From Verrucomicrobiota bacterium (GTDB lineage: Bacteria; Verrucomicrobiota; Verrucomicrobiia; Limisphaerales; SIBE01): a DNA stretch of 43,983 bases. The stretch's first letter is position 1. Each line of letters begins with the position of its first letter. Positions 1 to 43,983 of the stretch are shown here, piece after piece. The stretch spans positions 1 to 43,983 of the forward strand of contig JAQBVM010000014.1 in the NCBI GenBank assembly GCA_027623095.1, given 5' to 3'. Made by a program: the position numbers and the translations under genes. Under the pieces are notes generated by a model that was not told the origin of the DNA, ran no database searches, and saw nothing but the letters and a program-made list of their open reading frames with translations.

Positions 1-60
1 ATGGTAGAGCTCCAGCCTTCCAAGCTGGCCACGTGGGTTCGATTCCCATCACCCGCTCCA
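1..60 (+). tRNA. tRNA-Gly (anticodon TCC), 5' end cut off by the window
   Basis: The anticodon stem CCAGC (12-16) pairs with GCTGG (24-28) around the 7-base loop CTTCCAA, which puts anticodon TCC at 19-21 and reads GGA glycine codons. The T stem (33-37 with 45-49) closes the loop TTCGATT. The 3' acceptor strand CACCCGC (50-56) is followed by discriminator T and an encoded CCA (58-60). The 5' acceptor strand, expected to be GCGGGTG, lies before base 1, so only tRNA positions 8-76 are present. Confidence 0.95.
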
Positions 61-181
61 CTTTTCAAACTTCTTGAGAGCACAGACCCCGCAGCTTTCC
101 GATTGTGCAACGGGGTTTGACAAGGGAAACCTCGCGGTTAGCATCCACTGTCGAACATAAATTGAAAAAAGCGGGCCAAAT

Positions 182-2425
182 ATGAGCTGGAAAGAGATGC
201 TGGCTGATCGGATGCCGCCTGATTGGGCGCGTGAAATCGATGTCTTCGAGGCGCAGATGCTGCTTCGTCGAGACGGTAAACTGGACGAAAAGATTTTTGC
301 GGAGTCCCGCTTGCGACGCGGTGTTTATGGCCAGCGTTACGATAACGGGCACCGGCACGACGGAATTCAATCCCAGACGCTCGACTTTCCATCCGGTTCT
401 CTCACGAAAGGACCCGAAACCATGTGGGACGCTCCAGGAATGGTTCGGATCAAGATTCCGTACGGCGGTGTGACTCCCGAGCAAATGGACGTGCTTGCGG
501 ATTTGGCGGAGGAGTATTCCGACGGCATTCTCCACGTGACCACCCGGCAGGATTTTCAGCTTCACTTTGTGCATATCGAAGACACTCCCGATCTGATGCG
601 GCGATTGGCGTCCGTGGGCATTACCACGCGCGAAGCCTGCGGGAATTCGGTTCGAAACGTGACGGCGTGTCCGATCGCCGGTGTCTGCCGCGACGAGCCG
701 TTCGATGTCACGCCATACGCCAGCGCAACCATGAAGTTTCTTCTCGGGCATCCCGACGTGCAGGACTTTGGCCGGAAATTCAAGATCGCGTATTCAGGCT
801 GCCGGCAACACGCGTGCGGACTTGTAACCATGCACGATATGGGCGCAATAGCGGTCAAGAAAGTTGTGGGCGAAGTCGAAAAACGCGGTTTTGCACTTTA
901 TGTCGGCGGCGGGCTTGGAGCTGTGCCGCATCAAGCCAAAGTGCTTGAGGAATTTGTCTCCGAGGAAGAGTTGCTCCCGATGTTTCAGGCGGTGTCCAGA
1001 GTCTATGCGAGGTTGGGCGAAAAGAAGAACCGGGGCCGCGCTCGAATCAAATTCCTTGTCGCAAAACTCGGCATTGAGGAGTTTCGCCGATTGGTGCGAG
1101 AAGAACGGAAAGTGCTTCCACACGACGACCGATGGACGGCGTACCTCAAGGAAGTACCCGCTTACCGCGAGAAACCTCTGAAACCCGCTTCGCATTTGAA
1201 TGGCGCGCGGCATCCGGAAGGTTTCGATGACTGGGCGCGCACGAATGTGAATCGCCAAAAACAGGAGGGATACGCCGTTGCCAGCATCACCGTGCCACTT
1301 GGCGATTTGACCTCTTTCCAAGCGCGCGAATTGGGGAATATCTGCAGGCGCTTTGTTGGTGACGCGCTTCGCACCACCGTCGAACAGAACATGGTTTTGC
1401 GCTGGGTCAGCGAGGCGGATCTCCCCGCGGTTTATCAAGAGCTGAAAAAAATCGGTTTGGGCCAGGCGGGAGCTGAATCGATCGTGGATCTTACCGCTTG
1501 TCCTGGAACGGATACGTGCAAACTGGGCATCGCTTCGTCACGGGGACTTGCGGGGGAACTCAGGAACCGCCTCCTCGCAAAGCGCGGGACGCTTGACGAA
1601 TCGGTCCAAAAGCTTCGAATCAAGATTAGCGGCTGCTTCAATTCTTGCGGCCAGCATCATATTGCCGATATCGGTTTCTACGGGAACAGCCGTTCCGTTG
1701 GGAGCTATAAAGTCCCGCATTTCCAGGTGATTTTAGGGGGCAAATGGGTCGAGAACGGGGGCTCTTATGGACTGGCGATCGGCGCAATTCCTTCGAAGCG
1801 CGTTCCCGAATTTGTCGATCGGATCACGGACCGGTTTGTGCGCGAGAAACAGCCAGGCGAGACATTTCAAGACTTTACGATTCGCATCGGAAAGCAGGAA
1901 CTGCGTGGCATGCTCGATGATTTGATGAAGGTTCCCTCCTACGAGCAGGACAAATCCTACTTCTCCGACTGGGGTGACCCACGCGAGTTCACCGTCGGCG
2001 ACATGGGAGCGGGCGAATGCGCCGGGGAGATTGTTTCGCTGGCCCAGGTCGAGCTAGCCGCCGCCGAGCGAGAAGTTTTTGAGGCTCAGTTGGAGATGGA
2101 TAAATCAGATTTTCCAATTGCCGACGAGAGGGCTTTTCACTCGATGCTCCAAGCGGCGAAGGCTCTTATCAAGATGCAGTTTCTGGATGTCCGGGAAGAA
2201 CCCGCCGAGATTGTCCGCGAATTTAAGACGCGCTTTGTCGAAACACAGCTTTTTCATGACAGGTTTGCCGGTGGCAAATTTGCAAGCTACCTGTTCCAAA
2301 GATTTGAGGATCCCCCGGCGGCGTTCACCAAGGATTCGGTTCGCCAGTTGATCGAAGAGGCTCAGTTGTTCATCGAAGCCGCGTATGCGTGCCACACAAG
2401 AATGACGGAGAAGAAACCCGCCTGA
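182..2425 (+). CDS. Siroheme/[4Fe-4S] nitrite or sulfite reductase with a C-terminal helical extension
   Basis: Six-electron reduction of nitrite to ammonia or sulfite to sulfide in the cytoplasm, probably with ferredoxin as donor because no flavoprotein subunit is adjacent. The 747-residue protein shows the usual pseudo-twofold layout: a ferredoxin-like half domain (about 75-140), a first siroheme lobe (about 150-290), a second half domain (about 360-425) and a second lobe (about 430-560). The cluster/siroheme ligand pattern is clear: C440-x5-C446 in the ACPGTDTC motif and C485-x3-C489 in GCFNSC. The first lobe has its own Cys-rich motifs (ACPIAGVC, GCRQHAC). About 170 residues after 570 are extra, mostly helical and HEPN-like in appearance. 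The next gene begins 15 bases after the stop, so the two are probably co-transcribed. The sequence alone does not tell nitrite from sulfite as substrate. Confidence 0.9.
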   Translation: MSWKEMLADRMPPDWAREIDVFEAQMLLRRDGKLDEKIFAESRLRRGVYGQRYDNGHRHDGIQSQTLDFPSGSLTKGPETMWDAPGMVRIKIPYGGVTPEQMDVLADLAEEYSDGILHVTTRQDFQLHFVHIEDTPDLMRRLASVGITTREACGNSVRNVTACPIAGVCRDEPFDVTPYASATMKFLLGHPDVQDFGRKFKIAYSGCRQHACGLVTMHDMGAIAVKKVVGEVEKRGFALYVGGGLGAVPHQAKVLEEFVSEEELLPMFQAVSRVYARLGEKKNRGRARIKFLVAKLGIEEFRRLVREERKVLPHDDRWTAYLKEVPAYREKPLKPASHLNGARHPEGFDDWARTNVNRQKQEGYAVASITVPLGDLTSFQARELGNICRRFVGDALRTTVEQNMVLRWVSEADLPAVYQELKKIGLGQAGAESIVDLTACPGTDTCKLGIASSRGLAGELRNRLLAKRGTLDESVQKLRIKISGCFNSCGQHHIADIGFYGNSRSVGSYKVPHFQVILGGKWVENGGSYGLAIGAIPSKRVPEFVDRITDRFVREKQPGETFQDFTIRIGKQELRGMLDDLMKVPSYEQDKSYFSDWGDPREFTVGDMGAGECAGEIVSLAQVELAAAEREVFEAQLEMDKSDFPIADERAFHSMLQAAKALIKMQFLDVREEPAEIVREFKTRFVETQLFHDRFAGGKFASYLFQRFEDPPAAFTKDSVRQLIEEAQLFIEAAYACHTRMTEKKPA

Positions 2426-2439
2426 AGAATCCCGACACC

Positions 2440-3012
2440 ATGAACGCAAGCCGTTTCTGCATCAAAATCTTCGCCGCGGACGGACATTCCGCCGGAATTC
2501 TTGACTGCGTGCCAGTTTTTCATCGATGGATTCAGAAGCAATGTATTGAGAATCATCTCCTGATCGACGTTGCGGATTACAGCCATGTCTGGCAGGGACC
2601 TGGAATTGTTCTTGTCTCGCATCAGGCGAATTTCAGCACCGACCAGGAGGAGGGCCGGCTTGGGCTTCTGTATCAGCAAAAACAACCGGCTGAGGGTGAT
2701 CTGGGCGCGCGAGTTCAGTTAGCGCTGAAAACCTCGTTGAATGCGGCTCGCCTGTTGGAGGAGGATCTGGGCGGAAGAATCAAGTTTCGCGGTGATCAGG
2801 TTCAAATCTCACTCAATGATCGACAGGGAGCTCCCGGGGGTGAAGAAACACTTTCTGCGATCGAAAGCTTCGTCTCGGATCTCGCCGCCAAACTTTTTCC
2901 CGGCGGCAATGTTTCTTTTCAGCGCGCGGAGGTTGGCAAAAACCGCCCGTCGGTGACGATCCGCGCCGCCGAGCCGGTCGAGATCAAGACCTTGCTTGAG
3001 CGGTTGGTTTAA
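2440..3012 (+). CDS. Conserved hypothetical protein, partner of the nitrite/sulfite reductase
   Basis: A 190-residue soluble protein with no signal peptide or membrane segment. The N-terminal half carries well-formed conserved-looking blocks (PVFHRWIQ, LLIDVADYSHV, GLLYQQK). The C-terminal half is a small alpha/beta region ending in EIKTLLERLV. I recall similar proteins as conserved unknowns but cannot name a function. The ATG at 2440 is preferred because it follows the upstream stop by 15 bases and starts directly with the conserved block FCIKIF; an in-frame ATG at 2389 would add 17 unlikely residues overlapping the reductase. Its position suggests a role tied to the reductase, such as maturation or electron delivery, which is inference only. 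Confidence 0.75.
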   Translation: MNASRFCIKIFAADGHSAGILDCVPVFHRWIQKQCIENHLLIDVADYSHVWQGPGIVLVSHQANFSTDQEEGRLGLLYQQKQPAEGDLGARVQLALKTSLNAARLLEEDLGGRIKFRGDQVQISLNDRQGAPGGEETLSAIESFVSDLAAKLFPGGNVSFQRAEVGKNRPSVTIRAAEPVEIKTLLERLV

Positions 3013-3091
3013 GCCGGCCTGAGCTCTGCGGAAGGCGCGAAATCAAGTTCCCACGATACCTTGGGCCTGCCGCCAGCGAAATCCGCCGGAC

Positions 3092-4423
3092 TCAATAATT
3101 CGGCAGTACTCCCACTCGGAAGAATTCACTGGGCAAAGTATTGGTCAGCAGAAACTTGGTTTGACCTGGAGTTCCGGTCGCCAGCAAATTCCAGTTCGCG
3201 GTCGAGAATGCTTCCGTTGATTGGAAAAGCTGATAGGTCAGGATGTCCAAACTATTGCCAATACTCAATTCGAAGGTGTTCGATTCAAGAGCGCGCGCAC
3301 TTAAGATAGGCTGCGGTGGCTGCAGAATAAAAGGCACGATGCACACAGGAGCGGAAACCGATAGCTTATTGCCGGTGTCGCTCAGCAATCCGTCAAGAGG
3401 ATTGATGGTATAAAGACGGATATCGTTTGAACCCTGGCCCGCAACGATGCAGTACTGGCCGGTCGGATCGATGGCGAAATTGCGCGGCGTCGCGCCGGTG
3501 GGTTGCTGCTGCACCGGCGTCAGCATGCCGTCGTCCGCGTTCACCGTGAACACCGCGATCGTGTTTTTTCCGCGATTGGAGCCATAAAGGAATTTACCCG
3601 AGGGATGCACCACGATTTCGGCGGTGGTGTTCCCGCTAGCGGACACTCCGGACGCCAATGTGCTGACCGTTTGAAACGGGGTCAGAACTCCCTTGGCCGG
3701 GTCGTAGTCGAATCCAATGATCGTCGATGAAAGTTCGCAGATTACGTACGCCCGTTTGAATTGCGGGTCGAACGTCATGTGCCGCGGCCCGGAGCCTCGC
3801 GCCACCGCGACGAAGGGCGGATCGTTCGGAACCAGGGTTCCGGCTGCCGAATCAAAAATGTAGGATCTGACTTGGTCCAACCCTTTGTCGCAAACAAACG
3901 CGAAATGATCGCTCGCGTCCAGCGTGGTGCAGTGCGCCAGCGGACCCGAACCGGGATGTTTCATGTAGGCCGTGGAGGCGCCAACCTGGCCGTCGCTGAG
4001 AATGGGGAAAACGGTGACGCTGCCGCCTCCATAGTTCGCCACGATCACGTTGCGTCCGCTTTTATCCACGACAATGTGGGCGGGAGAGCCGCCTTTGGTT
4101 GAGAGCTGGTTCAATAGTTTCAGTTCCCCATTTGTCGGGTTTACCGAAAACGCTCCCACGGTCCCGCCGCTCTCGTTCACCGCATACAAAAACTTGCGAT
4201 CCGGTGTTAGCGCCAGGAATGAAGGAGACCCTACGGTGACTGCCGTTGTTCTCGCGCCGAACGTGCCAGTGCCCAAATTCAGGGTCGATTTGAAAATCGC
4301 GCCGGAGTACGTCCCGATATAGAATCGTTCCAGGCCTGGCGCCGGATCTTCAGCTCCAACTCGAATCGTGGAGGCGCACAGGACGGCGGCAACGGGAAAA
4401 AGCAGATAGTTTCGGAAATTCAT
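3092..4423 (-). CDS. Secreted beta-propeller lactonase family protein (6-phosphogluconolactonase-like)
   Basis: 443 residues. An N-terminal signal peptide (hydrophobic stretch to about residue 24, cleavage near VGA-EDP) exports it. Residues about 33-345 form a seven-bladed propeller of the lactonase family, with typical repeats such as FYIGTYS, HIVVDKSGRNVIVANYGGGS, RHMTFDPQFKRAYV and EIVVHPSGKFLYGSNRG. Cytoplasmic relatives hydrolyse 6-phosphogluconolactone; an exported member more likely acts on another lactone or is structural. The last 80 residues form an additional beta-rich tail ending FFRVGVLPNY, a type of appended domain I associate with exported Verrucomicrobiota proteins. It converges with the reductase pair across a 79-base gap. 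Confidence 0.88.
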   Translation of the reverse strand: MNFRNYLLFPVAAVLCASTIRVGAEDPAPGLERFYIGTYSGAIFKSTLNLGTGTFGARTTAVTVGSPSFLALTPDRKFLYAVNESGGTVGAFSVNPTNGELKLLNQLSTKGGSPAHIVVDKSGRNVIVANYGGGSVTVFPILSDGQVGASTAYMKHPGSGPLAHCTTLDASDHFAFVCDKGLDQVRSYIFDSAAGTLVPNDPPFVAVARGSGPRHMTFDPQFKRAYVICELSSTIIGFDYDPAKGVLTPFQTVSTLASGVSASGNTTAEIVVHPSGKFLYGSNRGKNTIAVFTVNADDGMLTPVQQQPTGATPRNFAIDPTGQYCIVAGQGSNDIRLYTINPLDGLLSDTGNKLSVSAPVCIVPFILQPPQPILSARALESNTFELSIGNSLDILTYQLFQSTEAFSTANWNLLATGTPGQTKFLLTNTLPSEFFRVGVLPNY

Positions 4424-4741
4424 AATGCAGGGTTTGCGAGTTGGTGTCTGACTCTCGGGAGCCGCCTGACACTAACAGTCCGAGAAGCTTCGAACAATGA
4501 AAAATCGCTTGATGCCTCCCGCACCGCACCCTGCATCTGAGTGAGCACACGCCTGAATGTCTGCTTCTTTTTCATCGGATTGAGGAGAGGAGCGCGAAGA
4601 CAGGTGATCCCTGGTGAGCTATTAAGGATCAATGCTGCAACGAGTTCTCCCGGATAAGCGCGATAAACGACAGGCGCCGTCTGCGTTCCCGAGTCTGAAG
4701 GATCCAGTTCGAACGTCTCCTTCGGTTTCTGGATTTACCGG
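4424..4741. other. Intergenic stretch without a confident gene
   Basis: 318 bases between the metallophosphoesterase stop and the lactonase start, both on the minus strand. The minus strand has a frame of about 100 codons open from about 4738 down to the lactonase start, but with only TTG or late ATG starts and no family I recognise. It may be a decayed gene or chance. It should also hold the lactonase promoter, which I could not pick out. Confidence 0.4.
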
Positions 4742-5638
4742 TCATCCTTGCTTGAAGTCGTAGTGAGTCTGTTTGCGAAATCCTTGCACATTCATCGAAC
4801 CGTCGTTGTAGAGATCCAAAACGGAATAGGCGCTGTTGGAGAGGCCGGTTCCTTCGATCACCGCCGCCAGGGTGGTATAATGAATGCCGCCGATAAGGTT
4901 GTGGTCATTGATATGATGGTGCCCCTGAAAAACCGCCAGCACCTTCCCGGATTCTTCGAGAACACGGCGAACCGAAGGCGCGCTCTTGACCGCGTGCTGC
5001 CCTTGAGTGTCCAGCCGTTGATGCACGAAAACAATGGTGCGGTGCGCCGCCTTTTCCAGATCCGCCTTCAACCACTCGACTTCACGTGTCGGAATATCGG
5101 TATCGGTCCATTCGAAGTTTTTGTTGCCGTAGGGCACTCCATCCTTGCGGTAGCATGCATCGAGAATGACAAAATGAAAACCGCCCTGATCGAATGAGTA
5201 GTGCGGTTCGCGGGCGCTGCAATTCGCTAAGAATTGTTCTTTGGTGAGCGTCCAAACACAATGATTCCCGAGAACATAATGGCGGGGCGCGTCTAGTTTC
5301 GCGAATTCCTGTTCGATTGTCCGAAGATGCCCGATCTCGCGTTCGGCGGTTTCCGCCTCGTCGATCAGATCACCCAATTCGACCACGAGATCGACTCCGA
5401 TCTCATTAAGCCGGCCGACACATTCCCGGACTTTCGCGATCGACTCGCGGTAATACCGCGAACCGGCGGATGCCCGATCCGCGTAATGCACGTCGGTAAA
5501 CAAACCCACGCGCAACGCAGGTTTCGCAGCCTCGCAGAAAGCTTCGGGCCAGGAGCCCAGTGCGGCTGTGCTCATCACGAGAGCCCCCTTTCGAAGAAAT
5601 GCCCGGCGACCATACGATTCGAAATCATTGGAACTCAT
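4742..5638 (-). CDS. Exported calcineurin-like metallophosphoesterase
   Basis: 298 residues from the ATG at 5638; the frame stays open another 25 codons upstream, but that part looks non-coding. The N-terminus has a Tat-type leader, YGRRAFLRKG, followed by a hydrophobic stretch and an Ala-rich end, so the enzyme probably folds with its metals and is exported. The metallophosphoesterase signature motifs occur in order: DVHY, GDLID, GNHC, VFVHQ and GHHH, supplying the two-metal ligands. The family hydrolyses phosphomono- or diesters; the substrate cannot be told. It is divergent from the glycosylasparaginase gene, with a repeat-containing gap between them. Confidence 0.88.
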   Translation of the reverse strand: MSSNDFESYGRRAFLRKGALVMSTAALGSWPEAFCEAAKPALRVGLFTDVHYADRASAGSRYYRESIAKVRECVGRLNEIGVDLVVELGDLIDEAETAEREIGHLRTIEQEFAKLDAPRHYVLGNHCVWTLTKEQFLANCSAREPHYSFDQGGFHFVILDACYRKDGVPYGNKNFEWTDTDIPTREVEWLKADLEKAAHRTIVFVHQRLDTQGQHAVKSAPSVRRVLEESGKVLAVFQGHHHINDHNLIGGIHYTTLAAVIEGTGLSNSAYSVLDLYNDGSMNVQGFRKQTHYDFKQG

Positions 5639-5778
5639 AGCTTTGATTTTCAATTCGAGAACGTTCAGGATTTTGATGCGAAAGAGATTAGGTGCCTCGA
5701 GAACGCAAAACAATCTTGATTCATGGCGGCTTAAGCGCCAGCCAAAGCTTGCGGATTCTTCATCGACCCGATTGTCCC

Positions 5779-5816
5779 GCCGTGTCTTGGACTGTGGTAG
5801 TCCTCTGCCGCTTTTT
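5779..5816 (-). repeat. REP-like palindromic unit A (inverted partner of unit B)
   Basis: On the minus strand the unit starts AAAGCGGCAGAGGACT. Its core is a short hairpin, GGACT (5789-5793) with AGTCC (5799-5803) around a 5-base loop. It matches unit B at 5881-5920 in roughly three quarters of about 37 aligned positions, in opposite orientation. Tail-to-tail pairs of this kind resemble REP/BIME elements. I recall this consensus as common in intergenic DNA of Verrucomicrobiota genomes, but that cannot be checked here. Confidence 0.6.
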
Positions 5817-5880
5817 CCTCGGACAGCCTGCTGGGGCTGAGAACTTAGTAACGCTGGTCTCGCACCTTACACTCGCCGCC

Positions 5881-5920
5881 AAAGCGCTAGGGGACTGGCG
5901 TAGTTCAAGGCGCTGGCGCG
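5881..5920 (+). repeat. REP-like palindromic unit B
   Basis: The plus strand reads AAAGCGCTAGGGGACT and has hairpin GGACT (5892-5896) with AGTTC (5902-5906, one G-U pair) around the loop GGCGT. It is followed by a GC-rich arm. It is the inverted, diverged copy of unit A; 64 bases separate the two. Both lie between the divergent starts of the phosphoesterase (5638) and glycosylasparaginase (6038), a 399-base gap that holds no gene. Confidence 0.6.
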
Positions 5921-6037
5921 CAGACTTCGATTGCATCGGGCACATGCGGCGCCGTTTTGAATTGCATTCAGGAATCGAGCAAGATAGGAGCTTTGCTTCA
6001 GGAAAATTCCTGTCCAATCCAAACACACAACCGATCT

Positions 6038-7069
6038 ATGTTTATTTCGAGACGCCAGTTCGTGCTTAGCGCCGCTGCAATCGGCGCGATGCCTTCATTA
6101 GGCTCGGGTGCTGGCGCGGAAACGACGGCCCGTACTGTTTCCGGTGAAAAGCCAGTGTTCGTTTCCACATGGCCGTTCGGGAAGGCAGCCAACGAGAAAG
6201 CGCTCCAAGTGCTGGCCGACGGTGGATCGCTTTTGGACGCGGTGGAACAGGGAATTTGGGTGACAGAATCCGACGCCGAGAATCGGTCGGTCGGGTTGAG
6301 CGGTTTTCCCGATGCCGCAGGTGTCGTTCAACTGGACGCGTGCATCATGTTTGGTCCGGGCCACAAAGCGGGAAGCGTGGCTGCGGTCGAAGGAATCCGG
6401 CACCCCATTTCCGTCGCGCGGCGCGTGATGGAAAAAACCCCGCATGTGATGCTTGCAGGAGACGGCGCAAGACAGTTTGCGATCGAAGAGGGCCTCGAAT
6501 CTGTGGAGATCAACTCTCGAGAGATGCACCAAAGTTGGTGGAAGAAAAGGGCCGAGAAGAACCGCGAGACCGAAGAGCCGCAAAGGCCCAAAGATATTCG
6601 CGAGAACCACGACACCATTGCGCTGCTCGCCCTGGGGCTCGACGGGAGTCTCGCCGGAGGGTGTTCCACCAGCGGATGGGGGGGCAAGATCCCGGGCCGG
6701 GTCGGTGATTCTCCAATCATTGGCAGCGGACTCTATGTGGACAACGAGATTGGCGCGGCGGGAGCAACGGGGCTCGGCGAGAATGTCATGCGCTACTGTG
6801 GCTCCTTTCTGGTGGTCGAATATATGCGTCAAGGCTTGCACCCGGAGGAGGCGTGCGCTGAAACGATTCGAAGAATCGCGCGGCTCGATCCGAAAGGGTT
6901 TGATCTGAGCATCAACTTTATTGCGCTGGACAAGCAAGGGCGATTTGGCGCGGCGGGAACCGGGCAAGGATTCGAATTTTCCGTCACTTCTACGACCACC
7001 AGCCGCGTGCTTCGAAGTCCCGGTTTGAGTGACACGAGCGTGGGACCGGTGGGAGGAAACACTAAGTAG
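6038..7069 (+). CDS. Exported N(4)-(beta-N-acetylglucosaminyl)-L-asparaginase (Ntn hydrolase)
   Basis: 343 residues. Cleaves the GlcNAc-Asn bond of glycoasparagine, or related beta-aspartyl amides. The leader SRRQFVLSAAAIGA is Tat-like, so periplasmic or extracellular action is expected. The family's autoprocessing site is visible in HDTIALLALG: the Thr after HD becomes the N-terminal nucleophile on cleavage into alpha and beta chains. Downstream motifs GWGGKIPGRVGDSPIIG and GLYVDNEIGAAGATG are typical of glycosylasparaginases. The ATG at 6038 is chosen because it begins the leader; 27 upstream open codons are not convincing. It is followed after 31 bases by the pdxA-like gene and may begin a run of catabolic genes. 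Confidence 0.92.
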   Translation: MFISRRQFVLSAAAIGAMPSLGSGAGAETTARTVSGEKPVFVSTWPFGKAANEKALQVLADGGSLLDAVEQGIWVTESDAENRSVGLSGFPDAAGVVQLDACIMFGPGHKAGSVAAVEGIRHPISVARRVMEKTPHVMLAGDGARQFAIEEGLESVEINSREMHQSWWKKRAEKNRETEEPQRPKDIRENHDTIALLALGLDGSLAGGCSTSGWGGKIPGRVGDSPIIGSGLYVDNEIGAAGATGLGENVMRYCGSFLVVEYMRQGLHPEEACAETIRRIARLDPKGFDLSINFIALDKQGRFGAAGTGQGFEFSVTSTTTSRVLRSPGLSDTSVGPVGGNTK

Positions 7070-7100
7070 AATCGGTTCTTCCAAGGCCGCTTTGCGAAAT

Positions 7101-8099
7101 ATGAAAAAGCCGGTGATTGCAATCACAATGGGCGACCCAGCGGGGGTGGGACCGGAAGTCTGTTTGAGTGCGCTCAACGATTTGGACATCGCGAACGAGT
7201 GCGTGCCGCTCGTCTTTGGCGACGCGAGGATCTTGGACCGGGTTGCGAGAGCGACGGGACTGGCGTTCGAGGCGCGACGTTTGAATCCGGAGGCTTTGGC
7301 CGAAGCGCTCCCGTTTCTCATCGAACCATCGGTGGTCGATTTGAACGCAATCGACGCAGCCACGGTGGTGCCCGGGGTCATTGGCGCTGAGACGGGACGC
7401 GCGAGTTACGGATACATCAATGCCGCGATCGATGCGGCGCTCGTGGGACGAGTCGCGGCCGTCACGACAGCTCCCATAAACAAAGAGGCTCTGAGCAAAG
7501 CAGGCATCCGTTTTCCCGGTCACACCGAAATTTTCGCCGATCGCGCTGGATCAAAGCGCTGGTGCATGATGCAATACTCCGAGGAGATCACCTGCACGTT
7601 TGTCACGGTCCACGTCGGATACAAGGACGTGCCGGGATTGCTGACGACGGATCGCATTCTCGAGGTGATCGAATTGTCGGCTGAAGGATTGGAGCGCATC
7701 CGCGGGCGCAAACCGAAGGTTGTGGTTTGCGGACTGAACCCGCACGCGGGCGAACACGGCCTTTTCGGCGACCGGGAAGAGGAGAAGATTATAGTGCCAG
7801 CCATCGAATCCGCGCGCGCCAAGGGAATTAACGTTGAAGGCCCGATACCTCCGGACACGGCGTTTCTCCCCTGGAAACGCCGCGCGACCGACGTTTTTGT
7901 CTGTATGTATCACGATCAAGGGCATATCCCGGTAAAAGCGCTGGCATTTGATTCTGCGGTGAACACCACGCTTGGGCTGCCGATCATCCGCACCAGTGTG
8001 GATCACGGCACTGCCCTCGACATCGCCTGGCAGGGGAAAGCAAATCCCAGCAGCCTGTACAGCGCAATCCGGCTCGCCATTCGATTGGCTGAACGATAA
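7101..8099 (+). CDS. pdxA: PdxA family 4-hydroxythreonine-4-phosphate dehydrogenase
   Basis: 332 residues, cytoplasmic, no leader. NAD-dependent oxidation and decarboxylation of 4-phosphohydroxy-L-threonine in pyridoxal phosphate synthesis; a PdxA2 subgroup instead acts in catabolism of four-carbon sugar acids. Family motifs are all present: ITMGDPAGVGPE at the N-terminus, FPGHTEIFAD with the metal-binding His, GLNPHAGEHGLFG, MYHDQGHIPVKAL, and the C-terminal IRTSVDHGTALDIAWQGKA. The ATG at 7101 gives the normal family start; upstream open codons overlap the previous gene. Neighbours are catabolic rather than vitamin B6 genes, so a PdxA2-type role is possible. Confidence 0.93.
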   Translation: MKKPVIAITMGDPAGVGPEVCLSALNDLDIANECVPLVFGDARILDRVARATGLAFEARRLNPEALAEALPFLIEPSVVDLNAIDAATVVPGVIGAETGRASYGYINAAIDAALVGRVAAVTTAPINKEALSKAGIRFPGHTEIFADRAGSKRWCMMQYSEEITCTFVTVHVGYKDVPGLLTTDRILEVIELSAEGLERIRGRKPKVVVCGLNPHAGEHGLFGDREEEKIIVPAIESARAKGINVEGPIPPDTAFLPWKRRATDVFVCMYHDQGHIPVKALAFDSAVNTTLGLPIIRTSVDHGTALDIAWQGKANPSSLYSAIRLAIRLAER

Positions 8100-8111
8100 C
8101 ACTCAACTTAA

Positions 8112-8321
8112 TCAATCGCACGAGCTAAGAATGCGCCGAAGACATTCAAGATTGGCTCGCTCGTCAAAGATTGCGCGAATGGGGATCTGAAAACCGGAGA
8201 TTACTCCACTCGAAATAGTGCCTCTCCGAATACATCGGGTTGCAGGATATCGCACCTCTCTCAGAACATAAATCTCGACGGTTTCCTGGTCCGGATCCAC
8301 TCGTGAGAACTGCCAGCCCGC
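8112..8321 (-). pseudogene. Remnant of a Uma2-family (PD-(D/E)XK-like) endonuclease, C-terminal part only
   Basis: The minus strand encodes about 70 residues that read like the end of a Uma2-family protein: a VDPDQETVEIYVL segment, then GTISSGVISGFQIPIRAIF. In the family the first segment follows the catalytic core (usually EYWIVDP) and the second closes the fold. Here the catalytic part is missing: the open frame continues upstream to 8441 but the residues there are unrelated, and there is no complete start. It sits in a 387-base gap between pdxA and the epimerase gene, opposite to both. I read it as a decayed accessory gene; the family assignment rests on motif recall. Confidence 0.45.
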
Positions 8322-8486
8322 TTTTGGCATTGATTCCGGCATCGGCCTTGGTAGGTTGTCCCCGGCATTTTCCTGAACCCAGGTTCGATGGCGAGGCGTG
8401 TGTGTTGAAACGAGGGCCCAATGCCCTCCGGATCTCAGCACGGCCGCTTCTTTTTCGAAGAATGAAAGTCCAACATTGAATTCACT

Positions 8487-9539
8487 ATGAGCAACGGCCT
8501 AAACAATTATCCCAAACTACACAACGCAATGTGGCCCGGACTGGTCGGCAAAGGCAGCCCGGGCGCCGAACCTGGCATTGAGCTGGAGACAATGCTCGAC
8601 CTCACGGCCAAAGCGGAAGTGAACGGAGTGAAATTTGACGGCGTGGATATTTTTCTTTTCGATCCCCACATCGGAATCGACAGCAGTGTTGAGACACTAA
8701 AGAAGATTGCGGCCAGGATTCGGAAGCGCGGTCTTGTGGTGGGATCGGTTGTCGCTCCGGTTTGGCCGCCCACAGGAGGCGGATCCGCAATGGGCAGCGC
8801 CGAGGAGCGAAAAGCCTTCGTCACGCAAGTGGAAAAAGCGTGCCGCATCGCAAAGAGGCTCCGAGATCTCAAAATCCGACCGCATGGCGTGGTCCGGATC
8901 GATTCGGCTTGCGGTGTGACCGACTGGGACAAGAACCCGAAAGAAAACACCAAGAAGATTGTCAAGACCTTCAAAGAAGCTGCGAAGGTGGCGCAAGGCT
9001 ACGGTGAGCGGCTGGCGGCCGAGGGCGAGATCTGCTGGGGCAGCATGCACAGTTGGAAATATATGGTGAAACTTCTAGAGGAGGTCGGTCAACCGAAAGT
9101 CGTCGGATTTCAGGCCGACATGGCGCATACCCTCCTCTACACGCTTGGCTACAATGCGCCGGAACATCGGCTGGTGCCCAAGGAGTTCAATTGGGAACCC
9201 GAGAAGTTTCATTCGGCGATGAAGAGACTCACCAAGGCGCTCAGACCCTGGACCATCGATTTTCACGTGGCGCAGAATGACGCCACCGTCAACGGTTCGG
9301 GTTCACACGACAAGACGGGACGTCACTGTTTGGCGACGGATCCAAACGGAAAACTCAACATTGCTCGGGATGCGGGCTATTGGCTTCGAGACGAAAATGG
9401 CAAGGTGACCCGGAAGTTCGACCACATCTGTTGGGACGGTTGCATGTTTCCGAATCGGGTCATGATGAAGCAACAGACCTGGAACGATATCCTCGCCTCG
9501 ATGATCCAAGTCCGGGAGAATCACGGGTGGCGAGCCTGA
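8487..9539 (+). CDS. TIM-barrel sugar phosphate isomerase/epimerase family protein
   Basis: 350 residues, cytoplasmic, no leader. The fold is the AP-endonuclease-2-like TIM barrel: strand-like blocks [70 protein letters not shown] and [11 protein letters not shown] appear at the expected intervals, with acidic and His residues at strand ends suited to a divalent metal. Members isomerise or epimerise sugars and inositols; the substrate is unknown. The Gfo/Idh/MocA gene follows 55 bases later, a pairing common in PVC bacteria in which a keto-sugar made by the dehydrogenase is handled by the epimerase. Confidence 0.87.
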
Positions 9540-9594
9540 GAAACCAAGAAACACTCAACCGTTCACCTTTGAACTTCTGGATGGAACAGACGAA

Positions 9595-10746
9595 ATGAGC
9601 ACGAAGAAAAACTTGAATATCGGCCTCATCGGATATGGCTTCATGGGACGGGCCCACTCGAACGCATACCGCAAGGTTGGCAATTTCTTTGACCTAAAAT
9701 ATCAGCCCGTCCTCAAGGCGGCGTGCGCCCGGAATGAGCAGAACGCCAAGGCCTTTGCGGATAATTGGGGATATGAATCGGTGGAAACGGATTGGCGCAA
9801 GCTGGTGGAGCGCGATGATATCGATGCAATCGATATCTGCACGCCGAACAACACACACGCAGAAATTGCGCTGGCGGCTGGGGCCGCGGGCAAGATGATC
9901 CTTTGCGAAAAACCTCTCTCCATGAACGGACCCGAGGGCTTGAAGATGGTGAAAGCGATCGAAAAGGCCGGAGTTCCCAATATGGTTTGGTACAATTATC
10001 GGCGAGTGCCGGCAGTGACGCTGGCGAAGAAGCTGATCGACGAAGGGCGTCTCGGAAAGATTTTCCACTATCGGGCGAAATTCCTGCAGGACTGGACGAT
10101 CAGCGAGGATCTTCCCCAAGGCGGACAAGGTCTGTGGCGATTGGATGTCAAAGCCGCGGGAAGTGGAGTGACGGGCGATCTGCTTGCCCACTGCATTGAC
10201 ACGGCCATCTGGCTGAACGGAGGTATGGACAAAGTCAGCGCCATGACCGAAACCTTCATCAAGGAGCGCAAACACAATTTAACCGGCAAAGTTGAAAAAG
10301 TGGGGATAGACGACGCGTGCGCGTTTATGGCGCGATTCAAGAACGGATCGCTGGCGACCTTTGAATCGACCCGGTACGCACGCGGGCACAAAGCGCTCTA
10401 CACGCTTGAAATCAACGGGGAACACGCCTCGATCGCTTGGGATCTCCATGATTTGCATCGCCTTCAGTACTTCGATCATCGCGACCAGGGAATCGTGCGA
10501 GGCTGGCGTTCGATTCATGTGACTGATAGCGATCATCCGTATATGGGAAACTGGTGGGTTCCTGGGTTGCAGATCGGCTATGAACATTCTTTTGTGCACC
10601 AGGTGGCGGACTTCTTGGAGGGCATCGCCAAGAAAAAACCGGCGTCGCCGACGTTTCGAGATGCGCTCGAGACGCAATATATCTGCGACGCAGTTCTGAA
10701 ATCCGGAAAAACGGGACGCTGGGAGAAAGTCGCCAACGCAAAATAG
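9595..10746 (+). CDS. Gfo/Idh/MocA family NAD(P)-dependent oxidoreductase
   Basis: 383 residues. The N-terminal Rossmann domain shows [16 protein letters not shown] for dinucleotide binding, then [14 protein letters not shown] and the family signature CEKPLS with the catalytic-region Lys. The C-terminal alpha/beta domain (about 130-380) carries [17 protein letters not shown], where the Asp/His pair common in inositol- and sugar-dehydrogenases is visible. No Tat leader, so cytoplasmic. It is probably co-transcribed with the upstream epimerase and followed by an intrinsic terminator. The substrate is likely a sugar or cyclitol and cannot be named. Confidence 0.92.
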
Positions 10747-10754
10747 AGGCTGGC

Positions 10755-10776
10755 ACGGTCGAGTGAACCGTTTTTT
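10755..10776 (+). terminator. Intrinsic terminator after the Gfo/Idh/MocA gene
   Basis: ACGGT (10755-10759) pairs with ACCGT (10767-10771) around a 7-base loop and runs straight into a T tract (10771-10776). It lies 9 bases after the stop codon. The stem is short (5 bp), but the U tract is uninterrupted. Confidence 0.6.
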
Positions 10777-10843
10777 CTTGAATTCAAACCCTCTCTTTGT
10801 CGTCCTGTTAAGGAAAATCAGACCAGTGTTAAAAGTTGCTTAA

Positions 10844-11272
10844 ATGAATATGTTGAACCAATCCACTCTACTCGTTAGGGGCCTTGTTGTGGCCTTCTTT
10901 TTTTCAGCCCTCACTTGCTTGGCGGCTGATCCAGATATCAGCAAACTTCCGCCCGCCGCCACGAAACAAGGCGTCACTTACGAAAAGGATATCAAACCAC
11001 TTTTTGAGAACTCCTGTCTAAAGTGTCACGGTGCTGAGCGGCCCAAGAGCAAATATCGTGTCGATAGCCGGGAAGCGACAATCAAGGGCGGATCTAGTGA
11101 TGATCTGGCGGTTGTCGTTGGCAAAAGCGAAAAGAGTCCGATCGTCCTTTTTTCGGCCGATCTTGTCGAAGAAATGGAAATGCCGCCAATCGACAAGCGC
11201 GACAAATATCCAGCTCTAACGAGGGATCAAATTGCGCTAATTCGAGCCTGGATCGATCAAGGGGCAAAATAG
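10844..11272 (+). CDS. Small exported c-type cytochrome (planctomycete-type cytochrome c domain)
   Basis: 142 residues. A signal peptide (hydrophobic RGLVVAFFFSALTCLA, cleavage near residue 28) sends it to the periplasm. One haem site, CLKCH, follows the block YEKDIKPLFENS, the usual start of the PSCyt1 domain of Planctomycetes and Verrucomicrobiota. The C-terminal MEMPPIDKRDKYPALT with RAWIDQG closes the domain; its Met could be the sixth haem ligand. In the family this domain usually heads a much larger DUF1549/DUF1553 protein, but here it stands alone and complete with its own terminator. It is probably an electron carrier or the redox subunit of a dehydrogenase encoded elsewhere. Confidence 0.88.
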   Translation: MNMLNQSTLLVRGLVVAFFFSALTCLAADPDISKLPPAATKQGVTYEKDIKPLFENSCLKCHGAERPKSKYRVDSREATIKGGSSDDLAVVVGKSEKSPIVLFSADLVEEMEMPPIDKRDKYPALTRDQIALIRAWIDQGAK

Positions 11273-11302
11273 CGGGGCATCCGATAAATCAGGCATTTTG
11301 AG

Positions 11303-11334
11303 GCGCGGCGAGACTGGCTCTCAGCCGCGCTTTC
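11303..11334 (+). terminator. Intrinsic terminator after the cytochrome gene
   Basis: GCGCGGC (11303-11309) pairs perfectly with GCCGCGC (11324-11330). An inner GAG/CTC pairing with a bulged A extends the stem, and TTTCTT follows. It begins 30 bases after the cytochrome stop and separates it from the convergent oxidoreductase gene. Confidence 0.7.
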
Positions 11335-11416
11335 TTATTGGGCAGAAGTCACTGCAAATCCCGCGCAGCTTGTTGGATCGATCCGAATAATCTCCGGAAA
11401 GGGAAACAACACGGTC

Positions 11417-12379
11417 TCACGGGATCAAAACAATCTTGCCGTGAGCGCCAGGTTCCATAACAGCTTGATGAGCCAAATGCGCGTCCTTTAACGAGAACTT
11501 TCTCCCGACTATCGGCTTAAGCACTCCGCTCTCTAATCCAGCGCCGAGAGCAGCGTGGATGCGAATGAGATCTTGCTCGGGAGCGTTGAAAAGTACCATT
11601 CCCAGGATCGCTGCATCGCGCCCCATTGCATCGCGTGGATTGATCTCGATCGAACCCCGGCAACCGATCACCACCACGCGCCCTCCCATGGCTAGCGCCG
11701 TGAGATCCTTTGCCAAGTTTACATTGGCAAGCATTTCAAGAATGACATCCACGCCTCGCCCGCCGGTTAGGTCACGGATCGTATCCAGGTAACCCTCTTT
11801 CCCATGGTCAATTACGTAATGGGCGCCTTGGTCAGAGACCAACTGACGGCCTCTTTCCGTTCCAGCCGTGCCGATAACTTTCAATCCGGCCGACCTCGCG
11901 AGCTGAGTGGCCGCCACCCCAACGCCACCACTCGCCCCGTGAATCAGGACAGTTTCTCCAGGAACTGAATGCGCGCGCTGGAACAGAGCACGGTACGCGG
12001 TAGCATACGGAATGTTGACGCCCGCGCCTTCCTCGAACGAAATCGACTCCGGCAATCGATGCACCTGATGTGGTCCGCAGACGGCCTGTTCAGCGTAGGT
12101 TCCGGTTGCAGATCCCGAAGTGTAAACCCGGTCACCAACCGCCAATTCGGAAACATCAGATCCAGCTTCGATTATGACACCTGACGCATCCGATCCCGGA
12201 GTGTACGGAAACGGTGGAATTTTCGGATAGTTCCCGGAACGGAGGTAGGTTTCAACTGGGTTTACTCCGGTGGCCCTAACCCGAATCCGCACCTGTGCAG
12301 GTCCACAGCGCGGGTCGGGAATCTCCTCCAGCTTTAGAACTTCTGGCCCTCCCGTTTGATGTACTTGAATTGCTTTCAT
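11417..12379 (-). CDS. Zinc-independent NADPH:quinone oxidoreductase (MDR superfamily)
   Basis: 320 residues, cytoplasmic. A GroES-like N-terminal domain (GVNPVETYLRSGNYPKIPPFPYTPGSDASGVI pattern) is followed by a Rossmann domain with HGASGGVGVAATQLA, the NADPH-binding motif of the quinone oxidoreductase subgroup. The structural zinc-binding Cys cluster of alcohol dehydrogenases is absent, as is normal for this branch. It reduces quinones or other electrophilic carbonyls with NADPH. The ATG at 12379 begins MKAIQVHQTGGPEVL, the typical family start; 17 further open codons upstream are not needed. Confidence 0.92.
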   Translation of the reverse strand: MKAIQVHQTGGPEVLKLEEIPDPRCGPAQVRIRVRATGVNPVETYLRSGNYPKIPPFPYTPGSDASGVIIEAGSDVSELAVGDRVYTSGSATGTYAEQAVCGPHQVHRLPESISFEEGAGVNIPYATAYRALFQRAHSVPGETVLIHGASGGVGVAATQLARSAGLKVIGTAGTERGRQLVSDQGAHYVIDHGKEGYLDTIRDLTGGRGVDVILEMLANVNLAKDLTALAMGGRVVVIGCRGSIEINPRDAMGRDAAILGMVLFNAPEQDLIRIHAALGAGLESGVLKPIVGRKFSLKDAHLAHQAVMEPGAHGKIVLIP

Positions 12380-12490
12380 TGTATCGCAGTCGTCGATTTC
12401 TACTAATTGCGCACTGAATTCAAGCCTCATCTTTTGGAGGAGTAGGGTAATCCCGGCAACTTTCTTCGTGCGTTTACGGCAGGCTGAGTC

Positions 12491-12502
12491 TATATTCCGG
12501 CC
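12491..12502 (+). promoter_or_regulatory. Possible -10 element of a leaderless transcript for the CvpA-like gene
   Basis: TATATT (12491-12496) is a near-perfect -10 hexamer only six bases before the ATG at 12503, and no Shine-Dalgarno sequence is present. Transcription would start at or just beside the start codon. No good -35 box is visible at the right distance. Confidence 0.3.
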
Positions 12503-13936
12503 ATGCTCATCTGGACACTTGCAATCGTTCTGCTGGTTGGATTCGGCGTAATCGGATTTTATCTTGGAGCCGCCCGTCTCACCGTATCGCTGTTCGGCCT
12601 TTTGCTGGGCGCAATGCTGGCAATGCCTCTTGCGCCTGCGGTGCAGCCGCTAATGGGGCTCATCAAAGTGACCCATCCAATGTGGAGCGTGGTTTGGCCG
12701 CCCATCATCGTGCTTCTGCTTGTTTACTTTGTTTTCATAGGGATTTCATTTTTTGTTCACCGAAAAATCGACCTTCATTTCAAGTACCATTCGGACGATC
12801 TGTCACGGTTCCGCTGGGAGCGAATCAATAGCCGTTTGGGAACGTGCCTAGGATTCGGAATGGGAGGGGTCTGGGTTGTGATCTTGGGTCTAATGATCTA
12901 CATCGCCGGTTACGTTACAGTACAGGTTGCTGCCTCTGATGAGGGGAACCCAAGCTGGATGCGTTACCTGAACCAGGCGAGGCACAACCTGAACTCAAGT
13001 GGACTCGACCGAGTCGCGGCAAAGTTTGATCCGATGCCTTCGAAATACTACGAGGCCGCGGATATTATCGGGCTGATCTATAATAATCCGATCGTCTTAA
13101 GTCGGCTCGCCCAGTATCCGCCCTTTCTATCGCTCGGAGAGCAACCTGAATTTCAGGATATTGCAACAGACTCGGAATTCAGCAACATGCTCCTGAGCAA
13201 AGGGGACATTGTTCAGATGGTGCAGCACCCAAAATCTCTGACGATAATCAACAACGGGGAAATTCGGGGAAAACTCCTCAGCCAGGACTTGGGCGATCTT
13301 CAGCAGTATCTGAACACAGGGATTTCTCCAAAGTTCGCCGATGAACGAATTCTAGGGCGGTGGTATATCGACTCCTATGCGACTCTAACAGCCGAGAGAA
13401 AAAAACGACCCGATATTACGGCATCCGAAATGAGGAGTCTGAAGAAGGAAGTTATGGAAACGATGCGATCGGTGGAGTTTATGGCAACACCCGAGAATCA
13501 AGTGTCCATGAGAGTTCCATCCAGCTCTTCTTCTTCTGATCAAGGTGGAGATGCTTCCGATCCGAATTCAGACCAATCTCAAAGAGGCGAAAACGAACAA
13601 TCCCCGGATTTTGCACAACGCTTGGCGGAACGAGACCGATACGGTCTCGCCCCAGGCCCCGGTGCACAGGGACGGGGAGCTGGACCAAACTTCTCCCGTG
13701 GGCAGCGAGGGGGACAAGGGCAGCGGAGTCAGCAAGCATCGACCCCGCAGAAAGAACCTGAACAGGTTCTAACTTCAGCCGAAGGATCATGGAGGCGCGA
13801 CGGCAGTGATTACAAGTTACAACTCCGCAGCGAAAGAACCGGTTCAGTCACCGCGAACGCGATTGCGACTGAGGACACACTGACTATCCAAATCCAAACA
13901 CCGAGTCGGACCCTGATTTTCACCCGATCGACGTAA
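12503..13936 (+). CDS. CvpA-like multi-pass membrane protein with a disordered C-terminal tail
   Basis: 477 residues. The first about 150 residues hold four membrane segments (about 2-22, 26-50, 65-92 and 115-143) in the arrangement of the CvpA/colicin V production family, including a Gly-rich first helix (VGFGVIGFYLGAARL). The middle part (about 155-330) is soluble, with helices and repeated mention of degradation-like DLGDLQQYLNTG motifs that I cannot assign. Residues about 335-430 are low complexity: Ser, Gln, Gly and charged. The last 45 residues look like a small beta domain (GSWRRDGSDYKLQL). CvpA proteins are linked to envelope stress and purine-dependent secretion in other bacteria. 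The extension makes this one about three times the usual length. It ends 5 bases from the convergent anti-sigma gene. Confidence 0.7.
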   Translation: MLIWTLAIVLLVGFGVIGFYLGAARLTVSLFGLLLGAMLAMPLAPAVQPLMGLIKVTHPMWSVVWPPIIVLLLVYFVFIGISFFVHRKIDLHFKYHSDDLSRFRWERINSRLGTCLGFGMGGVWVVILGLMIYIAGYVTVQVAASDEGNPSWMRYLNQARHNLNSSGLDRVAAKFDPMPSKYYEAADIIGLIYNNPIVLSRLAQYPPFLSLGEQPEFQDIATDSEFSNMLLSKGDIVQMVQHPKSLTIINNGEIRGKLLSQDLGDLQQYLNTGISPKFADERILGRWYIDSYATLTAERKKRPDITASEMRSLKKEVMETMRSVEFMATPENQVSMRVPSSSSSSDQGGDASDPNSDQSQRGENEQSPDFAQRLAERDRYGLAPGPGAQGRGAGPNFSRGQRGGQGQRSQQASTPQKEPEQVLTSAEGSWRRDGSDYKLQLRSERTGSVTANAIATEDTLTIQIQTPSRTLIFTRST

Positions 13937-13941
13937 ATCCG

Positions 13942-14427
13942 CTAGTCTTGGAAGGGAGCAAACAAAGCGGGCTGCCTTTGAATCGGTGTTCCAAAAACAA
14001 AACGAGATGAACTCACGCTGTTCACTGGAAGGAATGCCACAGGGAGAACCGATGACGAAGGGTTTCGATAACGATTCCGAGCCAGTTCCACGTTGTCCAT
14101 AAGGCCCGTCGGTGGTGTCCAACCCATCCACGGTCCACCCGCCACGGGAGACACCGCAGATTCCGTATCAAATACCTGAGAGAGATTGAAACCAGCCAGG
14201 AGCAAAGTTGACAAGGCGATGCCGTACACGCACGCAACGACGGGTTTTGCATCGAACTTGTTCACAAGCCATTGCCACAACGATGAGTATTCAACAAACT
14301 CCTCGGCTTCGAGACGAGCCCGAAGCCGCTCTGGAAATCGGCTGAAATAGCCTGGTGGTGGCTGCTCATAGCGCTTGCATGCGAGCAGGTTCTTTAGCTT
14401 TTCCGTGGGGTCTTTTGGCTGATTCAT
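13942..14427 (-). CDS. Putative membrane anti-sigma factor paired with the ECF sigma gene
   Basis: 161 residues. The N-terminal 60 residues are charged and helical and include YEQPPPGYFSRFPERL. A single membrane segment (AKPVVACVYGIALSTLLLAGFNL region) follows at about 70-90, and the rest is a Pro/Ser-rich presumed periplasmic part. This is the layout of an anti-sigma factor: cytoplasmic sigma-binding part, one membrane pass, outer sensor. The zinc motif HxxxCxxC of the ZAS group is not seen. The start at 14427 lies two bases beyond the sigma gene stop, which argues for translational coupling and is the main support. I know no family name. Confidence 0.65.
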   Translation of the reverse strand: MNQPKDPTEKLKNLLACKRYEQPPPGYFSRFPERLRARLEAEEFVEYSSLWQWLVNKFDAKPVVACVYGIALSTLLLAGFNLSQVFDTESAVSPVAGGPWMGWTPPTGLMDNVELARNRYRNPSSSVLPVAFLPVNSVSSSRFVFGTPIQRQPALFAPFQD

Positions 14428-14429
14428 GC

Positions 14430-15050
14430 TTAGGTCAAATAGTCGGATAAATACGCTTGTAGCTGCTGTCTGGCATAAAAAAGACGGGAGCGAACCGTGC
14501 CTGTATTGCAATCCATAATCTTGCTAATTTCGTCATGCGACAATCCCTGAACGTCGTGCAATGTCACCACTAGCCTATGAATGTGCGACAGCTTTAGCAT
14601 GGCTTCGTTCAACTTTTCCTGAAGTTCCACTAAATTCAGGTCTCGCCTGGGATTCTTTTCGGAGGTCAGAGCTATTAGATCTGGATCGTGTTCAGCGTTG
14701 AACTCCAAATCGTTCAAACTCATATGGATACGCTTATTTCGTTTTTTGAGGAAATTGATCGTTCTGTTGACAGCGATCCGGTAGATCCACGTGAAAAAAC
14801 TTGAATCTCCCTTGAACGATTTTAGAGCTCGAAATCCTTTAATAAACGCTTCCTGAGCTAGGTCGTTTGCGTCCTCGTGGTTGGACGTCATATGGTAAAG
14901 CGTCGCATAAACACGCTCCTGATACCGGCGCACCAATTCGTCGTAAGCCTCAAAATCCCCGTTCTGCGCCGTTCTCACGAGCGCTCGATCGTCAATCGGC
15001 GCGACTGTCTGCTTTTTGGGCGGTGGTTGTTCTAAAACGGTTTCGGTCAT
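14430..15050 (-). CDS. ECF-type RNA polymerase sigma factor (RpoE-like)
   Basis: 206 residues. Region 2 (about 25-95) has the ECF hallmarks YDELVRRYQERVYATLYHMT, DANDLAQEAFIKGFRAL and FFTWIYRIAVNRTINFLKKR. Region 4 (about 145-205) contains LHDVQGLSHDEISKIMDCNTGTVRSRLFYARQQL, the helix-turn-helix for -35 recognition. A Pro/Lys-rich tail of about 20 residues precedes region 2. The following gene encodes a membrane protein and is presumably its anti-sigma factor. Its regulon cannot be read from the window; a 16-base gap to the upstream prenyl synthase gene suggests all three minus-strand genes share a transcript. Confidence 0.95.
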   Translation of the reverse strand: MTETVLEQPPPKKQTVAPIDDRALVRTAQNGDFEAYDELVRRYQERVYATLYHMTSNHEDANDLAQEAFIKGFRALKSFKGDSSFFTWIYRIAVNRTINFLKKRNKRIHMSLNDLEFNAEHDPDLIALTSEKNPRRDLNLVELQEKLNEAMLKLSHIHRLVVTLHDVQGLSHDEISKIMDCNTGTVRSRLFYARQQLQAYLSDYLT

Positions 15051-15066
15051 AGTAGCAGAGACCCTG

Positions 15067-16119
15067 CTAGTCCGGAATTGCGAGAGAGTCCGTCAATTGG
15101 GCAAGGAACTGGGTCAATGAAATCAACGATCGCCGACTTGGCGAATCCAAAATCGGTTCGAGACAACACCGTGCTGATTCGAGATACTGGTCGATCACTT
15201 CCCGCGCACTGTTTCGAGCGTCGTACTTGTCCAAGAGTTCAAGAATTTTTGAAAAAAAACGAGGATCCCAATCCTGAATGCAATTACGAAGGTAGTTTCG
15301 ATCTGCAAGTTCGGCTTTTTCAAGCGCTACGAGAATCGGGAGCGTTACTTTTCCATTTTCAAGATCGTTACCCAACGACTTGCCCACGGAGGCTTCATGT
15401 CCGAACAAATCGACGCAATCATCGTAAATTTGATAAGCGGTGCCCAAATCGAGTCCATATTGCCTTAGAGCTTGACGCCCTGAATGTGAAGCTCCACCGA
15501 GCCAAGCGCCGAGATCGCACGAAAGAGCAAATAATTCCGCCGTCTTCATCTCAACGACTTTGAAGTATTCCGCGCGAGTTACGTCGAGATTCGGGCGTTT
15601 CCGCGATTGAAGGATTTCTCCCGAGCATACAGTGTTTGTTGCCGAGGCTACGGCTCGGCAGACTTCCGGAGTTGGAAAGCTTGCGGCAAGCCTCACCGCA
15701 TGGGCAAACAAACAGTCACCCACCAACACGGAAATCTGATTTCCCCAGTTTGCCGCGAGAGTCGGTCTTCTACGCCGTACCTCCGCGGCATCCATTACAT
15801 CGTCATGAACGAGCGTTGCCAAATGGACCATTTCGATGATGACTGCTGCCTTCTCCAAGTCTTCGTTCATCTCCCCAGTCGCACCGCCGCTCAGTGCGAC
15901 GAGCACCGGCCGCAACTGCTTTCCCTGATTTGTTAATGCATAACGCGCATAAGGCACAATCTCGGGGTCGAAGGCGTCAACCTGATCGGATAATTGACCG
16001 GCTACTCTGTCAAGGAACGGACGGATGGGTTCAACAATTTCCTTCCAGACGGACAGATTTTGGCTTGTTTGGGAGGAAGAAGCGGAGGCAACCTTCGCTT
16101 TGATTTCGGCGGCAAGCAT
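15067..16119 (-). CDS. Polyprenyl diphosphate synthase (trans-isoprenyl diphosphate synthase family)
   Basis: 350 residues, cytoplasmic. Chain elongation of allylic diphosphates with isopentenyl diphosphate, most likely to make the side chain of the respiratory quinone. Both Asp-rich motifs are intact: LVHDDVMD (first, DDxxD) and YQIYDDCVD (second). The GKQLRP block that binds the substrate diphosphate and the FKVVEMKTAELF helix are also present. The residues before the first Asp motif (VHLATLVHDD) lack bulky aromatics near the motif, as in medium- to long-chain synthases. Product length cannot be fixed from sequence alone. It leads a minus-strand run with the ECF sigma factor. Confidence 0.92.
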   Translation of the reverse strand: MLAAEIKAKVASASSSQTSQNLSVWKEIVEPIRPFLDRVAGQLSDQVDAFDPEIVPYARYALTNQGKQLRPVLVALSGGATGEMNEDLEKAAVIIEMVHLATLVHDDVMDAAEVRRRRPTLAANWGNQISVLVGDCLFAHAVRLAASFPTPEVCRAVASATNTVCSGEILQSRKRPNLDVTRAEYFKVVEMKTAELFALSCDLGAWLGGASHSGRQALRQYGLDLGTAYQIYDDCVDLFGHEASVGKSLGNDLENGKVTLPILVALEKAELADRNYLRNCIQDWDPRFFSKILELLDKYDARNSAREVIDQYLESARCCLEPILDSPSRRSLISLTQFLAQLTDSLAIPD

Positions 16120-16262
16120 CGTGAGGCAATCTACGGGCCCCTGAAAACCAAGTCAAACCGTTATGGATACCGTGTCTATGCGCGATCGGACGAATCCCAT
16201 CGGTCCTAGGCTGGGTGTCGCGGTGGAACGAAATCTGAGAAGGATATTCGGTCGGCAGACGC

Positions 16263-16290
16263 TTGCGCGCTCGCTCGGAAAAGCTACACT
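16263..16290 (+). promoter_or_regulatory. Possible sigma-70 promoter of a leaderless transcript for the dehydrogenase gene
   Basis: TTGCGC (16263-16268) and TACACT (16285-16290) are separated by 16 bases. The predicted start of transcription falls at about 16297-16298, where the ATG of the dehydrogenase gene lies. No Shine-Dalgarno sequence is seen. Confidence 0.35.
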
Positions 16291-16297
16291 GCGCCGC

Positions 16298-17305
16298 ATG
16301 TCGTGGAAAGTTTTGATAACGGCGCGCACTTTTAAGGAAGTGGGCGGGCTTGCTTTCGAAAAGCTGAAAAGTGAAGGGTGTGAGGTATTTGTCCCCGAGC
16401 GCTTCGGGCCCCACGACGCGGGCAGTCTGCTCCCGTTATTGGAAGGTGTGGATGCCGTCCTCTGCAGCCCCGACCAATACACTGAAGAAGTGATCGAGTC
16501 TCCACAGGCTGCGCATCTAAAGATTATCTCCCGATGGGGCGTCGGTTACGATTCTATTGATTACGCTGCGGCGTCTCGGGCGGGGATCGTCGTGGCGTTC
16601 ACCCCTGGCGTGCTGAACGAAACGGTCGCCGATTATACATTCGCGCTGATTCTCTCGGTGGCACGGCACGTTCACCAAGGGCATCAAGGAATGGCAGCGG
16701 GAGACTGGAAACTTTTCTGGGGTCATGACGTTTTTGGAAAAACATTGGGAATTATCGGCTGCGGACGCATCGGTCAAGCTGTCGCGCGCCGCGCCGCAGG
16801 CTTCAATCAGCGAGTTCTTGGATACGATGTCACATCGTCTCCCGAGGCGGAAAAGCTCGGCGTAAAACGAGTCGAATTGGATGTGTTACTTGCGGAAAGC
16901 GACTTTGTCTCCTTGCATGCGGCCCTGACGAATGAGAGCCGGGGAATGATTGGTGAGAAGCAGCTACGGTCGATGAAAAAGTCAGCCTATTTGATCAATG
17001 CCGGCCGCGGCGCTTTGATCGATGAATCGGCTCTCGTAAGGGCTCTACAGGAAGGCTGGATTGCCGGAGCCGCGCTGGATACGTTCTGCAAAGAGCCTCT
17101 TCCCTCCGATCATCCGCTCCGAAAAGCTCCCAACATCTTGATGACGCCGCATTTAGCTTCGTTCGCGCGCGAAACAGGGCAACGCGTCAGCCTCACAGCG
17201 GCTCAGTCGATACTTGACCTAATGCACGGCCAAAAGCCCCAATTTGTGGTGAATCCGGATGTGTTTGCCGGCAACGCCCTTCGAGCGTCGTTGAAAAAGG
17301 TATAA
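16298..17305 (+). CDS. D-2-hydroxyacid dehydrogenase (phosphoglycerate dehydrogenase-like)
   Basis: 335 residues, cytoplasmic. NAD-binding motif LGIIGCGRIGQAVARRAAGF, catalytic Arg region YLINAGRGALIDESALVRAL, catalytic Glu in the GAALDTFCKEPL block and the His in LMTPHLASFARET mark a complete enzyme of this family. The regulatory ACT domain of classical SerA is absent. Likely substrates are 3-phosphoglycerate/3-phosphohydroxypyruvate, glyoxylate or hydroxypyruvate. The ATG at 16298 starts MSWKVLITARTF, a normal N-terminus; 45 open codons upstream would be an implausible Arg-rich extension. It begins a three-gene run with an HpcH/HpaI aldolase and a second dehydrogenase, which favours a role in sugar-acid or 2-ketoacid metabolism. 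Confidence 0.9.
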   Translation: MSWKVLITARTFKEVGGLAFEKLKSEGCEVFVPERFGPHDAGSLLPLLEGVDAVLCSPDQYTEEVIESPQAAHLKIISRWGVGYDSIDYAAASRAGIVVAFTPGVLNETVADYTFALILSVARHVHQGHQGMAAGDWKLFWGHDVFGKTLGIIGCGRIGQAVARRAAGFNQRVLGYDVTSSPEAEKLGVKRVELDVLLAESDFVSLHAALTNESRGMIGEKQLRSMKKSAYLINAGRGALIDESALVRALQEGWIAGAALDTFCKEPLPSDHPLRKAPNILMTPHLASFARETGQRVSLTAAQSILDLMHGQKPQFVVNPDVFAGNALRASLKKV

Positions 17306-17317
17306 CTTGAGAATCCC

Positions 17318-18112
17318 ATGAAAAAGAATCATGTGCGCGCCAAACTAAAAAAGGGCGAACCCAGCATTGGCACTTGGCTGACACTGCCGGATACAGTTTC
17401 GGCCCACCTCATGGCACGAACCGGTTTTGACTGGCTCACCGTCGAACTGGAACATACTCCCATTTCGATGGAAACCGCCGCCGAAAGCTTCGCGATCATC
17501 TCAGCCTGCGGAACGGTTCCGTTGGCGCGCGTACCGTGGAACTCCGTGGAAAATATCAAACGGGTTCTGGACACTGGGGCCTGGGGTATCGTCGTTCCCA
17601 TGGTCAATAGCCGTGCCGAAGCCGAAGCGGTCGTGGCAGCCGCACGATACACGCCGTTGGGGAATCGGTCCGTGGGTGGTCAACTGCACGCGGCCAACTT
17701 TGACACCGACCCCGCCTCGTACTACGCCAATGCGAATGAGGAGATATTGGTCGTGATTATGGCGGAACATATCCATGCCATTGAGGCGGCTGATGACATT
17801 TTGAGCGTTCCCGGGATTGACGCGGTTTTTATCGGCCCCAACGACCTGCACAATTCGATGGGTTTGAAACCAGAATTCGACAGCGACAACAAGCAGTTTG
17901 TCGATGCGGTTCAACATATTCTTTCGACCGCAAAAAAACACGGGGTTGCGCCAGGGATTCATGTCTTGGACGCCGCCGCTGCAAAAGCTCGGGTCGAAGA
18001 GGGTTTTCAGTTTATCGCTGTGGCGAGCGAATCGGGGATGATGCTTGCGAAAGCGCGGGAGATCACGAAGGCCTTGGGAATTGGCGGCGCCAGACAAGTC
18101 GCCAAGTATTGA
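17318..18112 (+). CDS. HpcH/HpaI family aldolase
   Basis: 264 residues, cytoplasmic TIM barrel. Metal-dependent retro-aldol cleavage of 2-keto-3-deoxy acids giving pyruvate and an aldehyde. Motifs: GTWLTLPD at strand 1, WLTVELEHTPI, ARVPWN, a general-base His region, AWGIVVPMVNSRAEAEA and AVFIGPNDLHNSMG; the Glu and Asp metal ligands of the family lie in the expected MAEHI and DAVFIGPNDL blocks. The gene starts 12 bases after the upstream dehydrogenase and its stop abuts the next ATG. The combination suggests cleavage of a sugar acid to pyruvate plus glycolaldehyde or tartronate semialdehyde, followed by reduction, which is inference. Confidence 0.92.
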   Translation: MKKNHVRAKLKKGEPSIGTWLTLPDTVSAHLMARTGFDWLTVELEHTPISMETAAESFAIISACGTVPLARVPWNSVENIKRVLDTGAWGIVVPMVNSRAEAEAVVAAARYTPLGNRSVGGQLHAANFDTDPASYYANANEEILVVIMAEHIHAIEAADDILSVPGIDAVFIGPNDLHNSMGLKPEFDSDNKQFVDAVQHILSTAKKHGVAPGIHVLDAAAAKARVEEGFQFIAVASESGMMLAKAREITKALGIGGARQVAKY

Positions 18113-19066
18113 ATGAATATCGTAGTTCTGGATGGCTACACGCTGAACCCAGGCGATTTGAGCTGGGATGAGCTAAGCGCCCTGGGGCGGTGCGCGATCT
18201 ATGAACGAACACCGCCAGAACATGTGGTGGAACGCGCTGCGGACGCTGAGATTGTTCTGACCAACAAGACAGTCATGAATGCGGATCAGATTCAGCGTCT
18301 CCCGAAGCTTCAGTATATTGGCGTTCTCGCCACTGGATTTAATATCGTGGATGCAGCGGCAGCACGTGCACGGGGTATCCCGGTCGCTAATATCCCGACC
18401 TACGGCACAAGATCTGTGGCTCAAATGACTTTTGCGCTCCTGCTCGAACTAACCCAGCATGTGGGCCACCACTCGCAGTCCGTAAGGAAAGGGCGATGGA
18501 CCCAAAGTCCTGATTTCTGCTACTGGGATTTTCCGCTGGTCGAACTGGAAGGTCTGACAATGGGAATCCTTGGGTATGGAAGAATCGGCAGAGCGGTTGG
18601 CGAATTAGCTTCTGCGTTTGGAATGAAAGTGCGATGCCACACAAGGACATCTTTCCCAGAGTCAACTTCTGGTGTCTCGTGCGTCTCTTTGGAGGCGCTG
18701 TTCCGTCAAAGCGATGTGGTTAGTTTGCACTGTCCGCTTACGCCGGAAACAAGACACGTCGTTAACAGTGAGCGGCTGGCATCCATGAAGACTTCCTCTT
18801 TTCTCGTTAATACCAGTCGAGGCCCATTGATAGACGAAGCGGCCCTGGCTGAAGCTTTGAACGGGGGGCAGATCGCAGGCGCGGCACTCGATGTTTTGGC
18901 AGTGGAACCGCCCCAAAGAGAAAACCCGCTCCTCACAGCTCCAAATTGCCTCGTAACTCCGCATCTCGCCTGGGCGACTAAGGCGGCACGGGCGCGATTG
19001 ATGGGGACTGCGGTTGCGAACGTCCGGGCATTTCTCGCAGGAAATGTTCAGAACTTGGTGAACTGA
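18113..19066 (+). CDS. D-2-hydroxyacid dehydrogenase (glycerate dehydrogenase-like)
   Basis: 317 residues. The ATG follows the aldolase stop with no spacer (TGA then ATG), so translation is probably coupled. NAD-binding GILGYGRIGRAVGELA, the catalytic Arg block FLVNTSRGPLIDEAALAEAL, the Glu in GAALDVLAVEPP and the His in LVTPHLAWAT are all in place. The N-terminal MNIVVLDGYTLNPGDLSW resembles glycerate/hydroxypyruvate dehydrogenases. It is distinct in sequence from the first dehydrogenase of the run, so the pair are not a recent duplication. Confidence 0.92.
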   Translation: MNIVVLDGYTLNPGDLSWDELSALGRCAIYERTPPEHVVERAADAEIVLTNKTVMNADQIQRLPKLQYIGVLATGFNIVDAAAARARGIPVANIPTYGTRSVAQMTFALLLELTQHVGHHSQSVRKGRWTQSPDFCYWDFPLVELEGLTMGILGYGRIGRAVGELASAFGMKVRCHTRTSFPESTSGVSCVSLEALFRQSDVVSLHCPLTPETRHVVNSERLASMKTSSFLVNTSRGPLIDEAALAEALNGGQIAGAALDVLAVEPPQRENPLLTAPNCLVTPHLAWATKAARARLMGTAVANVRAFLAGNVQNLVN

Positions 19067-19104
19067 TCCAAACGGAGTATCGTCGATCGTCGATATCTGT
19101 GTCG

Positions 19105-19121
19105 AGAGGCGACCTCTGTTT
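19105..19121. terminator. Weak hairpin between convergent genes
   Basis: AGAGG (19105-19109) pairs with CCTCT (19113-19117) around CGA, followed by GTTT. It lies between the dehydrogenase stop (19066) and the stop of the minus-strand CBM48 gene (19120). The T run is short, so termination is only possible. Confidence 0.3.
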
Positions 19122-19410
19122 AGGAGACTTCCCTCACGGAATTGAAGTCCCCGTAGGGATTGGGAACTCTGAGAATGCACTCGGGATCGTCACGCCATTC
19201 CCCATCAACCAGGAAACAATAATGATAAGTTCCGGCGTCCAATGACACCTTGGTCTTCCAAGTGCCGTTCTTCTGTTTTTTGAGACTGATCGGATTTTCC
19301 TTCCAGTGCGTAAAGTCACCCACCAGCATCACGCTCATCGCTGTGGGAGCAGAGAATGAAAAAGCCTGTTCCTTTTTTGGTGATTTCGGGGTTTTCATCG
19401 GTTCTATCAT
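19120..19410 (-). CDS. Stand-alone CBM48 / AMPK-type glycogen-binding domain protein
   Basis: 96 residues, cytoplasmic. After a Lys/Pro-rich start the whole protein is one carbohydrate-binding module: FSFSAPTAMSVMLVGDFTHW, GTWKTKVSLDAGTYHYCFLVDGEW and DDPECILRVPNPYGDFNS are the three recognisable blocks of the AMPK1_CBM family, including Trp and Lys residues that line the glucan site. No catalytic domain is attached. Such single-domain proteins may target partners to glycogen. The start could also be four codons later (Met-5). Confidence 0.9.
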   Translation of the reverse strand: MIEPMKTPKSPKKEQAFSFSAPTAMSVMLVGDFTHWKENPISLKKQKNGTWKTKVSLDAGTYHYCFLVDGEWRDDPECILRVPNPYGDFNSVREVS

Positions 19411-19602
19411 TTCAATGAAATAGATCTCAGAAATTGCTGCCTTAGAAAGAGTATCAGTTGCACATCAAAAAACAAGGGGGGAGAATCCCGAATGAACGAC
19501 GCCAAAGTCCCATGAACGAACAACAATCGAAATTCAAGATCCCCAGAATCTCAAAATAACGTCTGAGGCTCAACTGGTTATACAGAAAGGAAATCTTGGT
19601 AC

Positions 19603-19760
19603 GGAGTTTACACTCTGCTCAAGGCAAACAAACCTTGGAGCTATTCAAGAGCCTAAACGCCGGCGGCACGACCATTGTTCATGTGACGCACTCCGAAACC
19701 AACGCTGCTTATGGAAATCGCGTTATTCGGCTTCAAGACGGCTGGATAGCGAAAGACTAA
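19603..19760 (+). pseudogene. Remnant of an ABC transporter ATPase (MacB/LolD type), C-terminus only
   Basis: The last about 52 codons before TAA at 19758-19760 read as the end of an export-type ABC ATPase: SAQGKQTLELFKSLN (after the D-loop position), GTTIVHVTHSETNAA containing the switch His, and RVIRLQDGWI. Walker A, signature and Walker B are missing, and the frame closes upstream at 19557-19559. The rest of the 356-base gap between the CBM48 gene and purE shows nothing else. It is a degraded copy, evidence that an ABC exporter gene was once here. Confidence 0.7.
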
Positions 19761-19766
19761 AGAGCG

Positions 19767-20267
19767 TCAAAGCTTGATTTCTCGACTGCTCATGCACTTC
19801 TTTGTCTGCTCGTCGCGGAAATTTCTATAGGCCTCTCGGTACTTCGGATATTTGTTTCCAAGAATTGCCACCGCGAAGAGCGCTGCGTTAACTGCCCCCG
19901 CCTTTCCGATTGCAAGGGTTCCAACCGGAACTCCACCCGGCATCTGAACTATGGAGAGCAAAGAATCCATACCGTGCAACGTCTTTGATTCAACCGGAAC
20001 TCCCAGAACCGGAAGCTCTGTCTTTGCGGCAACAACTCCGGGAAGATGCGCTGCGCCACCGGCTCCCGCGATAATTACCTCAAGGCCGCGTTTGGCAGCG
20101 CTGGAAGCGTATTTGAAGACGAGATCAGGCGCCCTGTGCGCGGACATCACTTGCGCTTCAAATGGAACCTTTAGTTCCTCAAGTTTCGCCGCAGCGTACT
20201 GCATTGTTTCCCAGTCCGATTGGCTGCCCATGATAATACCCACGAGGGGTTTTGATTTTGACGCCAT
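19767..20267 (-). CDS. purE: N5-carboxyaminoimidazole ribonucleotide mutase (PurE class I)
   Basis: 166 residues, cytoplasmic. Converts N5-CAIR to CAIR in purine synthesis. The signature [12 protein letters not shown] and the catalytic SAHRAPD (His) are present, as are [15 protein letters not shown] and the [24 protein letters not shown] blocks. Length is normal for the bacterial class I enzyme. No purK lies next to it in this window. A strong terminator hairpin just upstream shields it from dsbD transcription, so it should have its own promoter. Confidence 0.97.
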
Positions 20268-20300
20268 ACGAGACCAGAGTTAACTGGCTTCCGCGCAAAA

Positions 20301-20339
20301 AGCAATCCGCCAGCGAGCTTTTTATCGCTCGCTGGCGGA
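20301..20339 (-). terminator. Strong intrinsic terminator after dsbD
   Basis: A perfect 12-bp stem, CCGCCAGCGAGC (20308-20319) with GCTCGCTGGCGG (20328-20339), and an 8-base loop. On the minus strand the stem is followed by ATTGCTTTTTG, a U-rich tract. It is placed between the dsbD stop (20445) and purE start (20267), both on the minus strand, so it ends the dsbD transcript. Confidence 0.8.
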
Positions 20340-20444
20340 GCCGACCTTCACCCTAACCGAACCGAAATTCTAGCCAACCCTGGCGGCCCTTTTGACGGTG
20401 TGAACTTGGTCCAAAAGGCCCGCTTCAATTGCGTCTCCAAAAAC

Positions 20445-22634
20445 TCAGGTTCCATGCGAGGCAACTCTTGTCGCCGCCGCCTTATCCAAAGTCTCCAGAA
20501 CAATGTTCGGAGTTAATACTTCAGGGAGCACATAAGGCTCCTTTTGACCGCCCGCCGGATAAATCAAAACCAAAGGAACACCTGCGCGCTTGTATTTCTT
20601 CAGCTCGGTGGCGATGGCCGCGTCTTCATTGGTGTAATCTCCGAGCAGAGGCACTACGTTTAAGTCCGTCAATTTTGCGCGCACCGACTCAATTTCCAGG
20701 CTGGTCTTCTTGTTCACTTGGCAAGTCACACACCAGTCTGCGGTGAAATCGACCAAAACCGGGCGCCCTGTCGCAAGTGCAACTTCAAGCGCTCGCGGGC
20801 TCCATTCGCTCCAAGGAATCCCTCCCAACTCTCGAGTTGCGAACCGGCCCGCCTGCCCCGTGGCGATCGGAGATCGCCAGTTCAATTGACGCTCCAGGAC
20901 GAAAAAGTAAGCCGTCGCCAGCAACGCGAGAGTCGCGGTCATGGCCAATACCCGGTGTTTCGCGCCTCGCTGTACGAAATCTCCCCAAATCCAAGAAGCC
21001 ATCGCCACGGTCACAAGAAACATTCCCAGCCACAACACGCCGCTCCTACCGAAATGAGAAGACGTTAACCACAGCAGCCAGAAAGCCGTGGCCAGCATCG
21101 GGAAACCCATTGCAATTTTGAATTTTTGCATCCAAAGCCCGGGTTTCGGAATGAATCGCAGCCACGTGGGATTCCAGCTCAACACAACGTAAGGCGCGGC
21201 CAATCCGAGTCCGATGGTGGCGAACATTAACACGATGACAGCAGGCGACTGCGAAAACGCAAACCCGAGCGCCACGCCCAAAAAAGGCGCCGTGCATGGT
21301 GTCGCTAGCGCTGTGGCCAGCACACCATGGAAGAACGCACCTCCTGCCCCTTCTTTCGATGCCAATGTATTCGCGGCTCCCATCGCTCCGCCGGAAAGCG
21401 TAATCTCAAAAAGGCCAAAGAGGTTTAGGGCAACGAGCGTGACTAAAAGCGTCATTCCAATGAGGAACTGGGGATTCTGAAACTGCATTCCCCAACTTGC
21501 GGCCCGGCCAGCCTGCTGAACTCCGATAACAATTCCGGCCAGCACCAAGAATGAGGCAATCACACCCGAGGCGTAAATAAGTCCCAACTGCCGCACACGG
21601 CCTGGTGATTCCTTGCTCTGATTAACAAACCCCAAAATCTTTAGCGCAATTACCGGTAAAACGCACGGCATGATGTTTAGAATTAAGCCGCCCAGAAATG
21701 CCAGGCCGAGCATCGCAAGCAACGATCGTGTAGGCGGCGGGATCGAAGCGGTGACCTCGCCAGTCCCCGGGGACGGAGCTGGATCGGAACCGGCCCGAGA
21801 ACCAGTTTCGGATGCGACGGAAACGGTGACTTCGCGCGCTTGCTGCTGTCCCGCAGCGGACTGTGTGAAAATCACCCCGCGAATACGAGCAGGCCACTTA
21901 TCACCAAAGCGTAGGACTTTCTTTCGGAGCGAGATGAAGTCTCCCGCATCGGATAACCGTTCGGTGGGTCCGGAAAACTCGTAATCCTCATGCGCGTAGG
22001 GGAAGAAATCAGCGGTCTCGACCTTCTCATTGTTCACCCATCGGATGACGAGGGGCCGCGTGTCACTCCCCACGGATTTCTCCCAATTCATTTTCACGGA
22101 TAGAGAAGCCCCGTCTTGCGGGAGTTTCCGCATCCAGGCGTCAATTCTGTCGCCTTCCATCGAACGTTTAAGTTCGGATCCGACCAACAGCGGCGCCGCA
22201 ATATCTCCTCTACCGGGAACGCATACCTCCTCGCATTCCAGCCAAGTTACCTTTGCCTTCAAGTTTTTCGCTCCAGGAGTCAATTCGTTCCCGAGAGTCA
22301 ATGGAACCAGCAGAAGGACCTCATTGTGATAGACGTACGTGGTGAGATCCGCGGCAATGAACTTCTCTGGAACCGGCCACTGGATTTCCCCCGCGGAAAT
22401 CCCCTCAGGCAATTGCCAGTCGATCTTGGTCGGCATCCCGGATTCACCGGAGTTCTTCCAGTAGGTGTGCCATTTCGGTTCCATCCGCAATTCCACTCCC
22501 ACCATCACCGTATCTCCAGGGCGCGCGCTATCGGTGGAAAGGATCAAACGAGCTGTTGTTCGCTGGGCGGCGAGAGACGTTGAAACAATCATTCCGGCCA
22601 GCACGAACCAAGCGCATATCCGGAAGATTTTCAT
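20445..22634 (-). CDS. dsbD: DsbD, thiol:disulfide interchange protein
   Basis: 729 residues from the ATG at 22634, which has a GGAG Shine-Dalgarno motif close upstream. Passes electrons from cytoplasmic thioredoxin across the inner membrane to periplasmic thiol proteins. All three parts are present: a signal peptide and periplasmic alpha-like domain with a Cys pair in WLECEEVCVPG (about 25-250), a membrane core of about eight segments with the two active Cys in NIMPCVLP and ATPCTAPF (about 300-590), and a C-terminal thioredoxin domain with ADWCVTCQVNK (about 600-729). All six redox Cys appear intact. It is a single-gene unit, with the four-gene envelope cluster divergent from it. Confidence 0.93.
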   Translation of the reverse strand: MKIFRICAWFVLAGMIVSTSLAAQRTTARLILSTDSARPGDTVMVGVELRMEPKWHTYWKNSGESGMPTKIDWQLPEGISAGEIQWPVPEKFIAADLTTYVYHNEVLLLVPLTLGNELTPGAKNLKAKVTWLECEEVCVPGRGDIAAPLLVGSELKRSMEGDRIDAWMRKLPQDGASLSVKMNWEKSVGSDTRPLVIRWVNNEKVETADFFPYAHEDYEFSGPTERLSDAGDFISLRKKVLRFGDKWPARIRGVIFTQSAAGQQQAREVTVSVASETGSRAGSDPAPSPGTGEVTASIPPPTRSLLAMLGLAFLGGLILNIMPCVLPVIALKILGFVNQSKESPGRVRQLGLIYASGVIASFLVLAGIVIGVQQAGRAASWGMQFQNPQFLIGMTLLVTLVALNLFGLFEITLSGGAMGAANTLASKEGAGGAFFHGVLATALATPCTAPFLGVALGFAFSQSPAVIVLMFATIGLGLAAPYVVLSWNPTWLRFIPKPGLWMQKFKIAMGFPMLATAFWLLWLTSSHFGRSGVLWLGMFLVTVAMASWIWGDFVQRGAKHRVLAMTATLALLATAYFFVLERQLNWRSPIATGQAGRFATRELGGIPWSEWSPRALEVALATGRPVLVDFTADWCVTCQVNKKTSLEIESVRAKLTDLNVVPLLGDYTNEDAAIATELKKYKRAGVPLVLIYPAGGQKEPYVLPEVLTPNIVLETLDKAAATRVASHGT

Positions 22635-22787
22635 AACTCCACATAAGATGCACAAACTTCGAAAAAATTGAATGGAATTTCAATATGTGCATGCAGACGC
22701 ACACCTTTTGGCCTAAAAAGCAGGCAAAACTGTTAGCAGAGATCGACGGGAGAAAGGGAATTCAGAACCGCCGCGATTCTCCAGGAA

Positions 22788-25700
22788 GTGTTGGACGGAA
22801 TCGCAATTCGCATGCAAGGTATGGCGCATTTTATCCTAGATATGGACCATGAAGAGAATCAACTGGGCGTTCGTTTGCCGGAGGAGTTGCGGAAGCAATT
22901 CTCCGCGCTGGAGCAGCGTCTTTGGAAGGCCGAAACAGCCATTGCGATTTGTTCCGGACTGATCGGTCTGTTGGGTTCGTACTTGGTCCTGTTTGTTTCG
23001 GATAGGATATGGGACACACCGGTCTTTTTGAGGCTTCTCATTACAATTTTCGGGACTGCTGTCTTGGCGTTTTCCGGATACCGTTGGGCGCTCCGGTGGA
23101 TTCTCAAGCGCCGCGATATCAGGGCGCTGTCAAATCTTGTGCAGTTGCGCTTCCGCCGCCTTGGGGATCGGCTGCTCGGGATTGTGGAACTCGCGAACGA
23201 AGGGAACCGTCCTCCGGGTTTTTCTCTCGCGCTGTATCGAGCTGCGATCGATCAGGTGTCCGGGGAAGCGACGCAGTTTAATTTTCCGGATGCCGTTGAT
23301 CCGCGACCGGTGAAGGTTCGGTTCTGGGGGGCGGTTTGTTTGGCGATCCTGTTTTTGCTGCCCGCTTTTCTTGTGCCGGGTGCCGCATGGAATGTTTTTC
23401 TTCGCTGGGTTTCGCCGGTGTCGGCGATCGAACGGTACACACTGGTGACCATCGACGAGCTGCCGCCGAGCCAAATTGTACCCCACGGAGAGGTTTTCGA
23501 CGTGGGGGTGGCAGTGTCGTATCGCTCGTTTTGGAAACCACGGACTGCGATCGCCGAGTACAGTGATCAACCGGGTGTTAAGGGTTTCGTTGATGGGGGG
23601 CGTATTCGATTCACAATTCCTGGGCAGATTCAGGCTGGGCCGCTTGAAATCCGAATCGGTGACGCGACTCGAACTGTGTCGATCGTTCCGACTCACCGAC
23701 CCTCTTTGAAGGAGATGCAAGCCTCGGTAGAATTGCCAGCGTATCTTCGATATCCGTCTTACGCAGAAAGTGTGAAGAACGGGTCGATGACCATTCTCGA
23801 GGGGAGCAGTATAGTGTTTACCGGCACGGCTACTCGATCTCTGAAGAGGGCGTGGCGAAGGTCCGGTGAGGGGGCTCCAGAAGAGTTGAATGTCGATGGT
23901 AAACGCTTTTTCAGCGAAGTCCGCGAATTGAACCAACTCGTCCATCACGCGTTTACGTGGGAGGATGAACTTGGGCTGACCAACTCGGCTCCTTGGGATT
24001 TGGTGCTCGGAACAGAGAAAGATTTTCCTCCGGTTCCCCAGCTCAGCGATTTCACGCGCGAGCTTGCCGTATTGGAAACGGAGGTTATCGAGATTAGAGC
24101 GGGGGCGCGGGATGATTATGGCGTGCGAGAGATTGGGTTGGTGTGGCGCTTCACAAGCGACTCGGAGAATTCGACGAATGGATTGAGACAGGGTTTTCGA
24201 ATCGAGGCTGCTTCTTCCCAAGAAAAGCGGTTGGAAGAGCGGTTTTATTTCAATCCCGCATTGCTCGGAATCCCCGCCGATTCGGCGATCGAACTACGGG
24301 GGTACGCCAAAGATTTTTACCCCGGCAGAGAGGCCGTTGAGTCGCAAAGCTATCGTCTGTTTGTGTTGGGAACCGAGCAACACGCGGAAATGGTGCGCCA
24401 GAAACTGGAATCGATGCTTGTGAGACTTGAGGAGGTGACGCGTCTGGAGGAAAAGATCGCCAGCAGCCTCCAGGAATTGAAAGAGCTCGGCCAGAAGGAG
24501 TTGTCCGAAGAAGCAGCCGGGGCGGCGATGGAGGAAGCGACCGAGGAACAGGAGCGAAACGCCATTGATCTGGAGCAACTTGCCAAGGAGGGCACTGAAA
24601 CGGTTCGGGAGGGAATGCGCAATCCGACCCTGCCGAACGACAAATTGCAGGAGTGGGCCAAGAACGTGCAGGCGATGCAGGAATTGGCGGAAGGCAAGAT
24701 GAAAGACGCGGCCAACGCTCTGAAATCCGCCAAACAGAATCAGGAATCGAAGCAGGAGAATGTGGCCAAAGCTCAGGAGAAGACGGAGGAAATTTTGGAA
24801 GACCTTCAGGAAATGCAACAGGCATTCAATCAAGGCCTTGATGACTTACAGGCTCTGACGCTGGCGCAGCGTTTGCGAAAGGCTTCATCCGAGGAGAAAG
24901 AGATTGAAAACAGGTTGGAGAAACAGGTCCCAGAAACAATCGGACTCATCGCGGAGGAACTCTCCGATAAATTCCGCCGTGTCAACGAGCGCTTGGCAGA
25001 GGAACAGACCGGCACCCAACACGACGCCGAGCTTCTGATGGGAGAGATTAGCCGGTTTTTTGAGCGAACTCAGCAGCCTAATTACGGTCAGGTCAGCAAC
25101 GAGATGGCGGATGCGAAAACCGTGGAAGAGCTCGATCGCGTGCGGTCTTTGATCGCAGAGAACATTTCGATGCAGGCGATGCGGCAGTTGTCTGTTTGGT
25201 CAGAGCGTTTCACGGGGTGGGCAGACATTCTCGAACCGAAGAGCGATTCGTCGGGCGGTGGCGGTGGCGGTGGCGGTGGCGGCGAGAACCAGCAGGCTGA
25301 AATGCTTTTGAAGCAGTTGATGGCTCTACTCCGAATGCGTGAAGGCGAGGTGAATCTGCGCGCGCGCACAACGCTGTTGGAGGAGAAGAAAAAAGAAGAT
25401 CCCCGCTATGACGAGAGCGTTGAGATGTTGTATGGCGAGCAGCGGGTACTGTTGAAGAAACTGATTCAAATGCAGATGGACAATTTGGTGCCGCCCTTGA
25501 TGGAACCGCTCCAAGAGATCTACCGTCCGATGTTGGATTCGGCGATGCTCTTGGGTGAGCCGCGCACCGATGCGCCCACCGTCAAAGCCGAGACGGAAAC
25601 AATCCAGGTGCTTTCCGATGTGATTAACTTGATTAACGAACAGTCGCAGAAAGGGAATAATTCTCAAAGCCAGGCGAGTGAACAGATGGCTTTTTTGCTG

Positions 25701-25943
25701 CGCATGATGTCGCAGCAGCAGGGTCAGAATATGGGTATGGCTTTGAGCAACACTCCCGGCGGCAACTCTAGCGGCGGGACCACCGATCAAGCTGCCTCAA
25801 CCGTGGAAGGAGATTCCACAGGCAAAGAATCGGACGGAAAAGACGTGGGCAAAGCCAGCGGGTCGATAATGCGGACTGTGCCCACAGAGTTCCGCGAAGC
25901 GTTAGAGAACTATTTCAATGCGATCGAGGAGACGCAGAAGTGA
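22788..25943 (+). CDS. Large membrane-anchored coiled-coil protein of unknown function (DUF4175-like)
   Basis: 1051 residues from a GTG at 22788 (ATG at 22812, 22821 or 22842 are alternatives; none has a clear ribosome-binding site). Membrane segments lie at about 48-72, 78-100 and 178-200. Residues about 210-540 form a beta-rich region with Ig-like blocks (SVELPAYLRYPSYAE, DDYGVREIGLVW). Residues about 545-720 are a long coiled coil, rich in Glu, Lys and Gln, with repeated EE/KE heptads. A run of ten Gly (823-832), helical segments and a Ser/Gly/Asp-rich tail follow. This layout is common in PVC genomes next to MoxR/BatA-type genes, which are absent here. The stop overlaps the start region of the next gene. 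Function unknown; a structural or regulatory role at the envelope is plausible. Confidence 0.85.
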   Translation: MLDGIAIRMQGMAHFILDMDHEENQLGVRLPEELRKQFSALEQRLWKAETAIAICSGLIGLLGSYLVLFVSDRIWDTPVFLRLLITIFGTAVLAFSGYRWALRWILKRRDIRALSNLVQLRFRRLGDRLLGIVELANEGNRPPGFSLALYRAAIDQVSGEATQFNFPDAVDPRPVKVRFWGAVCLAILFLLPAFLVPGAAWNVFLRWVSPVSAIERYTLVTIDELPPSQIVPHGEVFDVGVAVSYRSFWKPRTAIAEYSDQPGVKGFVDGGRIRFTIPGQIQAGPLEIRIGDATRTVSIVPTHRPSLKEMQASVELPAYLRYPSYAESVKNGSMTILEGSSIVFTGTATRSLKRAWRRSGEGAPEELNVDGKRFFSEVRELNQLVHHAFTWEDELGLTNSAPWDLVLGTEKDFPPVPQLSDFTRELAVLETEVIEIRAGARDDYGVREIGLVWRFTSDSENSTNGLRQGFRIEAASSQEKRLEERFYFNPALLGIPADSAIELRGYAKDFYPGREAVESQSYRLFVLGTEQHAEMVRQKLESMLVRLEEVTRLEEKIASSLQELKELGQKELSEEAAGAAMEEATEEQERNAIDLEQLAKEGTETVREGMRNPTLPNDKLQEWAKNVQAMQELAEGKMKDAANALKSAKQNQESKQENVAKAQEKTEEILEDLQEMQQAFNQGLDDLQALTLAQRLRKASSEEKEIENRLEKQVPETIGLIAEELSDKFRRVNERLAEEQTGTQHDAELLMGEISRFFERTQQPNYGQVSNEMADAKTVEELDRVRSLIAENISMQAMRQLSVWSERFTGWADILEPKSDSSGGGGGGGGGGENQQAEMLLKQLMALLRMREGEVNLRARTTLLEEKKKEDPRYDESVEMLYGEQRVLLKKLIQMQMDNLVPPLMEPLQEIYRPMLDSAMLLGEPRTDAPTVKAETETIQVLSDVINLINEQSQKGNNSQSQASEQMAFLLRMMSQQQGQNMGMALSNTPGGNSSGGTTDQAASTVEGDSTGKESDGKDVGKASGSIMRTVPTEFREALENYFNAIEETQK

Positions 25944-25953
25944 GGTGCGCATT

Positions 25954-27009
25954 GTGACTAACAACCGGTGGGACGGAGTGTATCGCGGCCTGAGCTTCGT
26001 GATCGCGTCCAAGTGGACGACAAGCCTGCCTTTGCGGCTCGCCGTGACCGCTGCGTTGCTGATGCCGATATCCGTTGCCGCTCAGGAACTGTTTGTCGAG
26101 GACTCGGATTCCGCGCCCATGGAGGTCGAGCGGATGTATGCAAAGGGACTCGCGTACCTCGCGGAACATCAGAATGCGGAGGGAAGTTTTCCTGATCGTT
26201 CCTATGGAAGCGAGCCGGCGGTAGTGGGTTTAGCGGTAGTTAGCATGCTTGCTCATGGAGATGATCCGAACTTCGGCCCATACAGTCAGCCGATTCGAAA
26301 GGGGCTGGATTTCATTCTGAACCAGATGAATCAACAGACCGGGTATATTGGACGATCGATGTACAATCACGGTTTTTCCACCCTGGCGCTGGCGGAGGCG
26401 TATGGAATGGTGGACGATGAACGGCTCGGTCCGGCTCTTGAAAAAGCGGTGAGTCTGATTTTGAACGCGCAGTCGAAGAATCCGTTTGGCGCGTGGCGTT
26501 ATTCGCCGGAAAGCACGGACGCGGACACGACTGTGAGCGGCGCCCAAATGATGGCTCTGTTTGCGGCGCGAAACGCCGGAATATCTGTCCCGGAAGTGGC
26601 AATTCGAAAAGGCCTCGCCTTTTTTAGGAATTGCCAGACTAAGGATGGAGGCTACGCGTACACTCCAGGATCATCTGCGAATGCGGCCCGGACTGCGATT
26701 GGTTGCCTAATCCTCGCGCTCGCGAAGGAAAAGAGCTCGAAGGCATTTCAGGTGGCCGCTGAGTATCTGAAAGACGCGCCCGCGGAATCGAGCTATTTTC
26801 ATTACTACCTTTATTATGCCTCTCAGGCATTCTTTCACACATCTCCCGAAGTATGGACCGTATGGAATTCCAAGAATATTCAGAAGCTGCGCTCTACCCA
26901 GAATCCAGACGGGAGCTGGGACGGGCAGTTTGGTCCCACCTTTGCGACCGCCGCCTCGTTGCTGTCACTGGCACTGAACTATCGGTATCTACCCATATAT
27001 GAGCGTTAA
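25954..27009 (+). CDS. Secreted alpha/alpha-toroid protein (prenyltransferase / squalene-cyclase-like repeats)
   Basis: 351 residues from the GTG at 25954, which has a GAGGT Shine-Dalgarno sequence seven bases upstream; an ATG at 25918 would start inside the preceding gene and add 12 Arg-rich residues. A signal peptide (LRLAVTAALLMPISVAA) is followed by repeated helical pairs with the motif GLAYLAEHQNAEGSFPDRSY, FILNQMNQQTGYIG, SLILNAQSKNPFGAWRY, FFRNCQTKDGGYAY and LRSTQNPDGSWDG, as in the QW-like repeats of terpene cyclases. The catalytic DxDD motif is not seen, so it is probably a binding protein. It is the second member of a four-gene cluster. Confidence 0.85.
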   Translation: MTNNRWDGVYRGLSFVIASKWTTSLPLRLAVTAALLMPISVAAQELFVEDSDSAPMEVERMYAKGLAYLAEHQNAEGSFPDRSYGSEPAVVGLAVVSMLAHGDDPNFGPYSQPIRKGLDFILNQMNQQTGYIGRSMYNHGFSTLALAEAYGMVDDERLGPALEKAVSLILNAQSKNPFGAWRYSPESTDADTTVSGAQMMALFAARNAGISVPEVAIRKGLAFFRNCQTKDGGYAYTPGSSANAARTAIGCLILALAKEKSSKAFQVAAEYLKDAPAESSYFHYYLYYASQAFFHTSPEVWTVWNSKNIQKLRSTQNPDGSWDGQFGPTFATAASLLSLALNYRYLPIYER

Positions 27010-28471
27010 GTGGTACAGGGCTTCATCCCGCATGTCTCGCCGGAGAGTGCCTTTGACCGAGACTGCGGGGAATGCAGTCCTGCTTTGGGTTGCGAGTTTG
27101 CTTTATTCTTGCGTCGCTTTCGCCGCAGCTCCGGGAGGAGTCAGTAATTCAACTGTTGCAGTTCCGTTTGAAGAAGATTCCAGCGTGCTGCAGTTTCTCG
27201 ACGGCGCTTTTCTCCACGGGGAGTTGCAGGGAATGGATACGGCGCTGGGTATTCAGTGGAGTTATCCTATGGCGAAAAAGGCGATTCGGTTTAAGCCCGG
27301 AGGTGTTGCCCGGATCAAATTTGGAAAGGCGCAGCCTCTCCAGGTTCATTCACAACCCACAAGCCGGGTTTTGTTCAAGAACGGAGACGAAATCCTGGGT
27401 GATCTGGGATTTGTCGATGAAGAGAAGGCTCGGCTTGGAACTTGGTTTGGCGGTGAACTCGAGGCGCCTCGCGAAAACTTGAGATCGATCACGTTCTTCG
27501 CCAAAGGCTACAAGGTTATTTACGAAGGTCCCAATGGCGTTGACGGTTGGAAACTGCAGAAGGGATCGAGGGGATGGCAATATAAGGATGGGGCCTTTGT
27601 CGCGGACGGTGTTGGAATCCTGGGCCGAGATCTTCAATTGTCGGATTCGTCCGCGCTGGCGTTTGATCTCGCATGGAGTGGACGATTCAGCCTGAGTTTT
27701 ATCATCTACACAGAGGCGATCGATCGTTTCGATTATAGCATCAATTCGTACATGTTCCATCTGGCTCCCGGATACGTGAGCCTTCAGCGCGTACAAGTTG
27801 GCGCCGGCGTGATCAGCATTGGTCCGCAAACGCAGATTCCGGACATGATTTCCAAAAGCAAGAGCCGGGTGAAGATTCTCGTGAACAAGGCGGAGGCGAC
27901 GATAGCGCTTTGGATGGATGGTGTTCTGGTCCACAGATGGAAGGATCCGGCCGGATTTGTGGCGAGAGGATCCGGTGTGGTGTTTTCATCACAAATGGAC
28001 GGCCCAACTTTGAGAGTCAGCAATGTGCAGGTGACACAATGGGAGGGCACGTTCGACATACAAGATCCGCCCATTGAACCTTTGAAGGAGGATTTGATCT
28101 ACCTGGTGAACTCAGATCAAGTCTCGGGTACTGTTGAGGGCATTCGTGACGGAAAGCTGCGAGTTGGCGTCCGGCAAACAAAGCTCGATATTCCGCTCCC
28201 TCGCGTGACTCAGGTGTATTTTGCTCAGGATAGTCCGAGCATTGTGGAAGCGCCTCCTTGGGACATTCGAGTGGATGTGGCAGGTGGCGGTGTCGTAGGG
28301 TTCGAACTGGAAAAATGGGACAATGGACGAGTTTCGGGTCAGAGCGCAAACTTTGGGTTGGTAGTGATCAAGCCGGAGTCAATTCGACAGGTTCAATTCA
28401 ATCAGTCGAAAAGCCAGTTTTTGGGAGAAATGTCAGCTTCGAATGAAGAAATCTGGGATTTCGAAGAGTAA
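26999..28471 (+). CDS. Exported protein with a LamG-like core between short beta repeats
   Basis: 490 residues, overlapping the previous gene by 11 bases. A signal peptide ends near residue 43 (VAFAAAPGG). Two beta repeats (about 62-109 and 121-168) carry a hydrophobic-x-NGD-type turn (FKNGDEILGDL) and end in a hydrophobic strand. A LamG/concanavalin-like domain follows (about 175-350), starting GPNGVDGWKL and containing the family-type MDGVLVHRWKD strand. Two more repeats follow (about 364-409, NSDQVSGTV; about 420-468). I know no function for this arrangement. The next gene is a paralogue with the same order of parts. LamG-like domains often bind carbohydrate, so attachment to an envelope polymer is one possibility. 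Confidence 0.8.
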   Translation: MSVKWYRASSRMSRRRVPLTETAGNAVLLWVASLLYSCVAFAAAPGGVSNSTVAVPFEEDSSVLQFLDGAFLHGELQGMDTALGIQWSYPMAKKAIRFKPGGVARIKFGKAQPLQVHSQPTSRVLFKNGDEILGDLGFVDEEKARLGTWFGGELEAPRENLRSITFFAKGYKVIYEGPNGVDGWKLQKGSRGWQYKDGAFVADGVGILGRDLQLSDSSALAFDLAWSGRFSLSFIIYTEAIDRFDYSINSYMFHLAPGYVSLQRVQVGAGVISIGPQTQIPDMISKSKSRVKILVNKAEATIALWMDGVLVHRWKDPAGFVARGSGVVFSSQMDGPTLRVSNVQVTQWEGTFDIQDPPIEPLKEDLIYLVNSDQVSGTVEGIRDGKLRVGVRQTKLDIPLPRVTQVYFAQDSPSIVEAPPWDIRVDVAGGGVVGFELEKWDNGRVSGQSANFGLVVIKPESIRQVQFNQSKSQFLGEMSASNEEIWDFEE

Positions 28472-30182
28472 GGAATTGATGGCACAAAAGCGGGTAATAT
28501 CAGGCGCGCCGCCAAGTTTGAGGATGCGATTTGCCAGGCATGAATCGACGAATGTCGTGCTCGAATTCGCTTGGATACGATCGCGATCAAGCTATTTGAT
28601 CTCGCGTACTTGGGCCGCGACGGTGAGGGAAGCAGTATTTGCCAAAAATTGTGTGAAGATAGAAACGTATTCTAATTTCAATCAGTTTCAGAATCGCGTT
28701 CTTAGATTGGTTGGCGATTGCTCGAGAAAACTTCACTCATCTTTGTTCGCGTTGTTTTTGCTTTTCTTCTTGGGAGGCGCACTAGTTCTCGATACTCGGG
28801 TTCAGGCTGGTCCACCCCAAAACGATGGATCCGCGAAAGCAAGTGATGCGACGCCAAGCGGGGCGAAAATTGCAATCTCAAGTGTGAATAAATCGCCAAG
28901 AGACACGATCCTTTTCAGCAACGGAGATATTCTTTATGGCGTCTTAGATGGAATCGAGCCGGAGACGAGCCTCCGATGGCGTCATCCGGACGCTTTGGAT
29001 GTCATCGAGTTTGCTCCGGAGAGTGTGGCGGGAATTGAGTTTGGATTTCGGCCGCAGCCGCTTTTCCATCGGAAAGATCTTTGCCGCGTTCAGTTGGCTG
29101 ATGAGGATGCGTTCGAAGGAAACCTCTTGGAGTGTGATGCCGAAAAGCTTATCCTTGAGACGTGGTATGCAGGGAGGATTGTGGTACCGCGATCCGTAGT
29201 GCGTTTGATTACTCCGAAGCCGAACGAGCCACCTCCGATTTTTGAAGGACCGAGCGGTTCAGAGGACTGGACCTTCGGAAAGGTTCGGGGAGGAATTCCG
29301 AATGCAGGTGAGTGGAACTACAAGAGCGGCGCGTTTTTTGCCACGAAATCGGCATCGATCGCAAGGGATGTGAAACTTCCCGATGTTGCGAGCATTCAGT
29401 TTGATTTGGCTTGGAAAGGGATGCTTTATGTCGCGATCGCGCTTTACACGGATTATCTGGAGCCGGTCAGCCTTCAAACCAAGGAATCCGAGCCTCCTTT
29501 CGGCGGATTTTACAGCCTGCAACTGAGCAGCTATACGGTGAACCTGATTCCAGTGACCCAAACCGATCCACTCCGGTACCTTGGTCAGACGTCCGTGCCG
29601 ACATTCAGTCAGAAAAATCGGGCGCACATCGACGTGCGCGTTAACAAGGCAAAGCGCACGACAACGTTGATGGTAGATGGTGCCCTCGTCAAACAATGGA
29701 TCGATACAGATCGATTTGTGGGCGATGGAACGGGCCTGCGGTTTGTGCATCAGGGGCAGGGGGCGATCAAACTGAACAATATCAAAGTGTCCACGTGGGA
29801 TGGCCAGTTCGAGGAGAAGCTCTCGAGCAGACCCAACCGAAGTGAGGATCTGTTGACTTTGCGGAACGGTGATAAGGTGTCCGGCAAGGTCGAGTCCATT
29901 CAGAATGGAGAATTAAAATTGACCGCCTCGGATGGAGCGGTAACGAAGATTACCCTCGATCGAGTGAAATTCGTTGAAATGGCTGCGATCGAGATTCCTC
30001 AGGTTAATCACGGCTCCGGGAATGTGAAAGCGACATTTCGAAACGGAGGAACGATCACCTTTCGATTGGAAAAGTGGACTTCGGCGGAGGTGATTGGAAC
30101 CAATTCGAGCTTCGGAAGAATCACCTTTCATCCGTCGGCTTTTGACCGGATGGACATCAGTTTCAGTGCGAAGGGTCAGTAA
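28443..30182 (+). CDS. Exported paralogue of the preceding LamG/beta-repeat protein
   Basis: 579 codons if read from the ATG at 28443, but the first about 95 residues look non-coding; the true start probably lies nearer the hydrophobic leader at 98-113 (SSLFALFLLFFLGG), for example GTG at 28653. The mature part repeats the neighbour's plan: beta repeats at about 154-201 (FSNGDILYGVL) and 212-258 (LADEDAFEGNL), a LamG-like core at about 266-450 starting GPSGSEDWTFGK, then repeats at about 470-515 (LRNGDKVSGKV) and 525-575 (FRNGGTITFRL). The pair are diverged, so the duplication is old. The 3' end overlaps the convergent minus-strand gene by 7 bases. Function unknown. Confidence 0.8.
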   Translation: MKKSGISKSKELMAQKRVISGAPPSLRMRFARHESTNVVLEFAWIRSRSSYLISRTWAATVREAVFAKNCVKIETYSNFNQFQNRVLRLVGDCSRKLHSSLFALFLLFFLGGALVLDTRVQAGPPQNDGSAKASDATPSGAKIAISSVNKSPRDTILFSNGDILYGVLDGIEPETSLRWRHPDALDVIEFAPESVAGIEFGFRPQPLFHRKDLCRVQLADEDAFEGNLLECDAEKLILETWYAGRIVVPRSVVRLITPKPNEPPPIFEGPSGSEDWTFGKVRGGIPNAGEWNYKSGAFFATKSASIARDVKLPDVASIQFDLAWKGMLYVAIALYTDYLEPVSLQTKESEPPFGGFYSLQLSSYTVNLIPVTQTDPLRYLGQTSVPTFSQKNRAHIDVRVNKAKRTTTLMVDGALVKQWIDTDRFVGDGTGLRFVHQGQGAIKLNNIKVSTWDGQFEEKLSSRPNRSEDLLTLRNGDKVSGKVESIQNGELKLTASDGAVTKITLDRVKFVEMAAIEIPQVNHGSGNVKATFRNGGTITFRLEKWTSAEVIGTNSSFGRITFHPSAFDRMDISFSAKGQ

Positions 30183-30643
30183 ACACAATCCAGTTCGATA
30201 ACTTTCCCGCAGTCGCATTCGACGATGATATTTGTGACTTTGTCGCCGTCTTTCTCGAGTGTAATATTCGAGGCTTCACCGGCGAGGTTTGGATCATCCA
30301 AGCCGACGCCGTTCGATTCTGTGGGGTTGTCATGGGAAGCGATCGATGGTGGGCGAAGCTTCGCCAGTTCACTCATGATGCGCTGAATTGTCTCTTGTGG
30401 CAGTGCTAGAGCAATCGCGTTCCGGAGATCACTTTGGAGCTTTTTTTTCAGCTCGTTGCGGTCAATGCGCTGGACGTTTTGAGGTGACGGGCGGTGTTCC
30501 TCGTGCTCGACCTCAATCGATGGCGCTTTAAGGGTAGGCGGAGGCCGCAGTTCAACTCGGCCCGGTCTGTACTGAGTGAACTGGTACTCGGGAAGGGCGT
30601 CGTCGGCCGACTTCTCGAAGAACGGTACGAATGTTCCAGCCAT
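30176..30643 (-). CDS. Conserved hypothetical protein with a CxC tail, last gene of the motility unit
   Basis: 155 residues, no leader or membrane segment. The first half is Pro- and Glu-rich and likely disordered. A helical stretch (about 60-95, NELKKKLQSDLRNAIALALP) follows, and the C-terminus ends in ECDCGKVIELDC, whose three Cys resemble a small zinc knuckle. It starts 20 bases after motB, so it is probably translated from the same message as fliA-motA-motB. The gene overlaps the end of the convergent envelope paralogue by seven bases. No function is known to me; its position suggests a motility-linked accessory. Confidence 0.7.
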   Translation of the reverse strand: MAGTFVPFFEKSADDALPEYQFTQYRPGRVELRPPPTLKAPSIEVEHEEHRPSPQNVQRIDRNELKKKLQSDLRNAIALALPQETIQRIMSELAKLRPPSIASHDNPTESNGVGLDDPNLAGEASNITLEKDGDKVTNIIVECDCGKVIELDCVY

Positions 30644-30663
30644 CGAGTTTCAAAGAGACTTTT

Positions 30664-31386
30664 CTAAAACGGTTCTTTTCCAGCCCGAAGCATGACAGTA
30701 ACGCGCCGATTCGATGAGTCAAACGAATTGCGATCCTTTAAGGGTTGCGTGCCGCCAAAGCCCGAGACCTTGATGATTTGCGAGTTATTGACGCCTTGTG
30801 TCAATAGTCTCCGCCTGGCAGAGCTGGCGCGGTCGAGCGATATTTCCCACGCTCCGTAGTCCTTGCGAACCGGCTTAAATCCTTCCTCGGTATGTCCTTC
30901 CAACTCGATTTGAGTGGAAGGATAGCGCGCAATGGCCCAGGCCACCGTGTTAAACACAAACGCGCCATATGGGGTGAATTCGGAACCGTCTTTTTCGAAG
31001 ATAGGCTGGCCTGGATTGTCGAGAAAGTTTATGAGAACTCCGTCCGGTGTCATCTCAACGTTAAGCGACCGGTTTTCTCGAAACTCCGAGTTTTGTATGA
31101 AGGTCTTTACGAGATCCTCGTTTAGACGTTTTATGGCTTCCAACTCGACTGCGGACGCTTTTTCGAAATTCGCCTTTCGCGAGCTGACCACGTCCGCGTT
31201 CTTGACCGGGATGATTCCTGTCGAATCGCTCAAGGCGGCCGTCCACGGATTCTTGAAGAATTCCTCGACGGATCCTTTGACCTCCTGGTCCTGATTCATA
31301 ATCCAAAGCACCATAAATAGCGCCATCATCGCAGTAACAAAATCCGCGTACGCTACTTTCCATGCCCCACCGCCGCCTGCTGCCAT
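30664..31386 (-). CDS. motB: Flagellar stator protein MotB
   Basis: 240 residues. A single N-terminal membrane helix contains the proton-pathway Asp in AYADFVTAMMALFMVLWIM. A linker (about 35-110) leads to a C-terminal OmpA-like peptidoglycan-binding domain with IELEGHTEEG and ASSARRRLLTQGV, the two signature blocks, and NRRVTVML at the end. It anchors the MotA/MotB stator to the cell wall. It begins 31 bases after the motA stop and is the usual partner in the operon. Confidence 0.95.
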   Translation of the reverse strand: MAAGGGGAWKVAYADFVTAMMALFMVLWIMNQDQEVKGSVEEFFKNPWTAALSDSTGIIPVKNADVVSSRKANFEKASAVELEAIKRLNEDLVKTFIQNSEFRENRSLNVEMTPDGVLINFLDNPGQPIFEKDGSEFTPYGAFVFNTVAWAIARYPSTQIELEGHTEEGFKPVRKDYGAWEISLDRASSARRRLLTQGVNNSQIIKVSGFGGTQPLKDRNSFDSSNRRVTVMLRAGKEPF

Positions 31387-31417
31387 AGTATTCCAATTCT
31401 AAGTCAACGTCCGGGAA

Positions 31418-32281
31418 TTACTTCCCGGCGCCCATCGTTTTGAGTGCGGACTCTAGATCCATTGCGCTTGGACGCATTTCCTCAGCGAGAACACGACGTC
31501 CTACCTCGGCGGCTACCAATGGGGGAAGTCCGTTTGCAAAGCTAACCACTGCCGCCATAATACATTCCATATAGACCAGCTCTTCGCTATTGTAGAATTC
31601 CATGTTTACCTGAATGGGAGCTACAACTCCGTAGGACAAATAGATCCCAAGCAACGTTCCGGTTAAAGCGTGGGCCACGAGAGTCCCAACCTGGCTGACG
31701 TCGCCGCCGAGGGCACCCATGGTAACAATAATACCCAAAACAGCCGCACAGATCCCGAAAGCGGGCAGCGAGTCCGCCACTTTGCTAAGAACAAAGGGAG
31801 CGTGATGTTGTTCATGTTTGTATGTTTCCAACGATTTCTTCAACAGGGGCTCAAGTTGATCTGGCTTGATGCGGCCATCAACAATTGGCCTCAGTCCGTC
31901 GCAGAAAAACTCGACCGCATGGTGATTCTTATGGAAGGACTCGTATTTCTTGAAGAGGCTGCTGCCGGTGGGGTTCATGACATGTTCTTCCAGCGCGATC
32001 ATTCCATTGCGTCTGCCGAGCACGAAAAGTTCGTACATTACCTTTAGAAGATCCTCGAAATCCGCCTTCTTGAACGGTTTTCCTTTGAAGAGGGATAGCG
32101 ATTTCTTGACGATATCCTTGAGAACCGGCAGCGGCGCCATGATCACCAGCGAACCTATTCCCATTGAAAAGATGACGATGTATTCAGCCAGTACAAAGAG
32201 CTCGCTTACTTTCCCATGGCCCATGGTAAATCCAAGTATGGTGCCGCCGACAAGCACGATAAATCCAAAAATGATGACCAT
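31418..32281 (-). CDS. motA: Flagellar stator protein MotA
   Basis: 287 residues, inner membrane. Four membrane helices: two at about 3-22 and 30-52, and two at about 165-190 and 198-220, with a large cytoplasmic loop between (about 55-160). The loop holds GRRNGMIALEEHV, where the conserved charged residues that interact with FliG lie. The third helix has SLPAFGICAAVLGIIVTM with the conserved Pro, and HALTGTLLGIYLSYG is the fourth. With MotB it forms the ion-driven stator. Its gene follows fliA by 33 bases. Confidence 0.95.
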   Translation of the reverse strand: MVIIFGFIVLVGGTILGFTMGHGKVSELFVLAEYIVIFSMGIGSLVIMAPLPVLKDIVKKSLSLFKGKPFKKADFEDLLKVMYELFVLGRRNGMIALEEHVMNPTGSSLFKKYESFHKNHHAVEFFCDGLRPIVDGRIKPDQLEPLLKKSLETYKHEQHHAPFVLSKVADSLPAFGICAAVLGIIVTMGALGGDVSQVGTLVAHALTGTLLGIYLSYGVVAPIQVNMEFYNSEELVYMECIMAAVVSFANGLPPLVAAEVGRRVLAEEMRPSAMDLESALKTMGAGK

Positions 32282-32314
32282 AACGTAAAGGGTTTTCTAA
32301 ATTTAAACTTACGG

Positions 32315-33145
32315 CTAAGCTCTATTTGCAAGGTTCTGTTCCTTGTCGAGAAACGCTCGAAGCGACAAAATCGCTTCTGTGTGAATTTGACAAATCCGTG
32401 ATTCGCTAACGTTCATCAACATTGCAATGTCCTTGAGTCGCAGCCCTTCGTAATAGTACAGCGTCAGGACTTTTTTCTGTTGGGGGCTCATTTTCAGAAT
32501 GTACTGTTTGATGAGTTCTTGGAGATCCCGAGTGCTTGCTTGGGCGGCTGGATCCTGCTGATGAACATCTTCCAGTTGGAAGGGGGTGTAGTCGCCGCCA
32601 TCTGTGTTCTGCGCGGAGATCTCGTCCAAGGACACATAACTCACTATCCGCAGTTGATCCAGTAACTGCCGATACTCATTGATTGAAATTCCAAGTGAAC
32701 TCGCGGTTTCGACCTCCGTTGGCGTTCTAGAAAGCTTTTCCTCAAGCTCTTGAATGGCCCGCTCGAGCTTCTTCCATTTCGAGTAGGCACCTCGGGTGAC
32801 CGGGGAATTCTTCCGTAACTCATCCAGAATGGCCCCTCGGACCCGGTGTTTGCAGTAAACCTCAAAAGCAACACCCATTTCGGGGTCGAACGCCCGTGCC
32901 GCTTGAACCAGTGCAAAGTATCCGACACTCTTTAAATCGTCGAAATCGACCACTGACCTGGTGATCGGTGCGATTCGGTGGACCATCTTCAGAACCAACG
33001 GTGCGTACTTATGCACAAGATCTTCTTCAGAAAGCTCCTTAATTCCAGCGCTTTGGTAGGCTTTTAGAGCTCTGGCAGGCAGCGTCTGACCCGATGCTTT
33101 CGTATCGGTGGTCGCTTCCGGATTATAGGCGTCCTGAGGATTCAC
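32315..33145 (-). CDS. fliA: Flagellar sigma factor FliA (sigma-28 family)
   Basis: 276 residues. Region 2 shows DLVHKYAPLVLKMVHRIAP, DFDDLKSVGYFALVQAARAFDPE and AFEVYCKHRVRGAILDELRK, the canonical FliA/WhiG series. Region 3 (RTPTEVETASSLGISINEYRQLL) and region 4 (QQKKVLTLYYYEGLRLKDIAMLMNVSESRICQIHTEAI) follow. It directs late flagellar genes. It lies with the stator genes, and the upstream small membrane protein overlaps its start by 23 bases, so the start is set by coupling. No recognisable anti-sigma gene flgM is seen in the window. Confidence 0.95.
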   Translation of the reverse strand: MNPQDAYNPEATTDTKASGQTLPARALKAYQSAGIKELSEEDLVHKYAPLVLKMVHRIAPITRSVVDFDDLKSVGYFALVQAARAFDPEMGVAFEVYCKHRVRGAILDELRKNSPVTRGAYSKWKKLERAIQELEEKLSRTPTEVETASSLGISINEYRQLLDQLRIVSYVSLDEISAQNTDGGDYTPFQLEDVHQQDPAAQASTRDLQELIKQYILKMSPQQKKVLTLYYYEGLRLKDIAMLMNVSESRICQIHTEAILSLRAFLDKEQNLANRA

Positions 33146-33401
33146 TCGAATTTGGTTCCGGAGTTTCGGTCGAAATCTGAGCCTCTATTTCGTCAAGTCG
33201 AATCGACATTTCGTCTTGCCGCGAGACCTGATCAAGGCTCAAAATCCATATTCTCATCCACCAGCGCAGGAGGATCGCCGCGACAAAAGCGGAAATAATC
33301 CCGTTGACCAAGCTGACATCGAATGGTCGGTTCCATGCCATACTTCCAAGAATAACCGTGATGAAGCCAAAGGCTCCGGCTATTACAATAATCAACCGCA
33401 T
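33123..33401 (-). CDS. Small two-helix membrane protein, coupled to fliA
   Basis: 92 residues. Two hydrophobic helices (about 3-22 and 30-47) with RWWMRIW at the second helix's end are followed by a charged coiled tail (RQDEMSIRLDEIEAQI). The gene's last 23 bases overlap the fliA start, which indicates translational coupling. No family is recognised. Its place at the head of the fliA-motA-motB unit suggests a motility role, for example regulation or assembly, but this is inferred from position alone. Confidence 0.65.
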   Translation of the reverse strand: MRLIIVIAGAFGFITVILGSMAWNRPFDVSLVNGIISAFVAAILLRWWMRIWILSLDQVSRQDEMSIRLDEIEAQISTETPEPNSSESSGRL

Positions 33402-33578
33402 AATTCAAAAAATCCTCACAGCAGAATCTAGGCCGACCACTTTATCACGAGTTGCTGCACTACTCATTACGGATGTCAACCGTTGATAGTCTAACCCATA
33501 CGGATCAAAAGTCATCCACTCTATTGAAGTTCCTGTTGCACGCATGTCGGAAAATTCTACCATAGGGAATCGGTCCTG

Positions 33579-35321
33579 CTACTTGGAAGCTTCACCAAGG
33601 ACCAGAATCAAAGCAGTGGCCGCCCGCGCTCTCGACATGAGCTCAGCCGCAGACAACTCTGGTCCAACCGTTGGCTGTACTTCTGGTTCAACTCCCGGTG
33701 CGGTGTTCAGGAAGGTTATCAAGTGGTCACTCTTAAGAACATATGTTTGGGATGTTCCAGAAGATTCGTCGTTTGACTGCGGGGCCGATTCGGGAACATC
33801 CAGCAGAAGCATTCCGACGATTTGTCCGCTCAAGTTGATTGCGGCAGTTCCTGCAAACGGGGAAGTTAAACGGGGCTTTATCGATAATTGTCGTGGGTTT
33901 GCTTGATAACCCAGAGATCCAGTGATCACAGCGCGAGCTGACCTTGGTGAGAATTCTCCTTGGTTTTCTTCGTTGAATCCGAGGGCTAAGATCTCAGAGT
34001 TGACAGGAGAGTTTCGGCTTGAAGTTAACGGTAAAGTTCCAGCTTGCCCGGAGATTTTCAGGAGGGCGATGTCAACAATTGGGTCCGACATTTCCACTTT
34101 CGCATCAAAGCGCCCGCCTTCTGTTAACACTTGGATAGTCGCCGCATCCGCCACTGTTCTATAGGTGGTGAAGAGATAGCCGTTCGTGGAAATGAAGAAG
34201 CCGCTTCCAACACGTTTTATCTGTGAGACATCAACCGCAGAGGCTAGGATTAGTTTTGGAGCGTCCAGGGCCTTTTCCGACTTTCGAGGCGTAAAATCTG
34301 CAGCCAGTTTTTGGGCTATTTGAATCTGCTCCTTCGTCATTAATCCCGAGAGAATCTCTTTGCTGGATGAAGCCTCAATGATTCCTGAGAACGCGGCGAG
34401 GTTCCACCATTTGTAGGCTTCAACATAATCGACTTGGACCCCTTTTCCCTCGTAGTACGCGACCCCCAAGCTATATTGAGCTGAAGGATGGCCGAACTCC
34501 GCCGCAGTCCGGTAGTGAGATACTGCAGTAATGAGATTCTGGGGAGCCCCCAAACCACGTTCGTAGCAGTATGCCAAGTTGAAGTGGGAATCCGCAAAAT
34601 TTCGGCTCGCCGCGAGGCTGAACCACTTCACGGCTTCAAAGTGGTTGGTCTGGCCGGCAGAACCGGAGAAATAGAGGTAACCAATCGCGTGTTGGGCAGC
34701 GGCATAACCTTGGTCGGCAGCAAGACGGAACCACTCAAATGCTTTTTGGGTATCCTTCTGGCCGGAAACGCCGTTGGCGTAGAGTTGACCGAGGCTGAAG
34801 TATGCCGGGACGAAATTCCGATTTGCGGCTTGCGTCAACCATTTTTCCGCTAGTTTTGGATCGGTCGCAACGCCTGGGCCCGTCTGATACTTTTTCCCCA
34901 AATTATACTGCGCGTACGGATGGCCTTGCATAGCGGCCTTTTGGTACCAGCGCACGGCCTCTCCGTAGTCAATGGCAACGCCGGAGCCGATTTCGTAGCA
35001 GTAGCCCAGGTTCGCTTGCGCGGATGCGTAACCCTTATCCGCCGCAAGACGGTACCATCGCACCGCTTCCCTTTCGTCCCGGGGAACGCCCTGCCCGACC
35101 TGAAAGCTGAGCGCCAGATTAAAGGCAGCCCAGGCTTCGCCGTCTTCGGCGGCACCTCGCCATATGGCAATCTGGTCTGATTTAGGAGTGCCTTTTTCTT
35201 CGGAAGCGAGCTCGATTTCGGCTGCCGCAAGCCCTATTAGCCCGCAGCACACAATCAAAAAGAGCGACAAGAATCTGACAATTCTAATTCTTTCGAACTT
35301 GTTCGCGAGCGCTGGTATCAT
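33579..35321 (-). CDS. Sel1-repeat protein fused to a degenerate trypsin-like domain
   Basis: 580 residues. A signal peptide (hydrophobic FLSLFLIVCCGLIGLAAA) exports it. Seven Sel1 repeats of about 36 residues occupy about 57-309, each starting AA(D/E/M)xG and ending in a WYRLA/WFSLA-type helix. A serine-protease-like beta domain follows (about 375-545). Its three catalytic positions compare poorly with active enzymes: the His segment reads TTYRTVADA, with Arg where THVV carries His; the Asp segment DPIVDIALLKI is normal; the Ser segment reads SPFAGTAAINLSGQIVG, with Ala where GNSGGP has Ser. It is therefore likely a binding domain, not a protease. It lies between the divergent motility units and may serve envelope or motility scaffolding. 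Confidence 0.85.
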   Translation of the reverse strand: MIPALANKFERIRIVRFLSLFLIVCCGLIGLAAAEIELASEEKGTPKSDQIAIWRGAAEDGEAWAAFNLALSFQVGQGVPRDEREAVRWYRLAADKGYASAQANLGYCYEIGSGVAIDYGEAVRWYQKAAMQGHPYAQYNLGKKYQTGPGVATDPKLAEKWLTQAANRNFVPAYFSLGQLYANGVSGQKDTQKAFEWFRLAADQGYAAAQHAIGYLYFSGSAGQTNHFEAVKWFSLAASRNFADSHFNLAYCYERGLGAPQNLITAVSHYRTAAEFGHPSAQYSLGVAYYEGKGVQVDYVEAYKWWNLAAFSGIIEASSSKEILSGLMTKEQIQIAQKLAADFTPRKSEKALDAPKLILASAVDVSQIKRVGSGFFISTNGYLFTTYRTVADAATIQVLTEGGRFDAKVEMSDPIVDIALLKISGQAGTLPLTSSRNSPVNSEILALGFNEENQGEFSPRSARAVITGSLGYQANPRQLSIKPRLTSPFAGTAAINLSGQIVGMLLLDVPESAPQSNDESSGTSQTYVLKSDHLITFLNTAPGVEPEVQPTVGPELSAAELMSRARAATALILVLGEASK

Positions 35322-35814
35322 CTCGTTAATTTAAGAAATTAACCGTCATTTACGGGTAAACCTTCCCGAATGTCGAGATTTCCCGTCGGTTCGGAAATCA
35401 ACAGTCGGAATGACCTACACGAACCGCACTCTGCGGTTGGATTCCTCGAATGCACGAACCCGTGAATCCGAGACCTCTTTTTCTTCAATCCATCCTGGCT
35501 GCTAATGCTAGGAAGGGATGTTCTGAGCACGATTCGGGCCGAGCTCGCGACTCCTTCTCAATCACAGGCGAGGGCCGATTTCGCGTTTGTGAAGATTCGT
35601 CTTCTTGCTCTTTGGTTTCAGCTCGAACGTGTCTCCTCCTCAGGTTCTGGCGCGGAGAACGACAGTTTTGCGATCGACGTCAAACGTATCTACGGATTTT
35701 CTCTCGGAAACCAAGGCGGAAAAAAAATCGTGATGGCACTCATTGAATGGCAGGTTTTTCCTTAATTGGATTCAGCTCGGGAGGATTAAGTAGAAATCTC
35801 CATGTTTTACCGCG
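35322..35814. other. Intergenic stretch between the Sel1 gene and the flgB promoter
   Basis: About 490 bases with overlapping open frames up to 98 codons on both strands, none with recognisable protein features or a good start. It should contain the promoter of the Sel1 gene (minus strand) and upstream activator sites for the flgB promoter (plus strand). I saw no clear repeat or palindrome to mark them. Confidence 0.4.
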
Positions 35815-35830
35815 TGGCACGTGGCGTGCT
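35815..35830 (+). promoter_or_regulatory. Sigma-54 type -24/-12 promoter of the flagellar operon
   Basis: TGGCACGTGGCGTGCT matches the sigma-54 consensus TGGCACG-N4-TTGCW, with one change (G for the first T of the -12 box). The essential GG (35816-35817) and GC (35828-35829) are exactly 12 bases apart. The expected start of transcription is about 35841, 14 bases before the flgB ATG. Flagellar rod and export genes depend on sigma-54 in several bacterial groups. Confidence 0.6.
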
Positions 35831-35854
35831 TGGCAGTTTCTGGCAAAATTGGCA

Positions 35855-36238
35855 ATGATTGAAGGACTCTATTCTAGCAGCAGTTATCAGGGGCTACAGA
35901 AGATGCTCGATGCCACAGTTATGCGGCATGAGGCGATCGCGAGTAACTTGGCCAATTTAGAGACCCCAAATTACAAGCGGATTGATGTCGATACGCGCTT
36001 CGACGCGGAGCTTTCCAGAGCGATCGGGAATGGGAATTCAAAGGATATCGCCCGCTTGGAGCCTCGCATGGTGGTTGACAGAACCGCCATTGCCGCGAAT
36101 CGGGATGGCAACACAGTTCAGCTCGAGAAAGAGATGCTTTCATTGCAGCAGAACTCGATGGCGCACCGAATGCAAACACAATTCATTACGGGGCGTTTGA
36201 TGAAACTGAAAAGCGCAATTCAAGGGAAAGTCGGATGA
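35855..36238 (+). CDS. flgB: Flagellar basal-body rod protein FlgB
   Basis: 127 residues. The N-terminus carries the rod/hook family motif MRHEAIASNLANLETPNYKR. A variable middle and the C-terminal helix ending QFITGRLMKLKSAIQG complete a proximal rod subunit of normal length. The frame stays open upstream to 35747, but those 36 residues do not match FlgB and the -24/-12 promoter lies inside them, so the ATG at 35855 is preferred. The stop overlaps flgC by four bases (ATGA). First gene of the flagellar operon. Confidence 0.93.
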   Translation: MIEGLYSSSSYQGLQKMLDATVMRHEAIASNLANLETPNYKRIDVDTRFDAELSRAIGNGNSKDIARLEPRMVVDRTAIAANRDGNTVQLEKEMLSLQQNSMAHRMQTQFITGRLMKLKSAIQGKVG

Positions 36239-36663
36239 TTAACCTAATGCCAGGAGTCGAAAGCGCGGCCTCCGCGCTCCATGCCGAAAAAATTCGGATG
36301 GAAGTAATCGCTCAGAATATTGCAAATGCCAACGTCACAAAAATGGCCGACGGAAAGCCCTATGAGCGGCAGGTCGTCCGTTTCGACTCGATCTTGTCTG
36401 AAAAACTGGGAGCCGATTCCCAAGCAGTTCCTCAGTTCGTGAAGGCGGCAAGCATTGTCGGAGACGGACGCCCGCCAAAGATAATGTTCCAACCCGGCCA
36501 TCCGGATGCCAACGAGAGCGGCATGGTTGCTTATCCGAATGTGGATGTGCATATAGAAATGGCGGATATGATCGCGTCTTCCCGAACGTACGAGGCGAAT
36601 TTGGCGGTCATTAAGAACGCGCGCTCGATGGCGCTTCAAACACTTTCGATCGGACACCGTTAA
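36235..36663 (+). CDS. flgC: Flagellar basal-body rod protein FlgC
   Basis: 142 residues. The N-terminal helix contains EKIRMEVIAQNIANANVTKM, the flagellar rod signature, and the C-terminal helix has SSRTYEANLAVIKNARSMALQTL, matching FlgC-type rod proteins. The region VAYPNVDVHIEMADMI is typical of this subunit. It overlaps flgB by the four bases ATGA and is followed by fliE 20 bases later. Confidence 0.94.
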   Translation: MINLMPGVESAASALHAEKIRMEVIAQNIANANVTKMADGKPYERQVVRFDSILSEKLGADSQAVPQFVKAASIVGDGRPPKIMFQPGHPDANESGMVAYPNVDVHIEMADMIASSRTYEANLAVIKNARSMALQTLSIGHR

Positions 36664-36683
36664 TCAGGAATTAAATAAACAAG

Positions 36684-37061
36684 ATGAATCCGATTTCGGC
36701 AAGTAGCGGAAGTTTTTCGATGGCGCAGCTTCAAGCTGAGCTTCAGATGCGCCGGCAGGTTGGCGGCGCGAACGATGAGATTTCTTCGCCTGGATTCCCG
36801 TCAATTGGTTCGGAAGGGATTGCTCAGTCGAAACAGCCGATGGTTGGGTTCGACAGTCTGTTGGGAAACTTCGTTCAGGAAGTGAACAACAAGCAAGTGG
36901 CCTCTGGAGACGCAATAACGGGGTTGCTCGGAGGCGGAGATGTTCAGCTTCACCAAGCGATGATCGCGATGGAGGAAGCAAGTGTCTCTTTCCAACTGAT
37001 GGTCGAAGTTCGGAACAAACTGCTGGAGGGTTATCAGGAGCTTCTCCGAATGCAGGTGTGA
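36684..37061 (+). CDS. fliE: Flagellar hook-basal body complex protein FliE
   Basis: 125 residues. Links the MS ring to the rod. The C-terminal half has the FliE pattern: FDSLLGNFVQEVNNKQ, then GDVQLHQAMIAMEEASVSFQLM and RNKLLEGYQELLRMQV. The N-terminal 45 residues are variable and probably disordered. Its place between flgC and fliF is the standard order. Confidence 0.93.
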   Translation: MNPISASSGSFSMAQLQAELQMRRQVGGANDEISSPGFPSIGSEGIAQSKQPMVGFDSLLGNFVQEVNNKQVASGDAITGLLGGGDVQLHQAMIAMEEASVSFQLMVEVRNKLLEGYQELLRMQV

Positions 37062-37131
37062 TTTGGCTTTCGGTGGAATTGGTCAGGGAAAAATTGGAAG
37101 ACTAAGAAATCAAGTGAACTCGAAGTAACGG

Positions 37132-38868
37132 ATGCACGCCTTAAAGTTATTAGGTCAACAGCTTGGGAAAATCTGGAGTCAGCTCGGCATCAACCAGCGG
37201 GTGACGATAATCATCTCGGGGTTGGCTGTCATGATCGCGCTTGGCGGTTTAGTGTTTTGGTCCAGTCGTCCAAACTACGCTCTTCTGTACAGCAGGTTGG
37301 ATCCTGAGGAAGCTGGCAAGGTTGTGACGGAACTCGAGGAAATGAAGATTCCGAACCGTTTTGGCGCCGGAGGAAGTTCCATCTATGTCGCTCAGGGGGA
37401 AGTTTACCGCGCAAGAATGCAACTCGCCACGAAGGGTTTGCCCAAAGCGACTGGTGTTGGCTTTGAGATTTTTGACAAACCGGCTTTTGGAATGTCGGAT
37501 TTCATTCAGCAGGCGAATTATTTACGGGCGGTTCAGGGTGAGCTGCAGCGAACGATCGCCCAGATTGATGGAGTGGAGTCGGCGCGCGTCATGATTGTGA
37601 AGCCTGAAAGCCGTTTGCTGGTTGATCCCCAGAAAAAGACGACCGCGTCCGTTTTTGTAAAGCTGCGCTCCTCCGGATCCCTCGACTCTCAAGCGGTAAA
37701 TGCAATTCGATTTCTTGTGGCGAACTCTGTAGAGGGGCTGAAGGCCAATCAGGTGTCGGTTGTGGATAGCTCCGGAAGCGTCTTATCGGAAGTGGGGGAA
37801 GAAGGATCCATTAATTCGATTAGCTCGGGTCAGTTTGCCGCTCGGCAGCGCGTTGAAAAATATTTGAAGGATAAGGTCACGGACATGCTCGAAGGATTCT
37901 TGGGGCCAAATCAGGTCGTTGTCAGTGTCTCCGCGGAGATTAATAATGAGTCGATCACGAAGACGGACGAGTATTATGATCCGAAAGGCCAGGTTGCTCG
38001 ATCAAAGACTCTTCGGGATGAGACCACCGATTCGCTGACTCCGCAGCCGGGAGGTGTGCCTGGAACACCAATTAACACAAGTGTGGATACGAACGCGCTG
38101 GCATCCGCGATGGTGAACAACAGGACGACAAAGAAAGATACAACCGATGAATATGCCCTCAGTTTTTCCAAGACAAATTTGGTCCGCACGGCTGGTAATG
38201 TAAAACGAGTCACGGCTTCGGTGTTTGTGAATTCGAGCGATGACCCAAGTATTACAAATCGGGTCGATGAGTTGAAATCGGCTGTGGTGAACGCGCTGGG
38301 TTTGGTTATCCTGGATGGCGATTTGGCGGGCGCACCGGAGGTATCGCTCGCGTTCTTCGAGTTCAGCAAGAAGCACGAAGTGGAGCTTTCGATGAAACTA
38401 GATGCGGAAGAAAAGACCGATATGATGTGGAAAGTGGGCAGGAGCTCTTTGTATGTTTTGTTGGGTCTTGCGGCGTTGATCGGATTTTGGCGGTTGGTCA
38501 AGAATTCAAGCGAAGAATTGCTGCCCACGGGCATCCCTGTCGGACAATTGATTGGCGGCCAGCTTGTCTATGAGGCGCCGTCGGCGGGAATGGGAATGGG
38601 AATGGGAATGTCGATGTCCTCCGGAGTCGTGCAGGCGTCACAAGAACATCGGATTGAAGAAATCATGCCCGAGGACGAGGACGTGGAAGAGCTGCAGGCT
38701 GCGAAGTCTAAGATGGTGATGGATTTCGGTCTTGGCCAGCAGGCGCCCGAACGGATTACAATCGAAGTCTTGAAACAGTTGATCCGTGAGAACCCGATCA
38801 AGATGAGCCAAGCGGCGCGGACCTGGATGGCTCGCAAGACGTCTAGTGAAGGTGACAACTTTTCATAA
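37132..38868 (+). CDS. fliF: Flagellar MS-ring protein FliF
   Basis: 578 residues. Two membrane helices, at about 24-46 (VTIIISGLAVMIALGGLVFW) and about 436-457 (SLYVLLGLAALIGFWRLV), flank a periplasmic region. Ring-building motifs are visible: YSRLDPEEAGKVV, YRARMQLATKGLP, FQLQ-like MSDFIQQANYLRAVQGEL, and AQIDGVESARVMIVKPE. A Gly/Met-rich stretch (MGMGMGMSMS) lies after the second helix in the cytoplasmic tail. The C-terminus (NPIKMSQAARTWM) is the FliG-binding part. Size and order are normal. Confidence 0.95.
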   Translation: MHALKLLGQQLGKIWSQLGINQRVTIIISGLAVMIALGGLVFWSSRPNYALLYSRLDPEEAGKVVTELEEMKIPNRFGAGGSSIYVAQGEVYRARMQLATKGLPKATGVGFEIFDKPAFGMSDFIQQANYLRAVQGELQRTIAQIDGVESARVMIVKPESRLLVDPQKKTTASVFVKLRSSGSLDSQAVNAIRFLVANSVEGLKANQVSVVDSSGSVLSEVGEEGSINSISSGQFAARQRVEKYLKDKVTDMLEGFLGPNQVVVSVSAEINNESITKTDEYYDPKGQVARSKTLRDETTDSLTPQPGGVPGTPINTSVDTNALASAMVNNRTTKKDTTDEYALSFSKTNLVRTAGNVKRVTASVFVNSSDDPSITNRVDELKSAVVNALGLVILDGDLAGAPEVSLAFFEFSKKHEVELSMKLDAEEKTDMMWKVGRSSLYVLLGLAALIGFWRLVKNSSEELLPTGIPVGQLIGGQLVYEAPSAGMGMGMGMSMSSGVVQASQEHRIEEIMPEDEDVEELQAAKSKMVMDFGLGQQAPERITIEVLKQLIRENPIKMSQAARTWMARKTSSEGDNFS

Positions 38869-38882
38869 CGAGAGGACGCTCC

Positions 38883-39896
38883 ATGGATCAAAATTCTGGA
38901 AAGATCGAAAGTTACAAAACGATGTCTCAGCTCCAGAAGCTGGCGGCGCTAATGATCCTCTTGGGCGAGGACAGCGCCAGCATCATGATCAAAAGTTTTG
39001 ACGACAACGAGCGGGAACTTCTCTCCGCTGAAATGGCGAACCTGCCCTTGATGGGCCTGGAAGAACAGACGTCGGTCCTGAAGGAGTTTACTGAGATGGC
39101 GCTGCAGGCAAACGCAGCGCTGGGTGGTTCCGTTGAATACACCCGTTCAGTGCTTGAGAAATCGGTTGGTCTCTTTAAAGCCGCCGAAATTATCGGGCGT
39201 GTTTCGACACGGCGAACGTCCGTCGCCACGATGCAGCAGATCATCGATATGGAGCCACTGGCTATCGTGAACCTGATCAAAGAGGAACAACCTCAAACGA
39301 TCGCTTTGGTGATCAGCTATCTCACTGCTCAAAAAGGCGCGGATGTGCTTTTGAACCTTCCGGAACATCTGGCTGAGCAGGTTGTGGAACGGCTGGCAAC
39401 TCTATCTTCCACCCCGATTGAAGTCGTGGAAACGGTCGGTGAAGTGCTTTCGAAGAAGATCGGTCCGAAGATGTCCCGCGCGCTCAATCAGACAGGCGGC
39501 GTGAAATCCGCGGCGGCGGTCCTGAACGTAATGGAAAAGGTACGCCGCCAAGACATTCTCAACAAGCTCGACGAGCGTACTCCAGAGCTGGTGCGGTCGA
39601 TCCGAATGAAGATGTTCACGTTCGACGATTTGGCGACACTCGATAACAAGAGCTTGCAGAAGATTTTGCGTGAAGTCGATTCTTCAACGCTTGCCATCGC
39701 CCTGAGCGCCGCCAACGAGAACCTGCGAAGCTCGCTTCTTGGATCGATCTCAAAACGCGCGTCTGACACCGTTATTGACGAAATAGGAAACCTGGGGCGG
39801 ATTACACTCCGCGAAATAGAACAATCGCAGGACGGCATTATCGATGTCGTCCGCAAACTGGAAGCTGAGGGAGAGATCTCGCTCGAATCTGGATAA
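38883..39896 (+). CDS. fliG: Flagellar motor switch protein FliG
   Basis: 337 residues, C-ring. The N-domain (about 15-110) binds FliF, and the middle domain shows EEQPQTIALVISYL in place of the EHPQ motif. The C-domain (about 240-330) includes KMFTFDDLATLD and the torque helix region SKRASDTVIDEI, where the Arg and the acidic pair that face MotA are retained. The nearby segment that reads ALKG in enteric FliG reads ALSA here, so one of the positions that carries a Lys in E. coli is Ser. The gene starts 14 bases after fliF and is followed by fliH after 3 bases. Confidence 0.95.
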   Translation: MDQNSGKIESYKTMSQLQKLAALMILLGEDSASIMIKSFDDNERELLSAEMANLPLMGLEEQTSVLKEFTEMALQANAALGGSVEYTRSVLEKSVGLFKAAEIIGRVSTRRTSVATMQQIIDMEPLAIVNLIKEEQPQTIALVISYLTAQKGADVLLNLPEHLAEQVVERLATLSSTPIEVVETVGEVLSKKIGPKMSRALNQTGGVKSAAAVLNVMEKVRRQDILNKLDERTPELVRSIRMKMFTFDDLATLDNKSLQKILREVDSSTLAIALSAANENLRSSLLGSISKRASDTVIDEIGNLGRITLREIEQSQDGIIDVVRKLEAEGEISLESG

Positions 39897-39899
39897 TTT

Positions 39900-40535
39900 A
39901 TGATTAATGTCGCACAGAATCCGGCTATTTTTGGATACCTGCGGGATATCCGAATCAAACGTCAATTGAAGAGAGACACCGAACTTGGCGACCGAAACGA
40001 GGCCGCCGATGAGCTTCTGCGGAACCGCGAGCAATCCGCATTTGAGCGCGGTCAAAGAGAGGCTGAAGGAAAGTTTGCGGGGCAGACTGAGCAATTGCGA
40101 TGTGAGTGGGAGACGGAACACCGCGCCGAAGTTGTCAAGGCGCTCGAGGAATTGAACGCGAGCATCCATCGTCAGATGTCGGATGTGTTTAAGGCGTTGG
40201 AGAAGCATATGGTGATGCTCGCCGCCGAGGCGGCGATTCGTCTCACTGCCGGCATTCCTGTTACCGCGGACATGGTGGAGGCTTATGTACGCGAAGCGGT
40301 GGGCCCTGTTGAGAATGACACGGAGGTAACCATCATTCTGAATCCCGAAGATTACGCTTTGTTGGAACAACATCAGTCGAGCTTGCTGAATCGGGCTGGT
40401 GCGCACCCGGTTTTTAAGTTTCGATGCGACCAGAAGGTTGGCCGCGGAGGATGTTTGGTGGAAACAAAATTTGGCGAATTGGATGCGCGAAGAGAGACGA
40501 AGATTGAGTTGCTGAGGAAGGCTGTCAACGAATGA
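39900..40535 (+). CDS. fliH: Flagellar assembly protein FliH
   Basis: 211 residues, cytoplasmic. A long helical charged part (about 15-105) contains EREAEGKFAGQ-type Gly-spaced helices usual in FliH and HrpE-like stalks. The C-terminal alpha/beta domain has VTIILNPEDYALLEQHQ and GRGGCLVETKFGELDARRETK, a standard FliH C-terminal block. It binds and inhibits the FliI ATPase. Its stop overlaps the fliI ATG (ATGA). Confidence 0.9.
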   Translation: MINVAQNPAIFGYLRDIRIKRQLKRDTELGDRNEAADELLRNREQSAFERGQREAEGKFAGQTEQLRCEWETEHRAEVVKALEELNASIHRQMSDVFKALEKHMVMLAAEAAIRLTAGIPVTADMVEAYVREAVGPVENDTEVTIILNPEDYALLEQHQSSLLNRAGAHPVFKFRCDQKVGRGGCLVETKFGELDARRETKIELLRKAVNE

Positions 40536-41929
40536 TCAAACTGGTTGACGACTCGGGAGCGCCGCCGACTCTGATCGAGGCGGCGCGCTCGCGATTACGT
40601 TCGGTCTCATTGATCGAACGTCACGGGCGAGTCGTGCAAATGATCGGCTTGGTGATCGAGTCGCGTGGCCCTATGTCTGCGGTCGGTGATATCTGTCAGA
40701 TCGAGTCCGCTTCAAATTCCGAAGGAATGCTTGCCGAGGTCGTCGGTTTTCGGAACGAGAATCTTCTCTTGATGCCGCTCGGCGAGGTGAATGGCGTTCG
40801 TCCCGGGAGCCGGGTTGTCGCCACCGGATCTCCCCTCCGCATTCCCGTTGGCGAAGATCTCAAAGGGCGAGTCATTGACGGTCTCGGAAACCCGATTGAT
40901 GACGGCGGCCCGATTACAAGCCAGCTTCTGGAGGAGCTGAATCTGACATCGCCGCATCCACTCAAACGCGACAGGATCACGCAACAGTTTCAAACTGGCA
41001 TCAAGGCGATTGACACGTTCGTTCCCTGCGGCCGTGGTCAAAGAATGGGGATTTTTTCAGGGAGCGGTGTTGGCAAATCCACATTGCTTGGAATGATGGC
41101 AAGCAGGGCGGAAGCGGATGTCAACGTGATCGCGCTCATCGGCGAGCGCGGACGAGAGGTTCGCGAGTTTCTGGAAAGGGATCTGGATGAGGCGGGGCGG
41201 GCGAAGTCCATTGTTATCGTTGCGACGTCGAATCAACCGGCCCTAGTGCGCGTGCGAGCGACGTTTTTGGCGATGACGATCGCCGAGTTCTTTCGGTCGC
41301 AGGGTAAGAATGTTCTGCTAATGATGGATTCGATCACGCGTTTTGCGATGGCGCAGCGGGAGATTGGACTTGCCGTGGGGGAACCGCCGACTTCGCGCGG
41401 TTATACGCCCTCGGTTTTCGCGCTGCTTCCCCAGTTGCTGGAGAGAGCCGGGAACGATGACAATGGGTCCATTACCGGGCTGTTCACTGTATTGGTGGAG
41501 GGGGACGACATGAACGACCCCATTGCGGATTCAGCTCGCTCCATTCTGGACGGGCATTTGGTACTGACTCGAGAACTGGCAACTTTAAATCATTATCCCG
41601 CCATCGACATACTTGAGAGTGTGAGCCGCTTGACCCGGGATCTTTTGACGCCGGATCAAATCAACATGGTCGGTGGCGCGCGCGAGGAACTTGCGGTTTA
41701 CCGGAAGAATCAAGACTTGATCACAATCGGGGCTTACGTGGCAGGCAGCAATCCGATGATCGACCAGGCGATTCGATTGCAGAGACCGTTGATGGGGTTT
41801 CTGCGGCAAAATGTGAACGAGTCGAAGAGCATCGCTGAAAGTTGGGAGTTTTTGACAACGGTTCTTAAACCTCCGGCTCCTCCGCCAACTTCAAACGACA
41901 AGGGTAAGAATCCTGTGCGTCCGAAATAG
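40532..41929 (+). CDS. fliI: Flagellum-specific export ATPase FliI
   Basis: 465 residues. Walker A GSGVGKST (about 177-184), Walker B NVLLMMDSITRFAMAQREIG and the T3SS ATPase signature GEPPTSRGYTPSVFALLPQLLERAG are present. The N-terminal FliI domain and a C-terminal helical part give the normal length. It drives type III export of flagellar subunits. Translation is probably coupled to fliH through the four-base overlap. Confidence 0.97.
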   Translation: MIKLVDDSGAPPTLIEAARSRLRSVSLIERHGRVVQMIGLVIESRGPMSAVGDICQIESASNSEGMLAEVVGFRNENLLLMPLGEVNGVRPGSRVVATGSPLRIPVGEDLKGRVIDGLGNPIDDGGPITSQLLEELNLTSPHPLKRDRITQQFQTGIKAIDTFVPCGRGQRMGIFSGSGVGKSTLLGMMASRAEADVNVIALIGERGREVREFLERDLDEAGRAKSIVIVATSNQPALVRVRATFLAMTIAEFFRSQGKNVLLMMDSITRFAMAQREIGLAVGEPPTSRGYTPSVFALLPQLLERAGNDDNGSITGLFTVLVEGDDMNDPIADSARSILDGHLVLTRELATLNHYPAIDILESVSRLTRDLLTPDQINMVGGAREELAVYRKNQDLITIGAYVAGSNPMIDQAIRLQRPLMGFLRQNVNESKSIAESWEFLTTVLKPPAPPPTSNDKGKNPVRPK

Positions 41930-41938
41930 TCTGACGAT

Positions 41939-42397
41939 ATGAAACCATTTCGATTTTCGCTTCAAGCGGTTTTAACCATCCGGGTTAACCAGGAACGAAA
42001 GGCTCTCGAGGCGTTCGCGCTGGCGCAGCGCGCGCTTGAAGCGGCAGAGGCTCGGTTTCAAGCGATCCGAAACGATATCGATGAACTTCACGGGGCGCGG
42101 CGTGACGTTCTGAGAAAAATGGCTGTCTCAGAAAATCTTCAGCAGATGCAGCACGGGCTTCGGGCATTGAAGGAGCGGATTATCGGCGCGCAGGCGGATG
42201 TTCAAAGGGAACGTGCTGTTGTGGCGGATCGATCACGAGCTTTGCTCGATGCGCGGAAGAACCGCGAGGTCATCGAGAAACTCTATCATAAGCGGCGCGC
42301 CACGCACACGATTCAGACTGCACGCACGGACCAGCGGGCTCTCGACGACTTTGCCACTATAAAGTCTGTCGGTGGGCTCGCCATGAAGTGGCGGTAG
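41939..42397 (+). CDS. fliJ: Flagellar export chaperone FliJ
   Basis: 152 residues, cytoplasmic. Nearly all helical and charged, starting MKPFRFSLQAVLTIRVNQE, a typical FliJ opening, and continuing as a long antiparallel coiled coil (AQRALEAAEARFQ, DIDELHGARRDVL, RALLDARKNREVIEKLYHKRRA). It works with FliI and FlhA in the export gate. It follows fliI by 9 bases and is followed by the MotE-like gene after 7 bases. Confidence 0.87.
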   Translation: MKPFRFSLQAVLTIRVNQERKALEAFALAQRALEAAEARFQAIRNDIDELHGARRDVLRKMAVSENLQQMQHGLRALKERIIGAQADVQRERAVVADRSRALLDARKNREVIEKLYHKRRATHTIQTARTDQRALDDFATIKSVGGLAMKWR

Positions 42398-42404
42398 TTG
42401 AAAT

Positions 42405-43130
42405 ATGAAGAAGATTCTGACATCGAAATGGTTCGCCCTCGGGGTCGGAATGGTCGGGTTTGTTTTGACGATCCTTCTGGTATACGAGCCTGCGGAAACG
42501 AAATCACCTGCCGATCCGGCTGGATCGGAAACTTCTACCAACGAGGCTCCGGCACACGTGGAGGTGGAGGAGCACTCTCCCTTGAAGGCGCTACCGATAC
42601 CGATCGTCGCTCCTCCGCCGGCTGAGCCCATGCTGGCATCACAGGTTGGCGAACCGGGTTCGCTGCGTTTTAACAATCCGGATATCCGCGAGCTGGTTGA
42701 TGAACTTCTTCGCGAGAAGGAGAAGTTGTTGAAGTGGGAAGCGGACCTGAACGAATTACAGCAGCGTCTCGCTTTGGAGAAGGAATTCATTGGCGCTATT
42801 ACTCAAGAGGTTCTGCGCGCCAAGGCGGCGATGGAGCTGTCGTTGACCAACGGACGTACCAGTATCAAGGATCAGGAGAAACGGCAGCTCTCGGATTTGG
42901 CGGGTGTTTACACAAACATGCCTCCGGGAAGTGCGGTGGCAATTCTGAACGGAATGGAAGTCGATGATATCGCCCTTATTCTGAATAACATGGGGCCGGT
43001 TCAAAAAGCGTTGATACTTGAAAATTTTGCTACGAACGAAGTTACCAAAACTACCGGAAAAGCGACAGAAATAAGCGAAAAAATTCGCCGACTTGTCCGT
43101 GAACAAGAGATCCCCACAAAAAAGCGATGA
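42405..43130 (+). CDS. MotE-like membrane coiled-coil protein, MgtE-N-like C-terminus
   Basis: 241 residues. One N-terminal membrane helix (about 9-27, WFALGVGMVGFVLTILLVY), a Pro-rich linker (about 30-85), a coiled coil (about 95-160, DELLREKEKLLKWEADLNEL) and a C-terminal block LAGVYTNMPPGSAVAILNGMEVDDIALILNNMGPVQKALIL that resembles the MgtE N-domain seen in MotE. MotE/FliJ-neighbouring proteins help install the stator. It overlaps the next gene by the four bases ATGA, so it is part of the operon. Confidence 0.78.
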   Translation: MKKILTSKWFALGVGMVGFVLTILLVYEPAETKSPADPAGSETSTNEAPAHVEVEEHSPLKALPIPIVAPPPAEPMLASQVGEPGSLRFNNPDIRELVDELLREKEKLLKWEADLNELQQRLALEKEFIGAITQEVLRAKAAMELSLTNGRTSIKDQEKRQLSDLAGVYTNMPPGSAVAILNGMEVDDIALILNNMGPVQKALILENFATNEVTKTTGKATEISEKIRRLVREQEIPTKKR

Positions 43131-43983
43131 AGATTTTTTTTGTCGAGAATCCAAAATCCAGCCAACCGGAGGCATCCTTATTGGGTGCTTTCGGGATGAA
43201 GAAGTCGGAGACCGGTTCTCAGGGCATATCATTCGAAGCCGCGTTGAGTACTGCCTCTCCGGCACTACGCAATGCCGACGCCAAATCTGCACTCGGATCT
43301 GATGGTTCGAAGTTGATGGTTCCGTTGGCTCAACCGGATTCGAAAACGGGATCGCCTCAAGAACCGGTGTTAGGCGGTACGAAGCCGCAAAGTTCAGAGT
43401 TCTACGGAAACTCGTCGAATCAAAGGCCCATGCTAAGGAACTTTTCGGGAAGCCGGGCATCGGGCGGACAGGCGGAGAAGGAATCCGAAGAAAACCAACC
43501 CGCCGATAGCGAGAATTCGGTTGAGGAAACCTTGGTTGTGGGAGGCATAGCGGCGAATCCGGCGCTCATGAATCTGATGCTCCCTCAGTTGGCGAAGAAC
43601 GAAACCCGGTCTGGTGTGACTGTTCCTTCCGTCGAAATTCTGGTCGAACCAACTTTTTCAGGTTTGCCAGGGCTTAGGCAGAAAGCATCGGTGGCCGCCG
43701 GATTGAAAAACGCCGTGAAACCGGCTTTGGTTGGTGAACCTTCAGGCATACTGTTGAAAGTGAGCCCGGTTTCTGTGACCGAACCTGAATCTGCGTCACA
43801 GACTCAACTGACACCGTCACAGACTCAACCGACACCGTCACAGGCTCAACCGACACCGTCACAGACTCAACCGACACCGTCACAGACTCAACCGACACCG
43901 TCACAGACTCAACTGACACCGTCACAGGCTCAACCGACACCGTCACAGACTCAACCGACACCGTCACAGACTCAACCGACACC
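43127..43983 (+). CDS. fliK: Probable flagellar hook-length control protein FliK, incomplete at the window end
   Basis: At least 285 residues; the frame is open from the ATG at 43127 (overlapping the MotE-like stop) to base 43983 and no stop is reached. The visible part is Ser/Gly/Pro/Gln-rich and disordered, as FliK N-terminal regions are, and ends in tandem copies of the seven-residue unit SQTQPTP. The diagnostic C-terminal hook-length domain would lie beyond the window, so the name rests on operon position and composition. A minus-strand frame of 102 codons over the repeat is a shadow. Confidence 0.65.
   Translation, partial: MKIFFVENPKSSQPEASLLGAFGMKKSETGSQGISFEAALSTASPALRNADAKSALGSDGSKLMVPLAQPDSKTGSPQEPVLGGTKPQSSEFYGNSSNQRPMLRNFSGSRASGGQAEKESEENQPADSENSVEETLVVGGIAANPALMNLMLPQLAKNETRSGVTVPSVEILVEPTFSGLPGLRQKASVAAGLKNAVKPALVGEPSGILLKVSPVSVTEPESASQTQLTPSQTQPTPSQAQPTPSQTQPTPSQTQPTPSQTQLTPSQAQPTPSQTQPTPSQTQPT
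43796..43983 (+). repeat. 21-bp tandem repeat inside the probable fliK gene
   Basis: Unit TCACAGACTCAACCGACACCG, eight full copies and a ninth that lacks its last base at the window end. Variants are limited to two positions: ACT/GCT (Thr/Ala) and CCG/CTG (Pro/Leu). The unit is a multiple of three, so copy-number change keeps the frame and alters the length of a SQTQPTP linker. Copies 3-5 and 7-9 are identical in pattern, which suggests recent segmental expansion. The repeat probably continues past 43983. Confidence 0.95.

Follow-up and report, generated by a model that had tools for sequence, protein, structure and literature searches.

Sigma-54 flagellar hierarchies are known from Vibrio, with the regulators FlrA/FlrC, and Pseudomonas, with FleQ/FleR. 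FlgR of Campylobacter and Helicobacter and FlbD of Caulobacter are also NtrC-type activators of sigma-54-dependent flagellar genes. Transcription from sigma-54 promoters starts approximately 12 bp after the −12 element. A correlation between sigma-54 and flagella across sequenced genomes has been reported (Francke et al. 2011, PMC3162934); the main text of that paper contains no words beginning with Verrucomicrobi- or Planctomycet-. Verrucomicrobia are reported to possess RpoN often (PMC3372290), and a search of the open-access literature by titles and the beginnings of abstracts found no description of sigma-54 control of flagella in this phylum. The window analyzed here, a 43,983-nt stretch of a 7.4-Mb Verrucomicrobiota genome, carries a predicted flagellar operon headed by flgB. 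Because the element preceding flgB has the appearance of a genuine sigma-54 promoter equipped with its own enhancer, this little-studied group probably turns on its flagella by the activator-dependent route known from other bacteria. The sigma-54 flagellar hierarchy is already known as a kind, and the predicted short leader described below is the added feature. The analysis gives a testable regulatory circuit for the flagella of the phylum, comprising sigma factor, activator, enhancer, promoter and targets.

The features of the locus are listed in Table 1. It is very probable that the element at 35815–35830 is the −24/−12 promoter of flgBC-fliEFGHIJ, used by sigma-54 together with an NtrC-type regulator encoded on contig C327 and acting at 35749–35761. 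What the sequence documents directly is the presence and conservation of the sites, the rpoN and activator genes, and the co-occurrence of the latter with flgB. In the proposed circuit, sigma-54 RNA polymerase would bind the promoter element as a closed complex, the C327 response regulator would bind the upstream palindrome and open the complex by ATP hydrolysis, and flgB transcription would start near 35841. We also infer the operon extents, the signal and the action of FliA after the sigma-54 step. The same sigma factor would also serve flgF-G-A-H-I-J-N-K-L; the activator's own operon is a probable further target and fliW-csrA-fliC a possible one.

Table 1. Features of the flgB promoter region, the predicted operon and the neighbouring fliA gene (window coordinates).
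Feature	Position	Strand	Basis
Putative −24/−12 sigma-54 promoter element TGGCACGTGGCGTGCT	35815..35830	+	Sequence; conserved before flgB in 30/30 genomes of the order with a flgB match (own included)
Predicted transcription start	35841	+	12 nt downstream of the C in the −12 GC; 14-nt 5′ UTR; general sigma-54 geometry
Putative enhancer GGCAGGTTTTTCC, palindrome	35749..35761	+	66 bp before the −24 element; also at −66 in G001 and −65 in G003 and G005
flgB, first operon gene	35855..36238	+	Pfam PF00460; NCBIfam TIGR01396 FlgB, 79 bits (cut-off 59)
flgC	36235..36663	+	Pfam PF06429, PF00460; name from gene order
fliE	36684..37061	+	Pfam PF02049
fliF	37132..38868	+	Pfam PF01514, PF08345
fliG	38883..39896	+	Pfam PF01706, PF14842, PF14841
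fliH	39900..40535	+	Pfam PF02108
fliI	40532..41929	+	Pfam PF00006, PF18269; name from gene order
fliJ	41939..42397	+	Pfam PF02050
Operon gene without Pfam hit	42405..43130	+	Same gene order in relatives (L128/L129, L131, L132, L135)
fliA (sigma-28), beside motA and motB	32315..33145	−	NCBIfam TIGR02479 FliA_WhiG, 220 bits (cut-off 190); motA and motB by Pfam

The promoter element reads TGGCACG-N4-GTGCT, with its GG (35816–35817) and GC (35828–35829) 12 bases apart, exactly as given in the preliminary description, and 24 bases separate its end from the flgB ATG. Compared with TGGCACG-N4-TTGCW, TGGCACGTGGCGTGCT fits at 11 of the 12 specified positions, with one mismatch, and it is the sole match to this pattern in the window at ≤1 mismatch; at ≤3 mismatches, the window contains 57 matches vs. 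68 expected. Throughout the genome, 51 matches with ≤1 mismatch were found vs. 71 for the reversed pattern, which is no enrichment, and the exact TGGCAYN6TGCT occurs 21 times vs. 31 for the control. The motif alone was therefore rejected as evidence of a promoter, its genome counts being at chance level. At genome rates, the probability that a particular 45-bp stretch ahead of a named gene contains such a site is about 2 × 10−4. The start of flgB at 35747, taken from a mechanical list of open reading frames, would place the site inside the gene and was discarded, as the conserved N-terminus of the homologues favours 35855. Directly after the promoter, across the predicted transcription start, lies the sequence TTGGC-N7-GGCAAAA (35830–35848). 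The corresponding TTGSC-N7-GGCAAAA follows the flgB promoter in six of the seven genomes of the window's family, the sister species G001 being the one without it, and at none of the 23 other flgB loci of the order.

The conservation of the element was assessed in 58 genomes of the same order, the window's own included. flgB was found in 30 of them (26 genera) and flgF also in 30, the two sets differing in that G036 has flgF only and G040 flgB only. TGGCA[CT]-N6-TGCT is present 27–48 nt before the flgB start codon in all 30 genomes, own included; in shuffled upstream DNA, a score of ≥9/12 within 150 bp was reached on average in 1.5 of 30 cases, with a maximum of 7. At flgF, the site was likewise found in 30/30 genomes, 28 times as the exact TGGCAYN6TGCT, 27–31 nt before the start codon. 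At both genes, the flanking DNA diverges while the site stays. This 30/30 conservation at flgB supports the earlier proposal of a sigma-54 promoter ahead of the flagellar operon, and the reading of the element as a true sigma-54 promoter follows from its being kept in the same place by the relatives.

Beyond the order, flgB was located in 28 further genomes from a draw of 288 of the phylum, and the best match within 150 bp was taken, without a shuffle control. In the same class, at least 9 of the 10 key positions are retained in 18/18 genomes (three with TGTT for TGCT), and in other classes the site was found in eight of ten, four of these eight belonging to one genus. Counted as misses were L231, in which a 9/10 match lies more than 100 nt from the ATG, and L229, which has no site. 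The analysis as a whole suggests an old origin, within the phylum, of the control of early flagellar genes by sigma-54.

More than one flagellar operon of the genome itself carries a putative sigma-54 promoter. As had been anticipated, the motif recurs outside the window: on contig C327, an element begins 29 nt upstream of flgF, which heads flgF-G-A-H-I-J-N-K-L, and a one-base variant, TGGTACGGCCTCTGCT, lies 34 nt before fliW (fliW-csrA-fliC-fliC, contig C555). Since this 15.7-kb contig holds 12 relaxed matches in all, the latter is weak alone; exact sites precede fliW by 33 nt in G005 and by 31 nt in G056. In G057 and G029, a site is located 31 nt before the start of genes with weak, below-cut-off matches to FliK. 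A site also precedes the activator gene and the two genes ahead of it, a small one and one encoding a TPR protein, in the own genome and in all five of the family genomes examined (of seven others); in the own genome, it lies about 180 nt before the small gene.

RpoN, on which the early flagellar genes had been proposed to depend, is encoded by one copy, located on another contig and matched with 204 bits against a cut-off of 22.8. The frame is open, and a Gln-rich N-terminus and an RpoN box (ARRTVAKYR) were recognized by eye. The sigma-54 activator domain has 18 matches in the genome, twelve of them nearly full and none on the window's contig, in agreement with the earlier statement that the window holds no activator gene. 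The flagellar NtrC-type activator expected in the genome was found in the second flagellar cluster, outside the window (C327:16792–18243). It matches Response_reg, Sigma54_activat and HTH_8, corresponding to a receiver, an AAA+ domain and a Fis-type HTH, and GAFTGA and a candidate phosphorylated Asp were noted by eye. After it on C327 come fliD, a pair of genes with no match in Pfam, and then fliS and a fliT-like gene; the flgF operon belongs to the same cluster. The few neighbours of the activator gene that were given a family search include no histidine kinase.

Encoded ahead of the activator gene are a TPR protein and an unknown small protein (L123:18717–19697 and L124:83–673, contig C327). 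A TPR gene adjoins the activator gene in other families too (L099, L237–L239, L245–L248), and the TPR protein is perhaps a partner of the regulator.

The system resembles FlrA/FlrC and FleQ/FleR in its −24/−12 early flagellar promoters, in a regulator with the receiver–AAA+–Fis layout of FlrC/FleR and in the presence of FliA. It differs from them in that the regulator operon of the window's family has a sigma-54 site and that the flgF promoters reach nearly to the start codon. The regulator matches 35 PDB sequences, including the solved domains of FlrC, FlrA and FleQ, with NtrC-family regulators ranking higher, and no model of FlrC/FleR is present among the best 25 of the 107 NCBIfam families matched. 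The NCBIfam models of both FlbD and FlgR match the regulator; however, neither score comes near its curated cut-off (FlbD, 385 vs. 750 bits; FlgR, 343 vs. 750 bits), and the assignment as an equivalog of either was rejected for this reason.

Orthologues of the activator (≥56% identity) were found in all 30 flgB-positive genomes of the order, the one in G004 being split and that in G031 partial, and also in at least six of the 28 flgB-negative genomes, the other matches listed having ≤47% identity. This co-occurrence gives a Fisher P of 7 × 10−11, with kinship between genomes ignored and 6/28 as a lower bound. No more than 1.4 kb separates the activator gene from flgB in five genomes (G013, G023, G040, G052 and G054). 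The six flgB-negative, activator-positive genomes gave no FlhA match in a search that detected it in two of three flgB-positive controls and missed it in G040. One of these six, G017, retains the flgB promoter with the enhancer before a 29-residue flgB remnant (L251, C172:1736–1817). In G047, promoter and enhancer precede a degenerate frame that is flgB-like by eye and in which tblastn found nothing (L260, C182:3961–4043), and G036 has a partial flgF match. Activator-positive, flgB-negative genomes may reflect recent losses of flagella.

Two further loci were noted in this comparison. The FlhA search gave a match in one other flgB-negative genome, G014, which has a full FHIPEP (FlhA/SctV family) gene at C49:8737–10749 and in which flgB and flgF were not found; the gene possibly encodes a non-flagellar type III export gate. 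In G005, a second copy of the flgB promoter (L272, C1:22886–22965) stands before a degenerate flgB-like frame with a match of 23 residues; the intact flgB is about 45 kb away.

The palindrome upstream of the promoter is the putative binding site of the activator. A GGCAA-N3-TTGCC-like palindrome starts 63–70 bp before the −24 element at 19/30 flgB promoters (0.22 in shuffles), and a second palindrome is found 96–103 bp upstream at 10/30 (0.24 in shuffles). This second enhancer, near −99, stands out across the order but is weak in the window, so it was dropped as a part of the window's promoter. The flgB palindrome was picked after these promoters had been viewed, and the test on flgF alone is independent. 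A matrix derived from flgB promoters only (21 sites) recognized a site at −72 to −63 in 16/30 flgF promoters, with a mean of 0.17 and a maximum of 2 in shuffles, and at −105 to −96 in 6/30, with 0.2 in shuffles. Enhancer and promoter taken as one pattern, which was built from the flgB and flgF promoters themselves, occur once in the 7.4-Mb genome, at the window's flgB. In the 58 genomes, this pattern gave 34 matches in 25 genomes vs. 2 for the reversed control; by coordinates, 17 of them belong to flgB, 10 to flgF, 3 to flgB-like remnants (one by eye) and 4 lie elsewhere (including G026:C230). Outside the order, enhancers were scored only where the promoter reached ≥9/12, which left 14 of the 18 class-level loci. 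A palindrome was found at −108 to −122 in 12 of these 14 flgB loci, without a shuffle control. Outside the class, none of the nine scored flgB promoters has an enhancer at the class positions, and there is one match at −77.

Within the window's own family, the enhancer at −72 to −63 of flgF is absent in all seven genomes, with one match at −62 (L176), and the flgB enhancer is absent from its usual place in three of seven (L054, L057 and L058). No enhancer was found within 130–140 bp before the sites of the activator operon. Because it is missing at several family promoters, one enhancer does not explain the family. This loss, together with the activator count being a lower bound, reduces the confidence in a circuit run by the C327 regulator and gives more weight to a different assignment, in which the sigma-54 promoter is genuine and its activator is another of about 12 NtrC-type regulators, or in which the C327 regulator acts without this enhancer. 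The twelve nearly full activator domains of the genome and the different element, TTGSC-N7-GGCAAAA, after the promoter in most of the family genomes are in line with such an assignment. However, the C327 regulator, the one regulator of the genome whose neighbours were examined, sits among flagellar genes and tracks flgB, and the flgB of the window does have the enhancer, so that we hold another activator or another mode of action to be unlikely, though it is the strongest of the alternatives.

A sigma-54 site that is merely a minor second promoter, with the main flgB transcript coming from further upstream, appears distinctly improbable. The 533 bp before flgB without an identified gene would provide room for it, but no sigma-70-like match occurs in 35300–35829 on the + strand, and the spacing of the promoter and the position of the enhancer are fixed in relatives. 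Least credible of all is a chance match before flgB, with real transcription by sigma-70 or FliA: the motif shows no excess over the control in the genome and a sigma-70-like match (9/12) does lie at 35830–35859, the only one in 35300–35900 (shuffles mean 0.3), but this match runs over the start codon and would place the transcription start inside flgB, the sigma-54 site combined with the enhancer is unique in the genome, and its retention in every flgB and flgF promoter of the order amid diverging flanks in our view already excludes chance.

With the element read as a sigma-54 promoter, the lengths of the leaders can be estimated. The position of the flgF sites, 27–31 nt before the start codon, implies nearly leaderless mRNAs, with a predicted 5′ UTR of 1–5 nt in 30/30 genomes of the order. 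In the class outside the order, the predicted 5′ UTR of flgB is 1–6 nt in 18/18 genomes, the start codon being placed where homology begins. Within the order, it ranges from 1 to 22 nt with a median of 14, and the window, with 14 nt, has no obvious Shine–Dalgarno sequence. It seems reasonably likely that, in this phylum, the sigma-54 transcripts of the rod-gene operons are nearly leaderless, which would couple enhancer-dependent transcription to leaderless translation. The order's own flgB follows the short-leader pattern only loosely, and the activator operon, whose site lies about 180 nt upstream, departs from it. If true, the nearly leaderless arrangement unites two unusual modes of expression. 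Leaderless transcripts are reported to be common in Leptospira (PMC5243855), and some Verrucomicrobia are described as poor in Shine–Dalgarno sequences (PMC10783764). Neither the combination of leaderless with sigma-54 nor that of leaderless with Verrucomicrobi- was found in the literature by titles and the beginnings of abstracts.

The preliminary description also had FliA acting later than sigma-54, and this part of it stands only partly. In its favour are the fliA gene in the window and a sigma-28-like site on the contig of the flagellin gene, an exact TAAA-N15-GCCGATAA on C327. However, this site is about 730 bp upstream of fliC, and what precedes the second flagellin operon, fliW-csrA-fliC-fliC, resembles a sigma-54 site. 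A one-mismatch sigma-28-like site was also found 187 bp upstream of the small unidentified gene before fliS; both sigma-28-like sites were scored without a chance control. No sigma-54 site was seen by eye before fliA. The action of FliA after the sigma-54 step is therefore plausible and weakly supported.

Parts of the flgF operon were named by gene order together with Pfam. Below the cut-off are flgL (23.2 vs. 26.6 bits), fliT (28.1 vs. 29.5 bits) and also fliK of G057 and G029. Contig C31 gave a weak Flg_bbr_C match (L122, L126). The 16S segment ACACCTACGGGTGGCAGC, one 18-base site, equals the target of probe EUB338-III in four of the eight family genomes, own included, and the other four gave no match of any variant; this probe is listed for Verrucomicrobiales (PMC4070681). 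FliF, used as a query for named relatives, retrieved two distant loci, and it is from the single 16S site that the phylum was judged to be probably Verrucomicrobiota. Between fliA and the flgB promoter, the window (33579–35321) encodes a protein of 580 residues in which seven Sel1 repeats are combined with a trypsin-like peptidase domain.
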